This document shows positions 1-64,000 of a DNA stretch of 64,000 bases, in pieces (the first letter of the stretch is position 1; every line of letters begins with the position of its first letter). The stretch is from Candidatus Nitrosopelagicus sp. (GTDB lineage: Archaea > Thermoproteota > Nitrososphaeria > Nitrososphaerales > Nitrosopumilaceae), in the NCBI GenBank assembly GCA_028345195.1, contig JAOMCX010000005.1, positions 1 to 64,000 of the forward strand. Direction: 5' to 3'. A program made the translations under genes and the position numbers. Under the pieces are notes generated by a model. It had not been told where the DNA came from, did not search any database, and saw only the letters and a program-made list of their open reading frames with translations.

Positions 1-32
1 TTTTTTTGGCTTTATAAAAGAATGCCCTCAAA

Positions 33-971
33 TTATCTAAAATGTTGCCATCCTTTGTCTTTGATCTTATACGATTCATTACCATCATCAAAAAACACTC
101 CTTTTCCTTTTGATACATAACCAATCTCAAAGATACTGATTTTATTCTTTTTTGCTAATGCATGAATTTTTTTTAAATTTTTAGGTGCTACTGTGAAAAC
201 TAATTCAAATTCTTCACCCCCATCAAAGACTAATTTATTCAAATTAATCTTATTTTTTTCTGAAAATTTTATCACATCTTTATTCGTTGGAATTTTTGTA
301 ATCAGAAATTTTTTCTTACTTTGATTAGATAATTCATTTAAACATGATGATAAACCATCACTTGAGTCCATAGATGATGTGATATAATTTACTGATTCTT
401 GACCAAATTTTAGTCGTGGTTTAGGTTTAAAAAAAAGATTTTTTGATTTTGTTGAAAAAACTCTAACAGATTTTCTTTTATTCATAATTATTTCTAATGC
501 TGCTGCTGTATAACCAAATGGTCCTGTAGTACAAATAATATCTTCTACTTTGGCATTATCTCTTTTTATAAAATTCTTGACGTTCCCAAATAATACTATG
601 TGTATTGAAATTTCATTACCTTGATTTGTATCTCCACCTAATAATTGAATTTTAAACTCTTTACATGCACTTGAAAAACCATTGGATAATTCTTGAACTT
701 GTTTTTTTGATATTGTTTTTGGTAAAGTTAATGATATTATGCAAAATTTTGGTATTACTCCTTTTGCAGCAAAATCACTTAAACTTGAAACAACACTTTT
801 TCTTGAAATATCTGATAATTTCGAACATTTTGGAATGTCTGTACTTTCTACTAGTGTATCAACACATACTGCACATTGTTCATTTCCAAGTCTAAAAATT
901 TCAATATCCTCTGAACGAATTTTTTTATTATTCATTATTTGAATAATTTTCTTTTCATTTAATTTCATCAT
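33..971 (-). CDS. thiL: Thiamine-monophosphate kinase (ThiL)
   Basis: Phosphorylates thiamine monophosphate to thiamine diphosphate with ATP, the last step of vitamin B1 synthesis; cytosolic. The 312-aa length and the PurM/ThiL-fold motifs fit the family: VDTLVEST (37-44), SDFAAKG (65-71), GGDTN (112-116), TGPFG (149-153), MDSSDGLS (201-208) and GGEEFELVF (251-259), which carry the metal and nucleotide ligands. The start lies inside the end of the upstream mutase gene (17 bp overlap), so the two are probably co-transcribed. The second Met (968) is an equally possible start. Confidence 0.93.
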   Translation of the reverse strand: MMKLNEKKIIQIMNNKKIRSEDIEIFRLGNEQCAVCVDTLVESTDIPKCSKLSDISRKSVVSSLSDFAAKGVIPKFCIISLTLPKTISKKQVQELSNGFSSACKEFKIQLLGGDTNQGNEISIHIVLFGNVKNFIKRDNAKVEDIICTTGPFGYTAAALEIIMNKRKSVRVFSTKSKNLFFKPKPRLKFGQESVNYITSSMDSSDGLSSCLNELSNQSKKKFLITKIPTNKDVIKFSEKNKINLNKLVFDGGEEFELVFTVAPKNLKKIHALAKKNKISIFEIGYVSKGKGVFFDDGNESYKIKDKGWQHFR

Positions 972-2244
972 AACAGCACTCTACTTTTTTTATCATTTCA
1001 GTTTGTATTTTTTCTAATAATCGCTTATCATTTGATTCTGTTGAAATTCTTATGATATCTTCTGTATTTGATTTTCTAATTAGTGACCACGTATTATCAT
1101 TAATGTTAATTTTGATACCATCTAATTGATCAATTTCATACTTCATTTTTAGTTTTTTTGCAATTTCAGCAATTACTTTATCATGTAAGATGGATTCTAT
1201 TGGTATCTTGTTTCTAGTCTGCGAAAAACTTTCAAAAAATTCTATATCTTTTTGAATAGATCCGTCATCAATCATAGATGCTATTAGTCCGCTAGTCAAT
1301 AATCCGTCTCTACACATATTGAATTCTTTTAGAATAAATCCTCCACTACTTCCTTCTCCTCCTGCTTCTGCATTATTTTTAATCATCATTTGGATTACAT
1401 TTGCTTCGCCTACTTTGGATCTCCAAACCTGTCCTCCATGTTTGATAATGTATTTTTCGACTCCCAAACTACTATCAATACTCAAAACAAATTTTTTAAT
1501 TCCCAGTTTAATTGCTTTTACAACTCCTAGTCCTAGTGTTATATCTGAAGATTTCTTTTTACCATTCATTACTGTAATCACTCTGTCTGAATCTAAATCA
1601 AAAGCAAAACCCACATTTTTTGTTTTGCTAATTAATTCTGTTAGTTTATCTGATGTAGGATCAGGACCTCTTGAACAATTACTTAATTCATCATTTATTG
1701 TTTCTACTTGGCATCCAATTTCTTGTAATAATTTTGGAGCGATTTCTTTTGCAGATCCTCCACCAATGTCGATGGTAACATGCTGAGTTTTCTTCAATTT
1801 TCCAATAATATTTACTGCATCGTGAATGTAATTTGATTCTATAATAATTTCTTTACCGATATTTGTTCTGTCTGAATTTCTTTCATTTTTTACTATCTCT
1901 AGTTCTTCTTGTGTAATTCCTCTTCCATCAATAATGAATTTTAGTCCATTCCACTCTAATGGATTATGTGATGATGTTATGATTATACCTGCACCAACTT
2001 CTTTTGCTTTTCTAAATATAACTGGTGTTGGAATAATTCCTAAATTATAAACATCAATTCCTCTTTCTAACATTGTAGCCGTAACTAATTTCTCTATCAT
2101 TTCTCCTGTAGTTCTTGTATCTCTTCCTATGACACATTTCCCAGATCTGATTAATTTAGAAAAACCATTACAGAACTTTATCACATCTTCTGGAACAAAA
2201 TCCTTTCCATACACTCCTCTTATTCCTGATATTGAAATTTTCAC
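955..2244 (-). CDS. Phosphoglucosamine/phosphomannomutase family protein
   Basis: Alpha-D-phosphohexomutase, interconverting 1- and 6-phosphates of a hexose or glucosamine for nucleotide-sugar supply. The sequence has the phosphoserine loop SSHNP (91-95), the Mg-binding FDLDSDRV loop (Asp216, 218, 220) and the sugar-binding GEGSS loop (297-301). Its 429 aa are close to the usual length of about 450. Substrate choice (GlcN, Glc or Man phosphate) cannot be read from the sequence; archaeal GlmM is the most common annotation. It is first in a two-gene unit with thiL and starts about 50 bp from tRNA-Thr, which is on the other strand. Confidence 0.88.
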   Translation of the reverse strand: MKISISGIRGVYGKDFVPEDVIKFCNGFSKLIRSGKCVIGRDTRTTGEMIEKLVTATMLERGIDVYNLGIIPTPVIFRKAKEVGAGIIITSSHNPLEWNGLKFIIDGRGITQEELEIVKNERNSDRTNIGKEIIIESNYIHDAVNIIGKLKKTQHVTIDIGGGSAKEIAPKLLQEIGCQVETINDELSNCSRGPDPTSDKLTELISKTKNVGFAFDLDSDRVITVMNGKKKSSDITLGLGVVKAIKLGIKKFVLSIDSSLGVEKYIIKHGGQVWRSKVGEANVIQMMIKNNAEAGGEGSSGGFILKEFNMCRDGLLTSGLIASMIDDGSIQKDIEFFESFSQTRNKIPIESILHDKVIAEIAKKLKMKYEIDQLDGIKININDNTWSLIRKSNTEDIIRISTESNDKRLLEKIQTEMIKKVECCYDEIK

Positions 2245-2294
2245 TTCTTTAAACCAGAAACGCTTTTTATAAACTCTGAGAAGAAATCGTTCGT

Positions 2295-2368
2295 GCCTCG
2301 ATAGCTCAGTCTGGTAGAGCGTTTCACTCGTAATGAAAAGGTCGTGGGTTCGGATCCCACTCGAGGCT
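2295..2368 (+). tRNA. tRNA-Thr (CGU)
   Basis: Full cloverleaf by eye. The acceptor stem gcctcga/tcgaggc is perfectly paired, the D arm is tagctc...gagc, the anticodon stem tttca/tgaaa carries loop ctcgtaa (anticodon CGT), and the T arm gtggg/cccac carries ttcggat. Discriminator is U73; CCA is not encoded. No intron. The 3' end touches the stop codon of the opposite-strand pentapeptide gene with no spacer. Confidence 0.95.
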
Positions 2369-4177
2369 TTAATTTCTCAATGAGTAATTATCTCTTAGCT
2401 CATAATTAGTTTCATAAGGTGGACTATCTGGACTAATTTCTAATTTTATTTTACAAATTACCTTGCTAAGTAAATCTTGTTCAAAACAACTATCGCTGTT
2501 TGTTTCACCAATAATTATTTTGTTCATTTTTGCATTTTTAAAATAGGAATTTTGAATTTCTGCATTCTTCAAATTTACACCAGTCAAATCCGCTCCTCCT
2601 AAATCTGCATTCTTCAAATTTACACCAGTCAAATCTGCATTTCTAAAATTTGCGGAATTAAGATATGCTGAATCTAAGTTTGCATTTGTTAAATTAGAAT
2701 TTTCAAAATTAGAATCTTGTAAAATTGAATTCTCAAAATTTACACCAGTCAAATCATATCCTACAAATTTTTGTCCTGACATGTGAACACCAGATAAATT
2801 TGCACCAGTCAAATCTGTATCTTCTAAAATTGTTTTTATCATATAGGCACCACTAAAATCTGCACCATTGAACTTAATACCAATCAAACTAGTATTCTTC
2901 AAATTTGCACCAGTCAAATCTGCACCATATAATTTAGAATTATCTAATATTGCATTCTTCAAATTTGCACCAGATAAATTTGCACCAGATAAATTTGCAC
3001 CAGATAAATTCGCACCTACTAAATTTACTCCCGATAAATTCGCACCTAATAATTCTACATTTCTTAAATCAGCATATGATAAATCAGAGTCTTTAAAATC
3101 AACATGTGCCATTTTATTATTAGACATATCTGAGTTTGAAAAGTCTATTTTATGAAATAATGACTCTGAAATATCCATATTACTAATATCTGAATTTGAG
3201 AAATTTTCTTCGTACAGATTAGAATATTTTTGTAATTTTTTTATATCTGATTTTTTATAAAACTCATTAGTCTTTGTTTTATCTGCATCATTTAGATTCA
3301 TTCCTGTAATTTTTGCTGTAGTGAAATCAACTCCAAAAATTTTAGTATTAGTTAAATTGGCATTTTCTAAATTCGCATTTGTTAAATCTACATTTTGTAG
3401 ATTTGCTTCAGTTAAATTTGAATCTTTTAGATTAACTGAGTATAGATTACTTCCTTGAAAATTAACTTTTTTTAGTGAGTTTCCTGAGAAATCTGAACCA
3501 ATTAAATTTGATTCTTCAAAATTTGTTTCATATAAAATTGCAGTTCTTAGGTATGTATATTGCATTTTTGTATGAGCTAAATTTGCACCAGATAGATTTG
3601 CATTATGAAAAATTTTCTTGGTTAAATCCTGTCCACAGAAATTTGCATAAGATGCATCAACATTTGTAAATTCTGTATTTGCAAGAATCGTTTTGTAGAT
3701 GTATGCGTGTTTTAAAGATGCATGATTTAGATTGACATTTTCCATCACAGTATCTCTCAAATTCGTTCCATCCAAAATTGCATTCTCTAAATTAGCTTGA
3801 TACAAATCTGCTTGTCGTAGGTCTGCTCCATACATTTTTGCACCACTCAAATCCGCACCCATTAAATTAATTCCCGTTAAATCTGCTCCACTCAAATCTG
3901 CTCCACTCAAATTCGCACCTACTAATGAAACATGTCTTAGTATAACTCCAGTTAGATCACAATCAGACCAATCAACATCAAATTGTGATGAAATGGTCTT
4001 ATACGTCTCAAATGAATTATCTGTTTTGGAATTCTCACATTGATTAATTTTCTTCAGTGTTTCTTGATGTTCTATTCCTTTCAAACTTGAAAATGAATTA
4101 TCTGTTGCACTCCAAATTGTAAATATTATTAGGATAATTCCTAAAATAACAAACGAGAGATTATTTATTTTTCTCAA
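2369..4177 (-). CDS. Membrane-anchored pentapeptide-repeat protein, 602 aa
   Basis: One N-terminal hydrophobic helix (about residues 7-24) acts as anchor or uncleaved signal. Then come two long blocks of A(D/N)LXX pentapeptide repeats, roughly 75-295 and 335-575, which should form right-handed quadrilateral beta-helices outside the membrane. The blocks are separated by a charged non-repeat linker (about 300-330). The tail has two Cys (residues about 559 and 570). Short pentapeptide proteins such as MfpA/Qnr mimic DNA, but this one is far longer and membrane-anchored, so that role does not transfer. Function unknown. The stop codon abuts tRNA-Thr. Confidence 0.85.
   Translation of the reverse strand: MRKINNLSFVILGIILIIFTIWSATDNSFSSLKGIEHQETLKKINQCENSKTDNSFETYKTISSQFDVDWSDCDLTGVILRHVSLVGANLSGADLSGADLTGINLMGADLSGAKMYGADLRQADLYQANLENAILDGTNLRDTVMENVNLNHASLKHAYIYKTILANTEFTNVDASYANFCGQDLTKKIFHNANLSGANLAHTKMQYTYLRTAILYETNFEESNLIGSDFSGNSLKKVNFQGSNLYSVNLKDSNLTEANLQNVDLTNANLENANLTNTKIFGVDFTTAKITGMNLNDADKTKTNEFYKKSDIKKLQKYSNLYEENFSNSDISNMDISESLFHKIDFSNSDMSNNKMAHVDFKDSDLSYADLRNVELLGANLSGVNLVGANLSGANLSGANLSGANLKNAILDNSKLYGADLTGANLKNTSLIGIKFNGADFSGAYMIKTILEDTDLTGANLSGVHMSGQKFVGYDLTGVNFENSILQDSNFENSNLTNANLDSAYLNSANFRNADLTGVNLKNADLGGADLTGVNLKNAEIQNSYFKNAKMNKIIIGETNSDSCFEQDLLSKVICKIKLEISPDSPPYETNYELRDNYSLRN
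2559..2635. repeat. 32-bp direct duplication within the pentapeptide gene
   Basis: The 32 bases at 2559-2590 recur exactly at 2604-2635, an offset of 45 bp or three pentapeptides. This is a recent in-frame duplication within the repeat domain. Confidence 0.85.
2961..3005. repeat. Three perfect 15-bp tandem repeats
   Basis: The unit aaatttgcaccagat occurs three times in a row, and a near copy follows at 3006. Each unit encodes one pentapeptide (NLSGA-type) on the minus strand. The perfect nucleotide identity suggests slippage-driven expansion. Confidence 0.9.
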
Positions 4178-4217
4178 TTACTGATAGTTGTTTATAATTT
4201 ATTATAAAAATTATGAT

Positions 4218-4298
4218 CTAATTGTCATCAATTGTAATTTCGATGTCTGCTTGAAGTTCTTCTCCAAGTCCTTTCCACCATTCGATCTTATCTGTCAT
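4218..4298 (-). CDS. Candidate 26-aa acidic microprotein
   Basis: A small open frame starting MTDKIEWWKG and ending EITIDDN, with a helix-prone middle rich in Glu. A TATA-like element (ctataaag on the minus strand, 4326-4333) lies about 30 nt upstream of the ATG and a GGGGAG purine run sits just before the ATG. It lies between the pentapeptide gene and a small membrane-protein gene on the same strand. No family recognised. The frame could be chance, but promoter plus protein-like composition make it worth keeping. Confidence 0.4.
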   Translation of the reverse strand: MTDKIEWWKGLGEELQADIEITIDDN

Positions 4299-4366
4299 AC
4301 TCCCCAGAAAATTGTCTCTCTAGTCCTTTATAGATCTGCCGGTGTAGTTTTGATTGAGCTACTGAT

Positions 4367-4549
4367 CTATTTCGATAAATTTTGATCTTGTTTTTTTCTT
4401 TGACGTTTTCTATAAAATATAATTGCAAGTGCACCAATTGCACAACCCCAAAAAACTGGCCAACGTAATTCTGAATCACCCATGCCCAAAAATGAAATGA
4501 TTGTTCCTCCAATCAATGCGAAACCTACCAACTCTAACGATTTAGACAT
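4367..4549 (-). CDS. Small membrane protein, 60 aa
   Basis: Two predicted transmembrane helices (about residues 6-22 and 29-46) joined by a short loop, followed by a strongly basic cytoplasmic tail (RKRQRKKQDQ). No family recognised. It is transcribed divergently from a second small membrane protein with a similar layout (4595-4813); the 45-bp gap between them must hold both promoters. The two may be distant relatives or act together; that is inference. Confidence 0.65.
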   Translation of the reverse strand: MSKSLELVGFALIGGTIISFLGMGDSELRWPVFWGCAIGALAIIFYRKRQRKKQDQNLSK

Positions 4550-4594
4550 TAATCATGCTAAAACAGATAAATGATTTAATCATTTGGTATTATT

Positions 4595-4813
4595 ATGAAC
4601 AAATATCTCATGGTGATCATGTGTTGCATGTTGATAGGTATACCTATTGCATATGTTGATCCAACCGAGGGTGGATTACGTGAGGAACCTTACACAGGTC
4701 TATTTTTTGTATCAATAGGTGGTGCAATAGTCATCATACTTTACAGTTCAATGCAAACGCGTAAAGAACAACAAAAACTTAGACGTGAAAGAAGAAAGAA
4801 ATTTAGAAAATAA
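4595..4813 (+). CDS. Small membrane protein, 72 aa
   Basis: An N-terminal hydrophobic helix (about 4-21, with two adjacent Cys) could be a signal or membrane segment. A short acidic loop, a second helix (about 34-51) and a highly basic tail rich in Arg, Lys and Gln follow. Same architecture as the divergent neighbour at 4367-4549. Convergent with the winged-helix regulator gene, ending 2 bp from it. Function unknown. Confidence 0.65.
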   Translation: MNKYLMVIMCCMLIGIPIAYVDPTEGGLREEPYTGLFFVSIGGAIVIILYSSMQTRKEQQKLRRERRKKFRK

Positions 4814-4815
4814 AA

Positions 4816-5094
4816 TTATAAATCTAATCCAAAAGTTCCTGCTAGATCTGAAAATTTCTGATAAGACTCTAGATATTGTCTACCTTTTTCAGTTATGACG
4901 AATGTATGTCTTCCATCAAATTCTATTTTGTTCATCAATCCTGCACCTGTTAAATTCTTTACAAATTTCTCTAATCGTGAATGTGAGAGATTAGCCTTTG
5001 TAAGAAGTGATGTGGTTTTGATTCCTTCTTGACCAGTTTGTTCTGTAACTGCTAATACATCTGCTACTATTTGCATACTGGTTCTATAGGTCAT
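4816..5094 (-). CDS. ArnR1-like winged-helix transcriptional regulator
   Basis: A 92-aa single-domain winged helix-turn-helix protein of the archaeal ArnR1-like (HTH_45) type. Helices span about 6-18 and 27-50, the recognition helix region is NLSHSRLEKFV, and the wing is DGRHTFVITEKG (about 60-71). A paralogue with the same pattern lies at 11908-12195. It is divergent from the gene at 5176, and the shared promoter region carries direct repeats (5108-5150), so autoregulation or control of the neighbour is plausible. Its TATA-like box (5116-5122) sits about 25 nt before the ATG. Confidence 0.8.
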   Translation of the reverse strand: MTYRTSMQIVADVLAVTEQTGQEGIKTTSLLTKANLSHSRLEKFVKNLTGAGLMNKIEFDGRHTFVITEKGRQYLESYQKFSDLAGTFGLDL

Positions 5095-5107
5095 TATACA
5101 ACAAATC

Positions 5108-5150
5108 CTCTAATGAGATATAAGAGTATTACTCAATCTCTGATGAGATA
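5108..5150. promoter_or_regulatory. Divergent promoter with direct repeats
   Basis: Two copies of ctct(a/g)atgagata lie at 5108-5120 and 5138-5150, 12 of 13 bases identical and exactly 30 bp apart (about three helical turns). Each overlaps one TATA-like element: gatata serves the regulator on the minus strand, and gataaata serves the plus-strand gene, about 25 nt before GTG 5176. This geometry fits operator sites for the neighbouring winged-helix protein; binding is inference. Confidence 0.45.
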
Positions 5151-5175
5151 AATAGGCAAAATTTGTTTGTTAAAC

Positions 5176-5757
5176 GTGTCTGAAAACCCTTCGATCTCTT
5201 GGTATGATGATTTTCTCGGTGTTGCATATCGCTATTTTGACATTAGAATGAATGTAGTTTTAATGTTTAAGGAAAGTAAACCGTCTAGAGATCTATGGTA
5301 TGAAACTATGCATTGGTGGAACGATCATACAATCAAGATCAGATTTGTTGAAACTGGCGATGATTACTGGTTCGTAATGGGTGCAGATTCCAGACGTCCT
5401 GATACTAACAAATACTTCTACAAAATTCTAGAAAAATCTGCAAATTATGAGCGTTTCAAAAAAGGTCACCAAGGAAGTGCATACATGAGATTTGGTATTT
5501 ATTCTAAAAAAACAGTTGACGAGGTAAAAAATGATGCATTATGTGATTGTGGTCACCGAAAAGACGATCATGATGTAGATTCACACTCTTGTCTCTATGA
5601 AATTTGTGACTGTACAAACTTTGATACTTTCCAATTGAACATACTAAAAAAGAAAAAAGTGGTAACAAACATCAAATTTTTGTCTGAAGATGATGTCAAA
5701 GATGATGCATTAGCATGGAATTGTCTTAACAGAAATAAATATTCAAAAACTGATTAA
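5176..5757 (+). CDS. Uncharacterised Cys/His-rich protein, 193 aa
   Basis: No family recognised. The first 110 residues are aromatic-rich (for example YETMHWWND) and look like an alpha/beta domain. Residues 123-147 form a compact Cys/His cluster (CDCGHRKDDH ... CDC) with at least five Cys and three or four His, a probable zinc site. GTG at 5176 is preferred to a TTG three codons upstream because a TATA-like box at 5146-5154 would start the transcript at the GTG. The stop overlaps the convergent zinc microprotein gene by 4 bp. Confidence 0.65.
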   Translation: MSENPSISWYDDFLGVAYRYFDIRMNVVLMFKESKPSRDLWYETMHWWNDHTIKIRFVETGDDYWFVMGADSRRPDTNKYFYKILEKSANYERFKKGHQGSAYMRFGIYSKKTVDEVKNDALCDCGHRKDDHDVDSHSCLYEICDCTNFDTFQLNILKKKKVVTNIKFLSEDDVKDDALAWNCLNRNKYSKTD

Positions 5758-5921
5758 TCATTCTCGGTTAATCGATTAACTCTGATATGTTTGCCTGGAT
5801 AATGTTCTTCAAGTTTCTTTGAATAACACTTTCCGCATAACGGTGCTTTCATTTTCCAACCTTCCATTGGATTGTAAGGTGTTTCTCCAACATCTTCATC
5901 ACATTCTGTACATTTAGTCAT
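5754..5921 (-). CDS. Zinc-ribbon-like microprotein, 55 aa
   Basis: A short frame with CTEC (4-7) and CGKC (29-32), the two CxxC knuckles of a treble-clef or zinc-ribbon site, followed by a basic C-terminal part (HYPGKHIRVNRL). A TATA-like element tttatag lies about 28 nt upstream of the ATG and ggtgag just before it. It is convergent with the 193-aa Cys/His protein, with stops overlapping by 4 bp, so the two transcripts overlap antisense at their ends. Function unknown; nucleic-acid or protein binding is a guess from the knuckles. Confidence 0.65.
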   Translation of the reverse strand: MTKCTECDEDVGETPYNPMEGWKMKAPLCGKCYSKKLEEHYPGKHIRVNRLTEND

Positions 5922-6063
5922 ACAATCTCACCGAGCAGATTTGGCTATAAAATCATTTGCCGGAAAAAATGACGTAAATACTACTATTCCATACTATGAT
6001 CGGTAATAGTCTGGTCAATGTAACCTCCTGCAAGATTTTACACTGGCCGGATTGTTACCTTTT

Positions 6064-7824
6064 CTAAATTCCAAAAATTGTTTTCTTGATGAATGCAATG
6101 TCTTCTGTTTCTTGACTAATTTTTCTATCAATAATTCTGAGCATATCATTTCCATATACCTGATTTGAGAAAAAGTTATGGGCCGTATTTGATTCTTCAA
6201 TCTTTGTTTCAACTGCTGAATCTTCTAGGAATTTTGTGACTACTTTGTCTGCCACATTCAAAATTTTTTCACATAATCTAAAATTCTGCATTATTTTTTC
6301 TAATTCTATAATATCAGTTTTGAAATCATCATGTTTTGCAAGAATATTTTTATGAATTATTCTTGCTGTAACTGCAACAAATAGGCTTTGAGCATATCTT
6401 TTATTCTTATTTTGGCTACTTTTTCTGTCATAACCTAAATTATTCTTAGCAAATTCTCGAATCAAATGTGGAAATAAGAAATATCTATAATCGCATTCTA
6501 AGTCATCATTAAAGACATTTTCATACTTTGCTCCATTTGGAAGATATTTTGCAATTCCTCCGTAGACCTCATTTGGTTTTTGAATAAAATATGATACAAA
6601 TGATGCAATAGCTGAATCATCTTTTATTCTACATCTGTCTTTTGCATCAGGAAGGTATTTGTTGTATATGTCATTTCCTTGAAACTTTGCCTTTTCCGCT
6701 ACAGAAAGATTTAGCCATAAACCTTGTTGATGTTCAAAACAATAATCTAATCTTGTTGCTAACATATGATGAATTGATACAAAGTAATCTTGCAACGATA
6801 CGTAATCTTTACCTTTAACCGCATTTTGTGAATTTCTGTATTTTGTAATTTTTCTTTGATGTTCTTCATCTTTTGTTTTAATTATGGTGACTAATACCTC
6901 GGCATCAACGTTGTTTGCTTTCTTTTTCTTATCTAGAATACTTTTTGATGTTTGTGCTCCATTAACAATCTGGGCACCTTTTAGGTATAGTTCATTTTTC
7001 TTTATTGAAACATCGTCTACTGTTATGGTAATTCCATTATTCCATTCAAAGAAATTATGTGGATCGTCCTCTAATGTAGATGAGATTTTTTTATTTATTG
7101 AGCCCTTTCCGCCTAAATGTTTTCTAATATTTGATTCAAAAATATAGTGTTCATTTTTCTCTACTAATTCTGCTAAATCAAAAGCAGATACTACGCAAAC
7201 TTTGGAATTTTTATGCTCAAGTGGTTGTCCAAGAATTTTTAAACTTGCATTTTGACCCTTTGCAGGTTTCTTGATACGTTCCCATAATGTTTGATATACT
7301 TGCTGTCTTCCCATAACTCTGACTTTGTCATTTTGATAATCATCTACACATTGGTCTGTAATGTAGACTAAATCCACCTTCATTTTCTTATCATTAAGAA
7401 TTTTCCAGAGATATTGTAACTCATCTCTCTTTAGTTTGGATTGTTCTTTTTCTTTTAATCGAAATACATCTTGAACAAATTGATCAATTGCTCCTATAGA
7501 ATGAGCAGAACCATACTTTGATTGGAATAATCTGATTCTCTTTTCATCTGAATCAACTAGATAAGCATCTATTCCTTCATCATATCCTCCATCAATTATT
7601 GCATTTTCTGCAATGTCTTGCAAAACCTCTTCAACATTAATTAAATGCCATAAGAGATAATCTCGACCTTTCTCAATTGTAGTGTTGGAATCTTTCATGA
7701 ACTCGCTAATACTCACGTCAACTGAATGTGTGGCAAATCCTTCTAATGGTGCGCTAGAAAATTTTGAAAGAATATCGCGTCCTCGTTCACTATATTCTAA
7801 GAGATTTGCTCCTTTAGGTGGCAT
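6064..7824 (-). CDS. AIPR-family protein, putative abortive-infection nuclease
   Basis: A 586-aa protein with the AIPR (abortive infection phage resistance) core: NIRKHLG (232-238), FFEWNNGITI (258-267), QIVNGAQTS (285-293) and a TKYRNSQN segment (327-334). The N-terminus looks like a PD-(D/E)XK nuclease: DGGYDEGID (78-86) then FQSK (100-103), giving Asp86 and Gln101-x-Lys103 as candidate catalytic residues. It stands alone, with no modification or helicase partner next to it, which is usual for this family. Family knowledge suggests anti-phage defence; the target is unknown. Its base composition does not differ visibly from its neighbours. Confidence 0.75.
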   Translation of the reverse strand: MPPKGANLLEYSERGRDILSKFSSAPLEGFATHSVDVSISEFMKDSNTTIEKGRDYLLWHLINVEEVLQDIAENAIIDGGYDEGIDAYLVDSDEKRIRLFQSKYGSAHSIGAIDQFVQDVFRLKEKEQSKLKRDELQYLWKILNDKKMKVDLVYITDQCVDDYQNDKVRVMGRQQVYQTLWERIKKPAKGQNASLKILGQPLEHKNSKVCVVSAFDLAELVEKNEHYIFESNIRKHLGGKGSINKKISSTLEDDPHNFFEWNNGITITVDDVSIKKNELYLKGAQIVNGAQTSKSILDKKKKANNVDAEVLVTIIKTKDEEHQRKITKYRNSQNAVKGKDYVSLQDYFVSIHHMLATRLDYCFEHQQGLWLNLSVAEKAKFQGNDIYNKYLPDAKDRCRIKDDSAIASFVSYFIQKPNEVYGGIAKYLPNGAKYENVFNDDLECDYRYFLFPHLIREFAKNNLGYDRKSSQNKNKRYAQSLFVAVTARIIHKNILAKHDDFKTDIIELEKIMQNFRLCEKILNVADKVVTKFLEDSAVETKIEESNTAHNFFSNQVYGNDMLRIIDRKISQETEDIAFIKKTIFGI

Positions 7825-7918
7825 TTTTGTTATTTTGTTTTGTTTATCCTTAAGAAGAATAGGGTGATTACAACATAACCTTACTAAGAAACATAAAGAA
7901 ATAAGAACAATTTAGAAT

Positions 7919-8341
7919 ATGAATAAGAAAATCACCATTATTCCTATCATAGCAATTATTGTCATAATTGGTGCAGTTTCACAAATGAATGTCGAAGAAA
8001 CTATTGAAACCGAAGCTGTTGAAATTGAAACTGTTGAAGAAGTCGAGGCCATGATTACAATTCCTGTAAAAGCTGCAAGACCTGCATGCGGACCTCATCC
8101 TGAATGCTATATTCCATCATACTATGTCACAAAACTTGATGAGCCTGTAGTTTGGAAAAATGAAGATTCTGCATTTCACAGTGTAACTAGTGGTAGTTAT
8201 GGCGAGCCTGATGGAATGTTTGATAGTGGTCATATGGATCCTTATGGAACTTTTTCATACAAATTTGAAGAAACTGGAATGCATCCTTACTACTGTACCT
8301 TACATCCTTGGATGGCAGGAAATATCAAAGTAGAAAGGTGA
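7919..8341 (+). CDS. Blue copper (plastocyanin-like) protein
   Basis: Exported type-1 copper protein, likely an electron carrier in the copper-based respiration of ammonia oxidisers. An N-terminal membrane helix (about 5-22) is followed by an acidic Glu/Thr/Val stalk (26-45) and a cupredoxin domain. Copper ligands are His87 (FHSV), Cys126, His129 and Met132 (YYCTLHPWM). An extra Cys pair (57 and 63) could form a disulfide. 140 aa. The last codon and stop (8336-8341) overlap the 3' end of the opposite-strand tRNA-Cys. Confidence 0.9.
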   Translation: MNKKITIIPIIAIIVIIGAVSQMNVEETIETEAVEIETVEEVEAMITIPVKAARPACGPHPECYIPSYYVTKLDEPVVWKNEDSAFHSVTSGSYGEPDGMFDSGHMDPYGTFSYKFEETGMHPYYCTLHPWMAGNIKVER

Positions 8342-8407
8342 CGAGGGGAGTCGAACCCCTTTAGATAAGCTTTGCAGGCTCACGCATAACCGCTCTGCCA
8401 CATCACC
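8336..8407 (-). tRNA. tRNA-Cys (GCA)
   Basis: Minus-strand cloverleaf. The acceptor stem ggtgatg/cgtcacc has one U-G pair. The anticodon stem tgagc/gctta carries loop ctgcaaa (anticodon GCA), and the T arm agggg/cccct carries ttcgact. Discriminator is U73, the known tRNA-Cys identity base; CCA is not encoded. No intron. Its 3' end lies inside the end of the convergent cupredoxin gene. Confidence 0.95.
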
Positions 8408-8445
8408 AATGAAAAAAATGAATATTTGCAATTAAACTCTTTACT

Positions 8446-8667
8446 TCAAATTTTTCCTGATGTTTTTGATGCTAATTTGACATCTTCAGCTTTGACTGTT
8501 TTCCTACCTGCATGTTTACTCATATCCACGGCATTTTTGGCAATCTCTATTGCAATATCTTCTAAAACTCGTCTTAATTCTTCAGCTGATTCATCACTGA
8601 CTCTATCGGCACCAGCTTTTTTCAAAATTCTGTACATCGCTGAAACTCCCAAATCAGATGTTTTCAT
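8446..8667 (-). CDS. Archaeal histone
   Basis: A 73-aa protein consisting of one histone fold with little tail. The first helix contains [13 protein letters not shown], the long central helix spans about 24-50, and the second loop holds [10 protein letters not shown] before the last helix, as in HMf-type histones. It packages DNA as dimers or longer multimers. Divergent from tatD across a 58-bp promoter gap. Confidence 0.92.
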
Positions 8668-8725
8668 ACCATTATGAGTAAAATTGGCGATAAAATACTT
8701 TTAGTGAAATAATCTAACACATGTC

Positions 8726-9481
8726 ATGAGCTGGATTTATGATGCACATATCCATCTATCAGATCCTGAATACAAATCTGATATTGATATGATTCTAAAT
8801 TACATGGATTTGTTAAAAATCAAAGCATGTTGTGTCTCAATGGATATCGAAACTTCTAATGAAACCTTGACTTTACATGAAAAATCAAACAACATTCTAC
8901 CTTTCATCGGAATTCATCCTGAAATGGCTCAAAAAGATACATTACCTGTTTATGATCTGATTGAACAAAATCATGAAACTATTAGTGGTGTTGGTGAGAT
9001 TGGACTAGATAGAACCTACATTAATTTTGAAGATGAATGGAAAGTACAAAAAGATGTTTTCTCAAAACAACTATCTTTAGCAGAGAAATTTAACAAACCT
9101 GTATCTATTCATTCACGAAAAACATTACCTGATATTTTTGAAATTTTACCTTCTTACAAAATACCTGGAATTCTACTACATTGGTTTGATGGAAATAAAT
9201 CTCAATTAAAAACTGCTATGGATAATCAATATTTTGTATCATATGGTCCTTTACTGGTTTATGCAAATGATAAACAAGTATTACTTACAAAAACAGATCC
9301 TTCTAGGCTTTTGGTTGAGACTGATGGTCCTGTCAAATTTTCTCACTGTTTTGAATACAAAACCACTGAAATTATGTTTGTGTCAAGCGTAATTTTCTGT
9401 GCCTCCAAAATCCTTCATACATCGTATGAAAGTTTACTAGCCCAAATTGAAGATAATTCGAAGAAATTTTTAGGAATATAA
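8726..9481 (+). CDS. TatD-family metal-dependent hydrolase
   Basis: Amidohydrolase-fold TIM barrel of the TatD DNase family, 251 aa. Metal-site residues are visible: DAHIH (6-10), GIHPE (62-66), GEIGLD (90-95, Glu91), SIHSRK (127-132), LLHWFDG (150-156) and ETDGP (198-202, Asp200). Family members are 3'-5' exonucleases or deacylases; the substrate is not determinable here. The stop is followed directly by the S17e promoter. Confidence 0.85.
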   Translation: MSWIYDAHIHLSDPEYKSDIDMILNYMDLLKIKACCVSMDIETSNETLTLHEKSNNILPFIGIHPEMAQKDTLPVYDLIEQNHETISGVGEIGLDRTYINFEDEWKVQKDVFSKQLSLAEKFNKPVSIHSRKTLPDIFEILPSYKIPGILLHWFDGNKSQLKTAMDNQYFVSYGPLLVYANDKQVLLTKTDPSRLLVETDGPVKFSHCFEYKTTEIMFVSSVIFCASKILHTSYESLLAQIEDNSKKFLGI

Positions 9482-9487
9482 TGGTAC

Positions 9488-9498
9488 ATATATAAAAA
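9488..9498 (+). promoter_or_regulatory. TATA box of the S17e gene
   Basis: The run atatataaaaa is centred about 26 nt before GTG 9519, the spacing expected for a leaderless archaeal transcript. This supports the GTG start. Confidence 0.6.
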
Positions 9499-9518
9499 AC
9501 CAAAAATTCAAACTGCTA

Positions 9519-9947
9519 GTGGATAGAATAAAACGTATTTCAAATGAAGTTATGAATGAATATTCTGAACGTTTCGGAACTGATTTTGCAACTAACAAAC
9601 AATCATTGAATGAAATATCTATTGTACGTTCAAAAGGTCTGAAAAATAAAATTGCTGGTTATATTACCAAAATACTTCAAAGAAAAGCCAAATTTGATGA
9701 ACGAAAACAAATGTTAATTGATAATGAAAAGAAATCTCAAGAACGTAAACAATCAAGATCCAAAAAACCTGAAGTCGAATCTGACGAAGATACCTCATCT
9801 ATTGAAATTGTTGGTGGTGTCGAAGATCCTCATACTGACGAAGGAATAAGACATGTTACTGAAGAACCAGGCTCAGAAACTGAAACTACCGCATCTGAAG
9901 AAAAATCAACTGCTGAAGAAATTGTTGATGAATCCAAATCTGAATAA
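9519..9947 (+). CDS. rps17e: 30S ribosomal protein S17e with acidic C-terminal extension
   Basis: Residues 1-62 match archaeal S17e: the DRIKRISNEV helix, then FATNKQSLNE and a KNKIAGYITK segment typical of the family. Normal S17e is about 60-80 aa. Here about 80 more residues follow: a basic stretch (ERKQSRSKKP) and then a long Glu/Asp/Ser/Thr-rich tail to residue 142. GTG start supported by the TATA box at 9488. Confidence 0.85.
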   Translation: MDRIKRISNEVMNEYSERFGTDFATNKQSLNEISIVRSKGLKNKIAGYITKILQRKAKFDERKQMLIDNEKKSQERKQSRSKKPEVESDEDTSSIEIVGGVEDPHTDEGIRHVTEEPGSETETTASEEKSTAEEIVDESKSE

Positions 9948-9983
9948 CAAAATTAATTAATTTACCAAAAATAACCAATCCTT

Positions 9984-10754
9984 ATGATTACTGTTAATTT
10001 CATAGGTGGCGCGAGAAAATCTTTTCAAACTGATTCTCTAGAAATAACTCAAAATATTGATACTATTTCTGAAATGATATCTCATCTTATTTCAAAAAAA
10101 CCAGAAAACACTCCTAATTTTGATGGAAAAAATTTATTGATTGCAGTCAATGGAGTTGATTCTTCGGCTCTTGCTGGTAACAACACTCGTCTAAATTCTG
10201 GTGATGTTGTAAATATCATACCAATAATCCATGGTGGCTCAAAAACAAATGTTACGTTTACAATAAAAAATAACCAAATTCAATTATTTGAAATTAAAAA
10301 ATCATGTGCGAATAAGGAATATCTTATATCTTTAAGAAAGAAATTTCCCAAATTATATTTACAAGCAATCTCCTCAAAATTTATACTTGATAAGGAACAT
10401 GCAAAAAAAATTATAACTATTTCTATAACCCAAAAATCAAATGACCAATTACTTTCCGATAAAATTGAAACTGATTTACTTCTGAGATTTTCAAATACAA
10501 CTCAAATTAAAGATGCAATAAAAAATGTTGGATTATCCGAATCTGAAAATTTTATTTTAATCTCTATAGGTGCAAAATCACATCTAACTAAACTAAATGA
10601 ATCTATATCTGATGATCAAGATGTAATTTTTACCAAAAACCATTCTATTTTTATCAAAAAATATTTTAAAATATCTTCTAAAACCCTAAATTCAATTGAA
10701 TCTAAAACACCTCTTGTTGATTTACTTGTTGAAAAAGCATCAATACTAATCTAA
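9984..10754 (+). CDS. MoaD/ThiS-like domain fused to KEOPS subunit Cgi121
   Basis: Residues 1-88 resemble a small ubiquitin-like sulfur-carrier protein: a beta-grasp pattern starting MITVNFIGGA, with NGVD (56-59), LNSGDVV (70-76) and a Gly-Gly at 84-85 (HGGSK). The Gly-Gly is internal and not C-terminal. Residues 90-256 look like Cgi121, the KEOPS subunit that binds the tRNA 3' end during t6A synthesis: LQAISSKFIL, then LLLRFSNTTQIKDAIKNVGL. Sua5/YrdC lies on the opposite strand just downstream and Pcc1 lies at 51446, so a t6A role is coherent. The stop overlaps the convergent THUMP gene by 9 bp. Confidence 0.7.
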   Translation: MITVNFIGGARKSFQTDSLEITQNIDTISEMISHLISKKPENTPNFDGKNLLIAVNGVDSSALAGNNTRLNSGDVVNIIPIIHGGSKTNVTFTIKNNQIQLFEIKKSCANKEYLISLRKKFPKLYLQAISSKFILDKEHAKKIITISITQKSNDQLLSDKIETDLLLRFSNTTQIKDAIKNVGLSESENFILISIGAKSHLTKLNESISDDQDVIFTKNHSIFIKKYFKISSKTLNSIESKTPLVDLLVEKASILI

Positions 10755-11267
10755 TTCAATACGTTTTTGTCTATTCACACTTAAAATTGTACTTGGTGGA
10801 ATTATACTAATACCTGTCTTATTTCTTAACACTTGAATAATTATTTCCCAATCTGAATTTTCTAATGAAACTTTATTTGATAATGAATCTGCAATATTGG
10901 AAATAATCTCACTAGTATGTAATGATGATTGTCGTTTTTCTACTGTAATTCTGTATGTATCATTTTTTTTAATTATATCTGATAATCTAATCACTTTATC
11001 TCTAATCTCATCTAATTTTGATTCACATTCTGCTTGAATAGGAATTATTCTCGAACAGTATTTGATTAACCATGGCTCATCTTCGATCACTCCTTTAAAA
11101 TTCTCTAAAACTTTCATTATATCCAATTCAGTTTCAACCTGAATTATTCCTGAAAAAATAGTTTTTTCAACAATTGGTCCTGTATCTCCGAATCTTTCTA
11201 ACATATTTTGTATCTCCAAAATAGTTGGTTCTTCAAGATTTCTCTGACATGTAATAATTAAATTCAT
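10746..11267 (-). CDS. THUMP-domain protein (Tan1-like)
   Basis: 173 aa with a THUMP RNA-binding domain over about 75-160: the CSRIIPIQAEC strand, YRITVEKRQSSL, and IISNIADSLSNKV followed by DWEIIIQVL and TGISIIPP. No methyltransferase or thiouridylase domain is attached. Stand-alone archaeal THUMP proteins resemble Tan1, the tRNA-binding partner needed for ac4C12 formation; that role is inferred. Start overlaps the end of the Sua5 gene by 4 bp, so the two are translationally coupled. Confidence 0.75.
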   Translation of the reverse strand: MNLIITCQRNLEEPTILEIQNMLERFGDTGPIVEKTIFSGIIQVETELDIMKVLENFKGVIEDEPWLIKYCSRIIPIQAECESKLDEIRDKVIRLSDIIKKNDTYRITVEKRQSSLHTSEIISNIADSLSNKVSLENSDWEIIIQVLRNKTGISIIPPSTILSVNRQKRIELD

Positions 11268-11863
11268 AATATTTTCTCTATGTCCTGTTTTGAAATCGAA
11301 CCTTCTCTAATTACTTTCAATTGATCATCAATAAAATCAATGATGGTTGATTCACCTAAACTAGTAATTTTTCCACCATTCACTAAAATATCTATTTCGG
11401 GTAGCTGTGTTTTACATTCATTCGGATCTAGAATTGATTTTTCACCTGAAATATTTGCACTAGTTCCAATAATTAATTTACATTTTTCTAAAATTGATAG
11501 CACACATTCATTATTTGGAACTCTCACAGCTAACTTTCCATTATTACTAATTCTTTGAGTTATTTCCTTTCTAATTGGAAGTAACATTGTGATTTGTCCT
11601 GGCCAAAATTTTTCCGAAATTTTTTCTGCAATTGTGTTAAATTCAACAATTTTCTCTAATTCTTTCTTTGAAAATCCTAAAATTGGAAATCTCTTCTCAC
11701 CTTCTCTGTTTTTTATATTATAAATTTTAGAAACGCTATCTTTATTGAAAGGATTACATCCTATCCCATAAACTGTATCTGTTGGATAGGCGATAATCTG
11801 TCCATTTTCATACGCATTTACAATTTTATTTATTCCATTTTTGTCGCAGTTTACTATATTCAC
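11264..11863 (-). CDS. Threonylcarbamoyl-AMP synthase (Sua5/YrdC/TsaC)
   Basis: Makes threonylcarbamoyl-AMP from threonine, bicarbonate and ATP, the activated intermediate for tRNA t6A37. YrdC-fold motifs are present: YPTDTVYGIGC (26-36), KNREGEKRFP (51-60), FWPGQITMLL (86-95), RVP (114-116) and TSANISG (134-140). At 199 aa it is the short YrdC/TsaC form without the C-terminal Sua5 domain. First gene of a pair with the THUMP protein. Confidence 0.9.
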   Translation of the reverse strand: MNIVNCDKNGINKIVNAYENGQIIAYPTDTVYGIGCNPFNKDSVSKIYNIKNREGEKRFPILGFSKKELEKIVEFNTIAEKISEKFWPGQITMLLPIRKEITQRISNNGKLAVRVPNNECVLSILEKCKLIIGTSANISGEKSILDPNECKTQLPEIDILVNGGKITSLGESTIIDFIDDQLKVIREGSISKQDIEKIL

Positions 11864-11907
11864 AATGTAAATCTAAACCTCACAAATAATTATGTTGTTT
11901 GGTTTTC

Positions 11908-12195
11908 CTAAATTGTTAAACCAAAATTATCTGTAAATTCAGAAAATCTCTTAAATTCTTTTAAGAATTCCTTTCCAGACATACTGATTTTATATTTACA
12001 AGCTCGTTTAGAATCAACTTGTTCTAATAATCCCTGTGAAACTAAATTTGTTAAAATTTTTGAAATTCTACTGTGAGAAATATTTGCTTTTTGAATTAAT
12101 TTGGTAATTGAGGCTCCTTCTTGATCAATAGTAAGTTCTTCTGCTGCATCTAAAATATCCCCAACAATTTGAATCTGTTTTCGATATGTGCCCAT
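11908..12195 (-). CDS. ArnR1-like winged-helix transcriptional regulator, paralogue
   Basis: A 95-aa single winged-helix domain clearly related to the protein at 4816-5094: both start with a (S/K)(M/Q)QIV motif, share the recognition segment N(L/I)SHSR, and end FSxxxxxFGL(D/T). The wing is AxKYKISMSG (about 66-75). Monocistronic as far as can be seen. Target unknown. Confidence 0.8.
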   Translation of the reverse strand: MGTYRKQIQIVGDILDAAEELTIDQEGASITKLIQKANISHSRISKILTNLVSQGLLEQVDSKRACKYKISMSGKEFLKEFKRFSEFTDNFGLTI

Positions 12196-12288
12196 CTAAC
12201 GAATTTCTGCTTGATTCTGCTATGATCTTATTCAATCTATTGAATGAACAAAGAGCGTAAACTTTTTTGACTCTGAAATATTTCATGC

Positions 12289-12963
12289 CTATTTCCCAAA
12301 TTCCTCATCTTCCTCATCTTCCTCATCTTCCAAATCATCAAATTTTATTTTTCTTAATGGTAATCTTGAAATTGGTAAAAATAAGGAAATCAATCCAGAT
12401 ATTTTTAATAAAATTGAAATTGAATATAGAATTGATTCTGGGAAAACTAATGAATACCATGCAATAAATTCACCAAATGCTAACAATGCAAGTCCAGTAC
12501 CAACTGCTAAAGCACCTTTTTGTTTTCCTTCTAAAAATGAAACAAATGTTTCAATTGCTCCATAAACAAGTAAAATAAATGAAAATGATCTGATAATATG
12601 TTCTATGTTCATTGCCGATAGTGCAAACAATGGTAAAATTCCTACTGATCTAAAGTATCGTGATTTTGGGAAAAATGATTTTATTGTATGTGAAAACGCA
12701 ATAAAAAAATAACCGATCGTTTGTGTTCCTAAACCTAAAGCTTGTAATCCTCGATTAATCTTTCCTTCTTGTAATATCAAGTCATCAATCATGTAACCTG
12801 CCCATATTATTCCGAAACCAATTCCAATTGCAAAGAACGCAATTGTTAATCTAAATAAAACTGGACTTCCAGTATTTTTATAACCTACATATGCAAAAGC
12901 GCCTATAATTATTCCAATAATGAATCCTACGAGATTCAAAATATTTTCTAATAAGAACTCCAT
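12289..12963 (-). CDS. Polytopic membrane protein, about 7 TM, acidic tail
   Basis: 224 aa with about seven hydrophobic helices across residues 8-203. It ends in a cytoplasmic tail made almost entirely of Asp and Glu (about 209-222, EDEEDEEDEE). The overall pattern resembles small seven-helix archaeal membrane proteins of unknown function. The acidic tail is encoded by a 9-bp tandem repeat and may vary in length. No catalytic motif seen. Confidence 0.7.
   Translation of the reverse strand: MEFLLENILNLVGFIIGIIIGAFAYVGYKNTGSPVLFRLTIAFFAIGIGFGIIWAGYMIDDLILQEGKINRGLQALGLGTQTIGYFFIAFSHTIKSFFPKSRYFRSVGILPLFALSAMNIEHIIRSFSFILLVYGAIETFVSFLEGKQKGALAVGTGLALLAFGEFIAWYSLVFPESILYSISILLKISGLISLFLPISRLPLRKIKFDDLEDEEDEEDEEFGK
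12301..12331. repeat. 9-bp tandem repeat (ttcctcatc, about 3.4 copies)
   Basis: Three perfect ttcctcatc units plus a partial fourth, coding for EDE-type acidic triplets at the C-terminus of the membrane protein above. Length change in this repeat would stay in frame. Confidence 0.85.
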
Positions 12964-13033
12964 GCAATTATTTGCCTATTGCTAAATTAATTAAGTCTTG
13001 TAGAAAATTGATTCATAAAATGATCAATTTGGG

Positions 13034-13246
13034 TCAATCTTCCCATTCATCTAAAGTTCCAGCTGTTTCTCCTTCTGTTGTTCCTGTATAATCTCCTAAA
13101 ATATCTGAATACTGTGCTTCATTATGTGCTACAAACCTTACGTATTCTCCATAACTCATGTCCAAGCCACATTTTTTACATTCTACATATGAAAAATCTG
13201 GAGCTAACTCTGCATCCTCTTTACATTTTGGACACTTGATCTTCAT
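13034..13246 (-). CDS. Zinc-ribbon protein, 70 aa
   Basis: CPKC (5-8) and CKKC (23-26) form a classic four-Cys zinc ribbon at the N-terminus, and the last 25 residues are acidic and Thr/Gly-rich. No further domain. The spacing resembles stand-alone zinc ribbons of transcription or ribosome-associated proteins, but the partner is unknown. Confidence 0.75.
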   Translation of the reverse strand: MKIKCPKCKEDAELAPDFSYVECKKCGLDMSYGEYVRFVAHNEAQYSDILGDYTGTTEGETAGTLDEWED

Positions 13247-13319
13247 ATTCTATTTTTATTTGTAGAGTATTATTGTTTTATCAAGAAGAGATAAATTGAA
13301 ATAAAATTTCTGACTGGTA

Positions 13320-13598
13320 TTGAGTAAAATTTGTACTAAATGTAAGGAAGAAATTTCAGATAATGATGTATTGGATTCACAGGCAGAGAAATATCCTGTA
13401 TGTTCAAAATGTTGGGCTGAATGGAAAGAGATGAAAATAATGGTGATTAATGAAATGCATCTTGATCTGTCTCTATCAGATCATCGAAAGGTACTCCGAA
13501 AACATGAAAAAATATTTGCTGGTGTAATGACTCCTGAGGGTGATTATGTTGACTTTCAAAATGAAGATAATAGAAATCCTGAAGAAAAACCAGCTTAG
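13320..13598 (+). CDS. Fe(2+)-trafficking (YggX-like) protein with CxxC pairs
   Basis: Residues 31-70 (CWAEWKEMKIMVINE, then LSDHRKVLR) resemble the bacterial YggX/iron-trafficking family (W-x-x-W, MLINE, xHRKLL). Before this core lies CTKC (5-8) and CSKC (28-31), a probable four-Cys zinc or iron site not found in E. coli YggX, which has one key Cys. A role in iron handling or oxidative protection is inferred from the family. TTG start. Convergent with the next gene, overlapping by 4 bp. Confidence 0.6.
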   Translation: MSKICTKCKEEISDNDVLDSQAEKYPVCSKCWAEWKEMKIMVINEMHLDLSLSDHRKVLRKHEKIFAGVMTPEGDYVDFQNEDNRNPEEKPA

Positions 13599-14056
13599 AA
13601 ATTAAATAATTTTTTAGCAGAATCTGGAGCTAACAGGTTCATCTTTCTTTTAGATTCTTGATCCAATCTATCAAACACTGTTTTTATTGATGTTATCAAA
13701 ATTTGTTGTTTTTGAGTATCAACTTGCAAAAATATCTCAAAAATTGCATCTAAATTAAAAAGAATGATCTTATCTGGCGATGCTAGTATATGTTTAAAGT
13801 AATTTGAAAACATATCTTCTCTATTTTCACTATTAATTGTTGAAAGTACCTCTAACCATGTTCTAAATAATTTTGAGAAATTGGGGAATGGAATAGTTGG
13901 ACCTGCGTTAAGTGCATTGATTATGATCTCTGCTTTTTCATCATCATTCTTTGAGAAAAATTCGGTCATTCTTTTTTTGAGAATTGGTGTTCTTAGAAAA
14001 TCTGGTAAACTGGCAAGATTCACAATAATATTTCCAGCAAAATTAGGTTCTGACAC
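13595..14056 (-). CDS. Uncharacterised helical protein, 153 aa
   Basis: Mostly alpha-helical by composition, with no membrane segment, metal cluster or recognisable motif. GTG start at 14056. Divergent from purA across a short promoter gap. No family recognised. Confidence 0.6.
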   Translation of the reverse strand: MSEPNFAGNIIVNLASLPDFLRTPILKKRMTEFFSKNDDEKAEIIINALNAGPTIPFPNFSKLFRTWLEVLSTINSENREDMFSNYFKHILASPDKIILFNLDAIFEIFLQVDTQKQQILITSIKTVFDRLDQESKRKMNLLAPDSAKKLFNF

Positions 14057-14129
14057 ACTATCAAATTTAGAGACTTGATATTAACCGTAATGCACTTTAG
14101 CTTAAATATGTGATTTGAAAATTTGTGTT

Positions 14130-15131
14130 ATGGGTGCAAGTATAGTTGTTGGAGGTTTTTTTGGGGATGAAGGTAAAGGTAAAATCATATCATATTTGGC
14201 ACAAAAAGATAATCCTTCAATAGTTGTTAGAGGTGGCGCTGGTCCAAACGCTGGTCATACAATCAAAGATGGAGATAAAACTTTCAAAGTTAGAATGCTC
14301 CCAAGTGGATTTCTAAATAAAAATTCTAAAGTGATGATTGGACCTGGCGTGGTTGTAAATCCTGATGTTTTTTTAAAAGAAGTAAATGATTTTGATACAG
14401 ATGGAAGATCATTTCTTGATAATAATTGTGGTATAATTGAAAAGCATCATCTTGAAGCTGACTCACAAGGTAGATTAAAAGAAAAAATTGGAAGTACTGG
14501 TTCTGGAACAGGTCCTGCAAATGCTGAACGTGCAATGAGAACGTTAAAGATGGCAAAAGAGATTGCATCATTAAAAAAATACATTGTTGATGTTCCACTA
14601 GAAATTAATAATGCTTTAGATAAAAATGAGAATGTTTTGATAGAGGGAACTCAAGGTACTCACTTATCACTTTGGCATGGAACATATCCTTTTGTGACCA
14701 CAAAAGATGTAACTGCATCTGGAATTTGTGCTGATGTGGGAGTGGGCCCAAAAAGAATTGATGATGTAATTGTAGTCTTTAAATCATATTTGACTAGAGT
14801 TGGGACTGGTCCAATGGAAGGTGAGCTTAGTCCTGAAGAAACATCTGAAAAAGGCTGGGAAGAATTTGGAACTGTAACTGGAAGATTGAGACGTGCAGCT
14901 GAATTTGATTTTACTCTTGCTAGTCGTGCAATTATGCTTAGTAGTGCAAACCAAATTTCAATCACAAAATTAGATGTAAGATTCCCTGAATGTGCAGGGG
15001 CACAATCTATCGATGACTTAGGTTCAGAACCAAAATCATTCATAAAAAATATCGAAGAAAAATTAGGCGTGCCTGTTAAATTAATCGGAACTGGAGCAGG
15101 CGTGAATGATATTATTGATTTACGCACATAA
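14130..15131 (+). CDS. purA: Adenylosuccinate synthetase
   Basis: Converts IMP, aspartate and GTP to adenylosuccinate, the first committed step to AMP. Motifs in order: GDEGKGK (12-18, phosphate loop), NAGHT (40-44), GSTGSGTGPA, then EGTQGTHLSL and the GRLRR segment. 333 aa, the short archaeal form (bacterial about 430). ATG 14130 is preferred to TTG 14115 because a TATA-like stretch at about 14100-14107 lies 25 nt upstream and conserved sequence begins right after it. Confidence 0.92.
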   Translation: MGASIVVGGFFGDEGKGKIISYLAQKDNPSIVVRGGAGPNAGHTIKDGDKTFKVRMLPSGFLNKNSKVMIGPGVVVNPDVFLKEVNDFDTDGRSFLDNNCGIIEKHHLEADSQGRLKEKIGSTGSGTGPANAERAMRTLKMAKEIASLKKYIVDVPLEINNALDKNENVLIEGTQGTHLSLWHGTYPFVTTKDVTASGICADVGVGPKRIDDVIVVFKSYLTRVGTGPMEGELSPEETSEKGWEEFGTVTGRLRRAAEFDFTLASRAIMLSSANQISITKLDVRFPECAGAQSIDDLGSEPKSFIKNIEEKLGVPVKLIGTGAGVNDIIDLRT

Positions 15132-15176
15132 TTTTTTTCAGTAAGCTTTAATTTAGAATTTCTAAAAAAATAATCA

Positions 15177-15839
15177 ATGGCAACTCTACCAAATTATGTA
15201 CAATTAGATTCACCTTTAGAATTTACACGTTTGGTATGTGCACTAGAACGTTCTCCACGTGCATCATTTCTTCATGAACATAACGGAAAAAAAGTTTTGT
15301 CTGTACAAATGGATTTACTAAAAGAAAAACCTGTAATTTACTTCACACCGATTGAAAATATCGGTCATTATCTTTGTTATGGATTTAATTCTGGTCAAGA
15401 AAAACTTGAATTAGTAGACACCACTCTGGATAATTCTAAACTTTATTCTCCTATAATTAAAATAAAATCACTTCCTGCATCTCTAAAACCTGATATTGAA
15501 GCTTCCAAAGAAAAATACCACCCAATTGAATTAGAAGATCTTTCAAGCTTGGCTAAACTCAGCTTTGGATATGAAGAAGCACCATTCCCATTATTTTCAT
15601 TTAAACAAAAGGACAAGTGGTTCTTAGGTGTTTTTCTTAACTTTAATGAAGATGGACCTTCGTATTTTTGTCATGTTAGTTTAGATGATGAACCGACAAA
15701 ACCATTTTTGAAATATACCACATCTAAAAAATCAGAGCCTGAATTTGTAACTCATACTGGCGAACATGGTTATTCTTACATCAAAATAATAAAGTTAAAA
15801 GACTCACATCCCTTGGTCGATTATGACCAAATTCAGTGA
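15177..15839 (+). CDS. Uncharacterised protein, 220 aa, coupled to pyrF
   Basis: Soluble alpha/beta-type protein with no motif I recognise. It overlaps the start of pyrF by 17 bp, so both are likely made from one mRNA, but this says little about function. A TATA-like stretch (gctttaattt) lies about 25 nt before the ATG. Confidence 0.65.
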   Translation: MATLPNYVQLDSPLEFTRLVCALERSPRASFLHEHNGKKVLSVQMDLLKEKPVIYFTPIENIGHYLCYGFNSGQEKLELVDTTLDNSKLYSPIIKIKSLPASLKPDIEASKEKYHPIELEDLSSLAKLSFGYEEAPFPLFSFKQKDKWFLGVFLNFNEDGPSYFCHVSLDDEPTKPFLKYTTSKKSEPEFVTHTGEHGYSYIKIIKLKDSHPLVDYDQIQ

Positions 15840-16560
15840 TAGAATAAAAAAATCTGCAAAAATATCTCCGATCATTTTAGCAAATGACTATGATCCAAAA
15901 ATACCGAATATAGAATCAAAGACATTACGTAACATTAAACTTCTAAATAATTACTTGTGTGGAATAAAAATTAACTTTCATCTTCTTTTACAATTAGATA
16001 AAAAACAAATCTCAAAAATTAACAAATCTGCACATGATTATGGTTTGGAATGTATTGCTGACATAAAATTAAATGATATAGGTAATACAAATTCTATTAC
16101 TGCTGAAAATTTATGGAATATGGGATTTGATGCAGTAATCGTTAATCCAATAATGGGTAAAAAAAGTCTAAAAAATTTAGTAGAACTATCTCATAAGAAA
16201 AACAAAGGAGTCATATCATTATGTCATATGAGTGCACCCGAAGCAAAACTTTCTTATGAATTGGAAATTAAAAATAATTCAAAAAAACAACAGCTCTATC
16301 AATTATTTTTAGATTGGGCACTAACTAGTCATGTAGATGGAATAATTGTTGGTGCCACTTACCCAAAAATTATATCCTATTGTAAGAAATCAGTGCGTGG
16401 AAAATTATCATTATTCTCTCCAGGGGTCGGTACACAAGGTGGAAGTGCATCAAAAGCAAAAAAACTTGGTTCTGATTATCTCATTGTTGGAAGAACTATT
16501 CTTAATTCAAAGAATCCTGTTGAAACCACAAAAAACTTGGTTACTGATTCAACAATCTAA
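15823..16560 (+). CDS. pyrF: Orotidine 5'-phosphate decarboxylase
   Basis: Decarboxylates OMP to UMP, the last step of pyrimidine synthesis. The catalytic DIKLNDI (80-86, Asp80-Lys82-Asp85) is intact, followed by NPIMG (108-112), SPGVGTQGG (199-207) and the phosphate-binding VGRTI (222-226). 245 aa; the TIM barrel is complete. The stop overlaps the convergent Nudix gene by 12 bp. Confidence 0.9.
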   Translation: MTKFSDRIKKSAKISPIILANDYDPKIPNIESKTLRNIKLLNNYLCGIKINFHLLLQLDKKQISKINKSAHDYGLECIADIKLNDIGNTNSITAENLWNMGFDAVIVNPIMGKKSLKNLVELSHKKNKGVISLCHMSAPEAKLSYELEIKNNSKKQQLYQLFLDWALTSHVDGIIVGATYPKIISYCKKSVRGKLSLFSPGVGTQGGSASKAKKLGSDYLIVGRTILNSKNPVETTKNLVTDSTI

Positions 16561-16959
16561 AAATTTTTTAGATTTTTTTAGAAGATCTTTTGCATTTTTG
16601 TATGTAATTCTATTTAATGCATTATCATAGTCTAACCAGACAAAATCCAAATGTTCATGTGATAAAATTATATCTAAAGTTTTTGTTTTTCCTAGAAAAA
16701 ATATAACCTTCTTATGAATATCTTGATTATCTGCACGAAAATAATATTCGATCTCTTCTTTAAAACCTTCTAAAAATTCTACATCTGATATTCCTGTTTC
16801 TTCATTTGTTTCTCTAAGTGCTGTTTCATGAGGCATTTCACCTTCTTCCATCTTACCTTTTACAAAATCCCAATGTTTAGATGGATAATTTAATAACAAA
16901 AATTTTCTATCTTCAATGTCATTAAATAAAATAATTCCTGATGATACTTCTTCTCTCAT
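16549..16959 (-). CDS. Nudix hydrolase (Ap4A-hydrolase type)
   Basis: A complete Nudix box spans 35-57 (G-x5-E-x7-REUxEExGU, ending RETNEETGI). The N-terminus (SSGIILF, then WDFVKGKMEEGE) matches the diadenosine tetraphosphatase-like subgroup, which removes Ap4A or related nucleotides. 136 aa. It follows uppS on the same strand with 1 bp between stop and start. Confidence 0.85.
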   Translation of the reverse strand: MREEVSSGIILFNDIEDRKFLLLNYPSKHWDFVKGKMEEGEMPHETALRETNEETGISDVEFLEGFKEEIEYYFRADNQDIHKKVIFFLGKTKTLDIILSHEHLDFVWLDYDNALNRITYKNAKDLLKKSKKFLDC

Positions 16960-16960
16960 T

Positions 16961-17662
16961 TTATTTTCCTATCCTTCGTTTTCTTTTTTGAAATGTTCTA
17001 ATTGCTCTCATTAAATCAATTTTTCTAAATTCTGGCCAGAAAATATCTAAAAATACTAATTCACTATAGGCACTTTGCCATAATAGGAATCCACTCATTC
17101 GTTTTTCACCTGATGTCCTCAAAATCATGTCTGGAGATGATTGTGGTAGGTGTGATGTATACAAATTAGATTCTATGACTTCTTTATTGATATCTTTTGC
17201 ATCTAATTCACCATCTCTAATCTGTGTTCCAATTTTTTTTACTGCATCAACTAACTCATCTTGTCCTCCATAAGCAATTGCAATATTTAGAAAATGTTTA
17301 TTGTAATCTTTTGTTATTTTATCTAATCTACTAAGAACATCTTTAATTGATTCTGGTAATAATTCGATAGTTCCAATTGCTTTTACTCTCATTTTGTTTT
17401 TGTGTAATCTAGGATCATCGTGTAATTTTTCTAATCTTTTATGGATTAATTCATAGAGATAATCTAATTCTTCATTTTTCCTATCCAGATTTTCTGCTGA
17501 TAAGACGTATAATGTAATAATTTTGATATCAAACTCTTCGCACCAATCCAGCAAATTTTCAACTGCATCTGCACCTTTGAAATGACCTTTTTCTTGAATT
17601 GTTAAATTTCTTTTTGCCCATCTTCTATTTCCATCTAGAATAATTGCTATGTGATTAGGCAT
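16961..17662 (-). CDS. uppS: Cis-prenyltransferase (undecaprenyl diphosphate synthase family)
   Basis: Adds isopentenyl units in cis to make the long polyprenyl carrier lipid for glycan assembly. The signature HIAIILDGNRRWAKRN starts at residue 4, and a C-terminal RTSGEKRMSGF segment binds diphosphate. Coordinates use the first ATG, but protein-like sequence continues upstream in frame (YLSGFYSIYSKRLE, about 30 codons) with no ATG, GTG or TTG. An ATA at 17743 overlaps the stop of the preceding DUF373 gene. The true N-terminus may therefore be upstream. Confidence 0.88.
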   Translation of the reverse strand: MPNHIAIILDGNRRWAKRNLTIQEKGHFKGADAVENLLDWCEEFDIKIITLYVLSAENLDRKNEELDYLYELIHKRLEKLHDDPRLHKNKMRVKAIGTIELLPESIKDVLSRLDKITKDYNKHFLNIAIAYGGQDELVDAVKKIGTQIRDGELDAKDINKEVIESNLYTSHLPQSSPDMILRTSGEKRMSGFLLWQSAYSELVFLDIFWPEFRKIDLMRAIRTFQKRKRRIGK

Positions 17663-17739
17663 ATCGCCTTGAAGAATCTCACTTTCTAGTCTCTTGGAAT
17701 AGATTGAATAAAATCCTGAAAGATATAATGCTGCGTCTT

Positions 17740-18879
17740 TTATTCCGTTAATAATTTGCCACCTCGTTTCCTGTATCTACGGAAAAGTAGTGTGGCTGAT
17801 ATCAGTGTTATTGCTGCACCTGCTAACAATGGTGGAATTAATGAAAATGAACTCTCATTAGTAGTTAGTATGTTTGTAAATTGAGCAACTGTTGGATAAA
17901 TTGCAGCTAATACGATAATTCTTAATACATCGCTAATGTGTTTCAATTTCCTATTTAGCCAATTACTAATTAAAATCCCAGCTGCAATTGTACCGAGTCC
18001 CATCCATAAAAATGGAAATAAACCTTGAAGAAACTGTCCAATTACTATTTGATTTGATAATGATTGTGAGAAATCCATTCCATTTTCAAATAATTGTGAA
18101 TCAATATTTGTAACACCTGCTGGTACTGATGCAAGAATTAGAATCACTCCTGTTACGAGTGCAAATATTCTAATGAATCCTGTCGGCGTTGCTTTTGTCC
18201 AATTAGACCATGATTTGTCTATATCAAATGCACGAATAAGAAATGCACCGCCTAAAATGCTAACTAAAACTGCAAAAATCTCTGCAGTATAACCTACTAC
18301 TGTTCCGATACCTCCAATTAATAATAAAATGCCTGGAACTCCTAAAAAGAATTTCGAATATGTCTTATCATACATTGCAGTCTTCAAAAACTTTCCAAAT
18401 ACTGCATAGGAATGTTCAATTGTTCTACTAACTTGCATAACAACTCTTTGAACTGATACAACTGGTATTACATTTTGAATAACTGGTATTACCATTTCAT
18501 CATCTTCACCGTCTGAAACAATTACTGCGCCATTCGCTGAAAATGTTTGTAAAACTGATTTTATTTCATTAACAATTTTTTCATCTGCTTGAACTCCTCT
18601 TTTATCTACGCCTGCTACTACTACAACTTCTACATTGTATCCTTTGCTGACTAAATCTTCATAAGTTTTTACAGCATAAAATATGGAATTTGAATCAGCA
18701 TCCTCTGGATCCTCTAAAGCAAGTCTTTGTGCCGCATTGATACATGAATCTCTCCCTACTACTGGAGTTGTAATTCCCGCTTTTTTTCCAACGTCATCGT
18801 CTCTATCTACACAAATTACAAGTAGCTTCGATGCCACGGTAGATTCTATATCTCTCTCTAATTTCTTATTCTCTGACAT
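17740..18879 (-). CDS. DUF373 membrane protein
   Basis: The cytosolic N-terminal half (about 1-165) has a Rossmann-like pattern (LLVICVDRDDDVG at 19-31; VVVVAGVDKRG at about 83-93). The C-terminal half has five or six transmembrane helices and a basic end (RRYRKRGGK). This is the DUF373 family, widespread in archaea and uncharacterised. It sits immediately upstream of uppS, so a role in prenol-linked glycan work is possible but unproven. Confidence 0.85.
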   Translation of the reverse strand: MSENKKLERDIESTVASKLLVICVDRDDDVGKKAGITTPVVGRDSCINAAQRLALEDPEDADSNSIFYAVKTYEDLVSKGYNVEVVVVAGVDKRGVQADEKIVNEIKSVLQTFSANGAVIVSDGEDDEMVIPVIQNVIPVVSVQRVVMQVSRTIEHSYAVFGKFLKTAMYDKTYSKFFLGVPGILLLIGGIGTVVGYTAEIFAVLVSILGGAFLIRAFDIDKSWSNWTKATPTGFIRIFALVTGVILILASVPAGVTNIDSQLFENGMDFSQSLSNQIVIGQFLQGLFPFLWMGLGTIAAGILISNWLNRKLKHISDVLRIIVLAAIYPTVAQFTNILTTNESSFSLIPPLLAGAAITLISATLLFRRYRKRGGKLLTE

Positions 18880-18947
18880 TATGACTATATTACAAAATTA
18901 CCTTTTAATGATTTCCAACTAATGAATATAGTATTTTTTGTATTTAC

Positions 18948-19463
18948 TCATGGTTTTGAGGAGTTTGCCAATTCACCATATTGAATAGATTCTTCTTTTA
19001 ATTTCTCTATATTGTTCAAAATTTCATTTCTTTGTTCTACATCTCCATCATTATTCACTAGATTTGCCATAACCATAGTTTCTATGATGTATGCTTCAAA
19101 TGATTTTAATGATGCAATTCGATTAATGTAACTTTCTTGCCATTCTTCGGGTGCATCACTATATGCTAATTCCATTAATAATGCATTATTCTGTGATGAA
19201 GAAACTTCCGCAATTCTAACATATTCGTCTGCTGAAATTTGTTCATTAATTAATTCTGAAAATGAAGTTTCTACTGCATTTGAAATAATTTTATGTCTTT
19301 CTGTAATACCTTCTTGATGATTCTGAAAATCAGTAACCACAATTGTCATTTCTGTATTTGTTGAACTATTTACCATCCAAACTGAAAAACTTGCAATTGT
19401 TATTGCAACTAATATTGCTACTGTGATTGCAACACCTTTCTTAGAACCCATGTCCATATACAA
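18948..19463 (-). CDS. Membrane-anchored helical protein, 171 aa
   Basis: A single N-terminal transmembrane helix (about 12-30) is followed by an extracytoplasmic, mostly helical domain with repeated Glu/Asn-rich heptad-like segments. It resembles a four-helix sensor-type module with no signalling domain. An ATG at 19451 (MGSKKG) is an equally good start. Function unknown. Confidence 0.65.
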   Translation of the reverse strand: MYMDMGSKKGVAITVAILVAITIASFSVWMVNSSTNTEMTIVVTDFQNHQEGITERHKIISNAVETSFSELINEQISADEYVRIAEVSSSQNNALLMELAYSDAPEEWQESYINRIASLKSFEAYIIETMVMANLVNNDGDVEQRNEILNNIEKLKEESIQYGELANSSKP

Positions 19464-19651
19464 TTCTTAATCATTATAATACTGATCTATTTCATTTCAA
19501 TTTTAGTCATTTTTTAAAAAAATTCAAGATTTTTGATCAAATTCAGAAATATTTTCAAATTAGTTAATAAAAAAGATCCTTCACGTCTAGCCTAAAGTGA
19601 AATAATATTCACGTTCTCTTTTCAAATAGAAGATTGTTTTGGATTTGATAT

Positions 19652-19795
19652 ATGACTGAAGCATATTGCGTAAAATGCAGACAAAAAAGAGAAATTCAAA
19701 ACCCAGAAGTGACTAAATTGAAAAATGGACGTCCAGCTGTAAAAGGCACGTGTGGCGAATGCGGAACTAAAGTTTTCCGAATAGGTAAACCTTAG
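19652..19795 (+). CDS. DUF5679-type zinc protein, 47 aa
   Basis: Cys pairs CVKC (6-9) and CGEC (34-37) flank a beta hairpin (KLKNGRPAVKG), the pattern of DUF5679 small zinc proteins common in archaea. Found close upstream of the translation-factor run. The 188 bases before it contain no gene, only AT-rich promoter-like sequence with repeated ttcacgt motifs near 19580-19610. Confidence 0.75.
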   Translation: MTEAYCVKCRQKREIQNPEVTKLKNGRPAVKGTCGECGTKVFRIGKP

Positions 19796-19852
19796 ACTCT
19801 CCTTTCCTTTTTCTAACTAAACCCATATAGGGGAATTAAACAACTGTTAGTT

Positions 19853-20272
19853 ATGACAAAGTCTGATTATGAAAATTTACTAAAAAGAATTGAAAAAAAC
19901 ATTTCGAATACATCTTCATCCGGTAAACGTTTCGAATTACCTCTAATCGACATTACTTGGGAAGGAAAAAAAACAATTCTTAGAAATTTTTCAGACTTTC
20001 CAAAAGCACTAAGACGCGAACCTAACATCATTTTACAATATTTATCAAAAGAATTTGCTGTACCTGCAGATCGTGTAGGTGACAAAGCTATTTTTGTTGG
20101 TAAACGTGATCCTGATGATTTTACTAGATTATTTGGAATATACTTGAAAGATTATGTTGAATGTCCAACATGTCAAAGCCCTGATACTAAAGTGGAAAAA
20201 GAAAATAGAATATCATTTCTAATTTGTGAGGCATGTGGAGCAAAATCTACAATTAAAGGCAAATATGCATAA
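19853..20272 (+). CDS. Translation initiation factor 2 subunit beta (aIF2-beta)
   Basis: Part of the aIF2 heterotrimer delivering initiator tRNA. The 139-aa sequence has the eIF2-beta/eIF5 core (KTILRNFSDF, then YLSKEF and VGKRDPDDF) and a C-terminal zinc ribbon with Cys104, 107, 125 and 128. Its stop overlaps the next ATG by one base (taatg), so coupling with DUF424 is likely. Confidence 0.93.
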   Translation: MTKSDYENLLKRIEKNISNTSSSGKRFELPLIDITWEGKKTILRNFSDFPKALRREPNIILQYLSKEFAVPADRVGDKAIFVGKRDPDDFTRLFGIYLKDYVECPTCQSPDTKVEKENRISFLICEACGAKSTIKGKYA

Positions 20273-20568
20273 TGCTATTTTCTACAAAAGTCATTAGTGC
20301 AAGTGGAAATTTAATGTTAAATATCTGTGATCCTGAATTAGTAGGTAAAACTCTTCACGATGGAACTACAAAAATTAAAATCAATTCAAATTATTACGCT
20401 GAAAGAGATGTTGATGAACATGAAGCAAAAAATCTCTTAACAAAATGTAACTCTATCAATATGGTTGGTGAAAAAACAATTTCACTTGCAACAAGTCTAG
20501 GACTTGGTTCTGAGAAAAGTATTAGACGTATTGAAGGTGTGCCATTTTTGATACTATTCAAGATGTAA
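20272..20568 (+). CDS. DUF424 family protein
   Basis: 98-aa archaeal protein with the DUF424 pattern: ICDPELVGKTL near residue 19 and the C-terminal RRIEGVPFLILFK. This gene is usually found beside aIF2-beta or aIF1A in archaea, as here, which hints at a translation role; no activity is known to me. Confidence 0.8.
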   Translation: MLFSTKVISASGNLMLNICDPELVGKTLHDGTTKIKINSNYYAERDVDEHEAKNLLTKCNSINMVGEKTISLATSLGLGSEKSIRRIEGVPFLILFKM

Positions 20569-20604
20569 CACCACAATTATATACAAAATTTACATATCTT
20601 TTGC

Positions 20605-20916
20605 GTGGGAAAACGTAAAGTACTCAATGAAAGTGCATTAAAAGAAATTAGATTAGCTGAAGAAGGCGAATTGTATGGTAGAGTAATCAAACTATTAGGA
20701 AGTGATCAAGTTCTTGTAAAATGTGCTGATGATATTACTAGAAGAGGAAGAATTAGAGGTAAATTAAAGAGAAGAATTTGGATTAGAGATAATGATGTTG
20801 TAGTAATAGCTCCTTGGGATTTTAAACAAGACGAACGTGGTGATATCGTTTGGAGATTTACCTTACCTCAAGTTGACTGGTTAAAGGATAATGATCATAT
20901 CCCAAAAGACTTTTGA
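20605..20916 (+). CDS. Translation initiation factor 1A (aIF1A)
   Basis: OB-fold factor that binds the A site of the small subunit during initiation. 103 aa. The core GELYGRVIKLLGSDQVLVKC and the KLKRRIWIR strand are typical, followed by PWDFKQDERGDIVWRF. GTG start; a TATA-like stretch (aattatataca) lies about 30 nt upstream, so it may have its own promoter inside the run. Confidence 0.93.
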   Translation: MGKRKVLNESALKEIRLAEEGELYGRVIKLLGSDQVLVKCADDITRRGRIRGKLKRRIWIRDNDVVVIAPWDFKQDERGDIVWRFTLPQVDWLKDNDHIPKDF

Positions 20917-20956
20917 TCTTAGAAATGATTTTTTATTTGTAGATATGATATAAGAT

Positions 20957-21736
20957 ATGTCTAATAATTCTGAAAAAAAAATTGAATTAAAGATAAAATC
21001 TAAACTTGAACAAAAGAAAAAAAAGAAGACTTTAGATGATGGATTTAAAAAAAATAAAGTAGTCAATGAAGTTTTAGATAAAATCACTGTAATGCAACTC
21101 TATAGTCTAATTTCTTCAAAAATAATTTCTTATGTTAATGGGGTTGTAAAAGCAGGAAAAGAATCTGTGGTATTTTGGGCAAAAGATCCTGAAGATAATG
21201 ATATTGCACTAAAAATTTATCTTGTTAGTACATCTAATTTTAAAAAAAGAAGTCAATATGTTATGGGTGATCCTAGATTTACCAATGTTAAAAAAGGAAC
21301 AAAAAATTTGGTTTATCTCTGGGCTAGAAAAGAATTCCAAAATATTTCAAAATGTTATGATTGTGGTATATCTGTAGTAAAGCCTAGACATGTATCAAAG
21401 AATATCCTGATAATGGATTTTGAGGGAAAGAATGGAAAACCTGAGAATACTCTATTAGAATCTGAAGTTAATGAAAATGACTATAATCAATCAATTGCTC
21501 TAATTTCTGATTTATTCAAAAAAGCAAAATTGGTACATGGTGATTTTTCGGAATATAATATTTTTAAAACAAAAAATGGTCTAAAATTGTTTGATCTGGG
21601 ATCTGCAGTTGATACAACACACCCCAATACAATGAATTTTTTGAAAAGAGACATTAATAACATAACCAATTTCTTTGTAAAACGAGGATTAACAGTAGAA
21701 AACCCTGCTGATATTCTTGAAAGGATAACAAAATGA
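20957..21736 (+). CDS. RIO1-type serine protein kinase
   Basis: Atypical kinase/ATPase of small-subunit maturation. Residues 1-45 are Lys-rich. Then come KAGKES (65-70, nucleotide loop), ALKIY (84-88), HGDFSEYN (194-201, catalytic Asp196) and LFDLGSA (211-217, metal-binding Asp213). 259 aa. Its stop overlaps the start of the KH protein by 4 bp. RIO1 and the KH protein (Pno1/Dim2-like) work on the same pre-40S particle in eukaryotes, so the pairing makes sense. Confidence 0.92.
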   Translation: MSNNSEKKIELKIKSKLEQKKKKKTLDDGFKKNKVVNEVLDKITVMQLYSLISSKIISYVNGVVKAGKESVVFWAKDPEDNDIALKIYLVSTSNFKKRSQYVMGDPRFTNVKKGTKNLVYLWARKEFQNISKCYDCGISVVKPRHVSKNILIMDFEGKNGKPENTLLESEVNENDYNQSIALISDLFKKAKLVHGDFSEYNIFKTKNGLKLFDLGSAVDTTHPNTMNFLKRDINNITNFFVKRGLTVENPADILERITK

Positions 21737-22302
21737 GCTTTGAAAAATTAATTAGAATTCCCATTGAAAGAATTGGTGTTATTATAGGAAAATCTGGAAA
21801 CACCAAACGTCAAATTGAAAAAAAATGTCATGTTAATTTGAATATTGATAGTGAAACTGGTGAGGTAATGATTACTAGTGATAAAATTGATGGTAACATT
21901 AGTCCATTCAAATCTGTTGAAATTGTTTCTGCAATCGGTAGAGGCTTTTCTCCAGAAAATTCATTTCGACTTTTACGTGGAGAAAATAGTTTGCATGTTA
22001 TCGATTTACGTGAATTTGGTGGTAAATCTCCTGATCAAATTGAACGAATTAAAGGAAGAATTATTGGTGAAAATGGAACTGCTAGAGTAAACATGGAAAA
22101 TTTAACTGGTGCTACAATTTCTGTTTATGGTAGAACTGTTGGAATAATTGGAGAACCAAATCAATTACGACCAGCAGTTGATGCAATCGCTTCACTTTGT
22201 AGTGGGAGCATGCATGGTCCTGTTTACAGTAAATTAGAATCTGCTAGAAGACGTGAAAAAGCTGATAAAGCATTATTGTGGGAAAATCAAGATGTCTTCT
22301 AA
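21733..22302 (+). CDS. KH-domain RNA-binding protein (Pno1/Dim2-like)
   Basis: 189 aa with two KH domains, each with a GxxG loop: GKSG at 19-22 and GENG in the second half (GRIIGENGTAR). This is the archaeal Dim2/Pno1-type protein that binds the 3' end of 16S rRNA during maturation. It overlaps RIO1 upstream by 4 bp and Top6B downstream by 11 bp. Confidence 0.88.
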   Translation: MSFEKLIRIPIERIGVIIGKSGNTKRQIEKKCHVNLNIDSETGEVMITSDKIDGNISPFKSVEIVSAIGRGFSPENSFRLLRGENSLHVIDLREFGGKSPDQIERIKGRIIGENGTARVNMENLTGATISVYGRTVGIIGEPNQLRPAVDAIASLCSGSMHGPVYSKLESARRREKADKALLWENQDVF

Positions 22303-24163
22303 CGAACAATTCAATCAAATTTCTCCTAGTGAGTTTTTTTATCGTAATCGTGATCTTGCCGGATTTAGTAATCCTACTCGTTCATTATACACTGCAGTAC
22401 GTGAATTCGTAGAAAATTCACTTGATGCATGTGACCATAGTGGGATCTTACCTAATATCCACATGACAATTAAAGCAGTAGATCCGGAAAAACCTGACCC
22501 AAAACAATACATCTTAACTGTAAAAGACAACGGTCCTGGAATTCCTTCAAAACATGTCCCTCTGGCATTTGGAACTGTTTTGTATGGTTCAAAATTTGGT
22601 CTTAAACAAGCACGTGGAATGTTTGGATTGGGTGCAACTATGGCTATACTATATGGACAAATCACTACAAACAAATCTGTAAAAGTTAAAAGTAATGCAG
22701 ATGGAAAAACTCGTTTTGATTTTGAAATGTTACTTGATATTCAAAAAAATAAACCTGTCATAGTAAAAAAACAAGAAACACCTAGTTCCGAAAAAGGATT
22801 GAGTGTAAGTATTTGTTTAGATGGTGATTATTCTAAAGCAGGTACAAAAATTCGTGATTATGTTTATCAAACTTCTTTGATTACGCCCTATGCAACAATC
22901 TCTTTTGACGATCCTAAAGGTGAAAAATTTCATCATAAAGCAATCATTCGTTCAATGCCACCTGCACCAACAATAATTGCACCTCATCCTTATGGAATTG
23001 ATGTTGAAACAATCCGTCGAATGCTTGTTGACACACATTACCAAATACCAAATGTTGATGATAAAATGATTGAAAAAGTTAGAAAAGAACTTGGAATGTC
23101 AAAGAAGAAATTCACATACGATGAAATTATGAAAAAGACCGAGAAGAAATGGAAATCACTTTCCAGACCTGTACGTGTTGTAATATCTTTAATGTCATTT
23201 CTTGAAGCAGATTTTGAAAAATTACAAAGAATTAGAATTGAAGATGTTGATCTTCGAAATAATAAATTAGTTTATTGGGATTATAGTACTTCTCAAACTC
23301 TTGTAGCAGAAATGGATGTTGAAAGTCATTACTATAAACAATTAGCAAATACTGTTCAAGGTGAATCTCTCACACACTTTTTATCAAAAAGATTTCAAAG
23401 AGTAGGGCCAACTGCCGCATTAGAATTTTGTAAATTTGCCAAGTTTAAACCCGAAACTAGAGTTGGAAATATGACTGACCAAGAATTAGTAAAATTAAGT
23501 GATGCATTGCAAACATATGAAGGATTTAGATCTCCTGATCCTACATGTTTAGCACCACTCGGTGATGGTCCACTTGAAAAAGGAATTGAAAGACGATTTG
23601 AACCTGATTTTATGGCCGTAGTTCAAAGAACTGCATCTGCATATTCTGGATTTCCATTTGTTATAGAAATGGGAATCGCATATGGAGGTAAAATTGAAAC
23701 ACGCGGTACTACTGTATACAGATTTGCAAATAGAATTCCATTGTTATACGATGAAGGTAGTGATGTGGTACTAAAGGTTGTAAAAGATACTGATTGGAAT
23801 CGTTATAAAGTCAAAAATGATTCTGCACCTATGATTATTGTTTCTCATATTTGTTCAACTAGGGTACCATACAAAACAGTAGGAAAAGAAAATGTTGCAG
23901 ACAGACCTGAAATTGAAAAAGAACTTAGACTGGCACTTCAATTTTTATCAAGAAAACTTTCTGGATATATGTCTAAAAAAGGTCAAGCAGAAATGGCAAA
24001 AAAACGTGCAAATTTGTATTCAAAATATTTGCCACTTGTAGCACAATTTTGTACTGAATTATCTGGAAATAAAAAAGAACCAAACTATAAAGAAATGATA
24101 AAAGAGGAAACTGCATTGACTAATTCAGAAGGAACACTAGAAGAGGTAAAAAAGAATGGCTAA
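22292..24163 (+). CDS. top6B: DNA topoisomerase VI subunit B
   Basis: ATPase subunit of the type IIB topoisomerase that relaxes supercoils and decatenates. GHKL motifs: EFVENSLDAC (38-47), DNGPGI (79-84) and GMFGLGATMA (109-118). ATG 22292 (MSSNEQFN) is chosen over an ATG at 22253, which would put 13 unconserved residues in front and deepen the overlap with the KH gene. 623 aa. Ends 8 bp inside Top6A. Confidence 0.95.
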   Translation: MSSNEQFNQISPSEFFYRNRDLAGFSNPTRSLYTAVREFVENSLDACDHSGILPNIHMTIKAVDPEKPDPKQYILTVKDNGPGIPSKHVPLAFGTVLYGSKFGLKQARGMFGLGATMAILYGQITTNKSVKVKSNADGKTRFDFEMLLDIQKNKPVIVKKQETPSSEKGLSVSICLDGDYSKAGTKIRDYVYQTSLITPYATISFDDPKGEKFHHKAIIRSMPPAPTIIAPHPYGIDVETIRRMLVDTHYQIPNVDDKMIEKVRKELGMSKKKFTYDEIMKKTEKKWKSLSRPVRVVISLMSFLEADFEKLQRIRIEDVDLRNNKLVYWDYSTSQTLVAEMDVESHYYKQLANTVQGESLTHFLSKRFQRVGPTAALEFCKFAKFKPETRVGNMTDQELVKLSDALQTYEGFRSPDPTCLAPLGDGPLEKGIERRFEPDFMAVVQRTASAYSGFPFVIEMGIAYGGKIETRGTTVYRFANRIPLLYDEGSDVVLKVVKDTDWNRYKVKNDSAPMIIVSHICSTRVPYKTVGKENVADRPEIEKELRLALQFLSRKLSGYMSKKGQAEMAKKRANLYSKYLPLVAQFCTELSGNKKEPNYKEMIKEETALTNSEGTLEEVKKNG

Positions 24164-25277
24164 AAAACAGACTAAAAAAGAAACTAAAAAACAGACTAAA
24201 AAAGATAAAATCGATAAATCAAAAAATTTGATTAGTCTTCTCAAAAAACATGGTGCTCAAGTGTATGAAGATCTTGAAAATGGTGAATTCCCAAAATTCT
24301 CAATCCCAAATCGTTCCATCAGCAATATCATTTATGATAAAAAATTAAGACAGTATGTACTTGGAACTAATACTTCTCTAAGAAGTTCAAGAAATAGCTC
24401 GCAATTACGTTCATTCACTCAATTATTGTGGCTTGCATTTTTTGCTAACAAATTAACACATGAAAAAAAATCCTCCACTCTTCGAGATGTTTACTATTCA
24501 TCACAAGCATTTGCTGTAGATTTTGAAGATCAAGGTGAATCTGATAACATCATAGTTGATCTGGAAGCTGTCTTGTCTCAACCTAGAGAAGACTTCTATG
24601 TATTTCCTGAAGAGCGAAGTAGTATTTTTGGTGATTTGACAATAGAATATACAATACCTGGATATGAAGGAAAGACGCAAAATCTTTCTAGTCATCCTGA
24701 TGGATATGCAATTGGTCCAAGTATGACTTCTGCAGAGTTAGTTGATACTAGTGCTGAACTTGTAATTGCTATAGAAAAAGGTGGTTTGTTCACTAGATTT
24801 GTAGAAGAACAAGTTGATAAAAAATTCAAATCAATAATTATCAATACTGGAGGTCAAGCTCCTCGTTCAACTCGTACTTTGTTAAAACGATTGCATGATG
24901 AAATGGGTTTGCCTGTTGTAATTTTAACTGACGGCGATGTGTATGGTGAACACATTGCAATGGTTATAAAATCTGGTTCTGCAAACGCAGCTCATCTAAA
25001 AGGATTAACTGTACCTGATGCAAAATGGATGGGTGTATGGGCTACAGATATTGATAAATTCAAACTTCCTACAATACCTATGACAGAATCTGACATCAAA
25101 CGTTGCTACGATTTATTGAAAGATCCTAGATATCAAGAAGGATTATGGAAAAGAGAACTTGAAGTGTTCATAAAGATTAAGAGAAAAGCAGAACTGGAGG
25201 CATTTTCTAAATACGGTCTTAATAATATCACTGAGAAGTATCTGCCAAAAAAGTTAGAGGAATCAAAGAGCTTCTGA
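24156..25277 (+). CDS. top6A: DNA topoisomerase VI subunit A
   Basis: Spo11-like cleaving subunit. The catalytic tyrosine lies in LRDVYYSSQ (Tyr113 or 114), and the Toprim acidic residues are Glu207 and the DGD at 259-261. 373 aa. Residues 1-24 are an unusual Lys/Thr/Gln repeat (KKQTKKETKKQTKK) that may contact DNA. Coupled to Top6B by an 8-bp overlap; its end overlaps the convergent Hsp20-like gene by 15 bp. Confidence 0.95.
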   Translation: MAKKQTKKETKKQTKKDKIDKSKNLISLLKKHGAQVYEDLENGEFPKFSIPNRSISNIIYDKKLRQYVLGTNTSLRSSRNSSQLRSFTQLLWLAFFANKLTHEKKSSTLRDVYYSSQAFAVDFEDQGESDNIIVDLEAVLSQPREDFYVFPEERSSIFGDLTIEYTIPGYEGKTQNLSSHPDGYAIGPSMTSAELVDTSAELVIAIEKGGLFTRFVEEQVDKKFKSIIINTGGQAPRSTRTLLKRLHDEMGLPVVILTDGDVYGEHIAMVIKSGSANAAHLKGLTVPDAKWMGVWATDIDKFKLPTIPMTESDIKRCYDLLKDPRYQEGLWKRELEVFIKIKRKAELEAFSKYGLNNITEKYLPKKLEESKSF

Positions 25278-25736
25278 TGTCTTAATTCTTAATGTTAATA
25301 CACCATTTCTATATTTGAAATCACCAATTTCCATTTCTTTTGGCCCTTCAATCTGAACTTCTTTTGAAAATCCTTGTGATCCTCTGATGTATAAAATACC
25401 ATCAATTAATCTGACGGCAATTTTGTCTTCTGGTCCTGGAACTTCTGCAACAAAGACTGTTTCGTTATCTCCTTTGATTAAATCATATACCCAGTTTTTA
25501 GTTTCTTGTTCTCTTGCAGTGAATTTTGGTTTTTGAGTAATAACCATTTTTTTAATTACTTTAGTCCAGTAAACTATTGTCACTAGAGCGATTCCGATTA
25601 ATATGAAACTAACAAATCCATTATCTGCTCGTAATGACATTGCGTACACTAATCCAAAAAAAACTAGTAAAATTATAGGTATTACATAATTTAGCGATTT
25701 TTCAGTTGGTTGTGTTGCATTTGCATATTTACTCAA
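25263..25736 (-). CDS. Membrane protein with Hsp20-like C-terminal domain
   Basis: 157 aa from TTG 25736. Two transmembrane helices (about 17-33 and 41-58) precede a cytosolic beta-sandwich (90-157) of the alpha-crystallin/CS type: VFVAEVPG (94-101), GILYIRG (113-119), then YRNGVLTLRI (142-151), close to the small heat-shock GVLTL consensus. A longer reading to 25985 would overlap the divergent gene at 25807; the TTG has a TATA-like box (ttatattt, about 25760) at leaderless distance. Confidence 0.65.
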   Translation of the reverse strand: MSKYANATQPTEKSLNYVIPIILLVFFGLVYAMSLRADNGFVSFILIGIALVTIVYWTKVIKKMVITQKPKFTAREQETKNWVYDLIKGDNETVFVAEVPGPEDKIAVRLIDGILYIRGSQGFSKEVQIEGPKEMEIGDFKYRNGVLTLRIKTSEAL

Positions 25737-25806
25737 TACACAAAAATTAGTCTTACCAAATATAAAGCATCTTTGATTTTTATAGGCATAATCCCATCTG
25801 AAACTG

Positions 25807-26046
25807 TTGACTGATAACCCAGCAAAAAAAGTAACATCGAAGGATCTAATCACTAAAGGTTCCTTAGTTGCAATAATTATCGCTGTTCCTACATTGATTG
25901 TATTTTTTGTTATATGGACTATAACGAATGATCTAATTTTTGGTGGTGTTGCTGGATTGATTACTAATTTTATCACATTGGGCATTTCATTTAAAATTGT
26001 AACTAAAAAATTTGTTAAAAAACCAAAAGATGATTTTGAATTATAA
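25807..26046 (+). CDS. Small two-TM membrane protein, 79 aa
   Basis: Two hydrophobic helices (about 20-38 and 45-62) sit between a basic N-terminus and a Lys-rich tail ending KKPKDDFEL. TTG start with a TATA-like box (tttttata, about 25776-25783) some 27 nt upstream. Divergent from the Hsp20-like membrane protein and 8 bp before the next gene. No family recognised. Confidence 0.6.
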   Translation: MTDNPAKKVTSKDLITKGSLVAIIIAVPTLIVFFVIWTITNDLIFGGVAGLITNFITLGISFKIVTKKFVKKPKDDFEL

Positions 26047-26054
26047 TTAATAAA

Positions 26055-26417
26055 ATGAATCTTTCACAAATAATTAAAACTCTAGTATCTGAAATAAAAT
26101 TAACAGAAATTCAAGCAAAAATTTTCTTACATATTGTAATTCATGGCAAAATGAATACGTCTAAAATTTCAAATGATCTAAATATCTCTCTCGATGATGC
26201 AACTCAAAACTCAAAAAAACTAGTAGAGCTAGGAGGATTCATTGATATGCCTAATGATGAGTTTGAGGCAATGCATCCTAGATTTACCGCAGTCAACATG
26301 TATAGAAAAATGTGTGAACGAGAACAAAAAGAATTTAAGAAAAACTTGAACATTGATAATATCGGTGTTGCATTGGAAGTGTCTTATGATGATGCAAGGA
26401 CTAAATATAACAAATAA
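26055..26417 (+). CDS. TrmB-like winged-helix regulator, 120 aa
   Basis: An N-terminal helix-turn-helix (about 14-58; LTEIQAKIFLHIV, then TSKISNDLNISLDDA, then KKLVELGGFI) of the TrmB/MarR-like type. A short C-terminal helical part follows. No effector domain. It lies in a short same-strand run with two unknown genes. Confidence 0.65.
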   Translation: MNLSQIIKTLVSEIKLTEIQAKIFLHIVIHGKMNTSKISNDLNISLDDATQNSKKLVELGGFIDMPNDEFEAMHPRFTAVNMYRKMCEREQKEFKKNLNIDNIGVALEVSYDDARTKYNK

Positions 26418-26428
26418 AATGAAAAAAT

Positions 26429-26911
26429 ATGAGTGAATCTGATGCTCCTTCTGGAAAACCTCAAAGTTATACTAGAAAAACGCTAGGTGATTCTGAAGAC
26501 AAACCAAAAGCTCCTGAGATTTACAAATGTTGTAACAATCCTCAGATAACATATCTTGCTCCTGTTAACATCAACATTGATGAAAGGACAATTGGATCAG
26601 TTGATGTTTGGAGATGCGCTGCATGTATGAAATCATTTTGTGAAGAAAAAACATTAGGAATTGATTCCATTTCAGATATAGTTGGAATGCCACGAATTGA
26701 AGATAATGAAAAATGGGGTGTTATTGTAAGTAAATTACAGAAAGGAAAAGACAAATGGAAATTAGTTAAATTAAAAGAAACTGGAATGATAAAATTTGAA
26801 ACATCTGATGAAAAACTAATTGACCTAAAAATTCAAGATTATAAAATTGTAGATGATTTTCATTCAAGTTTTCTTGTACTAGATCATATACACACTGCAG
26901 TTGAAATTTAA
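26429..26911 (+). CDS. Uncharacterised Cys-cluster protein, 160 aa
   Basis: Disordered first 28 residues, then Cys34-Cys35 and Cys63, 66 and 71 (CAAC and SFC), a plausible zinc site. The C-terminal 80 residues look like a small alpha/beta domain. No family recognised. 11 bp after the winged-helix gene and 2 bp before the next gene, so part of one operon. Confidence 0.6.
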   Translation: MSESDAPSGKPQSYTRKTLGDSEDKPKAPEIYKCCNNPQITYLAPVNINIDERTIGSVDVWRCAACMKSFCEEKTLGIDSISDIVGMPRIEDNEKWGVIVSKLQKGKDKWKLVKLKETGMIKFETSDEKLIDLKIQDYKIVDDFHSSFLVLDHIHTAVEI

Positions 26912-26913
26912 TC

Positions 26914-27198
26914 TTGAAAATTACTGTTAACGTTCAAGAGATTACTGGTACTCAAATGGCTGCAAAAATTATTGGCAATTTTATTGTAGATGAAAATTCA
27001 TTTCCTTTCACTGGAATTGCATTTGGACGAATTGGAGGTCAAAACATAGGCGTAAAACTTACCGAAGATGTTGAAAAAAATATCAAAGACTTGGGTTATG
27101 ATCTTGATGTTGTCATTGATACTCTACAAAAAAATCTAATTCAGGGTGATCTTACTCTTCCTGAAGGATTACAAAGAGAATCTTTTGCTGACGATTAA
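26914..27198 (+). CDS. Uncharacterised small protein, 94 aa
   Basis: Soluble alpha/beta protein with no recognised motif; TTG start. The two copies of a Gly-rich strand ([11 protein letters not shown]) suggest a compact beta core. Ends 4 bp inside the convergent mtnP gene. Third gene of the small operon starting at 26055. Confidence 0.6.
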
Positions 27199-27986
27199 AA
27201 TTCTGCTTCTTCTAATGCCTTTTCACATGAACATGATTTTGAAACAGGAATCTTGTCAATTAATACCGTAAGAAGTTTTTTTGTTAATTCAACATTTTTT
27301 GATAGTGTTTCAATAACCTCTTTTGCGGTAACAGGTTTTTCTGCCCATACATCATAATCTGTTACTGTTGAAATTGATGCATAACAAATCTGTGCTTCTC
27401 TTGCTAATTGACATTCGGGAACAAGAGTCATTCCAATTATTTCTGCTCCTGTACTTTTATAAAATTTTGATTCTGCTTTAGTTGAAAATCTTGGACCTTC
27501 AATGCAGACATATGTTGCTTCTTTGTGAATTTTTAGTTCTTGTTCACTTGCTACATCTAAAATAGCATTTTGTAATTCTGGACAAAATGGGTCTGCAACT
27601 GAAATATGTATTACTCTTCCATCTTCAGAAAATGAACCTTTACGTGATTTTGTAAAATCTAAAAATTGTGTTGGTAATGCGAAGTCACGCGGAGCGAATT
27701 CTTGTTTTAAACTTCCAACTGCTGATGGAGCGATAATTCTTTTTACTCCTAATTCTTTGAATGCCCAAATATTCGCTCTATAGTTTATCATATGTGGTGG
27801 AATTGTATGTTTTTTTCCATGTCTTGGTAAAAATGCAATTTTTCTTCCATTAAACTCACCGATTGTTATAGAATCTGAAGGTTTTCCGTACGGCGTATCT
27901 ATTACAATCTCTTTTGGTTCTTTCAATAATCCTGAATCATAAATTCCTGTACCGCCAAAAATGCCAATTTCCGCTGATTCATTCAT
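27195..27986 (-). CDS. mtnP: S-methyl-5'-thioadenosine phosphorylase
   Basis: Phosphorolyses methylthioadenosine to adenine and methylthioribose-1-phosphate. Motifs: FGGTGIYD (10-17), PRHGKKH (54-60), NYRAN (68-72), EGPRFST and GMTLVPE. A C-terminal CSC (Cys252 and 254) matches the CxC pair known from the hyperthermophilic archaeal MTAP II. Directly coupled to apt (taatg overlap), which uses the adenine released. Confidence 0.9.
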
Positions 27987-28498
27987 TAGTATTCTACCAA
28001 TGACTCTGATCTATATTCTTTAATCTTTTCTCGTCCATTTAGTTCAAGCAATTCTATAATGAATGCAAATCCTACCACGTTACCTTCAATTTTCTCAATT
28101 AATTTTGCTGCTGCTTTAGCTGTTCCACCTGTTGCAAGTAAATCATCGCAGATGAGAACTCGTTGTCCTTCTTGAATGACATCTTTCTGAACTTCCAATG
28201 TCGCCTTACCATATTCTAGTGTGTATGATGTCTTAACAATTTTTCCAGGTAATTTTCCTGCTTTTCGTACAAGAATCATTCCTTTGTTATATTTTAGTGC
28301 CAGTGCACATGCTATAATGAATCCTCTAGACTCAATTCCTGCAAAAACATCTACGTCGTTAGGATGAAATTTCTTTGAAAATTCCTCTACCATAAATGAT
28401 AGTGCTGATGGATCGCCTAAAATTGGTGAAAAATCTCTAAACAAAATTCCTTTTTTAGGAAAATTTGGATAATCTGCAATCTTATCTTTTAGATTCAT
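27986..28498 (-). CDS. apt: Adenine phosphoribosyltransferase
   Basis: Converts adenine and PRPP to AMP. The 170-aa sequence has [15 protein letters not shown] near the N-terminus, GIESRGFI (54-61) and the PRPP loop [13 protein letters not shown] (about 113-125). Upstream partner of mtnP; together they recycle the adenine of methylthioadenosine. Confidence 0.93.
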
Positions 28499-28539
28499 AA
28501 CTTTAGACGAAAAATTGAGAAATAAAAACCGTTAGTTGA

Positions 28540-30660
28540 TCAATTAATGGTGAATTTTGTAGACGTATTTGATGCACCATCGTCTGCGGTCATCTCATAC
28601 TCTCCACTTTCTAAATCTGCTGGAATTTGCCAGATTGTTAGATAATCTCCATTACTTTTTGCAGTAATGTTTAGTTCGGATATCTTAATTTCATCTGAAT
28701 CAAATATCTTGATTGTAATTGTTGCTGAGTATCTTGCACCTGAACCTGAAATATCCATCAATTCATTTGTATTATAATTTGTTTTATCAGTGGTTATTAT
28801 CAATTCTTTATTCTCTCCTGTAACTACAAATTCACTTTCTTTAAAATTTCCACCACTTTTTGCAATGACTGTCCATTTCCCTAATTCTGAATCAAGTGGA
28901 ATTCTAAAATTATCTATTTTGAATACTCCAAATCTATCTGAAAATGTTTCAATTTTCTTAATCACTTTTTCATTAGAATCAGTAATTGTAATGTCTAATA
29001 ATACATTGATTGCACCCGTATTACCTAGAATCAAAATTTGTTCTCCCTGTTTATATTCATCTCTAGTTGTTTGAATTGAAATTGCACCTGAACCTGTAGT
29101 TAATCCTATTGTAAATACTGCTGAACCTGAACTCTCACCTCTTTTTGCATTCAAGGTAAAAGCTCCTGTAGGTAAATCATTTGAGTTGATTTTGTACATT
29201 TCTTTTCCATCAGGTCCCAAATTTATTGTATCTGAAAATTTCTCTCTATCTGCTGAATCAATCAAAATAATTGATACTTGTGCATTAGATGGACCTTGAA
29301 TTTCAACATTGACCTCTTCACCATTTGTAAAATTTAATTTCACTGGTCTTACAATTAGAATTGGTTCTGGTTCTTGTCCTACGCCAAAAATTGTAATGCC
29401 TGATTCATCACCTTGGAATGCTGATAAAATATACGTTCCCTCAACCGAACCTCTTGGTATTTCTACGTTGAAATTAACCATGCCTGATTCTGAAACTGAT
29501 ACTGTTCTAGAGAAAATTTCTGTACCTATTGAATCTTCTATGATAACTGACATCTCTTGATCTGGAATTGCACTACCTCTAAATTCTATAATATTTCCTG
29601 CATCAATACTTGTCTCGAAACTTGTTATGTTGATTAGTTTTGCACTAATCACTTCTATATTTCTTAATGCTTTACTTTTACCGTCATCAATTTCAATTGA
29701 AATTGTTCCCAATTCTAAGTCTGGCGCAAATAAATTATCATATGTCCATTTCCCATCAAATCTTACTTGAATTGTATCTATTGCAAGAATATCTCCGTTT
29801 GTATCTTTTGTTGTAATTGTTAATGTTGTATTTGGTGTTGACATTCCTTCCAGTGTAATTGTATCTCCTCGTTTAACTTCTTGAGGTGTATTGCCTAATG
29901 ATAGTTTTATGACATCTGCAATTTCTCTATTTTCAAGCTGTGGAACTCTAATACTAAGGCTTTTTTCATTCCCTCCTGAATCACGTAATACAAATTCAGT
30001 TCTTTCATCATTTAGAATAATTGGCACTTTTGCTGTAAATAGAATATGTCCATTTTCATCAACTTTAACTGATTTTTGTAATTCATTTGAAATATAGAAA
30101 TCAAGTGATTGATTAGGAACAAAATTTTCTCCCACTATTCTAAAATTAGAATTCGATGCTGGTTTTTCTGGAATGAATCTGAAGTTTGAATCTTCTTTTA
30201 TTGTGACAATTTTTGGTTGATTTAATTCTGGTTTGTCTTGAGATATTTTGGAATTTGTAACTGTTGTACTTGCAGAACTAATTATCTCGCCGCTTGAATC
30301 TAATGCCTTCCAATTTATTATTGGATTATTCTCTATAGTTTTAATTCCAAATTTTACAGATTGGCCTGGGGATATTTCGTTTTGAGATGTAAACACAATT
30401 ACTCCTTGGGGTGTATTTTTACCCATCCATCCTTCTTCGGTTTTAAAAGATTTGAATTCATTATCTCCGCTTAACCAAATCCTCACTGTATCTATATTTT
30501 CAGTATTTCCTCTACTATTTTTCAATTCAAGTATAGTCGAATCTTCAAAACCTGTACTTGTAGCAATAACCTCATCGGCAAAACTAGTCCCAAAACTTGA
30601 TACAAAAATAACTGATGAAACTAATAATAATGAAAAAACTAAAACTGAATGATAGCTCAT
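28540..30660 (-). CDS. Large secreted beta-sandwich repeat protein, 706 aa
   Basis: An N-terminal signal (about 5-28, then SFADEV) is followed by five or six repeated beta-sandwich units of about 90-100 residues with recurring elements such as FDGKWTYDN, SVEGTYILSAF and LESGEYEMTADD. These look like the exported Ig-like repeats common on thaumarchaeal surfaces. No catalytic motif or C-terminal anchor is seen. Probably a cell-surface or biofilm protein; exact role unknown. Confidence 0.75.
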   Translation of the reverse strand: MSYHSVLVFSLLLVSSVIFVSSFGTSFADEVIATSTGFEDSTILELKNSRGNTENIDTVRIWLSGDNEFKSFKTEEGWMGKNTPQGVIVFTSQNEISPGQSVKFGIKTIENNPIINWKALDSSGEIISSASTTVTNSKISQDKPELNQPKIVTIKEDSNFRFIPEKPASNSNFRIVGENFVPNQSLDFYISNELQKSVKVDENGHILFTAKVPIILNDERTEFVLRDSGGNEKSLSIRVPQLENREIADVIKLSLGNTPQEVKRGDTITLEGMSTPNTTLTITTKDTNGDILAIDTIQVRFDGKWTYDNLFAPDLELGTISIEIDDGKSKALRNIEVISAKLINITSFETSIDAGNIIEFRGSAIPDQEMSVIIEDSIGTEIFSRTVSVSESGMVNFNVEIPRGSVEGTYILSAFQGDESGITIFGVGQEPEPILIVRPVKLNFTNGEEVNVEIQGPSNAQVSIILIDSADREKFSDTINLGPDGKEMYKINSNDLPTGAFTLNAKRGESSGSAVFTIGLTTGSGAISIQTTRDEYKQGEQILILGNTGAINVLLDITITDSNEKVIKKIETFSDRFGVFKIDNFRIPLDSELGKWTVIAKSGGNFKESEFVVTGENKELIITTDKTNYNTNELMDISGSGARYSATITIKIFDSDEIKISELNITAKSNGDYLTIWQIPADLESGEYEMTADDGASNTSTKFTIN

Positions 30661-30724
30661 TACAAGAATGTTCTATTATCTACAATTAAATCTTAATGAG
30701 AATTGATTCATGAAATATTTGCTA

Positions 30725-31729
30725 CTATGCAACTTGGGTAGCTTTCAATTCATAAGGATTTTCAGACCACCATTTTGTATATAGTTGGTCAATTTCTTTC
30801 ATATCTGAATTACTTAGATAATTTCCATCTGACATATCTGAAAATGTCTGAATTTCTTCTTCACTAATCACTGTTGGAAATACTGCAGAAATTCCTTGTT
30901 TTGATAAAATAAATTTAATAGCTAATTCTTTAATGCTCAATCCATTTCTATTGGCAATCGGTCTTAATTCTTCAACTTTTTTCAATGAAGCTTTAATCCA
31001 TTCGCCTTTTCTCACAGAACGATGATCTTTTTCATCAATCTTTGTATCTGCATTTACTTTTCCAGTTAAAATCCCTGATGCATCTGGAACTCTAACTAGA
31101 ATTCCTACATCATTTTCTATACCTGAATTTAATAATTCATTTCCGGGTGTTTGTTCTAAAATATTAAAAACCGTTTGAACTGCAGTTACATTCTTTCTTT
31201 TCATTGATTCCAATCCTTCTTTTGTCCATCCTATTGCAGGTCCTAAGGCAATCTGATATGTTCTTATTTTTTCTTCTTCAATTAAACTATCTAATGTATT
31301 AAAAATAGAATCATCTTTAATATGATGCATTTTTGGATTATGTAATCCATACATGTCAACATAATCTGTTTTCAATCTATCCAAACTATTATTCAATGCT
31401 TTACGTGTAAACTCTTCATCAAATTGTTGTGGTAATTCCGTATGTCCGATTTGTTTAACTTGCTCAAAATCATAACCATATTTTGTTGAAATTATAACTT
31501 CATCTCTCATATCTTTGAAAGCTTCTCCAATCAATCGTTCACTTTTACCTTTTCCATACATGTCTCCTGTTTCAAAGAAATTTATTCCACAATCATATGC
31601 TTTTTTTAACATTCTCTTAGCTTCATCTTCATCGATTTCTTTTCCCCACCAGTTCAATGCAATAGTCCATGCTCCAAAACCAATCTCAGAAACTTTAATT
31701 CCACTTTTCCCTAATTTTTTATATTTCAT
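30725..31729 (-). CDS. Aldo/keto reductase
   Basis: NAD(P)H-dependent TIM-barrel oxidoreductase, 334 aa. The catalytic set is visible: Asp56 and Tyr58 (GDMYG), Lys83 (ISTKYG) and His130 (YGLHNPK). The substrate is not determinable. Its start overlaps the end of the DUF1802 gene by 4 bp; last gene of the sufC-led operon. Confidence 0.9.
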   Translation of the reverse strand: MKYKKLGKSGIKVSEIGFGAWTIALNWWGKEIDEDEAKRMLKKAYDCGINFFETGDMYGKGKSERLIGEAFKDMRDEVIISTKYGYDFEQVKQIGHTELPQQFDEEFTRKALNNSLDRLKTDYVDMYGLHNPKMHHIKDDSIFNTLDSLIEEEKIRTYQIALGPAIGWTKEGLESMKRKNVTAVQTVFNILEQTPGNELLNSGIENDVGILVRVPDASGILTGKVNADTKIDEKDHRSVRKGEWIKASLKKVEELRPIANRNGLSIKELAIKFILSKQGISAVFPTVISEEEIQTFSDMSDGNYLSNSDMKEIDQLYTKWWSENPYELKATQVA

Positions 31730-32274
31730 TTAACAATCTCCTTGAACTCCTGCAATTTTTCTTCAATTTCACTATCTTTCAAAGCTGATTCACCTTCTTG
31801 AAAATTAGAATTTAATTCTATCCAAGATTTACATCCTGAAAACTCTGGTTTTAATGGTAAATTAAATTCTGGAATTTTGATTATTTTTAAGAATACTGCT
31901 TTCATTGGTTTTTCTGGTTTCCAATTTCTTCTTTCTTGAATGTATGAATCACTCCAAACATGAAATGATGATAGATCTTTAATTATTTCATTAGATACTA
32001 TGTCTTTTTCAAATAATACTTCTGCATATGATGAAATTTTGTTAAATCCTTCATCTGGTTTTTTCTTTAATACTTGATTTAAGAAATCATGAAATTCAGA
32101 TTTCACATGTTTTGTTTCTTGATGTTCCCATGTTGGAAATAAAAAAAATTTTTTTGATTCAACATTAAATCCAGATGCTGTTTCTAAAATTCCACCTTTT
32201 CTCAAAATTACAGTTTGTTTTCCTTGTTCTAGAGCCTTCACAACCGTAGCCCATTCTTTTAATCCCTCCATCAT
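31726..32274 (-). CDS. DUF1802 family protein
   Basis: 182 aa matching the DUF1802 pattern: an N-terminal LKEWATVVKALEQGKQTVIL, a RKGGI turn and a FPTWEHQ segment. Function of the family unknown. Overlaps both neighbours by 4 bp, so tightly linked to the chlorite-dismutase-like protein and the reductase. Confidence 0.8.
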   Translation of the reverse strand: MMEGLKEWATVVKALEQGKQTVILRKGGILETASGFNVESKKFFLFPTWEHQETKHVKSEFHDFLNQVLKKKPDEGFNKISSYAEVLFEKDIVSNEIIKDLSSFHVWSDSYIQERRNWKPEKPMKAVFLKIIKIPEFNLPLKPEFSGCKSWIELNSNFQEGESALKDSEIEEKLQEFKEIVK

Positions 32275-32951
32275 CCAAGACTCGTAATTATAGGAACTAT
32301 ATCTTTTTTCACACAGACTATCATTGGAGTATCTTCTTTGACAAATGCTGAAACTTTGGTACCTCTAAGTTCCATAATCATGTCTTGGAAAATATTTAGA
32401 TCATCTGATTCAAATGCTAACATGAAATCTTGGTCATGTATACCGAAGGAATATGTTGTGTTTAGTTCAACCTGTGGATATTTTTGACTAACTTTGATGT
32501 GCTCATCCATCATTGCTTTACGTTGTTCGAGTGGAAGAAGATACCATTCTCTTGTTTTCAAGAAAGGATAGACAACTGCATATTTTTTTGCCTCCAACCC
32601 TCCTACAAATGAATGAATTCTATCTGTTTGAGCATATATTGATGGACGTGTTGATGAAAAATATACTATAGATGGTATGATGTATTTTCCAACCACTGTT
32701 AGATATATTTTTGAAATTGTTTCTTGAATGTCCTCTATTGATTCAGACATAAACCAAATTAAAAAATCAGCATCATCTCTTAATCCTAATGTAGAATATG
32801 TTCTAGTTTTTACTGGAGCGTTTTCTAAAATATTTTCTAACTCTTTTGCTGATTCTTCTTTTGCTAAATCAGCCATCCATCTCCATTTTGGATCTATTTT
32901 GAAAAATGAGAAATTAAAATAATATCTTTTATTTTCTTCAGACATGTTCAT
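32271..32951 (-). CDS. Chlorite-dismutase/HemQ-like protein
   Basis: Dimeric ferredoxin-like fold of the chlorite dismutase family, 226 aa. KTREWYLLP (132-140) and the following MMDEHIKVSQKYP segment (147-159) are typical; His151 is the candidate heme-proximal ligand. A TTYSFGIHDQDF stretch (165-176) and LRGTK (195-199) are also family-like. Archaeal members act on coproheme or are of unknown function; chlorite chemistry should not be assumed. 36 bp downstream of sufC. Confidence 0.85.
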   Translation of the reverse strand: MNMSEENKRYYFNFSFFKIDPKWRWMADLAKEESAKELENILENAPVKTRTYSTLGLRDDADFLIWFMSESIEDIQETISKIYLTVVGKYIIPSIVYFSSTRPSIYAQTDRIHSFVGGLEAKKYAVVYPFLKTREWYLLPLEQRKAMMDEHIKVSQKYPQVELNTTYSFGIHDQDFMLAFESDDLNIFQDMIMELRGTKVSAFVKEDTPMIVCVKKDIVPIITSLG

Positions 32952-32987
32952 TCATTTGTTGTCTAATATTTAAAATAATTTTTAATT

Positions 32988-33761
32988 CTATTGTTTGGCT
33001 TCTTCTAAAACCCAATCATAACCACGTTTTTCAAGTTCTTGCGCAAGAGACGCATCCCCACTTTTCAAAACTCTACCATCTGCAAATACATGAACGTGAT
33101 CCAATCTATCTAAGAAATTTAGAATTCTTGCATAGTGTGTAATCACAATTGTTGTTGAGTCTTTATCTGATACTTGACTAATTGCTTTTGCAACTGATTG
33201 TACTGCGTCAATATCTAATCCTGAATCTGGTTCATCTAAAATTGAAATTTTTGGTTTTAAAACTGCCATTTGCAATACTTCTGCACGTTTTTTCTCTCCA
33301 CCTGAAAAACCCTCGTTCAAATACCTTGAAAGAAATTCTTCTTTTAATCCAACAGAATTAATGTTTTCTTTAAGATAGTTTTGGAATTCTCTTACTGTGA
33401 TGAATACTTCTCTATCTTCTCCTTTCATTGCTTTACTTAGTGCATTGTAAGATGTTCTAAGAAAATGTGAGAAACCTACTCCTGAAACTTCTGTTGGATA
33501 TTGAAATCCTAAAAATAATCCTTTTTTTGCTCTCTCATCAGCTGTTAATTCTAGAATACTTTCTCCGTCCAAAAGTATGTCTCCTTTTGTGACCTCGTAC
33601 TTTGGATGTGCCAAGAGTGTATATGATAATGTACTTTTTCCCGAACCATTAGGACCCATAATTGCATGAACCTCTCCTGGACCTGTTTTCAAATTCACTC
33701 CTTTGAGAATCTCTTTACCTTCTCTTGTTACATGTAAATCCTTTATTTCTAATACTGCCAT
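32988..33761 (-). CDS. sufC: Fe-S cluster assembly ATPase SufC
   Basis: Soluble ABC ATPase of the SUF scaffold. Walker A GPNGSGKST (36-44), signature SGGEKKR (153-159) and Walker B ILDEPDSGLD (174-183) are intact; 257 aa. SufB and SufD are not next to it in this window. It leads an operon with a heme-family protein, DUF1802 and an aldo/keto reductase. A TATA-like box (33784-33790) sits about 26 nt before the ATG. Confidence 0.95.
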   Translation of the reverse strand: MAVLEIKDLHVTREGKEILKGVNLKTGPGEVHAIMGPNGSGKSTLSYTLLAHPKYEVTKGDILLDGESILELTADERAKKGLFLGFQYPTEVSGVGFSHFLRTSYNALSKAMKGEDREVFITVREFQNYLKENINSVGLKEEFLSRYLNEGFSGGEKKRAEVLQMAVLKPKISILDEPDSGLDIDAVQSVAKAISQVSDKDSTTIVITHYARILNFLDRLDHVHVFADGRVLKSGDASLAQELEKRGYDWVLEEAKQ

Positions 33762-33783
33762 TGAGTTTATTTTTTGATCTTCG

Positions 33784-33790
33784 TATATAA
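33784..33790 (-). promoter_or_regulatory. TATA box of the sufC operon
   Basis: ttatata on the minus strand, centred about 26 nt from ATG 33761. Fits a leaderless start. Confidence 0.5.
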
Positions 33791-33818
33791 TCTCGACGAA
33801 TTTTAGCTAATCCTAATG

Positions 33819-33841
33819 TAAAATAAAGAAGAAAAGGGGGG
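33819..33841 (-). terminator. C-run/T-rich terminator after tfb
   Basis: Directly after the TFB stop, the minus strand reads six C followed by a T-rich stretch (ttttcttctttatttt). Poly-T tracts end archaeal transcripts, so this should separate the tfb operon from sufC. Confidence 0.5.
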
Positions 33842-33842
33842 A

Positions 33843-34805
33843 TTATTTTTTGGCTAAAATTGGTCTTAATGTCAAAGTCATCTTATGTGTTGAAAGAATC
33901 TCCTTGACTCTATTTCTGATTGTTACTTCTGTGATGCCAGAAACTGAAGATACGTCTCTTTGTAGAACATTTTGTCCTAACAAAACTGAAGATACATACA
34001 GGTATGCTGAGGCTATTCCGTTTGGAGCCTTACCATCTGTAATATTCTTTGTTTCTGTTTTTGCAGCAATCTCTAAAGCAAGTCGCTCAACTCTCACATC
34101 TGTTTTAGTTAGATTTGCGATCTTTGAGATATATTTGTCCATGGTAACTACTGGAGTTACAACATTTCCTATCTCTAAAACAAGATTTCTGTAGTATTTT
34201 GCAGCTAACTTTGTTTTTGCTTTTACATCTTTTGGTGCACAAACATTCTTACAAATTTCATCTAATGATCTGACAATTCCACATTGTTTGCATGCCATAT
34301 ACACTACTGCGACAGTAATGCTTATGACTGATTTACCTTTAACATCGATGTTTTTTCCATCTAGACTACGATAAACCATGGATGCTGTTTCAACCACGTT
34401 CTTTGGAAGGCTACAACTAACACAAGTTTCAGAAATTTTTCCTAAAACATTAGTCAGTCTTCTTTCACGTGGAGATGTAACGCGAACTCTTTGCTGCCAT
34501 TTTCTTAGATTTTGCATTTGATTGGAAACTGTACTTGAGAGTTTTTTACCACTGAAATCTGTGGATGAAATTGAGATGTCTGTAGCAATTCCCATATCAT
34601 GTTGTGCTAGTGTTGTTTGTCCAGTTGCTCTTGCTAATCTCATCTTGTCTTCAAGATTTGATGTTTTTGTTTCTGGACCCAAATCAGCCATTTGTTCATC
34701 AACGACAATGCCGCATCCGGAACAAATTCTCTCACCATTATGAATGTCATCTACTACTGGAGATTTACACTCATTACAGCAAGATTGTATTTCTATTGTA
34801 CTCAT
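33843..34805 (-). CDS. tfb: Transcription initiation factor B (TFB)
   Basis: Bridges TBP and RNA polymerase. The N-terminal zinc ribbon uses Cys10, 13, 28 and 31 (CNEC, CSGC). A B-reader/linker region follows (about 40-110), then two cyclin repeats (about 120-215 and 218-312). 320 aa. Last gene of S8e-SRP19-Gar1-TFB; its start overlaps gar1 by 4 bp. Thaumarchaea usually carry several TFBs; which paralogue this is cannot be said. Confidence 0.95.
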   Translation of the reverse strand: MSTIEIQSCCNECKSPVVDDIHNGERICSGCGIVVDEQMADLGPETKTSNLEDKMRLARATGQTTLAQHDMGIATDISISSTDFSGKKLSSTVSNQMQNLRKWQQRVRVTSPRERRLTNVLGKISETCVSCSLPKNVVETASMVYRSLDGKNIDVKGKSVISITVAVVYMACKQCGIVRSLDEICKNVCAPKDVKAKTKLAAKYYRNLVLEIGNVVTPVVTMDKYISKIANLTKTDVRVERLALEIAAKTETKNITDGKAPNGIASAYLYVSSVLLGQNVLQRDVSSVSGITEVTIRNRVKEILSTHKMTLTLRPILAKK

Positions 34806-35065
34806 CTATATTTTCTCCTGCTTTTTTTCTTTGCAGGAGCTTGATCAAGCGCAAAAACTTTTTTCCCATTAATCTTTCTCAAGTTATTTGTTAATGGTAT
34901 GGCTGACGCAAAGGGACTTGATACTGGTCCAATTAACTCTGTAACTTTTGCAATTTTTTGACTATTGCTATCACAAAGAATTTGACCTTCAGGTACCTCT
35001 GAGTTGAGTCGTACAATGACTCTGCCACTATTGGCTAAGTGCATAACTTCACCTACCTCCTGCAA
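34802..35065 (-). CDS. H/ACA RNP protein Gar1
   Basis: Core protein of the H/ACA pseudouridylation complex, 87 aa. The six-stranded barrel pattern is clear: GEVMHLANSGRVIVR (5-19), then AKVTELIGPVSSPFASAI, and a basic C-terminus (KKKSRRKYR). TTG start at 35065 gives the normal family length; an ATG seven codons in would cut the first strand. Confidence 0.85.
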   Translation of the reverse strand: MQEVGEVMHLANSGRVIVRLNSEVPEGQILCDSNSQKIAKVTELIGPVSSPFASAIPLTNNLRKINGKKVFALDQAPAKKKSRRKYR

Positions 35066-35135
35066 TTACAATTCATACGTTTTGATAGTTTTCATTGAGT
35101 TCTGTCAACAAAACTTTAGTTTGTAGCTATTTTCA

Positions 35136-35438
35136 TTACTTCTTTGATTGTTTTGCTCGTTTAGAAACTAGTTTTTGAGAAATTTTTTCTAGTATTGTTG
35201 TCTTTTTTTCGGTTTTTGGTAAAACGATATAACCTGACCTGACATATGGTCTTTTTGGAAATCTTACTTGCTCTTCAGTTTCATTTGGTTGCATTCCTGC
35301 TGCATTTGATGCGTCGATTAACTCTTTTAATGATGGGTCAAAAACACATTTTTCTTTTGATAATCTTCTGCCTTTGTTACGTGGTAATGTCTTGTTAAAA
35401 TAATCAAGCCAGATTACGACATGTTCGTAATCTTTCAT
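35136..35438 (-). CDS. srp19: Signal recognition particle 19 kDa protein
   Basis: Binds the SRP RNA tip and helps SRP54 assemble. 100 aa; HVVIWLDYFNKTLPRNKGRR (6-25) and FPKRPYVRSGYIVL match the family. Basic C-terminus. 4 bp after the S8e stop. SRP54 is in this window at 40381. Confidence 0.92.
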   Translation of the reverse strand: MKDYEHVVIWLDYFNKTLPRNKGRRLSKEKCVFDPSLKELIDASNAAGMQPNETEEQVRFPKRPYVRSGYIVLPKTEKKTTILEKISQKLVSKRAKQSKK

Positions 35439-35442
35439 GTCT

Positions 35443-35826
35443 CTACTTTACTAAAATTCCGCTAACGGTTCCGCTTTGACCTGGTCTTGATACAATTCTA
35501 CATTTCCCGTCCTCTGTTTCAACAATTGCACCTTTTGTAATAATTCCACGTCTTTGGTAATCATTGTTTGTTTGATTTTCTAAAACTTTGATAATCTTTG
35601 ATTTCTTTACTTTAGAATCTCCCATAACTAAATTTACAAAGCTTGCAATTTTCAAACCAGTTTTTCTATTATTTCCTCTAGTCTTTCTTGTTACAGTTTG
35701 TTGTTCTTCACCCATTTCAGCTTCGTTTGGATATCTGTCTGTTTCAAATTTTTGTCTAGTCTTTAATGGATGTCTTAGACCTCCTGTAATTTTACTAGTC
35801 TTGAGATTCTCTACAGATTTCTTCAT
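35443..35826 (-). CDS. rps8e: 30S ribosomal protein S8e
   Basis: 127-aa archaeal S8e with KITGGLRHP near the N-terminus and the NDYQRRGIITKGA and SRPGQSGTVSG segments typical of the family. First gene of the operon; a TATA-like box (gtataaatta) lies about 27 nt before its ATG. Confidence 0.93.
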   Translation of the reverse strand: MKKSVENLKTSKITGGLRHPLKTRQKFETDRYPNEAEMGEEQQTVTRKTRGNNRKTGLKIASFVNLVMGDSKVKKSKIIKVLENQTNNDYQRRGIITKGAIVETEDGKCRIVSRPGQSGTVSGILVK

Positions 35827-35892
35827 GGAATGTTTTTGAATTACTCTAATTTATACAAAACGCACGATTTTAGAATTTTTATGCGTATTAGT

Positions 35893-36447
35893 CTAGTTGG
35901 TTGTACTTGGCATAGTATTTCGGGTACGTACTTTTTTGAATAATTTTTGTCTCAACGTATCATCGTCGCCTTGAATTCCAAAATATTTCTTAAATTTCTC
36001 AGTTGTTGTGAAAATTTTGTATCTTCCAACCGTTTGATGTTCTATGAAATCAAGTTGGGTTAATTCTTTCAAATGAGAGTAAACTCCTGTACCTCTAACT
36101 TCTACCAATTGCTTACTAGAGATTGGTTGTTCGTATGCGATGTACGATAATGTTTTTTGGGTTGCTCTTGCTAACATTGGTCTTGATGCATACTTTCTTC
36201 CAATTGTTGAACTATATTCTGGTTTTAATTGGAAGACATATGATCCATCCGGCAAATTTGTAATTTCTATTGCTTTGAATGATGATTTTGTTTTTTGGAT
36301 TAATTTTGTAAGTAAATTTAGTGTTTTTACTCTTGATTCTGTTCCTGACGCTCTGATAATATCTTCTATGCTTAGAGGTCTTCCTGCTGAATATAGCGCA
36401 GCTTCTATCCGTGCTGTTGCTTCATTTTCATTATCAACCTTGACCAT
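35893..36447 (-). CDS. scpB: Segregation and condensation protein ScpB
   Basis: Winged-helix subunit of an SMC-kleisin complex, 184 aa. Two winged helices are visible, about 8-80 and 90-165, with the AALYSAGRPLSIEDII start and the YEQPISSKQLVEVRG segment. 66 bp downstream of scpA; together they point to SMC-ScpAB chromosome handling. Confidence 0.88.
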   Translation of the reverse strand: MVKVDNENEATARIEAALYSAGRPLSIEDIIRASGTESRVKTLNLLTKLIQKTKSSFKAIEITNLPDGSYVFQLKPEYSSTIGRKYASRPMLARATQKTLSYIAYEQPISSKQLVEVRGTGVYSHLKELTQLDFIEHQTVGRYKIFTTTEKFKKYFGIQGDDDTLRQKLFKKVRTRNTMPSTTN

Positions 36448-36513
36448 GATTACCTCGCTGTTGAAATTGACTTAAAATCATCCTTTTCATATCGTTGATC
36501 AAATTGTAAATTA

Positions 36514-37245
36514 TTATTTGATTAGGGTTACCCTAATCTCCTCTTCTCCCTCTTCTTGTAAAATGTCTATTTTTTCATCTCTTGCCAAAAACAAAATTGC
36601 GAAAAAGCATCTAATAGAATCTGTTGTATCTAACTCTTCTACAATCTTTTCAAGTAAAAGTGAGCCATTTGCTTGAAGTTTTCTTAGTACTAAATCTTGA
36701 TACTCTCCTATAATATTCTCGAGGTTATTGAAAATCTTCTTAAAATCTGGTGGCTCAATTGGCTCAAATCTTAATTTATTGCTCTTTCTTTCCCTTGGAT
36801 TTGCAATTGTTCCGATTAGGTTTTCAAGCAAATCAAGTAACTCATCTAAACTAACTGGATAAGTTGATTCATGCCTATATGGAAACTCAAGAATATCTAT
36901 ATCAACATCAGTTCTTTGACGTAGAGGTTTTTTCTCCATTGCTGCTTTTTGTAATGCAAAAATACTTTCCACTTTTAATTTGTAAATCAAAGATGATGAT
37001 AATGCTGCCATTCCTGCTACTCTAAGATCTTTTTTATCTGTTTTTTCTAGAATTTTTAATAACATTGATAAAATTTGAATAAGATCTATGTCCCAAACGT
37101 CTCTTTTTTGAATTCCCTCTGGATTAAATAATACGTTAATTGGGACTTTAGAAATAAGTGACTTAGTTTCTTCCTGACTCACAAATTCCTTACATTTTAA
37201 TTGAATAATATCTATCGACTCTATTTTCTTTTCATCATCAGTCAA
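36514..37245 (-). CDS. scpA: Segregation and condensation protein ScpA (kleisin)
   Basis: 243 aa with the N-terminal kleisin helices (about 40-110; WDIDLIQILSMLLKILEK, then LRVAGMAALSSSLIY) and a C-terminal winged helix (about 190-240; GSLLLEKIVEELD, then FFAILFLARDEKIDILQ). Partners with ScpB next door. Starts about 20 bp from the divergent alcohol dehydrogenase gene. Confidence 0.88.
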   Translation of the reverse strand: MTDDEKKIESIDIIQLKCKEFVSQEETKSLISKVPINVLFNPEGIQKRDVWDIDLIQILSMLLKILEKTDKKDLRVAGMAALSSSLIYKLKVESIFALQKAAMEKKPLRQRTDVDIDILEFPYRHESTYPVSLDELLDLLENLIGTIANPRERKSNKLRFEPIEPPDFKKIFNNLENIIGEYQDLVLRKLQANGSLLLEKIVEELDTTDSIRCFFAILFLARDEKIDILQEEGEEEIRVTLIK

Positions 37246-37267
37246 CTCTTATATTATAAAATAAAAA

Positions 37268-38332
37268 ATGCCTTTTGTGAAAGCGGCACGAATAATTGAA
37301 CCTGATAAACCACTTGAACTAAATCAAGTTGAGATTTCTGAACCTTCTGGAACTCAAGTATTAATCAAAGTACTCTCAACAGGAGTCTGTCATAGTGATT
37401 TGCATCTTTGGGAAGGTGGATATGATACAGGCGATGGATTCATGAAAGTTACAGATAGAGGTGTAAAATTCCCTGTAACTCCTGGTCATGAAGTTGTCGG
37501 TACTATTGAAAAAATTGGTGACTCTGTACGAGATGTGAAAATTGGTGATAATGTCTTAGTTTACCCTTGGATTGGACCAAGTAATTGTGATTGTACTTCT
37601 TGTAAAAAAGGAGATACAAATCTGTGCGAAACCCCTCAATCATTAGGTGTTTTTCAAGATGGAGGATACGCTGAAAAAATTATTGTTCCTGATTATAAAT
37701 TCCTAGCAAATATTGGAGATGTAGATCCTGATTCGGCATCATCCTTAGCATGTTCTGGATTAACTGCTTACACTGCAATCAAAAAAGCATTAGTAAATAA
37801 TCCTGAATCAATTTTAATTGTTGGTGCAGGTGGTTTAGGTTTGATGGGAGTACAGTTAGCAAGTCATATGGCAAAATGTAAAATTATTTGTGCAGATCTT
37901 GATGATGAAAAATTAAAGACTGCAAAAGAATTAGGTGCAACTGACACAGTTAATACAAAAGAAAGTGATGCATCACAAAAAATAATGTCTATTTGTAATG
38001 AAAAAGGTGTCGACAGTATAATTGACTTTGTAAATGCACCTCCAACTGTAAAATTAGATTTATCTGTAATTAGAAAACGTGGAAATATTATACTAGTTGG
38101 TTTGTTTGGCGGTTCTGTAGAATTGCCTTTAGTATCTGTGCCGTTAAAGGCAATAACAATTCAAGGCGCTTATACTGGAAATTATAAAGACATGGTTGAA
38201 TTAATTGAACTTGCCAAAAAAGGTGTCATAAATCCAATTGTATCAAAACATTATACTTTAGATGAAGCAACTGGTGCTTTAGATGATCTAAAAAATAGAA
38301 AAATTTTGGGACGAGCTGTAATTAACCCTTAA
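37268..38332 (+). CDS. Zinc-dependent alcohol dehydrogenase
   Basis: Medium-chain dehydrogenase, 354 aa. Catalytic zinc ligands Cys41 (CHSD) and His74-Glu75 (GHEVVG), structural zinc Cys107, 109, 112 and 120, and the NAD(P) loop GAGGLG (186-191). Substrate unknown; the family covers simple alcohols and sugar alcohols. Confidence 0.9.
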   Translation: MPFVKAARIIEPDKPLELNQVEISEPSGTQVLIKVLSTGVCHSDLHLWEGGYDTGDGFMKVTDRGVKFPVTPGHEVVGTIEKIGDSVRDVKIGDNVLVYPWIGPSNCDCTSCKKGDTNLCETPQSLGVFQDGGYAEKIIVPDYKFLANIGDVDPDSASSLACSGLTAYTAIKKALVNNPESILIVGAGGLGLMGVQLASHMAKCKIICADLDDEKLKTAKELGATDTVNTKESDASQKIMSICNEKGVDSIIDFVNAPPTVKLDLSVIRKRGNIILVGLFGGSVELPLVSVPLKAITIQGAYTGNYKDMVELIELAKKGVINPIVSKHYTLDEATGALDDLKNRKILGRAVINP

Positions 38333-38345
38333 TTAAAAAATATGG

Positions 38346-38465
38346 TCCCCACTGAAGGATTTGAGCCTTCGACAACCCGATTTCTGTATGCCTAGTAGAC
38401 TACTGTTATTCAGCCCTAAGCCGACAACTACAGTCGGAAGCTCTACCAGGCTGAGCTAAGTGGGG
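38346..38465 (-). tRNA. tRNA-Tyr (GUA) with a 46-nt intron
   Basis: Minus strand. The acceptor stem ccccact/agtgggg has C1-G72 and A73, the archaeal Tyr identity set. The D arm is tagctc...gagc. The anticodon stem tccga pairs with tcggg and the loop carries GTA at 34-36. The intron lies after position 37 (38382-38427); exons are 38428-38465 and 38346-38381, giving a 74-nt mature tRNA. The T arm is gaagg/ccttc. The next three bases (38343-38345) read CCA. In the precursor, ccgac can also pair with gtcgg at the intron start. Confidence 0.9.
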
Positions 38466-38554
38466 ACATCTTTTTTGATATTTTTTTTATTTATTAATTA
38501 TTAGTTTTGGCCCATTTTGAACAAATTTAATTACTTTCGTTAATTTTGAGATTC

Positions 38555-39166
38555 ATGAGTAATAATTCTCAAACTTCTAGCGGTTATGTCTGTGCACCAT
38601 ATCTGCATGATCATGATTCGATAGAACTCAAGGATAGTTGGGTTGCATCTAAAAATGTACAATCTCTCTATTTTGTCACGGCCACCTTTTCTGAAGACAG
38701 CAAACCCTACTTTTTGACCTCATCAAATCATTACATATTGGCAAAATTCAAAAACCATGAAAAAATCTCAAAAGAAATCTTATCTCAGGATACAGATAAA
38801 CCATCATTTCTCTTTAACATAGATGACACCATATTTGAAAGACCACTAACTGAAAAAACAAATTTTGTTTCAATATATTATTTGGAATATGGGGATTCAA
38901 AAGAAGATCTTAGAGATGTATCTGCACATGTTGCTAGACGAGAAAAAGTATATCGTGCTGGATTTGGAAATATGAAATTATTATCCAAAGAATCACCAAA
39001 ATTTGCATTTCCATATAGCGATCATATTGTAATGTTAGAAATTTCAAGTGATAAGAGTCATCAAAGTGATAACAAATATTGTGAACAAACTAGACGTGAT
39101 ATTTGCAGAAAGGGAATTGTTATGAATAATCTTGTTAGCCTCTCAATTCTTGAAACAATGAAATAA
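38555..39166 (+). CDS. Uncharacterised protein, 203 aa
   Basis: Soluble alpha/beta protein, no motif recognised. ATG 38555 (MSNNSQTS) is preferred to an upstream in-frame TTG (38546). Five Cys are scattered and do not form pairs. It stands between tRNA-Tyr and aIF5A on the plus strand with its own promoter region. Confidence 0.6.
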   Translation: MSNNSQTSSGYVCAPYLHDHDSIELKDSWVASKNVQSLYFVTATFSEDSKPYFLTSSNHYILAKFKNHEKISKEILSQDTDKPSFLFNIDDTIFERPLTEKTNFVSIYYLEYGDSKEDLRDVSAHVARREKVYRAGFGNMKLLSKESPKFAFPYSDHIVMLEISSDKSHQSDNKYCEQTRRDICRKGIVMNNLVSLSILETMK

Positions 39167-39200
39167 AAAAAGGTAAATACCCCTCAGAAATTATTTTGTT

Positions 39201-39614
39201 ATGAGCAAACCTTCTGATTTGGGTTCATTAAAAATTGGTTCTTACATTTTATTGCCTGTTGGTGATCAACCTACTGGTGAGCCTTGTAGAATCTCTGAAT
39301 ATGATACAAGTAAACCTGGAAAACATGGTGCAGCAAAAGCACGAATTGTTGGAGTAGGTGTTTTTGATGGTGCAAAACGTCCGCATGTAGGTCCTGTAAG
39401 TATGCAAATCCACGTACCGTTAATTGATAAAAGAATTGGCCAAATTATTTCAATGACTGGTTCTGAAATTCAAGTCATGGATGGAGAAACATTTGAAACT
39501 GTTGATATACAGATGGTTGATGAAGAAGTTGAAGGAAAATTAGAGCAAGGTCAAGATATAGAATATTGGAACGTTATGGGAAGAACTAAAATCATGCGAA
39601 TTAAAACATCCTAA
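39201..39614 (+). CDS. Translation factor aIF5A
   Basis: Helps the ribosome at slow peptide bonds. 137 aa; KPGKHGAAKAR (38-48) holds Lys41, the site of hypusine or deoxyhypusine. An SH3-like N domain precedes an OB-fold C domain (about 73-137). Confidence 0.93.
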   Translation: MSKPSDLGSLKIGSYILLPVGDQPTGEPCRISEYDTSKPGKHGAAKARIVGVGVFDGAKRPHVGPVSMQIHVPLIDKRIGQIISMTGSEIQVMDGETFETVDIQMVDEEVEGKLEQGQDIEYWNVMGRTKIMRIKTS

Positions 39615-39698
39615 ATTGGATGCTAATGATGATTGGAAAAGCCAACTGATTCCTGATGAAGATTATGAGTATTGAGGCATCCTATTTTTTATTTTAAA

Positions 39699-40388
39699 AT
39701 GAAATTAGCCGCATTATTTTCTGGTGGAAAAGATAGCACATATGCAATTTATCTTGCAAAGAAATTATCTCATTCAGTTGATGCATTATTGACATTATAT
39801 CCTAATTCTAGTGAAAGTCATCTTCTTCACTATCCGAACATAAAATTCACTTCACTACAAGCTGAATCTATGAAAATTCCACAATTAATTGAAAAAATCA
39901 CAGATATTAATCCTGAAACTGAATTTAAAAAACTTGAAAAATTAATTATTCTTGCAAAAGAAAAGTATTCTATTGAAGGAATTGTTCATGGTGGAATTCT
40001 CAGTAAATACCAAAAGGATAATTTTTCATTAATCTGTAAAAAAAATAATTTAGAAGTTGTATCTCCTTTGTGGGATACAAAACCTGAATCTTATATGGAT
40101 GAACTACTAAAAGAAAATTTCAAATATATTATTTCTAGTGTGAGTTCCGATGGCTTGGATGATTCTTGGCTTGGACAAATAATTGATAAAAATGGATTAG
40201 AAAATCTTAAAAAATTACAAAAACAATTTAGATTTAATCTTAATTTTGAAGGTGGAGAAGCTGAGACCTTTGTAATAAACTGCCCATTGTTCGAAAAATC
40301 ATTATTTATTCAAGATTCAACTACTGAATGGGATGGTTATAGGGGAAGATTTGAAATATTGGAGGCAAAATTAAAAGATAATGCTTGA
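39699..40388 (+). CDS. Diphthine-ammonia ligase (Dph6-type)
   Basis: Final step of diphthamide synthesis on elongation factor 2. 229 aa from ATG 39699, chosen because the PP-loop LFSGGKDST starts at residue 6 and a TATA-like stretch lies upstream; a TTG at 39672 would add nine unlikely residues. Further signs: GGILSKYQ and the EGGEAETFV segment of the family. Overlaps srp54 by 8 bp. Confidence 0.87.
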   Translation: MKLAALFSGGKDSTYAIYLAKKLSHSVDALLTLYPNSSESHLLHYPNIKFTSLQAESMKIPQLIEKITDINPETEFKKLEKLIILAKEKYSIEGIVHGGILSKYQKDNFSLICKKNNLEVVSPLWDTKPESYMDELLKENFKYIISSVSSDGLDDSWLGQIIDKNGLENLKKLQKQFRFNLNFEGGEAETFVINCPLFEKSLFIQDSTTEWDGYRGRFEILEAKLKDNA

Positions 40389-41706
40389 TAATCTGAAAGA
40401 TGGTTTAAGAACCGCAATTAAAAAAATTGTTAGCTCTTCTGGGATTGATGAAGAATTAATTAAAGAACTAGCAAAGGACGTACAACGTTCACTTTTACAA
40501 TCTGACGTAAATGTAAAATTAGTTCTTGAAATTACCAAAAATCTTCAAGAACGTTGCATCAACGAAACTCCTCCACCTGGATTATCACGAAAAGATCATA
40601 TTGTAAAAATCCTGTATGATGAATTGTCAAAATTATTAGGAAATGATACTGAGTTTCATTTCAAATCTGGAAAAATTAACAAAGTTTTGATGCTTGGAAT
40701 TCAAGGAAGTGGTAAAACTACTGTATCATCAAAACTAGCAAAATTTCTTACCAAACAAGGTTATCGTGTTGGTGCAATTGGAGCTGATACCTATAGACCT
40801 GGCGCATTAGTTCAATTAAGAACAAATTGTGAAAAATCTAATGTTGAAGTTTATGGAGAAGAAAATAACAAAGACTCAGCTCAAATTGTCAAAAATGGTT
40901 TGAAACATTTTGAAAACTCAAATATCGATGTGGTATTGATTGATACTGCTGGACGTCATAAAGAAGAAAAAGATCTTTTGGATGAAATGACAGAAATTTC
41001 TAAAGTGTCTAATCCTGATTTAGCATTATTAATTATTGACGGCACAATTGGGCAACAGTGTTTTTCGCAAGCAGAGGCATTTAATAAAATTGTTCCTGTT
41101 GGAGGTATAGTAATTACTAAACTTGATAGTTCTGCAAAAGGTGGCGGAGCTCTTGCAGCATCCGCAGCAACTGGTGCACAAGTAATGTATGTTGGAACTG
41201 GTGAGCGAATTGATGATTTAGAACAGTTTTCACCTACTAGATTTGTTGGTAGACTTTTGGGTATGGGTGACGTTCAAGCAGTCCTTGATCTTGCAAAACG
41301 ACTTGGTAATGAAGCAGATGAAGTTCGCATGAAAAGAATTACAAGTGGTAAAATGAATATGGAAGATTTCTTTTACCAATTAGAAGAAGTAACTAAAGTT
41401 GGGTCTCTTCAAAGTTTAATGGAGACAATGCCTGGATTATCAGGAATGGTAAAAGAAGATCAACTTGAAGTGATGGAAAAAAGAATGGACAAATGGCGAT
41501 ACATCATCCAAAGTATGAATACAAAAGAAAAGGCTGATCCTGATTTACTTAACTCATCTAGAATCAAAAGAATTGCACGAGGTTCTGGTTGGCCTGAACA
41601 CGAAGTCAAGGAATTAATAAAAAATTATAAAAACTCCAAAACAATGATGAAGGCATCTAAAGGTAGACAAATGCAAGGAATGCTTCGCAAACTTGGAATG
41701 GGTTAG
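40381..41706 (+). CDS. srp54: Signal recognition particle GTPase SRP54
   Basis: Targets ribosomes making membrane or secreted proteins. N domain 1-95, G domain with GIQGSGKTT (106-114), DTAGRH and TKLDSSAKGGG, and a Met-rich M domain (about 300-441; FFYQLEEV, then LPGLSGMV-like). 441 aa, full length. Works with SRP19 at 35136. Confidence 0.95.
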   Translation: MLDNLKDGLRTAIKKIVSSSGIDEELIKELAKDVQRSLLQSDVNVKLVLEITKNLQERCINETPPPGLSRKDHIVKILYDELSKLLGNDTEFHFKSGKINKVLMLGIQGSGKTTVSSKLAKFLTKQGYRVGAIGADTYRPGALVQLRTNCEKSNVEVYGEENNKDSAQIVKNGLKHFENSNIDVVLIDTAGRHKEEKDLLDEMTEISKVSNPDLALLIIDGTIGQQCFSQAEAFNKIVPVGGIVITKLDSSAKGGGALAASAATGAQVMYVGTGERIDDLEQFSPTRFVGRLLGMGDVQAVLDLAKRLGNEADEVRMKRITSGKMNMEDFFYQLEEVTKVGSLQSLMETMPGLSGMVKEDQLEVMEKRMDKWRYIIQSMNTKEKADPDLLNSSRIKRIARGSGWPEHEVKELIKNYKNSKTMMKASKGRQMQGMLRKLGMG

Positions 41707-42467
41707 CTAGAAAAACTTCTGATGTATACACATTGTTCATAAGGAATTATCATTTCTTCAGGAACAATTTGTCTGTTTGTTAATTCAGATTCTGAATCTC
41801 TGACAATTGCTATTGGATGTAAATCATTTCCTTCTCCCATCTTATGATTTGCAATTGATGCTAAATTATCTGCAGTTGCTTGAAATGTAACTTTAAGCGG
41901 GTTTCCATCCAAATCTTTGTCTCCACGTAAATCTTTTGTTGGTTCTATTCCTGCACATGCTATTGCAACACCTGTTGTACCAATTCTTGCAGGCATTAAT
42001 CTACTATCAACTATGATTATTCCAACATGTAAATTTAATTCAAGAAAAATTTTTCTTTTTAATTCTTCGGCAAATTTGTATGGCTCATTAGGATATAAAA
42101 TAATTTTTGTCCCTTTAGAATTTGATTTATCGATCCCAGCATTAGGTGCTAATATTCCATTTGTAGTCGCCATGGCAAATCCTGTAACTCCTCCTACAAT
42201 TCTATCAGATTCTCTATAAACAATTTCCATAAATTGTTCATTGGCATTGAATTTTTCTGCAATTTTTCTTGCTTTTTCACAAACCTTTGATTTTTCTATG
42301 TTTAAGATTCGTCCTTGTGAATTTGAGATAAATTTACTTGAGATTACTAAAACATCCCCTTCTTTCATTGTAACTTTGTTGTTGTGAACTATCTTCTTTA
42401 GTTCATTAAAAAAGGAAAATTTACCATTCTTTTTCTCTGAAGTTAATGGAATTACTGTTAAATTCAT
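41703..42467 (-). CDS. cofE: Coenzyme F420:L-glutamate ligase (CofE)
   Basis: Adds glutamate to F420-0 using GTP. 254 aa with VLVISSKFIS near 40-49, RESDRIVGG, NAGIDKSN and the GEGNDLHP segment characteristic of the family. Thaumarchaea are known to make F420. The stop overlaps the end of srp54 by 4 bp (convergent). Confidence 0.88.
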   Translation of the reverse strand: MNLTVIPLTSEKKNGKFSFFNELKKIVHNNKVTMKEGDVLVISSKFISNSQGRILNIEKSKVCEKARKIAEKFNANEQFMEIVYRESDRIVGGVTGFAMATTNGILAPNAGIDKSNSKGTKIILYPNEPYKFAEELKRKIFLELNLHVGIIIVDSRLMPARIGTTGVAIACAGIEPTKDLRGDKDLDGNPLKVTFQATADNLASIANHKMGEGNDLHPIAIVRDSESELTNRQIVPEEMIIPYEQCVYIRSFSS

Positions 42468-42524
42468 AGCTATTTTAGATACTATTCTCTAATTATTGTT
42501 CTGAAAAGCTTTTAATCTCAATTA

Positions 42525-43811
42525 ATGGCATTGTCGTTTATGAACATAACTGAAAAAATACTAGCTCGTGCTTCTGGTAAAAATACCGTTTCCCCAGATG
42601 ATATTGTTTTTGCCAAGGTCGATAAGGTCATGGTTCATGATGTTTCTGGACCTGGAGTCTTGAAAGTTTTTGATAAATTACAAAAACAAGGAATTGATAC
42701 GTCAAAATTACATGATCCAACAAAAGTTTGGATTGCTGAAGATCATTTTGTTCCATCTGCAGAAAAAATTTCTGCAGAAAATATTGTAAAGCTATCTAAT
42801 TTCTCAAAAAAATATGATATCAAAAAACATTTCAAGTATGGAATGGGTCAATATGGAATATGTCATACATTATCTCATGAAGAGGCATTAGTTAATCCTG
42901 GAGATGTTTATGTTGGTGGTGATTCTCACACTAACACTACTGGTGCATTGGGTGCATTTGCTTGTGGATTAGGTCATACAGATGTTGCATACGTATTACT
43001 AAATGGAGAAATTTGGTTTAAAGTACCTGAAACATATTATTTCAAACTTAATGGAAAACTACCTCCACACGTAATGGCTAAAGACTTCATACTAAAAATT
43101 ATTGGTGATATTGGAAATGACGGTGGAGCATACAATACTATGCAATTTGGTGGAACAGGAATTGACGAAATGTCTGTAGAAAGTAGATTAACATTAACTA
43201 ATATGACTACTGAAGCTGGTGCAAAAAATGGAATTATTGAATCTGACAAAAAAACAGTTGAATATCTAAATCAAAGAGGTGCAACCAATGTTTCTGAATT
43301 TCATGGAGATGAAGATGCCAATTATTCCAAAATTTTAGAGTATGAGGCATCTGAATTGGAACCAACTGTAGCAAAACCATTTTCTCCTGATAACATTACT
43401 GTTGCAAGAGAACTATCTTCTACTGAATTGGATAAATCTTACATTGGTTCTTGTACCGGTGCAAAATATGAGGATCTATTAGCAGCTGCTAAAATTCTTA
43501 AGGGAAGACAAGTAAAAATACGAACCGAAGTATTACCTGCAGCAATTTCCATATACAAAAGAGCAGTAAAAGATGGATTAATTGAAATATTTTTAGATGC
43601 TGGTGCTACTGTAGGTCCACCTACGTGTGGCGCATGCTGTGGTGCTCATATGGGGGTATTGGCAAAAGATGAAATTTGTGTTAGTACTACAAACAGAAAC
43701 TTTCCTGGAAGGATGGGTCATGTAGAATCTCAAACATATCTTGCTTCTCCACAAGTTGCTGCAGCATCAGCTGTAACTGGAAAATTAACTGATCCGAGGG
43801 ATTTGAATTGA
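42525..43811 (+). CDS. 3-isopropylmalate dehydratase/homoaconitase large subunit, archaeal type
   Basis: Aconitase-family large subunit of 428 aa. The [4Fe-4S] Cys are Cys310 (GSCTGAKYED), Cys368 and Cys371 (TCGACCG). GDSHTNTTGALG (132-143) is conserved. It is shorter than the bacterial LeuC and belongs to the archaeal LeuC/HacA type. Its stop overlaps the small-subunit start (ttga). Substrate may be isopropylmalate or a related hydroxy acid. Confidence 0.85.
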   Translation: MALSFMNITEKILARASGKNTVSPDDIVFAKVDKVMVHDVSGPGVLKVFDKLQKQGIDTSKLHDPTKVWIAEDHFVPSAEKISAENIVKLSNFSKKYDIKKHFKYGMGQYGICHTLSHEEALVNPGDVYVGGDSHTNTTGALGAFACGLGHTDVAYVLLNGEIWFKVPETYYFKLNGKLPPHVMAKDFILKIIGDIGNDGGAYNTMQFGGTGIDEMSVESRLTLTNMTTEAGAKNGIIESDKKTVEYLNQRGATNVSEFHGDEDANYSKILEYEASELEPTVAKPFSPDNITVARELSSTELDKSYIGSCTGAKYEDLLAAAKILKGRQVKIRTEVLPAAISIYKRAVKDGLIEIFLDAGATVGPPTCGACCGAHMGVLAKDEICVSTTNRNFPGRMGHVESQTYLASPQVAAASAVTGKLTDPRDLN

Positions 43812-44290
43812 TTGGTAATGTAATAAAATATGAACGTGATAATATCGACACTGATGTTATAATCCCCGGAACATATCTAAAAATTCATGATTATAATGAA
43901 TTAGCAACGCATGCAATGGAAGGACTTGATCCTGATTTTCCATCAAAAGTTAAAGATGGCGATTTTATTGTTGCGGGAAAAAATTTTGGTTGTGGCTCTT
44001 CAAGAGAACATGCACCAATTGCACTCTCAACATGTGGGATAAAGGCAGTAATTGCTACATCTTTTGCAAGAATATTTTATAGAAATTCTGTTGATGGTGC
44101 ATTTTTACTTCCAATAGAAATTGATGATGAAACATATCAAAAAATATCAAATTCTGATAAGCTAGAAATTAACATTGAAAAAAATGAGATAAAAAATATT
44201 ACAAAAAATGAAATCTATACCATGAAACCTTTCTCAGAAATAATAGCAAAAATTATTGCTGCTGGTGGTCTTTTCAAATATAAAAAGTGA
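43808..44290 (+). CDS. 3-isopropylmalate dehydratase/homoaconitase small subunit, archaeal type
   Basis: 160-aa swivel domain with [10 protein letters not shown] (61-70). The specificity loop reads YLKI (23-26). In methanogens YLRT marks homoaconitase and YLVY-type loops mark isopropylmalate isomerase, so the Lys here is closer to the former; this is suggestive only. TTG start. Pairs with the large subunit before it. Confidence 0.83.
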
Positions 44291-44299
44291 ATATAATAC

Positions 44300-45709
44300 A
44301 TGACTGAAACATTATTTGAGAAAATTTGGAATTCTCATATTGTAGTTGAAAAAGAAAATGAACCTTCGTTAATTTACATTGATCGTCATCTAATTCATGA
44401 AGTAACATCACCTCAGGCTTTCGATGGATTACGTGCCAATCACAGAGATGTCAGACGTAGAGATCTAACTGTAGCTACTATTGATCATAATGTTCCTACT
44501 ACTGATAGAAGTTTACCAATGATTGACGAAACCTCTTCAACACAAATCAAAACACTGGAAAAAAATTGTAAGGATTTTGGAATAAAATTATTTGGAATTA
44601 ATGATCCTAATCAGGGAATTGTACATGTAATAGGACCGCAATTAGGGATCACTTTACCAGGTAGTACAATAGTATGTGGTGATAGTCATACGTCAACACA
44701 AGGTGCATTTGGTGCATTTGCATTTGGTATTGGAACAAGTGAAGTTGAACATACTCTTGCAACTCAAACACTTTGGCTTGAAAAACCAAAAACCTTTGAA
44801 ATCTTAGCCACAGGTAAGCGTAAAAACTCATTTGCAATAACTTCTAAGGACATAATTCTAAGTATTATCAAACAGATTGGAACTGATGGTGGTACTGGTC
44901 ATGTATTAGAATATCGTGGTGATGCAATTACTGATTTATCAATGGAACAAAGAATGACTATTTGTAATATGTCTATTGAGGCTGGTTCTAGAGCTGGTCT
45001 AATTGCACCTGATGAAAAAACATACGATTATCTCAATAATAGAATGTATACACCAAAAAACTATGATGATTTAGTTGACGATTGGAAAAAAAATCTCATG
45101 TCTGATGCTAATTCAAAATTTGATAAAAGTTTTACAATTGATGTAGAAAAAATTGAACCACAAGTAAGTTGGGGAACAAATCCTGCAATGGTGTCTGATG
45201 TAACAGGAAAAATTCCTACTCCTGAAGACTTTGGTCAAAATAATGAAATACAAATCGAAAGTGCAAAAAAGGCATTATTGTATATGGATCTAAAACCTGA
45301 CACTCCAATTATAGAAATTCCAATTGATAGAGTTTTCATTGGTTCCTGTACAAATGCACGTTTAGAAGATTTGAAAGATGCAGCAGAAATTGTAAAAGGT
45401 AAAACAGTTAATTCTGATGTTGGTGCAATTGTTGTTCCAGGCTCACAAATGGTTAAACTGGAAGCTGAAAAATTAGGATTGGATAAAATTTTCAAAGATG
45501 CTAATTTTGAGTGGAGAGAATCTGGTTGCAGTATGTGTCTTGGAATGAATCCTGATATTTTAAAACCTGGTGAACGTTGTGCAAGTACTTCTAATAGAAA
45601 TTTTGAAGGAAGACAAGGCTCTGGTGGTAGAACTCATCTCGTAAGTCCTGTCATGGCTGCTGCATCTGCTATTGCTGGTCATTTTGTTGATGTTAGGGAG
45701 TGGTGTTAA
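44300..45709 (+). CDS. leuC: 3-isopropylmalate dehydratase large subunit, bacterial type (LeuC)
   Basis: 469 aa, the bacterial LeuC length. DHNVPTTDR near 62-70, [12 protein letters not shown] (127-138), and cluster Cys350 (GSCTNAR), Cys410 and Cys413 (CSMCLG). Isomerises 2- and 3-isopropylmalate in leucine synthesis. Follows the archaeal-type pair by 9 bp, so all four subunits can be on one mRNA. Confidence 0.92.
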
Positions 45710-45712
45710 AAT

Positions 45713-46300
45713 TTGAAACCTTTTACCAAAATTATTAGTATTATCACTCCATTTGATAAGGCGAATGTTGATACAGATCAAATAATTCCAAAACAATTTC
45801 TCAAATTAATTACAAAATCTGGATTTGGAAAATTTCTTTTTTATGATTGGAGATTCGATCACGATGGACAGGAAAAAAATGATTTCATATTAAATGATTC
45901 AACATATCATAATTCTCAAATACTAATTACAAATGAAAATTTTGGTTGTGGCTCTTCAAGAGAACATGCTGTTTGGGCGTTGAAAGATTTTGGTTTTGAT
46001 GTAATAATTTCTCCTTCATTTGCAGATATCTTCTATAGTAATTGCTTCAAAAATGGGGTTTTACCTATTATCTTAGATATTGGAAAAATTAAAAAATTAT
46101 TAAAATTCAAAGATAAAATTGAACTTGATCTAGACTCACAAAAAATCACTTTTGGTGATGAATCTATAAATTTTGAAATTGATTTGCATAGAAAAATCAG
46201 ATTATTAGAAGGATTAGATGACATCGATCTTACTCTCAAAGAAGATGAAAAAATAGAATATTTTGAAAAAAATTCTTCTAGAATATCGATTTTTGAATAA
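45713..46300 (+). CDS. leuD: 3-isopropylmalate dehydratase small subunit, bacterial type (LeuD)
   Basis: 195 aa with the bacterial LeuD N-terminus (DTDQIIPKQFL at about 19-29, then FLFYDWRF) and [12 protein letters not shown] start 3 bp after leuC. It is about 35 residues longer than the archaeal-type subunit at 43808 and forms the second complete enzyme of the cluster. Confidence 0.92.
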   Translation: MKPFTKIISIITPFDKANVDTDQIIPKQFLKLITKSGFGKFLFYDWRFDHDGQEKNDFILNDSTYHNSQILITNENFGCGSSREHAVWALKDFGFDVIISPSFADIFYSNCFKNGVLPIILDIGKIKKLLKFKDKIELDLDSQKITFGDESINFEIDLHRKIRLLEGLDDIDLTLKEDEKIEYFEKNSSRISIFE

Positions 46301-46324
46301 ACGCAAAAATTTTTTCTGGTAAGA

Positions 46325-46774
46325 CTATCTGTATGATTTTTGTTTTCTTCTTCTTGCGCCGGGACCACCAAATTTCTTTGGTTCTTTTCTTCTTGCATCT
46401 CCGCTGATCAAATATTTATCATAATCTCCAATTTTTTCTTTCAATTGTTGACGCGTTGTTTTGTTAAACGGATGATCTTTTGGTTCTTTCTTAGATTTTG
46501 TCCAACCAATTAAAGCTCTTGTCATCGCTGTAGCGGATGCATATGCTTGTCCCATGAAGCCTCCGCCTCTAACTCTGATTGAAATATCAACCTTATCTCT
46601 AATTTCTTCACCGATAATTTCTAGTGGTGCTAGAATTACTTCTCTTGAAGCTTCTGGCTCAATCATTTCGAGTGGAATATTGTTAATTCTAATTTTCCCT
46701 ACACCTTTTGTGATGTACACATGTGCACTAGATGTTTTTCTTGATGCATAGTAAATCTCTGTTTTAGGAATCAA
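46325..46774 (-). CDS. rps9: 30S ribosomal protein S9 (uS9)
   Basis: 149 aa with the RGGGFMGQAYASATAMTRAL core and the basic C-terminal tail ending RRKQKSYR that reaches the P-site tRNA. Its start overlaps the L13 stop by 4 bp. Last gene of the rpoD-L18e-L13-S9 operon; rpoN and rpoK, often next in archaea, are not here. Confidence 0.94.
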   Translation of the reverse strand: MIPKTEIYYASRKTSSAHVYITKGVGKIRINNIPLEMIEPEASREVILAPLEIIGEEIRDKVDISIRVRGGGFMGQAYASATAMTRALIGWTKSKKEPKDHPFNKTTRQQLKEKIGDYDKYLISGDARRKEPKKFGGPGARRRKQKSYR

Positions 46775-47265
46775 AAGTTGGTTCCTCCAATGTATCTACT
46801 TATTTCTGCCATTGTTGTGTATCGTGATGAATCATGTCTTATCTTTGCTTTCTCAAATTGGATCTTTTCTAAACCTTTTACTTCTTTTGGAACTCCAATG
46901 TAAGTTCTTAATCGTGACAAATCAGTTTTTCCAGATGGTTTATCTTCATATGGAAGCATTCCTCTAATCATTCTGGCAATTACTGTATCTGGTCTTCTAG
47001 GATGTTTAGGTCCATGTTTGTAATTGATGATACTGTTAATTTTTAAAAATTCTTCGTATTCTCCAACGATGCTTTCTTTTTTTCCGCTCATCATAATTTT
47101 ATCACAATTAACTACTGAAACTCTATTTCCTTTTCTTAATAATTTTGCAACGTTTGATGCAAGTCTACCTGCAATCAAGTTTGTACCGTCGACAACTATT
47201 GGTTTACTTAAGTCAATGACTTGTTGTTGCTCTGGTTGAGATTTTCTGTTATTCCATTTAGCCAA
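46771..47265 (-). CDS. rpl13: 50S ribosomal protein L13 (uL13)
   Basis: 164 aa with the VVDGTNLIAGRLASNVAKLL start (25-44) and the MIRGMLPY segment typical of L13. About 20 extra residues precede the usual start. Overlaps L18e by 8 bp and S9 by 4 bp. Confidence 0.93.
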   Translation of the reverse strand: MAKWNNRKSQPEQQQVIDLSKPIVVDGTNLIAGRLASNVAKLLRKGNRVSVVNCDKIMMSGKKESIVGEYEEFLKINSIINYKHGPKHPRRPDTVIARMIRGMLPYEDKPSGKTDLSRLRTYIGVPKEVKGLEKIQFEKAKIRHDSSRYTTMAEISRYIGGTNF

Positions 47266-47605
47266 TTATTTTAACTCCTTTACCTGTTGGATATTTTTCA
47301 ATCATCTTTGAAAATTCTAATATTTCTCCACCTGATTCTATAATTTTTTTTGCTGCAGAATTTGAAATGGATAATGACGAAACTGAAACTTTATGTGAAA
47401 TACTGCCTGTCCCTAAAATTTTACCGGTAATTACTACGGCATTACCATCTTCTGTTGTCTGATTAATTCTGGTAAGATTGACGATTTTTTGATTTGATCT
47501 TGATTTTTGAACATAATCTGCAACTTTTGCCCAAATTGGTGCATCATTATCTTTAGATGCCTTCTTCAAGATTTTTAGCATATTCACTTTAGCTTGTGTT
47601 ACCAT
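47258..47605 (-). CDS. rpl18e: 50S ribosomal protein L18e
   Basis: 115-aa L18e/L15-type protein; VVITGKILGTGSISHKV and the C-terminal KYPTGKGVKIIG match the family. Between rpoD and L13 in the usual archaeal order. Confidence 0.92.
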   Translation of the reverse strand: MVTQAKVNMLKILKKASKDNDAPIWAKVADYVQKSRSNQKIVNLTRINQTTEDGNAVVITGKILGTGSISHKVSVSSLSISNSAAKKIIESGGEILEFSKMIEKYPTGKGVKIIG

Positions 47606-47644
47606 AAGTCAAATCGCCATTTTACCCAAATATAATATGATGTC

Positions 47645-48247
47645 TTACTTGATTTCAGATATGATTGTCTTAAATTCAGATAATTTACTTGATAATTGTT
47701 CTACACTTGATAATATGATATGTTTTGGATTTAGTGCTCCTGTTGATTCCACTGTCAAGAGTTTCTCATCATCTTTTTCAGTATCTGTCAATGTTACAAC
47801 ATTTGCTGAATTCCATCGTGCATGTTCGGTTCCTTTACCTAATCTTGCATATGCTTCAAATTTTATTGATTGACCTGGTGCAAGAGTAACTATTGGAATA
47901 TCATTTGATGTGGGAATGACGCTTTCATCTTGTGATTTCAATTCACCTGACAAAATTGTTCTTGTTTCATCTGAAACACCTGAATCTAATGTAATCATGA
48001 TTTTGTCATTTTCATTCCCATCTCTAGATGCATTCAAATCTGTTTTTAATGGAATTAAACCAACTCTGTGAGCTACACCTTCATCTGCTAAAACAGATGA
48101 ATTCTCCAACATATCGATACTTTCAACTGCATAAATTGGAACTCCATTCAAACAAATTCTTCTTAATGCATTAGCATATTGAAGTGGCACTCCCTTTATC
48201 TTAACAGATACTTTTTCATCATTTTCATTGGTAATTTCTAGAGACAA
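47645..48247 (-). CDS. rpoD: RNA polymerase subunit D (RpoD/Rpo3)
   Basis: Assembly platform subunit, alpha/RPB3-like. 200 aa with YANALRRICLNGVP (24-37) and ADEGVAHRVGLIPL (54-67). It has only one Cys, so the [4Fe-4S] domain 3 seen in many archaeal RpoD proteins is absent. TTG start with a TATA-like stretch about 27 nt upstream; divergent from SBDS. Confidence 0.92.
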   Translation of the reverse strand: MSLEITNENDEKVSVKIKGVPLQYANALRRICLNGVPIYAVESIDMLENSSVLADEGVAHRVGLIPLKTDLNASRDGNENDKIMITLDSGVSDETRTILSGELKSQDESVIPTSNDIPIVTLAPGQSIKFEAYARLGKGTEHARWNSANVVTLTDTEKDDEKLLTVESTGALNPKHIILSSVEQLSSKLSEFKTIISEIK

Positions 48248-48332
48248 ATCTTAATCAAAAAACATACTGTAGTAATAAAAATGTAGACTTATTTCATCAG
48301 AGATAAATACGAATTACTTTGATCCATACAAT

Positions 48333-49019
48333 ATGGATAAGGTTACCATTGTAAAATACAGTTATGCAAGTGAAAAATTTGAGATATTGGTAAAGCCTGA
48401 TCCTGCATTTGATTACAAATTAGGTAAAATTTCCGAAATATCAAAAATATTAGTCTCTGACGAAATATACACTGATTCTGGAAAAGGAACCCGTGCATCA
48501 AATGAGTTACTTGTTAAAGTTTTCAAAACAGAAGATACTACAAAAATAGCTGAAATAATGATGCAAAAAGGTGAACTGAATCTTAATACAGAACAAAGAA
48601 AAAAGATGACTACTGATAAACGAAAACAAATAATCACTTTCATTGCCAAGACCTATGTTGATCCAAAAACACACTTACCACATCCTCCATTAAGAATTGA
48701 ACAAGCAATGATTGATGGCCGTGTATCTGTAGATCCTTTCAAAAATCCTGATGAACAAATTAAAGATATTGTTGAAAAATTAAGACCTATCATTCCATTA
48801 AAAACTGAAAATATAGTTCTCGAAATATCGGTTCCTGCACAATATGTCGCACAATCTTATACTGTTCTAAAATCTACTGGAAGTTTGAAAAAAGAAGATT
48901 GGCAACCAAATGGCTCATTAAAAGCAATACTTGAAATACCCGCTGCCGCAAGACCAAACGTGATAGACAGACTAGGTGCAATTACAAAAGGTACTGCTAA
49001 TGTTGAGGTACAAAAATGA
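48333..49019 (+). CDS. SBDS ribosome maturation protein (SDO1)
   Basis: Releases aIF6 from the large subunit. 228 aa: domain I holds FEILVKPDPAFDYK and SDEIYTDSGKG, then a three-helix domain II (about 95-160) and a ferredoxin-like domain III. First gene of the exosome superoperon; a TATA-like box agataaata (48301-48309) is 27 nt before the ATG. Overlaps Rrp4 by 4 bp. Confidence 0.93.
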   Translation: MDKVTIVKYSYASEKFEILVKPDPAFDYKLGKISEISKILVSDEIYTDSGKGTRASNELLVKVFKTEDTTKIAEIMMQKGELNLNTEQRKKMTTDKRKQIITFIAKTYVDPKTHLPHPPLRIEQAMIDGRVSVDPFKNPDEQIKDIVEKLRPIIPLKTENIVLEISVPAQYVAQSYTVLKSTGSLKKEDWQPNGSLKAILEIPAAARPNVIDRLGAITKGTANVEVQK

Positions 49020-49696
49020 GCGGTGAAAGAAAACGCCACGTAATTCCTGGTGAAGTAATCACATCTGGATCTTATAGAGCTGAGCAAAATACTATTCAAG
49101 TTGGAGATAATATTGTATCAACAATAGTTGGTTTATCGGATGTACACGATGGTAGTGTTAGAGTAATTCCACTTACCGGTGGTTACATGCCAAAAGATGA
49201 TGATTTAGTAATTGGAAAAATATCATCTCATTCTTCATTATCTTGGACTGCAGACATTAATTCTTGTTATGTTGGAATGCTTCCAGCTAGTGATGTTTTT
49301 GGAAGAGATTATTCTTCAAGTTCTGATGATATGACTGCTAAGCTAGCTAAAGGTGATTTAATTGCTGCAAGAATCGTAAATGCTGATATGACTCGTGATC
49401 CACTTATTACAATTAGCGGTCGTGAATTAGGTAAGATTGATTCAGGTGAATTAGTAAAAATTTCTCCAAATAAAGTACCACGTTTAATTGGTAAACGTGG
49501 TTCAATGATACAGATGATTGAATCGTCAACTAATAGTCAAGTTACTATCGGTCAAAATGGATTACTTGTTGTTTCTTCAGAAGATCCAAATGGATTATTA
49601 AAGGCTATACAAGCAATTGAATTGATCGAAGAACAAGCACATGTTGCAAATTTAACTGATCAAGTAAATGAAATGTTGGAATCAAAAAGTGAATAA
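49016..49696 (+). CDS. rrp4: Exosome cap subunit Rrp4
   Basis: RNA-binding cap of the archaeal exosome, 226 aa. An N-terminal domain (VIPGEVITSG), an S1 domain (about 60-135) and a KH domain with VPRLIGKRGSMI (about 154-165). 2 bp before rrp41. Confidence 0.94.
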   Translation: MSGERKRHVIPGEVITSGSYRAEQNTIQVGDNIVSTIVGLSDVHDGSVRVIPLTGGYMPKDDDLVIGKISSHSSLSWTADINSCYVGMLPASDVFGRDYSSSSDDMTAKLAKGDLIAARIVNADMTRDPLITISGRELGKIDSGELVKISPNKVPRLIGKRGSMIQMIESSTNSQVTIGQNGLLVVSSEDPNGLLKAIQAIELIEEQAHVANLTDQVNEMLESKSE

Positions 49697-49698
49697 AA

Positions 49699-50436
49699 AT
49701 GGGCGGAAGAGACACAGATATTGTATTATTAGATGAAAACGGAATTCGTTGTGACGGACGTAAAGTCAACGAAACCAGAAAAGTTACCATAAAAGCAGGC
49801 GTTTTAAAAAATGCTAATGGTTCTGCATATATTGAATTTGGCGATAATAAAATTCTCGTAGGTGTTTATGGTCCTAGAGATGTACATCCAAAACACATGT
49901 CTGATACTGACACAGGAATTTTACGATGTAGATATCACATGGCTCCATTTTCTGTAGGAGAGAGAAAAAATCCTGCGCCATCAAGAAGGGAAGTTGAAAT
50001 TAGTAAAGTCATCAAAGAAGCATTAGAACCTGCAGTTATGTTAAAAGAATTTCCTAGAACTGCAGTTGATGTTTACATGGAAGTATTACAAGCCGATGGT
50101 GGTACAAGATGTGCTGCATTAACTGGTGCATCTGTTGCATTAGCTGATGCTGGAATTCCTATGCGTGACTTGGTAGCAGGATGTGCTGCAGGTAAAGCTG
50201 CTGATGCAGTAATATTGGATGTAAATAATGAAGAAGATCAAGCAGGTCAAGCAGACCTTCCTATTGGTTACATGCCAAATTTGAAAAAGATTACTTTATT
50301 ACAATTAGATGGTGTATTGACTCCTGAAGAGTATAAACAATGTATTGAAATTGGAATTGATGGTTGTAATCAAGTCTATGAAATACAGAAAAAAGCATTA
50401 CAAGACAAGTTCTTTGCAACTGGTGAAAAACAATGA
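49699..50436 (+). CDS. rrp41: Exosome catalytic subunit Rrp41
   Basis: RNase PH-fold subunit that phosphorolyses RNA from the 3' end. 245 aa with GIRCDGRKVNE (14-24), CRYHMAPFS and GERKNPAPSRRE (phosphate and RNA Arg), and the catalytic region DLPIGYMPN (about 188-196). Overlaps rrp42 by 4 bp. Confidence 0.95.
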   Translation: MGGRDTDIVLLDENGIRCDGRKVNETRKVTIKAGVLKNANGSAYIEFGDNKILVGVYGPRDVHPKHMSDTDTGILRCRYHMAPFSVGERKNPAPSRREVEISKVIKEALEPAVMLKEFPRTAVDVYMEVLQADGGTRCAALTGASVALADAGIPMRDLVAGCAAGKAADAVILDVNNEEDQAGQADLPIGYMPNLKKITLLQLDGVLTPEEYKQCIEIGIDGCNQVYEIQKKALQDKFFATGEKQ

Positions 50437-51239
50437 GTGACGGCTTAATTATCGATCAATTAAAGAAGAATCAGATTCTTGATTTACTTAAAGAAGGAAA
50501 ACGTGTTGATGGTCGTCAATTTGATGAACCACGCAAATTAACTATAGACATTGGTGTAATTCCAAAGGCTGAGGGATCTGCACGTGCAAGACTTGGTGAC
50601 ACCGAAGTTGTTGCTGGAGTAAAAGTTCAACCTGAACGTCCATTTCCAGATACTGGAGATAAAGGAATGCTAATTTGTACTGCAGAAATTTTACCAATCG
50701 CACATCCTTCTGCTGAAACTGGTCCACCACAACCACCTGTTGTTGAATTGGCAAGAGTCACTGATAGAGGAATACGAGAAAGTGGAATGTTAGATATGAA
50801 GCAACTTGTTTTAGAAAAAGATAAATCTGTAATTGGTGTATTTTGTGATAATGCCGTAACTGATCACGATGGTAATTTGTTTGATGCATGTTCTTATGCA
50901 TCAACTGCGGCAATCAATGCATGTAAGATTCCTAAATATGAAATGCAAGATGAAAAACCTGTTAAAATTGAAGGTGAATTTACTGAACCTCCTATTACAA
51001 CATTGCCTGTATCTGTAACAATGGCAAAAATAGGTGATTTCATTCTGGTTGATCCTACTATTGAAGAATGGGGCATAATGGATGCACGAATTACAATCAC
51101 ATCTAATTCTGACGGAAACGTGGTTGCACTTCAAAAAGGTGGTTCTGATGGATTTTCTCAAGAAGAATTAATCAAATGTGCTGAATTATCTGTGAAAGTT
51201 GGTAGTAAAATACGAGAGATTATAAAACAATCAAAATAA
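50433..51239 (+). CDS. rrp42: Exosome subunit Rrp42
   Basis: Catalytically inactive RNase PH-fold partner of Rrp41; the two form the hexameric ring. 268 aa with GKRVDGRQFDEPRKL (17-31), GVKVQPERPFPDTG and the family's C-terminal ELSVKVGSKIREI. Confidence 0.94.
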   Translation: MSDGLIIDQLKKNQILDLLKEGKRVDGRQFDEPRKLTIDIGVIPKAEGSARARLGDTEVVAGVKVQPERPFPDTGDKGMLICTAEILPIAHPSAETGPPQPPVVELARVTDRGIRESGMLDMKQLVLEKDKSVIGVFCDNAVTDHDGNLFDACSYASTAAINACKIPKYEMQDEKPVKIEGEFTEPPITTLPVSVTMAKIGDFILVDPTIEEWGIMDARITITSNSDGNVVALQKGGSDGFSQEELIKCAELSVKVGSKIREIIKQSK

Positions 51240-51252
51240 TGTTGTGATTAGA

Positions 51253-51462
51253 ATGGCAAAAAAACAAACTACACTAAAAGGACTTGGTCCTAGATATGGA
51301 ATTAAAATTAGAAAATCATTTACCAAAGTCCATCATTTAATGAAGCAAAAAAGAAAATGTCCTGAATGTGGAGGTCCTGTCGTTCGTGAGGCAGTTGGAA
51401 TTTGGACTTGTAAAAAATGTGGACTAAAAATAGCTGGCACTGCATATGACGTTAAGCTTTAG
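51253..51462 (+). CDS. rpl37ae: 50S ribosomal protein L37Ae
   Basis: Zinc-ribbon ribosomal protein, 69 aa from ATG 51253 (a GTG at 51244 would add three residues). GLGPRYGIKIRK (10-21), CPEC and CKKC. In many archaea rpoP follows; here Pcc1 follows directly, overlapping by 17 bp. Confidence 0.92.
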   Translation: MAKKQTTLKGLGPRYGIKIRKSFTKVHHLMKQKRKCPECGGPVVREAVGIWTCKKCGLKIAGTAYDVKL

Positions 51463-51691
51463 CGCAAAAATTCAATTCTCTTCAGATAAAGAAAATAAAT
51501 CAATTTATGATTCAATTAACACTGACAATGAGTTCTATCCTGAAAATCCTACAAAAACAAAAATCTCTCTTAACAAAGAAATAATAATTGAACTTGAATC
51601 GCACCATTTACCTCATTTACGAGCAAATCTAAATTCTACATTACGCCTGTTACAAGCATCTTATGATACCATAAACTCTGTAAAGACATAA
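51446..51691 (+). CDS. pcc1: KEOPS complex subunit Pcc1
   Basis: 81-aa dimerisation subunit of KEOPS (t6A synthesis). The pattern SFSAKIQF, then a helical HHLPHLRANLNSTLRLLQAS segment (about 52-71), fits the family. Position between L37Ae and prefoldin beta is its usual place in archaea. Confidence 0.82.
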   Translation: MTLSFSAKIQFSSDKENKSIYDSINTDNEFYPENPTKTKISLNKEIIIELESHHLPHLRANLNSTLRLLQASYDTINSVKT

Positions 51692-51715
51692 TAAAACAAT
51701 AATAAATTGTAAATT

Positions 51716-52099
51716 ATGTCTGCAGGACAACAAATGCCACCTTGGCTACAAGAACAAATAGGAAAAATGCAACAATCTCAACAAAATCTACAATCAATCT
51801 TAATGCAAAAGCAACAAGTTGAGATGGAAAATGCAGAATCTGATAGAGCTTTAGAAGAATTAAAAAAAGCAGCTGATGGTGATCAAGTTTTCAAATATGC
51901 TGGCTCAATTCTAATAAAATCTGATAAAAAATCTCTCATTGATGAATTAGAAGAAAAAAAAGAGCTATCTAAAACAAAAACCACTGTGTTGGCAAAACAA
52001 GAAGAACGACTAAAAACTAGTCTTCAAGAACAAGAACAAAAAATTCAAGAGATGCTAAAAAACCCTAACGCACCTAGCCCCGATAAACCGTCATCATAA
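51716..52099 (+). CDS. pfdB: Prefoldin subunit beta
   Basis: 127 aa: two long coiled-coil helices (about 8-48 and 78-118) joined by a short beta hairpin (DQVFKYAGSILIKSDK). Beta subunit of the hexameric chaperone that hands unfolded proteins to the thermosome. Last gene of the exosome superoperon. Confidence 0.93.
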   Translation: MSAGQQMPPWLQEQIGKMQQSQQNLQSILMQKQQVEMENAESDRALEELKKAADGDQVFKYAGSILIKSDKKSLIDELEEKKELSKTKTTVLAKQEERLKTSLQEQEQKIQEMLKNPNAPSPDKPSS

Positions 52100-52138
52100 A
52101 ACCTTAACAAATTTTAACATAGGTTATATCACATAATT

Positions 52139-52825
52139 GTGAAAATTGAAGAATTACGAATTATAGTTGATGAACGAGAGAAAAAGAGTGGAATCCCTAA
52201 ACTTTTGTCTTCTATCGGTGTAAAGACTGAAATCAAAACACTTCCAATAGGTGATTATATCGTTGCTCCTGAAACTATAGTTGAAAGAAAAACTATACGT
52301 GATTTACTTTCTTCTATATTTGACGGTCGTTTGTTTGATCAATGTAGTAGATTAACTGAACATTATCAACATCCAATTTTATTGGTAGAAGGAAACGTGG
52401 ATGAAATTGAAGAGTTGACTGATAATCCTCTGATATTTTATGGTGCATTATCTACCGTTGCATTAGATTTTAAGATTCCAGTAATTCCTACTCCTAGTGC
52501 AACACATACTGCAAAACTTTTAGTGTCACTTTCATCAAGAAAAGAACTAACAAAAGGACCATTTCTTAAAAAAATTAAAAAATCTAATAATTTGGAAAAA
52601 CAACAACTTTCTGTGTTGTGTAGTCTTCCTGGAGTAGCTGAAAAATCTGCAATCCGTTTACTAGAAAAATTTGGAACACCTCTTGATGTATTATGTGCAC
52701 CTATAACCGAACTTGCAAAAACTCCTGGATTGGGAGAAGCGAAAGCAAAAAAAATTAAAAAAATGCTACAAAATAAGAATAAAATTCATAAAAAATCTGG
52801 GCAGAAAACATTACATGAATCTTAA
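52139..52825 (+). CDS. XPF/ERCC4-family nuclease, short form
   Basis: Structure-specific endonuclease for flaps and branched DNA. 228 aa without a helicase domain. Nuclease motif GDYIV, then VERKTIRDLL (about 37-60), then two HhH motifs (LPGVAEKSA; TPGLGEAKA). The last residues, QKTLHES, resemble the start of a PCNA-binding motif (Q-x-x-L) but lack the aromatic pair found in crenarchaeal XPF. GTG start with a TATA-like box (gttatatc) upstream. Confidence 0.9.
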   Translation: MKIEELRIIVDEREKKSGIPKLLSSIGVKTEIKTLPIGDYIVAPETIVERKTIRDLLSSIFDGRLFDQCSRLTEHYQHPILLVEGNVDEIEELTDNPLIFYGALSTVALDFKIPVIPTPSATHTAKLLVSLSSRKELTKGPFLKKIKKSNNLEKQQLSVLCSLPGVAEKSAIRLLEKFGTPLDVLCAPITELAKTPGLGEAKAKKIKKMLQNKNKIHKKSGQKTLHES

Positions 52826-53307
52826 ATTGATTTTTTAATTAGTTTTCTATTCAATTTACTTCCGCATATTGGACATTCTTTCTGTTTTGAAAATTCTTTT
52901 CCACACGCTGAACAATAACTAATCCATTTTCCAACTGTTCTGATTCCCTCAGTCATGAGTGAAGATGTTTTAATTTTTAGTTGTTTTGCAACATTTGTAA
53001 CTGCAAAATCATCTGTGATTAATTCTAAATCATTCTCTAATGCTAATGCAATAATTGATACATCTTGTTTAGAAATTGTTGAATTATCTCCTGTTTTAAT
53101 TGCGGTATCAGTTACACTAATGATACTTTCTTCAATTGGATCTCTTATCTGAAGTCTATTTGTTTGTTGTAACATTTCGAGTACACCTTGTTTTGTTTTG
53201 ATATGCTGTATTTCTTCATACACCATACTAGTTGTCATAAAAGAATCATTAGATGCAAATGGTATTCCTGCATAAAATGCTGTAGCATCTAAAACTCTAA
53301 AAACCAA
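52822..53307 (-). CDS. Nob1-type PIN endonuclease with zinc ribbon
   Basis: Cuts the 3' end of pre-16S rRNA. 161 aa: PIN domain with Asp7 (VLDATAFY), Glu31/32, Asp82 (KQDVSI) and Asp98-Asp99 (ITDDF), then a zinc ribbon CSAC and CPIC near 130-148. Overlaps the XPF stop by 4 bp (convergent) and NAD kinase upstream by 11 bp. Confidence 0.88.
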   Translation of the reverse strand: MVFRVLDATAFYAGIPFASNDSFMTTSMVYEEIQHIKTKQGVLEMLQQTNRLQIRDPIEESIISVTDTAIKTGDNSTISKQDVSIIALALENDLELITDDFAVTNVAKQLKIKTSSLMTEGIRTVGKWISYCSACGKEFSKQKECPICGSKLNRKLIKKSI

Positions 53308-54112
53308 GTTTATTCATTTGTCTTAGACCTTTTTTCTTTAATCGAACAAAAACTGCTTGATTCTTAAATTTCTTAATAGTAATTTTTTGATCAACTTCTG
53401 ATGATTTGATCATTTGTGCATCCATTACAATATTGCAATCATGTGAACAATTAATCTCAATTTTTTCATCAGGAACAACAATTGATGGTAATCGGTGTAC
53501 TGGTGCGACTGGAGTTATAATCAGTACGTCTAAACTTTCATGAAGTAATGGTCCACCAATTGAAAATGAATGACCTGTAGAACCGCTTGGTGTTGAAATT
53601 ATAACCCCATCCATCTTTTGTTTCACTGTATCATTTTGGAATTTAATCTCAAACTCTGCAGTTTTTGTTAAATTTTTACGATTTACATAAATTTCATTTA
53701 ATGCCGGTGAAAATTCTTCTCCATTACATATTGCTACTACTCTTGTTCGTTTATCCAACCAGACTTGATCTTTTATCATTGCATCAACTGCTTCATCAAA
53801 ATCATCTAATGTTATCTCTGAAAGAATTCCCCTATTCCCTCCAACATTTATGGTTAAAATTGGCGTTTCATTTCGAAGATTTCTAAATGTTCTTAGTGTT
53901 GTACCATCACCTCCTAATGTTACAGCCAAATCTAATTTTATTTTTGACAATTCTTCAAGTGATTCAACTTTTTCAGCTCCTGTAACACTAACTGGAGCAA
54001 TTGTGTAGACTTTGATCTTTTTTGCAATTAATTTTTTTGAAATCATTTCTGCAGCATCTTCTGAAATTTTTGATCCAAATTTACTTACAATTGCAACTTT
54101 GTTTAGTTTCAA
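53297..54112 (-). CDS. nadK: NAD kinase
   Basis: Makes NADP from NAD and ATP (or polyphosphate). 271 aa with LGGDGTTLRTFRN (66-78), NRGILSEI (93-100) and STPSGSTGHSFSIGGPL (about 173-189). Upstream of Nob1 with an 11-bp overlap. Confidence 0.93.
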   Translation of the reverse strand: MKLNKVAIVSKFGSKISEDAAEMISKKLIAKKIKVYTIAPVSVTGAEKVESLEELSKIKLDLAVTLGGDGTTLRTFRNLRNETPILTINVGGNRGILSEITLDDFDEAVDAMIKDQVWLDKRTRVVAICNGEEFSPALNEIYVNRKNLTKTAEFEIKFQNDTVKQKMDGVIISTPSGSTGHSFSIGGPLLHESLDVLIITPVAPVHRLPSIVVPDEKIEINCSHDCNIVMDAQMIKSSEVDQKITIKKFKNQAVFVRLKKKGLRQMNKLGF

Positions 54113-54242
54113 GCAGTCTCTCCAACTTTACCACATTTAAAAATGATAGTACCTTATTCATGAATAATTCTCATATTTTTGACAATTTTTTTCATAATTA
54201 TCTCGAGAAGGTTTTTAACTAATTGAAAGCGTATTAAAGTAA

Positions 54243-55199
54243 ATGTCACTCTTACTCAAAGATCGAGTTTACACAATGGAATCCCCAACTGTAAAAAGAG
54301 GTGTATATCCATTACATGGATTTAAACTTGGTTTGTATCGTTTACCTTTCAAATTAGACGATCCTCTCGAAATCAAATCTATTCATGATGGTTTGAAAAA
54401 AGCCTTTGAAATGGAAATATACGCAGACCGAGTTTTTGCTACATATCATTGGTCTGAAGAAAATATGTCTGACCAATTTGATAAAAATTATGAAAAGGTT
54501 GACTTGAATGTCACCGTAGAAATTGTAACTGGTGATGTTGTTGATATTATTTATCAAATTTGGCCAATTGACAAATTTGGTGATCCGCATTGGTTAAAAG
54601 ATTATAGAAAAAAGGCTGATCATTTTGCAAAGATGGTTACTGATACTATTTTACGTAATACCATACTTGAAGAAAAATTCCGTGCTGCACTAATGAAGCT
54701 TGAAAAAATTTCTGAAAAAGAATCAATCAAAAGATTAGAAGAATTAACACCGCTTGCAATGATTGTCCTTAATGCAAAACCAAAACCAAAAGTTGCATCC
54801 GACGACGAAGAAATTGAAGAAATTGATGAAGCAAATATGGAAATACCAGATGGTGCAAAGCCTGGACCAATTGATGTTGAGTATAAATCAAAAATGAAAC
54901 AATCTCCATCATTTGAAGCTGAAACTGGCCATGAGATTAAAACTTGGGGTCGAGTTGGTACTGAAAATGGAATTATGGGTGTATGGGGTGAATTTGTTTC
55001 AGTCGATTTCGATATCTGTGTTGCAGACGGTGCATGCATCGATGCATGTCCAGTAGCAGTTTATGAATTTGCAGAATTTCCTGGAAATCCTGCATCTGAT
55101 AAGAAACCATTAATGTCAAAAGAACCTGATTGTATTTTCTGCCTTGCATGTGAGGGTGTTTGTCCTCCAAAAGCTATCAAAATCTTTGAACAAAAGTAA
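54243..55199 (+). CDS. Ferredoxin with large N-terminal domain, 318 aa
   Basis: The C-terminal 75 residues are a dicluster ferredoxin: first site CVADGACIDACP (about 259-270, the archaeal zinc-ferredoxin type with Asp in the loop) and second site CIFCLACEGVCP (about 296-307). Residues 1-215 are a conserved-looking alpha/beta domain of unknown function (from RVYTMESPTVKRG) with an acidic linker at about 180-195 (DDEEIEEIDE). It may be a carrier for a thaumarchaeal oxidoreductase; the partner is unknown. Confidence 0.75.
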   Translation: MSLLLKDRVYTMESPTVKRGVYPLHGFKLGLYRLPFKLDDPLEIKSIHDGLKKAFEMEIYADRVFATYHWSEENMSDQFDKNYEKVDLNVTVEIVTGDVVDIIYQIWPIDKFGDPHWLKDYRKKADHFAKMVTDTILRNTILEEKFRAALMKLEKISEKESIKRLEELTPLAMIVLNAKPKPKVASDDEEIEEIDEANMEIPDGAKPGPIDVEYKSKMKQSPSFEAETGHEIKTWGRVGTENGIMGVWGEFVSVDFDICVADGACIDACPVAVYEFAEFPGNPASDKKPLMSKEPDCIFCLACEGVCPPKAIKIFEQK

Positions 55200-55212
55200 T
55201 TTTTTTAATTTC

Positions 55213-55222
55213 AGATATATAG
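55213..55222 (+). promoter_or_regulatory. TATA box of the glycosyltransferase gene
   Basis: agatatatag centred 25 nt before GTG 55242; supports that GTG as the start of a leaderless mRNA. Confidence 0.55.
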
Positions 55223-55241
55223 CACCGATACAAGTTTCAAA

Positions 55242-57269
55242 GTGGTAACATTGGAAGGTAACCCATTCACTCAATTTGTATTTCAAATCTTCATATTTTG
55301 TGCAATTCTAATTATCGGTTATACCTGTAATTTCTATTATCTTGCATTTTTGTCTAGTCGAAGAAAGGAAGATAATTCCATTATTGAAGTAGGTGAACCA
55401 ACAATTACCATTCAATTACCAATCTATAATGAAAAGTATGTTGCGACAAGACTGGTTGATGCAATATGTCAACAAGATTATCCTAAAGAAAAAATGAAAA
55501 TCATGGTACTTGATGATTCTGACGATGATACTGTTGAAACAATGTCGGGCACTGTAAAACATTATCAAACCCTTGGTTTTGATATTGAACATGTTCGTAG
55601 AGGAACACGAACTGGTTACAAGGCTGGTGCTTTAAAACATGCAATGAAATCAACTAAGAGTGAATTTGTTGCAATTTTTGATGCAGATTTCATCCCTCCA
55701 ACATGGTATCTAAAAAAAGCAATGTCTCACTTTACAAGCTCAAACATTGGTCTTGTTCAATGTAGGTGGGGTCATATCAATGAAAATTATTCTGCACTCA
55801 CACAGGCTCAAGCATTAAATTTAGATTTTCATTTCTTGGTAGAACAAAAGGCAAAAAGTAATTCTAAATTATTTATGAATTTTAATGGAACCGCAGGAAT
55901 TTGGAGAAAAGAATGTATTGATGATGCAGGTGGTTGGCATACTGCAACTTTGGTGGAGGATCTAGATCTTAGTTATAGAGCACAAATGAAAGGTTGGAAA
56001 TGTTTGTTCTTACCTGATATTGTAGTTGATGCTGAACTTCCAGTTCAAATGAATGGTGCAAAAAGGCAACAATTTCGTTGGGCTAAAGGTTCAATACAAT
56101 GTGCTGTTAAATTACTTGGAAATATTTTACTTAAAAGAAAAATAGCATTTGACACAAAACTTCAAGCTTTTATTCAACTTACTAGACATATTGTTTTTCC
56201 ATTAATGTTAATACAATTTATCACACTTCCAATACTTCTTGCATCTGAAGTTAATCTTTACATTGTTAGCTTTCTACCAGCGTTAACTTTGGCGACATAT
56301 CTTGCCATGGGACCTGGTGCATATCTTCTTGTCATTCACAAAATGTACAAAAATGATTGGAAATCAAAAGCAAAAGTGCTTCCATATCTTCTTGTTTATT
56401 CAATTGGAATGTCTGTTAATAATACGGTAGCTGTATTTGACGGTGTATTTGGAAAAAAGAATGAATTTCTTAGAACTCCAAAATATGGAATTGTCAAAAA
56501 TGATGATGATTGGAGAGATAAAGCATACAATTTACCATTTTCAAAGACTACTTTACTGGAAATGTTCTTTGCTGTATATGGTATACTTGGAATATTCATA
56601 GCAATTTTTTCCAATAATCCTATCTTTGTGCCTATAATTGCTTTACAGACAGTTGGATTCTTTTACATCTCGTGGCTGAGCTTCTCTCATACAAGATATA
56701 AAAGACCACAATCCACAAAGCATCAATTAACAAAGGAAGAAAAAATGGCTAATCGTTTCTATAAACTTGCACTCGGCGGAATATTCGCAATAATCGTAAT
56801 CGGTGGTTTCATGGCATTCACTGGTTATGCCAATGATGTATATCCACTTGATCAATCTGTTGGTTTCTTAGATAGAATTGTAGCCACATCAGATCCACAA
56901 TCAATTATTGCTGACATTAATTCAATCAAAGCAAACTTACCTGCAACAGGAAATCCTGTATGGATCTTCCCAACTGATTCTACTAATTTTTCAAGAATTC
57001 AATCTGATCTTGATACAATGTTAATTAGTGCTGAAAAAATTTCTGCTGTACCTACTGATAGTGCTGCATACCATACTGGTATGCTGGATATCAATAGTCG
57101 TTCTGTACTTATACAGGAAAATATTGCTGATGCTATACCTTACATGTATGTCAGTTTTTCAAATATAATATTCAGTTCTATTTGGATTGCAGCAATCTTA
57201 GGAATATTTGCAGTTCTCAATAAAAAGAAACAAAAAATGCAAGAATATGATGTTTCACAAGATGTTTAG
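55242..57269 (+). CDS. CesA-like membrane glycosyltransferase (GT2)
   Basis: Processive family-2 glycosyltransferase, 675 aa. One N-terminal transmembrane helix (about 12-37), then the catalytic domain: DDSDDDT (91-97), FDADF (146-150), LVEDLDLS (237-244) and QQFRW (276-280, QxxRW). Then about six more helices. A loop of about 80 residues follows the sixth helix and a last helix ends the protein. All four cellulose/hyaluronan-synthase-type motifs are present; the polymer (exopolysaccharide or glycolipid) is not known. Confidence 0.88.
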   Translation: MVTLEGNPFTQFVFQIFIFCAILIIGYTCNFYYLAFLSSRRKEDNSIIEVGEPTITIQLPIYNEKYVATRLVDAICQQDYPKEKMKIMVLDDSDDDTVETMSGTVKHYQTLGFDIEHVRRGTRTGYKAGALKHAMKSTKSEFVAIFDADFIPPTWYLKKAMSHFTSSNIGLVQCRWGHINENYSALTQAQALNLDFHFLVEQKAKSNSKLFMNFNGTAGIWRKECIDDAGGWHTATLVEDLDLSYRAQMKGWKCLFLPDIVVDAELPVQMNGAKRQQFRWAKGSIQCAVKLLGNILLKRKIAFDTKLQAFIQLTRHIVFPLMLIQFITLPILLASEVNLYIVSFLPALTLATYLAMGPGAYLLVIHKMYKNDWKSKAKVLPYLLVYSIGMSVNNTVAVFDGVFGKKNEFLRTPKYGIVKNDDDWRDKAYNLPFSKTTLLEMFFAVYGILGIFIAIFSNNPIFVPIIALQTVGFFYISWLSFSHTRYKRPQSTKHQLTKEEKMANRFYKLALGGIFAIIVIGGFMAFTGYANDVYPLDQSVGFLDRIVATSDPQSIIADINSIKANLPATGNPVWIFPTDSTNFSRIQSDLDTMLISAEKISAVPTDSAAYHTGMLDINSRSVLIQENIADAIPYMYVSFSNIIFSSIWIAAILGIFAVLNKKKQKMQEYDVSQDV

Positions 57270-58477
57270 GAAAGACCTAATTCATTTCTAATCTCATCAA
57301 CTGCACGAATTCCAAAAATATCTCTAACTTGAGGTATTCTTATTGCTTCTTTTAGTAATTCTTTTCCAAGATTTTCTGCCATTACGTTCAGCACTTCTGA
57401 AAATCGCAATTCCCATTTATCTGCACAATCAAAAATTTTCCCTACTGCCCATTGTCTAACCTCGTGTGGTAGTGGGATTTTATCTTCTGTCTCAATTGAG
57501 AGTTTATCAAATAAATTAATTAATTCAGTTGTTTGAGAAGCCATTTTTTCAATATCTTTAATATCTCCATATTTTGATTCTGCTTGCATTCTGATGCTTG
57601 ATTGATATTCGTTAAGTTTCAAAATTGCCATAACCTCTTTAGAATTATCATCTGAAGCCTTGTTTGTGACTCCCTTTACGCCTTGTAATTCATGCATAAC
57701 TTTGTCTGTTTTTTGATGGAATTCTGAAGCAATTTGGTCTGAACGGTCAATCATATTTGAAATATTTGATATTTTTTCCTCCATTTCAGATTTGAATGTC
57801 TTCATTCCGTCTCCAATTAAAGATGAAATTTTTGGACTTGAAACTAATCCTCCAATTTCATTTTTCAAATTAGACATATCTTTTCCAATATCTCCAGTTC
57901 TATTAGTAATTGATTTTATACTCTCTCGTAATTCTTCAATTTGTGATGTAATGTTTCCTTCTGTTTTTGTTGGAACTTTATCGATCTTCTCTTTTACCTC
58001 ATCCACTCTATTTGCAATTTTCATAATCATTTTTGAATTATTTTGGATGGATTGTTTACTTTCTGAAATTGATTTCATAATTTCATTGGTTTTTGGAACT
58101 ACTTTTTGATGTTCATTTATTTTGATAATTTTTTTATCAATTTCTTCTGTTTGCTTGTTTAATTTTGCAATAAATTTTTCATGTACTTTTACTTGATTGA
58201 ATCCTGCAAACAATCTTTGTGTATCTTCTTCAATTATGTCCATTTGTTTTGCTTGTTTTTGCATCTGAGACATTGCCACACTTAATGATTCCATCATACT
58301 GCTCATTGAAACCAAAACTCTTTGATTATCTTTGAAGATCTTAGCCATTTCTCTAATCTCTTTAGATAACACTTTTGTTGATTCTGAAACTGTATTCACT
58401 TTATTGAATAATTTTGCTGGACTTGGGTCTCTATTTGTTTTGGCAGATTGTTTTTTTGTATTCTTCCTTTCAGCCAT
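57266..58477 (-). CDS. Long coiled-coil protein, 403 aa
   Basis: Residues about 25-300 are an almost continuous coiled coil with repeated Ile/Met heptads; the first 24 are basic (KNTKKQSAKTNRD). A compact helical C-terminal domain (about 315-403) ends in VDEIRNELGLS. No transmembrane segment. It may be a cytoskeletal or scaffold protein; no family recognised. Convergent with the glycosyltransferase, stops overlapping by 4 bp. Confidence 0.7.
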   Translation of the reverse strand: MAERKNTKKQSAKTNRDPSPAKLFNKVNTVSESTKVLSKEIREMAKIFKDNQRVLVSMSSMMESLSVAMSQMQKQAKQMDIIEEDTQRLFAGFNQVKVHEKFIAKLNKQTEEIDKKIIKINEHQKVVPKTNEIMKSISESKQSIQNNSKMIMKIANRVDEVKEKIDKVPTKTEGNITSQIEELRESIKSITNRTGDIGKDMSNLKNEIGGLVSSPKISSLIGDGMKTFKSEMEEKISNISNMIDRSDQIASEFHQKTDKVMHELQGVKGVTNKASDDNSKEVMAILKLNEYQSSIRMQAESKYGDIKDIEKMASQTTELINLFDKLSIETEDKIPLPHEVRQWAVGKIFDCADKWELRFSEVLNVMAENLGKELLKEAIRIPQVRDIFGIRAVDEIRNELGLS

Positions 58478-58539
58478 ACCAATCTAAATTCACATTGCTG
58501 GTTTAAAAAGTGCGGTATAAAAAAAGAAAAACGAGAAGA

Positions 58540-58647
58540 TTATTTGTTGATAATCTCTGGGTCGTGTAATAGCTGATGAAATGTTTTCTCAGCTAATCCG
58601 TTTTGGCTTTCTATAAAACCTCTGTTGCAGTATTCGCATTGTATCAT
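58540..58647 (-). CDS. C2H2-like zinc-finger microprotein, 35 aa
   Basis: Starts MIQCEYCNRGF and ends in a helix with HQLLH: Cys4, Cys7, His24 and His28 make a C-x2-C-x16-H-x3-H finger, near the classical C2H2 spacing of x12. The rest is just enough to fold one finger. A TATA-like gttatata (58670-58677) lies about 27 nt before the ATG, so the mRNA would be leaderless. Between TATA and start is a perfect palindrome (58651-58667). Function unknown. Confidence 0.6.
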   Translation of the reverse strand: MIQCEYCNRGFIESQNGLAEKTFHQLLHDPEIINK

Positions 58648-58650
58648 GTA

Positions 58651-58667
58651 TACCGTATGGTACGGTA
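58651..58667. promoter_or_regulatory. Inverted repeat in the promoter of the zinc-finger microprotein
   Basis: taccgta-tgg-tacggta: seven perfectly paired bases around a 3-bp spacer, lying between the TATA element and the start codon at 58647. A protein bound here would block transcription, so it is a good operator candidate. Which regulator binds is not known. Confidence 0.5.
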
Positions 58668-58811
58668 CGATATATAACGGGGGTTCTATTGAAATAACCA
58701 TTTCTGGTCAGATACCCCAGAGCTTATTTCTTCACTAATCAGACACTCTGATCATCATCCCAGATATTATAGTGAAAAATTTCTTAAAATAAAGCCGTAT
58801 CCTGAAAATCG

Positions 58812-58820
58812 TTTTAAATT
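58812..58820 (+). promoter_or_regulatory. TATA box of the antiporter gene
   Basis: ttttaaatt centred about 25 nt before ATG 58841. The stretch 58668-58811 holds no gene; a near-repeat of gatcagac/tctgatca motifs at about 58715-58755 is the only structure I see. Confidence 0.45.
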
Positions 58821-58840
58821 CACTAATACACAGTAGATAG

Positions 58841-60163
58841 ATGCAAAATATTTTCCTTCAGTTAGGTACTGGAAATGGTGAAAGCTCAATTGAAGACGGA
58901 GTTTGGAATCTGGTTGATAAAATCAATCCTTTACAGATGCCACATGATACCTTTGTAACTGATTTGGCAGTGATAATGATTCTTGCAGGAATTGTTACCC
59001 TTGCATTCTTTAAGATACGACAACCTCTCATTATTGGATATCTGTTTGCAGGAATGTTGATTGGTCCGTTATCGCCTCTTTGGACATCTTTTCTTCCTGA
59101 AAGTGGAACAGGTGGTGGCCATGGTGGTTCAATAGGAATACTTTCGGATATTGCGGCACTCAATGTTTTTGCTGAGATTGGTGTTATCTTACTTTTGTTT
59201 GTAATTGGTATAGAATTCCCATTTGCAAAAATACGTTCTATTGGAAAAGTTGCGATTTTGGTAGGATCACTTGGTCTGTTTCTCACTTTAATTGTAGTAT
59301 TTTATGCATCTACACTACTTGGATTAGGATTTATGGATTCATTATTCATATCTGCTGCATTATCTATTAGCAGTACTGCAATAATTGTAAAAGTCTTAGA
59401 AGAAACAGGGAAGATCAAAAAAGAATCTTCTATTTTGGTTTTAGGTATATTGATTGTCGAAGATGTTATTGCTGTAATTTTAATTGCATCGTTAGAATCA
59501 ATTGCATTAGCAGGAACTGTCTCAATTGAAGGCGCAGTTGCTGTTGTGGTCGTTGCCACTATTTTGATAGTTGGAACTTTTACTATTGGAATTCGTACAG
59601 TTCCAAAATTAATAGACAAAGTTGCAAGTGCAGAAAATCGAGAGATTTTATTACTTAGTGTTTTAGGTGTGTGTTTTGGGTATGCATTATTAGCAAATAT
59701 TGTAGGATTATCTGTGGCAATTGGTGCATTTCTTGCTGGTGTGTTAGTAGCTGAATCAAAATCTGCTGAAGTTTCAAAAATTCTATCTAGTCCAATAAAA
59801 GACATGTTTGTTGCAATCTTCTTTGTTTCTGTTGGCGCTCTAATGGATGTAAGTCAATTAGAAAACTACATTTTCATTGCAATTGCACTAATTGCAGTCG
59901 CGCTTGGTATGAAGCTTGGAGGAAATCTGCTCGGAAATATTATGCTTAAACAACCAAAACCAAAATCACTCCGTTCTGCTTTTACACTTGCAGCACCAAG
60001 GGGTGAATTCTCAATCGTGATAGTCAAGGTTGGAGTTGATGCTGGAGTTGTTAGTGCATTTTTGTTCCCATTGATAGGAATAATTGCAATAATTACAGCA
60101 TTTATCACACCTTTCTTAGTAAAAGCTGGTGATTTTGTGATACCAAAATTGACGAGGAAATAA
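58841..60163 (+). CDS. Monovalent cation/proton antiporter (CPA2 family)
   Basis: 440 aa, about 12-13 transmembrane helices, no cytoplasmic TrkA-N domain. The KefB/NapA-type core shows FAEIGVILLLFVIGIEF (about 105-121) and the SISSTAIIVKVLEETG stretch (about 175-190). Exchanges Na+ or K+ for H+. Followed 1 bp later by a small soluble gene. Confidence 0.88.
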   Translation: MQNIFLQLGTGNGESSIEDGVWNLVDKINPLQMPHDTFVTDLAVIMILAGIVTLAFFKIRQPLIIGYLFAGMLIGPLSPLWTSFLPESGTGGGHGGSIGILSDIAALNVFAEIGVILLLFVIGIEFPFAKIRSIGKVAILVGSLGLFLTLIVVFYASTLLGLGFMDSLFISAALSISSTAIIVKVLEETGKIKKESSILVLGILIVEDVIAVILIASLESIALAGTVSIEGAVAVVVVATILIVGTFTIGIRTVPKLIDKVASAENREILLLSVLGVCFGYALLANIVGLSVAIGAFLAGVLVAESKSAEVSKILSSPIKDMFVAIFFVSVGALMDVSQLENYIFIAIALIAVALGMKLGGNLLGNIMLKQPKPKSLRSAFTLAAPRGEFSIVIVKVGVDAGVVSAFLFPLIGIIAIITAFITPFLVKAGDFVIPKLTRK

Positions 60164-60164
60164 A

Positions 60165-60593
60165 TTGTCAAATAAAGAGTTAGATGAATTTTTAAAAAAT
60201 TGTCATAAAGATTTGTCTGTTGAAGATTTTGAAGGCAAGAAAGTTCCATGTATTGGATTTGAAGGGCGTAAGTTTGATGATATGCTGAATAAGGTCGCAG
60301 GAAAGCCATTATCTGTAGATACCAATCTAAACATTTTACAAGATGGATTGGGTCACGTGTTTGTTGAAATGCTCCTAACATTTTCACATGGTGAAATAAA
60401 TGAAAAAATTTTGATAAATGCAAATGAAAATTTTGAATTCTTCGATGCACTTGCTAAAAGTACCATGCTTGCTATCGCTTCTGTAACTCATCCTGAAAAA
60501 ATTTTTATGATTCAACTACCAAAACCTGAAAAAACTCATGAAGCATTAGAAATAATAAAAACTGGATTAGCCAATAAACCTTCAAATAAATAA
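60165..60593 (+). CDS. Uncharacterised protein, 142 aa
   Basis: Soluble alpha/beta protein without recognised motifs; two Cys (13 and 29). TTG start 1 bp after the antiporter stop, so likely co-translated with it. A regulatory partner role is a guess. Confidence 0.6.
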   Translation: MSNKELDEFLKNCHKDLSVEDFEGKKVPCIGFEGRKFDDMLNKVAGKPLSVDTNLNILQDGLGHVFVEMLLTFSHGEINEKILINANENFEFFDALAKSTMLAIASVTHPEKIFMIQLPKPEKTHEALEIIKTGLANKPSNK

Positions 60594-60647
60594 TACTATA
60601 TTCACAATACTGAAAATTCTTAAATGAAATAATCTACACCATATTTT

Positions 60648-61394
60648 ATGAAAATAGTTCAATTATCTGATGTTCATTTTGGTGCACAATTTCGTGATGA
60701 TGTTTTCAATCAGGTAATTGATGAAGTTAACGAGTTATCTCCAGATGCTGTAATTCTTACTGGTGATTTAACAAATGAAGGTCTTAAAGAAGAATATGAA
60801 GGCTGCAAAGAACTAATTTCAAAATTAAATGTAAAAAAAATTATAGCGATTAGTGGTAATCATGATTATCGAAACACCGGATATCTACATTTTAAGAAAT
60901 ATTTTCCATTTCAGACAATCAATGAACTAAGTGATGATGTTGTTGTTGTAACACTTGGTACCGCTAGACCTGATCGTGATGAAGGTGAGGTTGGATATAG
61001 ACAAACATTGTGGCTTGAAAGAACCATGAAAAAATATGAAGATAAGGTAACAATCCTTGCAATGCATCATCACTTGATAGGAATTCCTGATACTGGTTCT
61101 GATAGATTGACAATTATTGATGCTGGAGATGTTTTACGTGCTACCTTAGATGCTAAAGTTAATCTTGTCTTATGTGGTCATAAACATAGACCTTGGATGT
61201 GGGATTTTAGTAATTTGCTCATTGCTAATGCTGGAACAACTTCCTCAAAGCGTGTAAGAGGATTCTTTGAAAACAGCTATAACATAATCACTATTGAAAA
61301 TAAAAAAATTCAGGTTGATCTTAAAATTATAGGTGGAAAAAGAACTCCTTTAGAAGATATTACAAAAAATTATGCTAGATTTGAAGATGATTAA
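60648..61394 (+). CDS. Calcineurin-like metallophosphoesterase
   Basis: 248 aa with the dimetal motifs LSDVHFG (6-12), GDLTNEG (about 39-45), GNHDYR (about 71-76), MHHH (about 140-143) and CGHKHRP (about 175-181). Hydrolyses a phosphoester, perhaps cyclic nucleotide or phospholipid headgroup as in the CpdA/UshA-type group. TATA-like ttaaatga is 25-30 nt before the ATG. Confidence 0.87.
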   Translation: MKIVQLSDVHFGAQFRDDVFNQVIDEVNELSPDAVILTGDLTNEGLKEEYEGCKELISKLNVKKIIAISGNHDYRNTGYLHFKKYFPFQTINELSDDVVVVTLGTARPDRDEGEVGYRQTLWLERTMKKYEDKVTILAMHHHLIGIPDTGSDRLTIIDAGDVLRATLDAKVNLVLCGHKHRPWMWDFSNLLIANAGTTSSKRVRGFFENSYNIITIENKKIQVDLKIIGGKRTPLEDITKNYARFEDD

Positions 61395-61860
61395 ATTGAA
61401 ATGTAAAGAATATCTTGCTGTGATTCTACCTATCACATTAATTTTATTTTTTTCACCTATGATAGCTCATTCTGATACATATTCTAACACGATTATTTCT
61501 ACAAATAATTCTCCTTATGACGTCTCTGTACAATACCAAATTAGAGATGCATCAAAAAATTTAGTTTGTGTAGTTGAATCTACAAAAATAAGTTATTTTG
61601 ACTCTATAGTAACTCGTGAATATTTAGATTCTCATCCTAGTCATACTACTATAGAGCAAAATAATGATTTAGTAAATTATGTATTAATCAATGATTCATG
61701 GCGACAAGGTGAAGGAGATAGTTTCTTATCTGCATTAAAACTAATGTTGGAGGATTATGAAAGAGGAAAACTCTTTAGTTTATTTTTTGCTACAACAAAT
61801 GGTTGTGCTGTTGAACCAGGAGACTTTGTTACAGTATATTGGAAAGTTTTCTATACGTAA
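61372..61860 (+). CDS. Secreted protein, 162 aa
   Basis: An N-terminal signal peptide (about 9-34, then AHSDTYSN) and a mature part that looks like a small beta-sandwich, with one Cys near 56 and one near 145. Overlaps the phosphoesterase by 23 bp; an ATG at 61387 is a second possible start. No family recognised. Confidence 0.6.
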   Translation: MLDLKMIKLKCKEYLAVILPITLILFFSPMIAHSDTYSNTIISTNNSPYDVSVQYQIRDASKNLVCVVESTKISYFDSIVTREYLDSHPSHTTIEQNNDLVNYVLINDSWRQGEGDSFLSALKLMLEDYERGKLFSLFFATTNGCAVEPGDFVTVYWKVFYT

Positions 61861-63180
61861 TTATTTTCTTGATAAAAGACTCGACGTGGATACAGCAAAA
61901 AATATCACCAATGGAACATATCTATAAGGATATACAAAATAAAAATTTGTAATCATTTCTAAAACTGGGGTGACTAAAATACTGCCACACATTAACACCA
62001 TTAATGAAATCGAGTTTCTACAACCATTCCTAGCTTTAAGAAATAGTCCCATTGATACAGGCAATAATAATAATAATAATAGCACATCAAATCTCAAATT
62101 AAATGCTAACGTTGTAAATCCAGTCACAAATTCTGTAGTATTAATATCAATAACATTCCCATAAATTGTATTAGAAAATTGAAAAATAATTATGCTAATT
62201 GCTAATACAACTAAATGTGAACCTATAACAAAAATCTTCTTTCTTTTTGGAATTTCTGAAAGTAATGTTATCATTATTGTAACAGGTAACATTAGAATTG
62301 TAATTGCTTTAGAAAAAATTGATAATATGTAAAAAATAGATGAGAATTTTGGTTTCTGAAAAATTAAATAAATTGAAAATACATAAAATAAAACCCAGAA
62401 ATTTTCATAAACTGCAATTGTATCATATGTATAAAATGTTGAACTTTGGAGAACTAAAACTACTGCTAAAAGCCCTGTAAAATTCTTTTTTGAAAAAGAT
62501 ACTGTCAAAAAATATGTTGTCACTAAAAGAAGAATGGTCGCTATATATGGAATTATCTTGATATTATCAAAAATCTCATCGGATGCTACTAGCAAAATCA
62601 TTCTAACATGTCTTGTCAATTGTTCTGTAACATACACATTCTCTGATTTTCCATCTGGCCAAATCTCTAATGCATCCTCAACAATTAGAAAATCTCCATA
62701 TTGATTTAATTCATAAATTGATAATTCATTTGCACTAATACTGATATAAATTGCTAAAATCACTATTAAGAAAATTAATGAATTTTTTCTTGATAAATCT
62801 GATGAAAGGATTTTTCGACAAAATTCTATAAATGAATCTGGTAATCTTTGTAAATAGTATAAAATTATTAGAGAAAAGATTATGATATTTGTTAGAATTA
62901 ATGGAATTCCTATAGGACCAATTTCTCCAGGTTCTAAAAACTCACTATCGCCAAATATTGATAAAATCAATCCTGGAAAAACCACTGATACAATACTTAG
63001 TAAAATCACAGTGAATCCAATGATAAAAATGAACCAAACAAATGAATTATTTGTATTAATCTCTGATTCTGAATTTAATTCTGAATTCTCATTATTCTTT
63101 TTATCATTTGATTTGGATTTCGAATGTTTTCCCAATGGTAAGAAATCATTATTCATGTATTTGTCTTTAATCAAATTCAA
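61861..63180 (-). CDS. Polytopic membrane protein, possible GT-C glycosyltransferase
   Basis: 439 aa. A charged, Asn/Ser-rich cytoplasmic start (about 1-45) precedes some ten transmembrane helices. The first extracellular loop is large (about 155-190; LNQYGDFLIVEDALEIWPDG) and acidic, as in GT-C enzymes such as the dolichyl-phosphate mannose/PMT group, but no certain catalytic motif is visible. Ends 1 bp from the convergent secreted-protein gene. Confidence 0.6.
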   Translation of the reverse strand: MNLIKDKYMNNDFLPLGKHSKSKSNDKKNNENSELNSESEINTNNSFVWFIFIIGFTVILLSIVSVVFPGLILSIFGDSEFLEPGEIGPIGIPLILTNIIIFSLIILYYLQRLPDSFIEFCRKILSSDLSRKNSLIFLIVILAIYISISANELSIYELNQYGDFLIVEDALEIWPDGKSENVYVTEQLTRHVRMILLVASDEIFDNIKIIPYIATILLLVTTYFLTVSFSKKNFTGLLAVVLVLQSSTFYTYDTIAVYENFWVLFYVFSIYLIFQKPKFSSIFYILSIFSKAITILMLPVTIMITLLSEIPKRKKIFVIGSHLVVLAISIIIFQFSNTIYGNVIDINTTEFVTGFTTLAFNLRFDVLLLLLLLPVSMGLFLKARNGCRNSISLMVLMCGSILVTPVLEMITNFYFVYPYRYVPLVIFFAVSTSSLLSRK

Positions 63181-63217
63181 GTTATACTAATTAACCAACA
63201 TAATCCAATCAGTTTGA

Positions 63218-63304
63218 GCGGGGGTCGCCTAGCCCGGTATGGCGTGAGATTGCTAATTTCATGTTCGCAAGAACTCGTGGGTTCAAATCCCTCTCCCCGC
63301 GCCA
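63218..63304 (+). tRNA. tRNA-Ser (GCU), CCA encoded
   Basis: Class II tRNA. The acceptor stem gcggggg/tccccgc has one G-U pair, and G73 is the Ser discriminator. The anticodon stem tgaga/tttca carries loop ttgctaa (anticodon GCT), with a long variable arm (gttcgcaagaac). The T stem gtggg/ccctc has one U-U mismatch at 50-64. CCA is encoded at 63302-63304. No intron. Confidence 0.93.
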
Positions 63305-63345
63305 GCTTTAATATTGACTTAATCATGGTATAATTTAGAAACAAA

Positions 63346-63507
63346 ATGGGACGTCGTAAAAGCCAAAAAATAGTAAAAACAGGTCCAAAAAATGTCACTA
63401 CTGGAATGTGTCCTTTATGTCAAACAATTGGTCGAATTTTCATTATTGGCCATGTTGGAGAAGAAAGAGCTAAATGTCCTGCATGTAATCAAGAATTTGA
63501 TTTATAG
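63346..63507 (+). CDS. Zinc-ribbon microprotein, 53 aa
   Basis: A basic start (MGRRKSQKIVKTGPK) and Cys pairs CPLC (22-25) and CPAC (44-47) around a hairpin (GRIFIIGHVGEERAK). The basic tail suggests RNA or ribosome binding. It lies 41 bp after tRNA-Ser, with a TATA-like stretch (gtataattta) about 20 nt before the ATG. Confidence 0.7.
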   Translation: MGRRKSQKIVKTGPKNVTTGMCPLCQTIGRIFIIGHVGEERAKCPACNQEFDL

Positions 63508-63558
63508 CTAGACTAAGCCCAACCATACCTTTTTAAAGAATTTTTTCAATATCAGATT

Positions 63559-63732
63559 ATGAGTTCTGAAGGCGAGGGAACAGTTTACGATAGAATCGAA
63601 AAACTTGAAGATGAAATTGCAACTTTACGGAATGAAATTGATGTAATAAAAAATGCTTTTAGAAATGAACTTGCAAGACACGAAGTTAAAATGATCAAAA
63701 AAGGTCATGACGTTTCGTCAATTATTGATTAA
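63559..63732 (+). CDS. Short coiled-coil protein, 57 aa
   Basis: Residues 9-45 form one amphipathic coiled-coil helix (YDRIEKLEDEI...). No other feature. A TATA-like ttttaaag is about 25-30 nt before the ATG. Its end overlaps the convergent SirB1-like gene by 11 bp. No family recognised. Confidence 0.55.
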   Translation: MSSEGEGTVYDRIEKLEDEIATLRNEIDVIKNAFRNELARHEVKMIKKGHDVSSIID

Positions 63733-64000
63733 TCTTTTCTCTAACTTCTCTGATTAATTCCAAAACAAAATCAACATCTTCTGCATTTGGTTCCATTTCC
63801 AAATATTTGTTAAGAAATTTTATTGAATCTTCATAATTTTTTAATTTTTCTTCCAAAATTCCCATATCTCGAATTTCATCAGGTGATTCTGGTAGTATCT
63901 CTAAAATCATTCTATTGCACATATTTGCCATTTCGTATGCAAACGAGTCTGTGTATGAATTTTTTAAATTTCTTAACATTCTTACTATTATTTTTTCATC
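63722..64000 (-). CDS. C-terminal part of a SirB1-type transglutaminase-like/TPR protein, cut by window edge
   Basis: Open to the right edge; the frame continues upstream of Met 63979 (DEKIIVR before MLRNLKN), so that Met is not the true start. The RMLRNLKNSY, then ILPESPDEIRDMGILEEKL and KYLEMEPNAEDV segments match the C-terminal TPR-like half of the SirB1 family. The catalytic transglutaminase half lies outside the window. Confidence 0.75.
   Translation of the reverse strand, partial: DEKIIVRMLRNLKNSYTDSFAYEMANMCNRMILEILPESPDEIRDMGILEEKLKNYEDSIKFLNKYLEMEPNAEDVDFVLELIREVREKINQ

Follow-up and report, generated by a model that had tools for sequence, protein, structure and literature searches.

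Within the window analysed here, a stretch of 64,000 nucleotides from a contig of Candidatus Nitrosopelagicus sp., a single gene joins a ubiquitin-like (Ubl) domain to Cgi121, a subunit of KEOPS, which synthesizes the tRNA modification t6A. The genes and features around this junction are as follows, in positions of the window.

8726..9481, forward strand: TatD-family DNase, upstream of S17e, a conserved neighbour
9519..9947, forward strand: ribosomal protein S17e with a long acidic tail (Pfam PF00833), the conserved upstream neighbour of the fusion
9984..10754, forward strand: Ubl-Cgi121 fusion gene, one uninterrupted open reading frame with an ATG start, 256 amino acids plus stop; orthologues found
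9984..10238, forward strand: ThiS/Urm1-type beta-grasp (ubiquitin-like) domain, residues 1-85 (Pfam ThiS; fold matches to Urm1 2k9x, MoaD 1fm0, and SAMP1 3po0)
10230..10238, forward strand: His83-Gly84-Gly85 (HGG), invariant and predicted to be disordered; predicted cut after Gly85 (between 10238 and 10239)
10239..10751, forward strand: Cgi121, residues 86-256, first strand at about residue 89 (Pfam, NCBIfam, model, and Foldseek)
10746..11267, reverse strand: THUMP-domain protein, convergent, its 3' end overlapping the fusion by 9 bases
11264..11863, reverse strand: Sua5/TsaC, L-threonylcarbamoyladenylate synthase, the first step of t6A (NCBIfam TIGR00057)
51446..51691, forward strand: KEOPS subunit Pcc1 (Pfam PF09341, E = 2.8e-12)

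An initial annotation had read residues 1-88 as a beta-grasp protein of the MoaD/ThiS/SAMP type and the remainder as Cgi121, and both assignments held, each half having family and fold matches of its own. In Pfam, ThiS (PF02597) matches residues 7-85 (E = 4.4e-9) and CGI-121 (PF08617) matches residues 121-238 (E = 8.1e-10), both above cut-off, as does the NCBIfam equivalog for Cgi121, NF011465 (E = 1.1e-32). The Ubl half matches Urm1 (Pfam PF09138) weakly (E = 0.05) and falls below the NCBIfam cut-offs for moaD_arch (E = 3.2e-7, 30.7 of 49.5 bits), Urm1_like (E = 6.5e-5, 23.1 of 70 bits), and SAMP1 (15.5 of 60 bits); it fits the ThiS family in sequence and the beta-grasp in fold but no named NCBIfam subfamily (MoaD, Urm1-like, or SAMP1). 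An AlphaFold2 model built on an alignment of 42 fusions has a mean pLDDT of 92.5. In Foldseek, its two halves had separate matches, the N-terminal one to structures of Urm1, MoaD, and SAMP1 and the C-terminal one to Cgi121 from yeast, human, plant, and archaeal KEOPS, the best being Cgi121 chain 4ww7_B (E = 3e-8, TM [target] 0.68). The earlier division into two domains thus stands, whereas the border, drawn at 88/89, lies nearer 85/89; the Gly-Gly is present at 84-85, as had been noted, and is preceded by His83. The whole protein is 98% identical to the nearest named record, and the genome is of the Candidatus Nitrosopelagicus type. Gln71 and Ile72 of M. jannaschii Cgi121 have a role in binding the tRNA 3' end (PMC7718258); the aligned residues of the fusion, Gln174 and Ile175, are invariant in the 42 fusions, and with the family and fold matches this makes the Cgi121 half look functional.

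The arrangement of TatD, S17e, Ubl, Cgi121, a convergent THUMP protein, and Sua5 is kept through most of the taxonomic order of the host, and parts of it are kept beyond. Sua5 had been described as lying just downstream on the other strand; the strand is right, but the gene is not adjacent, as the THUMP-domain gene (10746-11267) intervenes. The assignment of Pcc1 at 51446 is borne out by its Pfam match.

To follow the fusion, we used a phylum-wide sample of genomes, 34 of which belong to the host family (Nitrosopumilus, Nitrosopelagicus, and Nitrosotalea types). Cgi121 occupies a frame of 245-271 residues, that of the fusion, in 33 of these 34, and a lone frameshift or assembly artefact is therefore rejected; the exception is a genome here called G116. 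Elsewhere in the order, 14 genomes representing 13 families encode the Ubl as a gene of its own directly upstream of Cgi121, usually overlapping it or a few tens of bases away, and these split Ubls end at HGG or a few residues on (HGGS, HGGL, HGGCL, and HGGMVGV). The same gene pair occurs in several further families of the phylum (f29, f43, f44, and f46). Almost all genomes of the family thus have the fusion, and the halves are two separate genes outside it; the separate genes are likely the older arrangement and do not speak for a frameshift peculiar to this gene. In a tree of both halves, the family's fusions group in a single clade (support 100/99) whose nearest relatives are the split families f2, f3, and f8, a pattern most simply read as a single fusion at the family's base.

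The fusion itself has been known since 2010; the evidence for a processed precursor is new here. The report by Makarova and Koonin 2010 (PMC2948915) describes a fusion conserved in all Thaumarchaea then sequenced, with the same domain order and the same S17e neighbour (upstream in marine members) as in the window, describes a Ubl-E1 fusion as well, and proposes sampylation or coordination for the fused form. Its passages on the fusion that were consulted do not contain the unfused pair ending in HGG, the invariant junction, the re-split, the loss of Gly-Gly, or JAMM cleavage. No later experimental work on the fusion was found in open-access full texts, a source without many journals.

His83, Gly84, and Gly85 are identical in all 53 fusions found by HMM or whole-protein search, a set gathered without selecting on HGG; 80 further fusions, found partly by the HGG pattern, were kept out of this count and included in the entropy figures. 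Among 74 non-redundant fusions, column entropy is 0.00 bits for HGG and averages 1.35 bits for the rest of the Ubl, 1.48 bits for Cgi121, and 2.26 bits for residues 86-113, and the residues just past HGG are the most variable stretch of the fusion. All four bases occur at the third positions of the Gly84 and Gly85 codons, which places the constraint on the protein. Residues 83-85 are also the sole segment of the model with a pLDDT below 50, in a linker of about 3-6 residues and nearly constant length between the two folds. Judged by its invariance and low pLDDT, the Gly-Gly appears accessible, as in linear fusions processed by JAMM metalloproteases, and we infer that such a combination of invariance and disorder typically marks a site that another protein recognizes. 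HGG is unlikely to be a structural hinge, being disordered and having been lost in a fused relative (G050, below). That relative also shows that a fused Ubl can decay, as would be expected if the domain were a functionless passenger of an operon fusion; in the family, however, the Ubl is as conserved as Cgi121 and keeps its HGG without exception, which makes a passenger very improbable.

The junction could instead belong to a protein that is never cut, the Ubl serving KEOPS as a permanent domain for docking or regulation that, for example, brings TtuA/NcsA or E1 to the same tRNA, with HGG as a binding or hinge motif. Such a role agrees with the near universality of the fusion in the family, and a short linker of near-constant length could suit a rigid two-domain protein; a tripeptide fully conserved yet disordered fits it less well, as do several natural variants. 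In G116 (L200, 1919-2689), GCC TGA TTG stands right after HGG, the Ubl ending in HGGA and Cgi121 restarting at TTG, and this genome is nested inside the fused clade. The re-split may be real or may be a sequencing error; a stop arising at random would have a chance of about 3% (7 of 256) of lying no more than three codons from Gly85. Like the split relatives, G116 would make two separate proteins. Elsewhere, the same Ubl is joined to an unrelated partner with HGG retained: in two distant families, the partner is a phosphoribosyltransferase and the next gene encodes Cgi121 (L213, 1494-2405; L045, 2796-3632). Furthermore, were the protein uncut, only cleavage of the Ubl-E1 fusion could provide another Ubl as a sulfur carrier, and on balance we consider an uncut docking domain unlikely. 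The Ubl-Cgi121 fusion of G050, independent of that of the family, has HCS in place of HGG (TGT AGC at the glycine codons), and neither E1 nor JAMM was found in this genome, which is 82% complete, so that their absence may reflect incompleteness. It is one case and not proof, and it goes the way expected if the glycines serve cleavage.

As encoded, the Gly-Gly of the fusion is internal (84-85 of 256) and would become terminal only after a cut. A free Cgi121 is not produced from a usual internal start in the window gene, where residues 86-256 contain no in-frame ATG, GTG, or TTG and none occurs in frame past codon 52, and an internal start was rejected for this gene. Family-wide, 46 of 133 fusions do carry such a codon no more than 18 codons past HGG.

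We then took a census of Ubls in the 24 family genomes that are near complete (at least 90% completeness). Apart from the re-split G116, no free-standing Ubl was found in them, and all ThiS/MoaD-type domains above noise lie in frames of at least 245 residues, belonging to the Cgi121 fusion or to a fusion with E1 that is 438-498 residues long. Both kinds are present in 22 of the 24; in two near-complete relatives, G032 and G123, the Cgi121 fusion was seen and Ubl-E1 was not. All 11 Ubl-E1 fusions compared retain ValAlaGlyGly where the two parts meet; thus no Ubl found in the family has Gly-Gly as the encoded end of its own protein. The family's E1, with its own N-terminal Ubl and AGG junction a second instance of such a fusion, is exemplified by L063 (1195-2523) and L066 (1186-2586), and in G049 a Ubl like that of the E1 fusion is a separate gene ending in SGG just before E1. 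No E1 was found in the host assembly, which is 85.5% complete, and E1 is present in genomes of the same genus. On host contig C3, sequence located after E1 in a close relative starts 7 bases short of the contig end, which suggests an assembly gap; a true loss of E1 from the host genome is not supported.

The host genome encodes two JAMM-type proteins, L052 and L053, with the full HxH-x7-SxxD motif, which belong to two orthologous groups; the gene of L052 is at G000:C29, about 47614-48081. In G040 and G044, genes for relatives of the L052 type adjoin those for Ubl-E1 or E1, and a reduced genome (G034; 0.8 Mb, 95% complete) retains only the L052 type. The second group (type B; L053, 1465-1863, reverse strand) is conserved in the family and missing in G034. 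In G049, E1 and a terminal HGG are present, and no JAMM match was obtained. The TtuA/NcsA thiolation family is present in 28 of 28 near-complete genomes, and its member in the host is matched by TIGR00269 (G000:C1:9139-9444). MoaE is absent from all 11 family genomes tested, which makes the molybdenum cofactor an unlikely client.

We propose, with a probability of roughly 65%, that the fusion is a precursor cut by JAMM after Gly85 into a sulfur carrier for thiolation and Cgi121 for KEOPS. The gene would thus encode two proteins, separated by the cell's JAMM metalloprotease, most likely that of L052. The freed N-terminal half would end in a Gly-Gly carboxylate to be activated by the E1-like enzyme, would carry sulfur as a thiocarboxylate, and would presumably feed tRNA 2-thiolation by TtuA/NcsA. 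The C-terminal half would join KEOPS as the tRNA-binding subunit Cgi121 and serve t6A together with Sua5, encoded two genes away, so that one transcript, probably including S17e, would supply parts for two tRNA modifications. Cleavage after Gly85 is the most likely fate of the product by analogy with characterized JAMM enzymes: HvJAMM1 cuts SAMP1-MoaE exactly after the last Gly, also in vivo, with complementation only after the cut (PMC4443979); a Deinococcus JAMM cuts a natural MoaD-MoaE fusion (PMC8832034); and CsJAMM of Caldiarchaeum processes SAMP precursors (PMC6043591). Service of a Ubl in tRNA thiolation is established for SAMP2 and UblA (PMC11323500).

For cleavage we counted the 53/53 HGG, the disorder at 83-85, the split relatives, G116, the lack of a free Ubl, the Gly-Gly of the Ubl-E1 and phosphoribosyltransferase fusions, the glycine loss in G050, the two JAMMs, the presence of TtuA/NcsA with the absence of MoaE, and the published JAMM precedents. 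Against it we counted E1 missing in the host assembly, G032 and G123 without Ubl-E1, G049 without a JAMM match, the possible error in G116, the incompleteness of G050, the fact that TtuA can work with sulfide in vitro when no Ubl is present, and the existence of methanogens that lack Ubls (both PMC11323500). The initial annotation had offered three functional suggestions, which now differ in support while its domain assignment stands. That the halves are cleaved apart is best supported, by the invariant disordered HGG, the JAMMs, the separate genes in relatives, the lack of a free Ubl in the family save in G116, and the lack of an internal start codon for Cgi121. A link to tRNA thiolation is plausible given a TtuA/NcsA-type enzyme and no MoaE, and a docking domain, although possible, accounts less well for the conserved HGG.

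Once released, the Ubl could have conjugation to proteins, KEOPS included, as its main job (sampylation), with the fusion forming part of a switch that regulates t6A synthesis. In Haloferax, proteins acquire SAMPs by conjugation and lose them through a JAMM (PMC4443979), the two JAMM types of the family could divide processing and removal, and regulation of KEOPS of this kind was proposed by Makarova and Koonin (PMC2948915). The TtuA/NcsA client in every near-complete genome, however, suffices to explain the Ubl, so that we hold conjugation as the main role to be improbable, more so than docking.

If the precursor reading is true, a major group of marine ammonia oxidisers needs a JAMM to obtain a usable sulfur carrier, and two tRNA modifications have a linked supply. 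A broader version, which we advance tentatively and at somewhat less than even odds, is that Nitrosopumilaceae make all their Ubl sulfur carriers as front halves of precursors (Ubl-Cgi121 and Ubl-E1), with one JAMM freeing them and with the parts for thiolation and t6A coming from one message in a fixed ratio. Such an arrangement would resemble that of eukaryotic ubiquitin, which is made as fusions to ribosomal proteins.

Among known systems, the Ubl-MoaE fusions (SAMP1-MoaE with HvJAMM1, and MoaD-MoaE with DR0402) are alike in their N-terminal Ubl, junction Gly-Gly, and a JAMM in the genome; in the present case, the partner is a KEOPS subunit, MoaE is absent in the 11 family genomes, and cleavage is predicted. 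The Ubl-E1 (Ubl-ThiF) fusion of Thaumarchaeota occurs in the same organisms and also has an N-terminal Ubl with Gly-Gly at the junction, but its Ubl is a different one (tail AGG, not HGG), as is its partner. Eukaryotic Urm1 and archaeal SAMP2/UblA share the beta-grasp fold, and the HGG tail is that of T. brucei Urm1, with the TtuA/NcsA client present; those proteins are free, whereas the Ubl of the fusion has Cgi121 behind its Gly-Gly and misses the Urm1 and SAMP1 cut-offs.

The S17e of the window is 142 amino acids long in all, with a long acidic C-terminal tail that varies strongly between species; the S17e open reading frame spans ~86-177 amino acids in the fused family and mostly 63-111 in the split families. 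The THUMP protein (173 amino acids) is without a catalytic domain, and its position beside the fusion and Sua5 is kept through much of the phylum. Farther upstream, this streamlined marine archaeon encodes an AIPR-domain protein of 586 amino acids (6064-7824, reverse strand; Pfam PF10592, E = 6.5e-45), of a family linked to phage resistance.
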